NCBI GenBank assembly: GCA_017540945.1
Contig: JAFYAB010000054.1
Location: forward strand, 1 to 7,816
Direction of reading: 5' to 3'
DNA: 7,816 nucleotides
Source of the DNA: Oscillospiraceae bacterium
GTDB lineage: Bacteria > Bacillota_A > Clostridia > Oscillospirales > Oscillospiraceae
Shown: positions 1 through 7,816 of the stretch, piece by piece
Position numbering within the stretch: position 1 is the first letter of the stretch
Layout: each line of letters opens with the position of its first letter
Notes under the pieces: generated by a model
The model's database searches: none
What the model was told of the DNA's origin: nothing
The model's input: only the letters and a program-made list of their open reading frames with translations
Made by a program: the position numbers and the translations under genes

Positions 1-1
1 C

Positions 2-586
2 ACAGCCTGCGCAGACTATGATCTCTGGAATAACACCATGCGTCGCTATGTCAAACGCGGCAGCCACGGCATTGCGTTGCTGGACACATCCAGAGACCGC
101 CCACAGATCAAGTATGTATTTGACGTTTCCGACACCGGCGGTGGGGAGTATTCCCGCCGCCTCAATTTATGGGAATATCGGGACGAGCACTATGCGCCTG
201 TATCGCAGATGCTTTCTGACCGATACGGGATCGACGACGGACGTGGGATCGAGGATCAGGTCAATTCCGTGGTCTCGCAGATGGTTTCTCAGTTTTGGGA
301 TGACAACCTGGGGGACATCTTTGACATCGTTGACGGATCGTACCTTGCCGATTACAATGAATTTGAAATCGGGGTCGCTTTTCGCAGCGCCGCCACCGTC
401 AGCACAACCTATGCCATTCTGGAACGTTGCGGCTTGCACCCGGAAAGCAGGTTCAACTATTACGATTTCCTGTCCGTCTTTGATTTCAACACGCCGAGCG
501 CCGTGTCCATTCTCGGTACCGCGATCAGCCAGATCAGCGAGCGTGTCCTGCGTCAGATCGAAGTCACCATCCGAAACTATGAGCGC
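2..586 (+). other. ArdC-like N-terminal region of the giant protein (partial)
   Basis: Window residues 1-195. The first 30 residues carry an aromatic-rich stretch followed by YVKRGSHGIALLD (16-28). This resembles the V(R/K)KGEKG signature of the ArdC N-terminal single-strand DNA-binding domain, placed just before a beta strand. Next come KYVFDVSDT (36-44) and a helical segment ending in FNTPSAVSILGTAISQISE, the usual opening of large conjugative-element helicase-methylases. The true N-terminus is missing; family members suggest a few tens of residues lie upstream. The ArdC link rests on a short motif and is moderate. Confidence 0.5.
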
Positions 587-3500
587 GAAAAGAGCGCAGA
601 AAGGAGCCAGAGCAATGAGCCTGACCTATCAACAGAACGGGGACTATCTGATCCCCAACCTGGCCGTACAGGAGACCTCCCAGCCCATCGGGAAATACGG
701 GAGGATGCGGAAGAAGTACCTGCAGGAGAACCGACCCCTGCTTTGGAACCAGCTGATCCTGTCCGAAGGCCTGTATCCGCACCTGCTGGAGATCGAGCAG
801 ACCGCGAACGAGAGGCTGGAACGGATGCTCCCGGAAATGGCGGCGAAGGCCGGCGTGACGGAGCGCCTGAAGGCCGAAGACCCGATGAAGTGGGTGGGGC
901 TGATGAACACCGTCAAAGCCCAGGCCGAGGAAATCATCCTGAAGGAACTGATCTTCGCATAGAGCCCGCGCCGGTAGAATTCCGGCAGCAGAGCGGCGAG
1001 CAAATCAGTCTTTTCCCCTCAGAAGAAGAACAAATCCATATCATTCAGGAAGCGGAGAGCGTCACACCGACGCCCTTCGCTTTTTCCATCCCCCAGGAGG
1101 TCATCGACCAATTCCTTCGATATGGCAGCAATTCCGAGCACAGCCGGATGCACCTGGTTACAGAGGTTTCCAAGGGCAAAAACGTTTCCGAGCTCGCGGA
1201 ATACCTCTCCCGGGAATTCCACGGTGGGTATGGCATTGAGGCGGGCGGTGTCAAGTACACGGCGTGGTATGCAGAGGACGGCATCCACATCGCAAAAGGC
1301 ACCGCAGCCCGATATGTATCCTCCGCACAGATCATCCCGTGGGAGGCCGCGGCGACCCGTGTGCAGGAGCTGTATCAGCAGGGACAGCTTTCCACCAATG
1401 TCGAGCTGGCCGAGGCCTCCCGAAACGAGCGCAGCGAGATCGCCTACGCCCTGTTGATGCTTCATCGGGATTTGTCTGAGGAGGCCCGGGATGTCGGCTA
1501 CCTCTCCACCATGCTGCCCATGCAGGGCGGCGGGTTCCCGGAGGAACAGGGCCGTCTGACCGACGCCCTGGGCGAGCCGGAAAAGCTGGACGTGATCGTA
1601 GCGGACTATGAACGCTTCTATGAAGCCCATTCCTATGACCGCGGCCTTCTCCGCTTTCATTATCACAAGCTGGATGTTATACGGCAGGGGCTCCGGGAGC
1701 TTTCTCTGAACCGCGAGTTGATTCCCCAGACGATGGCCGAGCTCCCTCCCCATGCGCCGTTCATCACGGAAGATGAAGTGGATGCAAACCTTGCGCGCCA
1801 CGGCAGCGGCTTCGCCGGTGGAAGGGATCGTATATTCTCGTTTTTCCAACAGCAGCACACGCCGAAGGAAAAGGCGGACTTCCTCAAGCATGAATTTGGA
1901 ACCGGCGGCTGCAGCCATGCGCTCTCCGGCGCAGGCGGCAGTATGCAGGATTACGACAGCAAGGGAATTCGCTACCGCAAAGAGAACTGTCAGCAAGTCA
2001 CACTTTCATGGAGCAAGGTTTCCAAGCGCATTGAGGATCTGATCGCAAAGGACAGGTTTCTCTCAAAGGATGAGCTGTCTTTGGCTGGCGCAGACGCCCA
2101 TGAAGAAGAGGAAATGCCCGCGTTCTGGGCTGAATACGAGGATCTCAAAGACGCCTTCCCGGACAGCATCGTGCTGGTGCAGGTTGGCGATTTCTATGAG
2201 ACCTACGGTGAGGACGCCCGCCGCGCCGCCGCCTTTTTGGACTGGAACGCAACGACCCGTCTGATCCCCGCTGTAGGCCGCGTTGACCTTTGCGGCATTC
2301 CCTCTCACATTCTCAATGACAATGTGGAGAAGCTGCGGGAGCATTGGGATATCGTCATTTCTACGCTGGACAAGGATGGGAACTATGAGACCCGCACGGT
2401 TCAGGCTGCCGAACATGAAACGGAGCAGGCGCAGGTCATCACAGAAACCGAAGAAGCACCTTCGCCGCAAACTCCTGTATCAGAAGAACCCCCCGCCACA
2501 CCCGTCCAGCCTTCCACTCCTGGAGAACCGAGGCCAATGACCGCGGAGGAAATCGACGACGCCCTTCGCGTCTGGAACGGCAGGATCGAAAGTAAACGAG
2601 CTGTGGTCCGCTATATGCAGGAGCATGGCAGGGAACGCGGCACTGCCGCATGGCTGTCCAGAGAGTTCGGTCTTGATCCCCAAACGCCGCTGACGCTGAT
2701 TACGGTGGACGGTATGGGCGAAACAAAGCTCCCGTGGCCCAACGTCCAGCGCCGGATTGCCCAGCTCATCAAGGCGGAGCAGTTCTACACGCAGGAGGAA
2801 TACGACAACCTGGACGATGTGGACCCGATTGCCGTCCGGGAACGGCTGGCGGAGTCCGGCATCGTCAACGGCGAAGTGGTGGACCCGGAGGCGCTGAATA
2901 ACAATCCCTTCATTCAACAGGTGATGGCGGATGCGGATCGTCTCGCGCAGGAAGCGCAGACTGACGCCTTTACGACACCAGGCGGCCTGACCGTCCATGT
3001 GGGAGACGCCGTTGCAATGACTGACGACGAAGGAACAACCATTCGTTTTCAGATTGTGGGCGTTGACACCGACACAGTATCGTATGTCAGCCTGGATTTC
3101 ACCGAGGGACACACCATTTCCCTGGAACGCGGATATTTTGAGCAATATCTGGATGAACACAACGGTGTTGTGGAACGCCAAGAAGTCGAGCAGCCGCAGG
3201 AGGCCGAAGCGGAGCCGGTTCTTTACGAGGATCAGCAATTCGCGCAAAGGAATATCATCCCCGGCGAGACCCATTTCACCGTTGACGGCAGAGATTATCT
3301 GATTACCCAGGCAAATCTGGAAACCGGAATGATTACGTATCGGGACGTCTCCGTTTCTCCGGACTTCACCGGCGAAGTGTTCCGCACAGACAGGATCGAG
3401 ACGGTTCGGAAGCTGATCGAGGAATCCGCGGAGGCAGAAGGCCTGTTCTACACACCGCTTGGCTTTACCTATCGGCTCGGACAAATCCTTGAAGCAAGGT

Positions 3501-6500
3501 TTGAGGACGGCAGTCACCTGATGGACGTCCGGCTCACCAAGGTGGACAACCGAAATGTGTACTACACGCTGCTGGAAGGCCCCGAACAGACCGAAAAGCA
3601 TATCCCGCGCGGACGATTTGACGGGTTTCTGGAAGCTGGGAGAATCGCAGAGAAGTCCCAGGTGGAGGAAAACCCTTGGCCCGTTGACGTCGGCGACACC
3701 GTTTATCTGGAAGACGGAAAGGCTTATATCGTAGAACAGCTATCCGTCAATCACATTCAGCTCCGAGATCCCACGCTGCTCTATCCGATCTTCCGGGCAG
3801 AGAGCTACGAGAGCTTTCAGCGGCTTATGGAGCTGTACCCCCAGCCTGCCGCGGCAGCACAGGAGACGCCGACCGATACTCCCCCTGCCAGGGAAACAGA
3901 ACGGCCGCTGACGGTGGAAACCGTTGCGTTCTATCCTGCCGAAGAAAACAATCTGCCCTTCGACGTGGAGATCCAAACCCTGCGCACCACGCCTCCTGAT
4001 CCTCCCATCCAGACGCCGCCTGAGAACTTCCGTATTACGGATATGCACCTGGGCGAAGGCGGTCCCAAGGCCAAGTTCCGGGCTAATATGGAGGCCATTC
4101 ATACCCTCAAACAGATTGAATCAGAGGGCAGGGCTGCCACGCCGGAGGAGCAGGAAACCCTCTCCCGCTATGTAGGCTGGGGCGGCCTCGCGGACGCCTT
4201 CTACGAAAACAAGTCGGATTGGAGCAAGGAATATCAGGAGCTGAAGGAAGCTCTGACGCCGGAGGAATACACCGCTGCCCGTGCTTCCACGCTCAACGCT
4301 CACTACACCAGCCCCACGGTCATCCAGGCCATTTATGAGGCGGTAGGGCGTATGGGGTTCCAAAGCGGAAACATCCTGGAGCCCTCCATGGGTATCGGCA
4401 ACTTTTTCGGAATGCTGCCCACGGAAATGTCGGATTCCACGCTCTACGGCGTGGAGCTGGACAGCATCACGGGACGGATTGCGAAACAGCTCTATCCTAG
4501 GGCGAATATTACCGTTGCGGGTTTTGAGACCACCGACCGCAAGGACTTCTATGATCTTGCCATCGGCAACGTGCCCTTTGGCAACTACCAGGTCTCAGAC
4601 CGGGCCTATGACAAGCTGGGCTTCTCCATCCACAATTATTTCTTTGCCAAAGCGTTGGATCAGGTGCGTCCGGGCGGCATCGTGGCCTTTGTAACCTCGC
4701 GCTATACGCTGGACAGCAAGGACAGCACTGCCAGGAAGTATCTCGCCCAGCGCGCGGACTTCCTCGGCGCGATCCGTCTGCCAAACAATGCTTTCCGCGC
4801 CAACGCCGGGACGGATGTTGTCTCGGATATTATTATCCTGCAAAAGCGGGACAGGCCTGTAGACCGGGATGAGCCCTGGGTCCACCTTGGCCAGAACGAG
4901 GACGGCTTTGCCGTAAACAGCTACTTCGTCGATCACCCGGAGATGATCCTGGGGCGGCAAACCGCCGAAAGCACCCAATACGGCAAGCAGGATTTCACCG
5001 TTGTCCCCATCGAGGGACTGGAGCTGGGAGACCAGCTGCACGACGCGATAAAGTATATCCGCGGATCTTATGCGGCCGCGGAGCTGCCGGATTTGGGCGA
5101 GGGCGAGGAGGTCCGTGAGACGATCCCTGCCGATCCCAGCGTCAAGAACTACTCCTATACCATCGTCAACGGAGAAATCTACTACCGGGAAAACAGCATC
5201 ATGGTCAAGCCTGAGCTGAATGCCACGGCAAAGGAACGGGTGAAGGGCATGGTGTTCCTGCGGCACTGTATGCAGGAGCTGATCGACCTGCAGATGGACG
5301 AATACTCCTCCGACGCGGACATCGCGGCAAAGCAGGCAGAGCTCAACGATCTCTATGACAATTTCACAGCCCGGTACGGACTCATCAATGACCGGGCCAA
5401 CCGGCTGGCTTTCGCCAGCGACAGCTCCTATTATCTCCTTTGCTCCCTGGAAGTATTGGACGAGAACAACGAGCTGCAGCGCAAGGCGGATTTCTTTACC
5501 AAGCGCACCATCAAGCAGCAGCGCAGCGTGGATCACGTGGACACCGCGGTGGAGGCCCTGGCCGTATCCCTCGGCCAGAAGGCCCGCGTGGATCTGCCCT
5601 TTATGGCCCAGCTCATGGGCGGCGAGGACAGGATTCCGCAGATCGTGGAGGACCTGCACGGCGTCATCTACAAAGACCCGAACACCGGCCCCTTTGACTA
5701 CGCGGACGGCGGAGAGCATTGGAATCAGGGCTGGCAGACGGCGGACGAATACCTTTCCGGCAATGTCCGGCGAAAGCTCCGCACCGCGGAGCGGATCGCG
5801 GAGACCGATCCCTTCTTCCGGGTCAACGCCGAGGCGCTGAAACGGGCCCAGCCCAAGGATCTGGACGCCTCCGAGATCGAGGTCCGCCTCGGCAGCACGT
5901 GGATCGACCCGCAGTATTACCAGGAGTTCATGTATGAGACCTTCAAGACGCCGTATTATATGCGCCGCAGGATCAAGATCAACTACTCTCCCTATACAGC
6001 AGAATGGCAGATCGAAGGAAAGACGGCCACCGGCTACGGTGATTTTGTGGCAAACAATATGTTCGGCACCGACCGGGCCAACGCCTACCGGCTGCTGGAG
6101 GACGCCCTGAACCTCCGGGACATTCGGATCTACGATACCATCGAAGATGCGGACGGCAAGGAAAAGCGCGTTCTGAACGCAAAGGAGACGACCCTGGCGG
6201 CGCAGAAGCAGCAGGCCATCCGGGAGGCGTTCCGGGATTGGATCTGGAAAGACCCCCGTCGCAGAGAAGCCCTTGTCAAGCAGTACAACGAGGAGATGAA
6301 CAGCACCCGTCCCCGGGAATACGACGGAAGTCACCTGGTTTTCAGCGGCATGAACCCGGAAATCACCCTCCGGGAGCATCAGCTCAATGCCGTCGCCCAT
6401 GTGATTTACGGAGGCAATACCCTGCTGGCCCACGAGGTCGGCGCAGGTAAAACATTTGAGATGATCGCCGCTGCGATGGAATCCAAACGCCTCGGCTTGT

Positions 6501-7816
6501 GCAGCAAATCCCTGTTCGTGGTGCCCAACCACCTGACAGATCAGTGGGCAACGGAGTTCCTGCGCCTCTATCCCTCGGCAAATATCCTGGTCACGACCAA
6601 ACGCGACTTTGAGCCGCACAACCGCAAGAAATTTTGTGCCCGCATCGCCACCGGAGATTATGACGCCGTGATCATCGGACACAGTCAGTTCGAGCGCATT
6701 CCCATCAGCTCCGAGCGGCAAATCCGGCTCCTGCAGGAGCAGATCGAGGACATTACCACCGGTATCGAGGAAATGCAGGACAATGACGGCCCCAGCTATT
6801 CCATCAAACAAATGGAAAAGACCAAGCGTTCCTTGGAAGCCCGTCTGAAAAAGCTCCAGGGCGAGGGCCGGAAGGACGATGTGGTCACCTTCGAGCAGTT
6901 AGGCGTTGACCGTCTGTTCGTGGACGAATCGGACAACTATAAAAACCTGTTCCTTTATACCAAAATGCGGAACGTGGCAGGCCTTTCCACCACCGACGCA
7001 CAAAAGTCCTCGGATATGTTTGCCAAGTGCCGCTATATGGACGAGCTTACCGGAGGCCGCGGCATCATCTTCGCCACCGGCACCCCGGTCAGTAATTCGA
7101 TGACAGAGCTCTACACGATCCAGCGGTATCTCCAATATGACCGGCTTCAGGAGCTGGGTATGGGGCATTTCGACTGCTGGGCCTCCCGATTCGGCGAAAC
7201 CACAACAGCGCTGGAGCTGGCCCCGGAGGGCACCGGATACCGAGCTCGGACACGCTTCGCCAAGTTCTTCAACCTCCCGGAGCTGATGAATCTCTTTAAG
7301 GAGGTTGCGGACATCAAGACCGCCGATCAGCTGGACCTTCCCACACCGGAGGTGGAGTATCACACATACGCCTCCAAGCCTACCGAAATCCAGCAGGCAA
7401 TGGTCAAAACCCTTTCGGAACGAGCCTCCAAGGTCCATTCCGGCGCAGTCGATCCCAAGGAGGATAATATGCTGAAGATCACCTCGGACGGGCGCAAGCT
7501 CGGCCTGGATCAGCGGATCATCGACCCCATGCTGCCTGACGACGTAGGCACAAAGGTCAATCAATGCGTCGCCAACATCCTGCAATTCTGGCGTGAGGGC
7601 GAAGATCAGAAACTGACGCAGCTGGTCTTTTGCGATATTTCCACCCCCTCCGCCCGAAGCAAGACCGCTCGGGTGGCGGCGAAATCTCCCAGCACCATTC
7701 TGGACAACCCGGAGATCCGGGCGCTGGAGGACGCCGTTCCTCTGGAGGAAGTATCCGATTCCAGGTTTACGATCTACGAGGATATTCGCCGGAAGCTCAT
7801 TGAGGGCGGGATGCCC
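2..7816 (+). CDS. Giant ICE-type ArdC-like / MutS-I-like / N6-adenine methylase / SNF2 helicase protein, partial at both ends
   Basis: One uninterrupted frame of 2605 codons fills the window; both its start and its stop lie outside. The architecture matches the very large LtrC-like methylase-helicase proteins of Clostridia conjugative elements. In order: ArdC-like region (1-195), disordered linker (196-340), repeated helical modules, MutS domain I-like segment (705-800), beta-rich modules (996-1279), adenine methyltransferase (1357-1620), connector (1716-2110) and SF2 helicase (2117 to the end). Methylase motif I is EPSMGIGNFFG (1460-1470) and motif IV is NVPFG (1523-1527). Helicase motifs are Walker A GAGKT (2147-2151), motif II DESD (2308-2311) and motif III ATGTP (2358-2362). 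Motifs V and VI are not in the window. No signal peptide or membrane segment is visible, so it is probably cytoplasmic. A role in modifying or remodelling element DNA during transfer, possibly antirestriction as for phage P1 DarB, is inferred. The domain calls are firmer than the biological role. Confidence 0.93.
599..606 (+). promoter_or_regulatory. Shine-Dalgarno sequence for nested tnpV
   Basis: GAAAGGAG lies eight bases before the ATG at 615. This is close to an ideal ribosome binding site for a Gram-positive host. It sits inside the coding region of the giant gene, where no such signal is needed, so it independently supports translation of tnpV and fixes its start. Confidence 0.82.
615..962 (+). 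CDS. tnpV: TnpV family transposon-encoded protein, nested in another frame of the giant gene
   Basis: A complete 115-residue protein, the usual TnpV size, named after the tnpV gene of Tn4451-type clostridial transposons. Family hallmarks are GDYLIPNL (9-16), GKYGRMRKKYL (26-36), ENRPLL (38-43), LYPHLLEIE (53-61), MKWVGLMN (91-98) and the helical tail AEEIILKEL (104-112). The ATG at 615 is chosen because the family begins here and a strong Shine-Dalgarno sequence precedes it by eight bases. The same frame is open upstream to an ATG at 18, but that stretch is only the shadow of the giant gene. The frame is +1 relative to the giant CDS, which reads through the whole of tnpV as a low-complexity linker. 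Third codon positions here are mostly G or C, as expected of a real gene. The protein is small and mainly helical. A DNA-binding or accessory role in the element is only suspected. It must be translated by internal initiation, since the enclosing frame does not stop. Confidence 0.87.
   Translation: MSLTYQQNGDYLIPNLAVQETSQPIGKYGRMRKKYLQENRPLLWNQLILSEGLYPHLLEIEQTANERLERMLPEMAAKAGVTERLKAEDPMKWVGLMNTVKAQAEEIILKELIFA
1001..1015 (+). other. Candidate sliding-clamp binding peptide QISLF
   Basis: Residues 334-338 read QISLF, within EQISLFPSEEEQ at the end of the disordered linker. The consensus bacterial beta-clamp binding pentapeptide is QL(S/D)LF, so this differs only by Leu to Ile at position 2. 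An exposed position between a disordered segment and an acidic stretch is typical of such motifs. Function is inferred from the motif alone. Confidence 0.45.
1112..1390 (+). repeat. Helical module, copy 1 of 3 in the giant protein
   Basis: Residues 371-463. The copy has LAEYLSREFH (398-407), then a beta-rich centre (KYTAWYAEDGIHI), then IIPWEAAATRVQEL. The order Leu-x-x-Glu-Phe, beta hairpin, hydrophobic-Pro/Ser-Trp and a helix with Val/Arg is shared with the modules at 1832-2077 and 2570-2818. This copy is the most divergent in its helix. Confidence 0.6.
1832..2077 (+). repeat. Helical module, copy 2 of 3 in the giant protein
   Basis: Residues 611-692. It contains EKADFLKHEFG, a glycine-rich turn (GTGGCSHALSGAGGS), KGIRYRKEN and LSWSKVSKRIEDLIAKDRFL. 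It aligns with copy 3 across LSWSKVSKRIEDLI against LPWPNVQRRIAQLI. The preceding segment, FITEDEVDANLARHGSG, is a conserved lead-in for this family of element proteins. Confidence 0.65.
2114..2400 (+). other. MutS domain I-like segment of the giant protein
   Basis: Residues about 705-800. The order AEYEDLKDAFPDSIVLVQ, then GDFYETYGEDARRAA (729-743), then LTTR-like TTRLIPAVGRV, then LCGIPSH (763-769) and VEKLREHWDIVIS follows the N-terminal mismatch-recognition domain of MutS, where the usual forms are MGDFYE.F.DDA and P(M)CGVPYH. The Phe-X-Glu pair that contacts the mismatched base in MutS is present as F731-Y-E733. The other MutS domains (clamp, ATPase) are absent, so this is a borrowed DNA-binding module and not a repair protein. 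Confidence 0.72.
2450..2539 (+). other. Proline-rich interdomain linker
   Basis: Residues about 817-846, between the MutS-like segment and module copy 3, are rich in Pro, Glu, Ser and Thr (TPVSEEPPATPVQPSTPGEP). It is probably flexible. Similar Pro-rich spacers occur at residues 1280-1300 (PQPAAAAQETPTDTPP) and 1330-1342 (TTPPDPPIQTPPE), bracketing the methylase from the beta-rich modules. Confidence 0.65.
2570..2818 (+). repeat. Helical module, copy 3 of 3 in the giant protein
   Basis: Residues 857-939. It contains SKRAVVRYMQEHGRERGTA, WLSREFG (884-890) and LPWPNVQRRIAQLI, ending in FYTQEEYDNLDD. The distance from the Phe of LSREF to the Trp of the PW motif is 23 residues, against 41 in copy 1 and 38 in copy 2, so the central hairpin is shortened. 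Confidence 0.65.
2987..3838 (+). repeat. Four short beta-rich modules in tandem in the giant protein
   Basis: Residues 996-1279. Four units of about 55-60 residues share one plan: a beta-strand opening with VGD or a similar turn, more strands, and a closing helix after an Arg/Phe/Tyr-rich point. They are 996-1053 (VHVGDAV to RGYFEQYLDEH), 1088-1142 (THFTVDGRDYLI to DRIETVRKLIEES), 1154-1215 (YRLGQILEARF to RGRFDGFLEAGRI) and 1226-1279 (VDVGDTVYLEDG to AESYESFQRLMELY). Sequence identity between units is low and the second is the least certain. They could be small DNA- or protein-binding barrels; no function is claimed. Confidence 0.5.
4070..4858 (+). other. N6-adenine DNA methyltransferase domain of the giant protein
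   Basis: Residues about 1357-1620. A lead-in KFRANMEAIHTL and the family signature SRYVGWGGLADAF are followed by NAHYTSP (about 1437-1443), SAM-binding motif I EPSMGIGNFFG (1460-1470), an acidic motif II YGVELD and catalytic motif IV GNVPFGNY (1522-1529). After that come FIHNYFF-like NYFFAKALDQVRPGGIVAFVTS and LGAIRLPNNAF. This is the gamma-like order of N6-adenine methylases. Motif IV is N-V-P-F where typical enzymes have N-P-P-Y/F; the Asn, second Pro and Phe are kept, so activity is plausible. No separate target-recognition domain is obvious. Confidence 0.85.
5147..6340 (+). other. Family-specific connector between methylase and helicase
   Basis: Residues about 1716-2113. It begins with SYTIVNGEIYYRENSIM and a helical, partly coiled-coil-like stretch (MQELIDLQMDEY, KQAELNDLYDNFTARYG), followed by NDRANRLAF and KADFFTKRTI. 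The second half has DEYLSGNVRRKLR (1915-1927) and VRLGSTWI (1961-1968), both characteristic of conjugative-element methylase-helicase proteins, then ETFKTPYYMRRRIKINY. No catalytic motif is visible. It probably positions the methylase against the helicase core. Confidence 0.6.
6347..7816 (+). other. SF2 (SNF2-like) helicase/translocase domain, truncated by the window end
   Basis: Residues about 2117-2605. Motifs in order: Q-like LREHQLNAV (2123-2131), Walker A HEVGAGKTFEM (2144-2154), Ia FVVPNHLTDQW (from 2172), motif II VDESDNYKNL (2307-2316), motif III FATGTPVSNS (2357-2366), and motif IV LVFCDISTP (2541-2549) opening the second RecA lobe. Motif III TGTP and the Ia form are SNF2-like. Motif II is DESD, not DEAH. 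An insertion with coiled-coil character separates Ia from II. Motifs V and VI, with the arginine finger, would lie past base 7816. Confidence 0.9.
6716..6859 (+). other. Coiled-coil insertion within the helicase first lobe
   Basis: Residues 2239-2286. Two charged amphipathic helices (RQIRLLQEQIEDITTGIEEM and QMEKTKRSLEARLKKLQ) are broken by DNDGPSY, forming a probable helical hairpin just before motif II. It is the sort of lever that can contact DNA or a partner in SNF2-like translocases. Confidence 0.6.

Follow-up and report, generated by a model that had tools for sequence, protein, structure and literature searches.

tnpV genes nested out of frame within DarB-like giant genes: a stretch of DNA that seems long maintained as coding for two proteins

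A complete tnpV gene lies inside a giant DarB-like methylase–helicase gene, on the same strand and in a shifted frame, in the 7816 nt stretch of DNA analysed here (the window). This nesting is the usual arrangement in the gene family sampled and is not peculiar to one locus. On the comparative evidence below, both frames are under selection, and the single stretch of DNA seems long to have been maintained as coding for two proteins.

The nested gene occupies positions 615–962 (+) of the window, with its ATG at 615–617 and its stop codon at 960–962. The 115 aa product is a full-length TnpV (Pfam PF14198, E 1e-41; 141.8 bits against a cut-off of 27, covering positions 1–111 of the 111 in the profile). 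The giant frame runs from base 2 to base 7816 (+), uninterrupted for 2605 codons and open at both window ends, and spans all of tnpV, such that position 1 of each giant codon is position 3 of a tnpV codon. Across the tnpV stretch of the window, the remaining forward frame is interrupted by 11 stops. A Shine–Dalgarno sequence, AAAGGAG, at 600–606 (+) precedes the tnpV ATG by eight bases and would direct internal initiation at 615. Read in the giant frame, GAA AGG here encodes Glu-Arg. An earlier note on the window had described an intact tnpV within a giant open frame and a Shine–Dalgarno sequence ahead of it, and both observations hold.

The N-terminal domain of the giant occupies 2–613 (+). 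Its first ~55 residues are absent, since the start, as judged from full-length relatives, lies upstream of base 1 and outside the window. The giant-frame reading of the overlap (614–961, +) is a putative linker with many Pro, Glu, Arg and Gly residues; in a close relative it is predicted to be disordered. Downstream are a MutS_I domain (2126–2344, +; Pfam E 1.2e-12), a methyltransferase region (4292–4867, +; mad2 methyltransferase model E 1e-10, with an Eco57I match of E 0.0022 that is under the cut-off) and an SNF2-related helicase domain (6416–6691, +; Pfam E 2.1e-9), and residues 1334–2605 match PHROG 10089, DarB-like antirestriction, with E 0. By these matches the giant is a DarB-like methylase–SNF2 polyvalent antirestriction protein, for which protection against restriction is predicted. 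DarB shields phage P1 DNA in cis from type I restriction (PMC5512222). The giant resembles the DarB-dyad polyvalent proteins, which combine a methylase, an SNF2-type helicase and MutS-I in mobile DNA, including that of Firmicutes (PMC5512222), but differs from those described in carrying a nested gene in addition; the terms TnpV, overlap and out-of-frame do not occur in the main text of that paper. Antisense to the giant, a 738 aa open frame at 4595–6811 (–) is probably a by-product of the giant's codon make-up.

A fully nested gene had been considered uncommon outside phages in the earlier note. The gene-in-gene structure stands but its rarity does not, since nesting is the norm in the sampled family and is seemingly found also in phage DarB genes. 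Scanning contigs with the window's TnpV yielded 24 loci, 17 of them with the giant frame open through tnpV (counting as open L012, where the giant frame runs only 118 aa). A wider survey, reduced from 111 to 92 distinct TnpV genes by removal of duplicates and of matches covering few profile positions, found the giant frame open in 41 and interrupted by 1 to 11 stops in 51, and the other forward frame open in none (4 to 19 stops). After two named plasmid loci were added and a minimum length was required of the giant frame, 42 of 94 tnpV genes are nested and 52 are standalone. TnpV is present in 106/291 genomes sampled from one class and in 20/299 sampled from a phylum; the giant N-terminal domain is present in 61/291 genomes sampled from one class (79 matches listed). 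Two genomes (G003 and G004) contain 18 and 23 TnpV matches, fragments included.

The position of tnpV was also examined from the side of the giant, in 60 of the 79 listed N-terminal-domain matches, which were chosen after TnpV positions had been seen. The N-terminal profile extended into later parts of the giant, and its matches, here as in the further helicase regions and named plasmids below, are not always the N-terminal domain itself. Of these 60 giants, 59 have a TnpV-like ORF whose position and frame match those in the window (in L157 the contig ends within the ORF); 58 keep the giant frame open across tnpV, and one more keeps it open as far as the contig end. In 14 of the 59 the match to TnpV is weaker (E 1e-4 to 1e-19, ORFs of 92–157 aa), and 12 of these 14 have a Shine–Dalgarno match of at least five bases. 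Some sampled giants are broken further downstream, yet span tnpV. Frequent stops in one frame of the homologues, which the earlier note had named as evidence against a double reading, are thus the opposite of what was found. The sole giant among the 60 without a TnpV-like ORF is L187 (giant ORF of 3143 aa), where the linker, measured by eye on the alignment, is ~35 residues versus ~115 in the others. Among 20 further helicase regions, the same frame contains a TnpV-like ORF (E 1e-9 to 1e-29) in seven giants (L204, L205, L207–L211), mostly more distant ones. Neither a TnpV-like ORF nor an N-terminal domain is seen in giants L206 and L212 or in the short methylase–helicases L214–L220, and the remaining four regions are fragments. 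Because L187 lacks tnpV and 52 of the 94 tnpV genes are unnested, neither protein strictly requires its counterpart. The first 480 residues of the giant have 6798 matches in the database; nesting itself was examined in about a hundred loci.

The test at synonymous sites that the earlier note had proposed reveals constraint in each frame. In the giant frame, fourfold-site differences are 0.56 upstream of the overlap, 0.06 within it and 0.56 downstream (70 pairs with N-terminal identity of 0.65–0.75; pairs between giants are not independent), and the dip is present in all six identity bands of 0.45 and above. Within the overlap, these giant-frame fourfold sites are tnpV second positions. Selection on the giant reading is seen in the tnpV genes themselves. 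Giant-frame stops number 0 in 40 nested tnpV genes against 2.37 expected from synonymous codon shuffling, compared with 5.2 observed and 6.1 expected in 48 standalone genes. At the fourfold third positions of tnpV, where the giant codon begins, nested genes have G at 0.57 and T at 0.07, and the 48 standalone genes have 30% G and 19% T; when contig GC is matched at 0.45–0.55, the G/T values are 0.57/0.07 for 25 nested genes versus 0.33/0.15 for 13 standalone genes. The fourfold divergence of tnpV is lower for nested than for standalone pairs in every identity band filled by both, a difference for which composition partly accounts (saturation at 0.60 nested versus 0.74 standalone). Finally, similarity in the giant frame exceeds that of synonymous shuffles, with z 8.8 at 30–45% TnpV identity, where standalone controls give –0.7, and z 14.3 at 45–60%, where the controls reach 4.0 and the test therefore includes some shared ancestry. 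Genes from L012, L024, L096, L098 (two) and L100 were removed before the divergence and shuffling tests. Three features expected of a functional overlapping gene pair are present: both frames are open in relatives, each shows purifying selection, and the inner gene has its own conserved initiation signal.

Internal initiation, as suggested in the earlier note, is supported by this signal and by codon choice. The start is ATG in 89 of 90 nested loci, and at least five bases of AAAGGAGG lie just before it in 86 of the 90, with a start picker that favoured Shine–Dalgarno matches. In 67 of the 74 loci with a strong TnpV, the giant has Arg four codons ahead of the tnpV start, and the codon is AGG in all 67; elsewhere in the N-terminal domain AGG makes up 13.3% of 1079 Arg codons. 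Given this difference, selection at the Shine–Dalgarno sequence seems to act on the bases, beyond the residue, with the qualification that the loci share ancestry.

The demands of the two readings on protein structure appear to be complementary. TnpV retains its invariant residues, and an AlphaFold2 model (pLDDT 86) has a beta hairpin followed by helices. The N-terminal 560 residues of the L004 giant, modelled by AlphaFold2 with 13 sequences, have a mean pLDDT of 62, but nearly all of residues 258–415 fall below 50 (mostly 26–39), flanked by better predicted parts, and the overlap (residues 259–377) is inside this stretch. The giant's reading of the overlap thus looks like a disordered linker, which could bear being dictated by a second gene; the other reading is a predicted folded TnpV.

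Nesting is also found on named plasmids. In eight of 12 such loci, selected from match lists, tnpV is nested in frame: in Cohnella herbarum, Monoglobus (two), Anaerococcus prevotii DSM 20548, Streptococcus agalactiae, Virgibacillus, Enterococcus wangshanyuanii and Selenomonas, which represent the classes Bacilli, Clostridia, Tissierellia and Negativicutes. In Aerococcus tenax (L225), tnpV is within the N-terminal ORF and the giant is split directly after it. Pusillibacter (L112) and Campylobacter coli (L113) have a standalone TnpV with four giant-frame stops each, and in Lactococcus garvieae (L227) neither TnpV nor the N-terminal domain was found. Nesting accounts for gaps in annotation, as records retain TnpV or the giant, or shorten the giant. 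The A. prevotii record (L224) has the giant alone, as one protein across the overlap; those of Selenomonas (L230) and one Monoglobus (L231) have TnpV and a giant beginning downstream of it; and those of Cohnella (L110) and the other Monoglobus (L111) have TnpV without a giant, in a PLSDB table that omits pseudogenes. The giants of L110 and L111 both change frame towards the C terminus, at a different place in each.

The nesting apparently extends to phage DarB genes. Fourteen phage loci were studied, 13 DarB-like and P1 itself. In 11 the best TnpV-profile match is inside the giant and in the same frame, 163–366 codons before the matched methylase core, with E values from 2.9e-6 to 0.59 (below 0.05 in 10); off-target matches on both strands of six phage loci gave nothing below E 0.64. 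In P1 darB, the TnpV profile found no TnpV-like ORF. A nested ORF is present in 10 of the 14 loci. In the eleventh, Sinorhizobium phage PBC5 (L242), the giant is split: its upstream half enters the nested frame and ends with the TnpV-like stretch, and its downstream half forms an overlapping ORF of its own. The split may be either a frameshift or a hint at the overlap's origin. The ten phage ORFs start with ATG after purine-rich stretches (starts chosen by hand). A profile built from them re-finds its members at 1.7e-29 to 8.5e-51, partly by construction, and matches PBC5, which is absent from the profile, at 4.2e-37.

Constraint in the phage overlaps resembles that in Bacillota. Fourfold differences are lower in the overlap than in both flanks in 30 of 32 pairs with an aligned overlap (four more pairs are without one; L242, L244 and three loci without an ORF were excluded), for example 0.31/0.08/0.25 (upstream/overlap/downstream) between two Erwinia phages and 0.56/0.11/0.49 between a Klebsiella and an Erwinia phage. 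The pairs L233–L243 (0.71/0.70/0.64) and L240–L241 (0.49/0.50/0.55) have no dip. In a Pfam search with five of the phage ORFs, TnpV was the sole family for two (E 1.8e-4 and 0.0035, under the cut-off), two had no match and one had another weak match; as the best TnpV score for a phage ORF is 21.9 bits, below the cut-off of 27 for family membership, these ORFs are named only TnpV-like. When profiles were compared, the phage ORFs matched TnpV with a probability of 61% in local mode (P 8e-5) and of 29% in global mode (P 1e-4). In PHROGs, all five phage ORFs match the terminal part of phrog_938, a family named endolysin; the matched part is probably the tail of a split giant like that of PBC5. Six of the ten phage loci show the motif YVGWGG close to the start of the methylase, 55–80 residues past the nested ORF; the distance is 109 in the Bacillota giant L185 and up to 1191 in other giants bearing the motif.

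How might the two readings be used? In ribosomes translating the giant, the overlap would be read as a disordered linker that connects the N-terminal domain to the remainder of the polyvalent protein. Other ribosomes would begin within the same transcript, at the ATG at 615 behind the Shine–Dalgarno sequence at 600–606, to produce folded TnpV, so that TnpV would be made from the giant's mRNA. Because the small gene moves inside the giant's gene, perhaps in phages too, TnpV is most likely a co-produced partner of the giant, and we favour the view that this internally initiated protein acts at the giant's step, the protection or establishment of incoming mobile DNA. Taken together, dual coding, an internal start, a partner role for TnpV and an old overlap with standalone escapees form an explanation that we consider very likely.

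Other readings of the arrangement have to be set against these data. An untranslated ORF could be preserved in the giant solely by constraint on the giant protein, and some giant-frame constraint does exist within the overlap. However, the giant's synonymous sites are nearly frozen inside tnpV only, which constraint on the giant protein does not explain, AGG is used at the Shine–Dalgarno sequence wherever Arg is read, and TnpV also exists as a standalone gene, mostly with its own ribosome-binding site, making this reading extremely improbable. The opposite view takes the giant frame through tnpV as incidental, with the N-terminal domain and the methylase–helicase as two genes flanking tnpV. 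It is in keeping with the Selenomonas and Monoglobus records that start the giant after TnpV, and with the giants split near the overlap in Aerococcus and phage PBC5. It is nevertheless hard to reconcile with a giant frame that is open through tnpV in nearly all of the 60 loci, with the lack of stops, the G-rich giant first positions and the giant-frame similarity above shuffles, or with the annotation of the A. prevotii giant as a single protein across the overlap, and is highly improbable. The overlap places both products on one transcript, and starts at tnpV might therefore serve chiefly to regulate synthesis of the giant, by lowering or pacing it, rather than to supply a partner. The invariant residues of TnpV, its confidently predicted fold and its standalone copies point instead to a function of the protein, and leave the regulatory use with a slim chance of being the main one.

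The overlap is probably old. TnpV identity is correlated with identity in both the N-terminal domain (rho 0.79, permutation maximum 0.37) and the core (rho 0.78, permutation maximum 0.27) of the giant in 49 giants, those without a sufficiently long core having been removed from the 60. In a tree of the core, made after removing four fragments and rooted on the short methylase–helicases, nested giants are on both sides of the deepest giant split. Neither the N-terminal domain nor TnpV is present in L212, a long branch at the base, or in L206, which is placed inside. Since L187 is placed within the nested giants (support 82–84), its lack of tnpV is probably a secondary loss. In the TnpV tree, which omits duplicates and proteins below 90 aa, has 119 columns and a midpoint root and is weakly resolved, the main group of standalone genes arises among nested ones, with some standalone rows scattered there, and the TnpV trees contain 8 and 7 changes between standalone and nested. 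On this tree, weakly resolved as it is, the standalone genes are probably copies that escaped the overlap. Nine standalone genes near nested ones, picked after the tree was seen, have a fourfold G of 0.44, against 0.55 for nested and 0.26 for other standalone genes; such an intermediate composition would fit escaped copies with a fading trace of their former overlap.

The name tnpV hints at a different history, a transposition gene placed in a helicase. TnpV would then be an earlier transposon protein, an excisionase, whose gene was inserted in or captured by the giant, the linker being its out-of-frame reading. An excision role has been postulated for the TnpV of Tn4451 by homology with lambda Xis, and tnpV is reported in elements bearing large serine recombinases (PMC3158075); the standalone tnpV of the Campylobacter plasmid follows a recombinase gene, the L187 giant has a short linker and no tnpV, and forcing all standalone tnpV into one clade is not firmly rejected (p-AU 0.081, eight long-branch rows being further dropped for this test). 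Against capture are the identical place and frame in all nested lineages found, the nested members flanking the deepest giant split (in a rooted tree that also has the long-branch L212 at its base), the branching of the main standalone group within nested genes (with a midpoint root and few columns) and the nine standalone genes of intermediate composition among them. The evidence leans to an old overlap with escapees, and capture appears unlikely, though it retains some weight. For this old overlap, a more specific history can be offered tentatively: the nested gene may be original to the DarB-type gene and older than the split between mobile elements of Bacillota and phages of Pseudomonadota and cyanobacteria, with TnpV either overprinted or fused by a frameshift and its frame kept since, and with the standalone TnpV of transposons as escapees. 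The postulated role in excision may be a later use by standalone copies.

Some precedents exist for parts of this arrangement. The window's protein belongs, at full length, to the same family as Tn4451 TnpV, which is treated as an ordinary gene product in the available part of its description (PMC3158075), whereas the window's tnpV is nested in another gene. In Bacillus subtilis, comS, which serves competence, lies in a distinct reading frame within srfAB (PMC12915044), and is similarly a gene for a small protein inside a giant enzyme gene; unlike comS, tnpV encodes a 115 aa Pfam family, in an unrelated giant, across several Bacillota classes and apparently phages. Phage P1 iddB, inside ddrB, is an annotated gene-in-gene near antirestriction genes, but is on the strand opposite ddrB, and the host gene differs. 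In Streptococcus suis ICEs, TnpV-bearing cargo elements are reported inserted inside an snf2 gene (PMC9815147). Nesting of tnpV in the giant is undescribed in the accessible portions of the open-licence literature on tnpV, DarB antirestriction, overlapping genes and polyvalent proteins. It provides a recurring nested gene in a giant family of thousands, and selection at the protein level can be measured in either frame; the pair could serve as a model for the birth, upkeep and leaving of overlapping genes, and points to a small putative partner of DarB-type antirestriction proteins.

The surroundings of standalone tnpV genes vary. Those of L003, L008, L010 and L012 are close kin of nested genes, and no adjoining recombinase or giant was seen by eye in the listed stretches. 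In L078, L088 and L113, tnpV is directly 3′ of a recombinase gene (annotated in L113, judged by eye in the others), and in L113, the Campylobacter coli plasmid, the recombinase gene and tnpV overlap by four bases.
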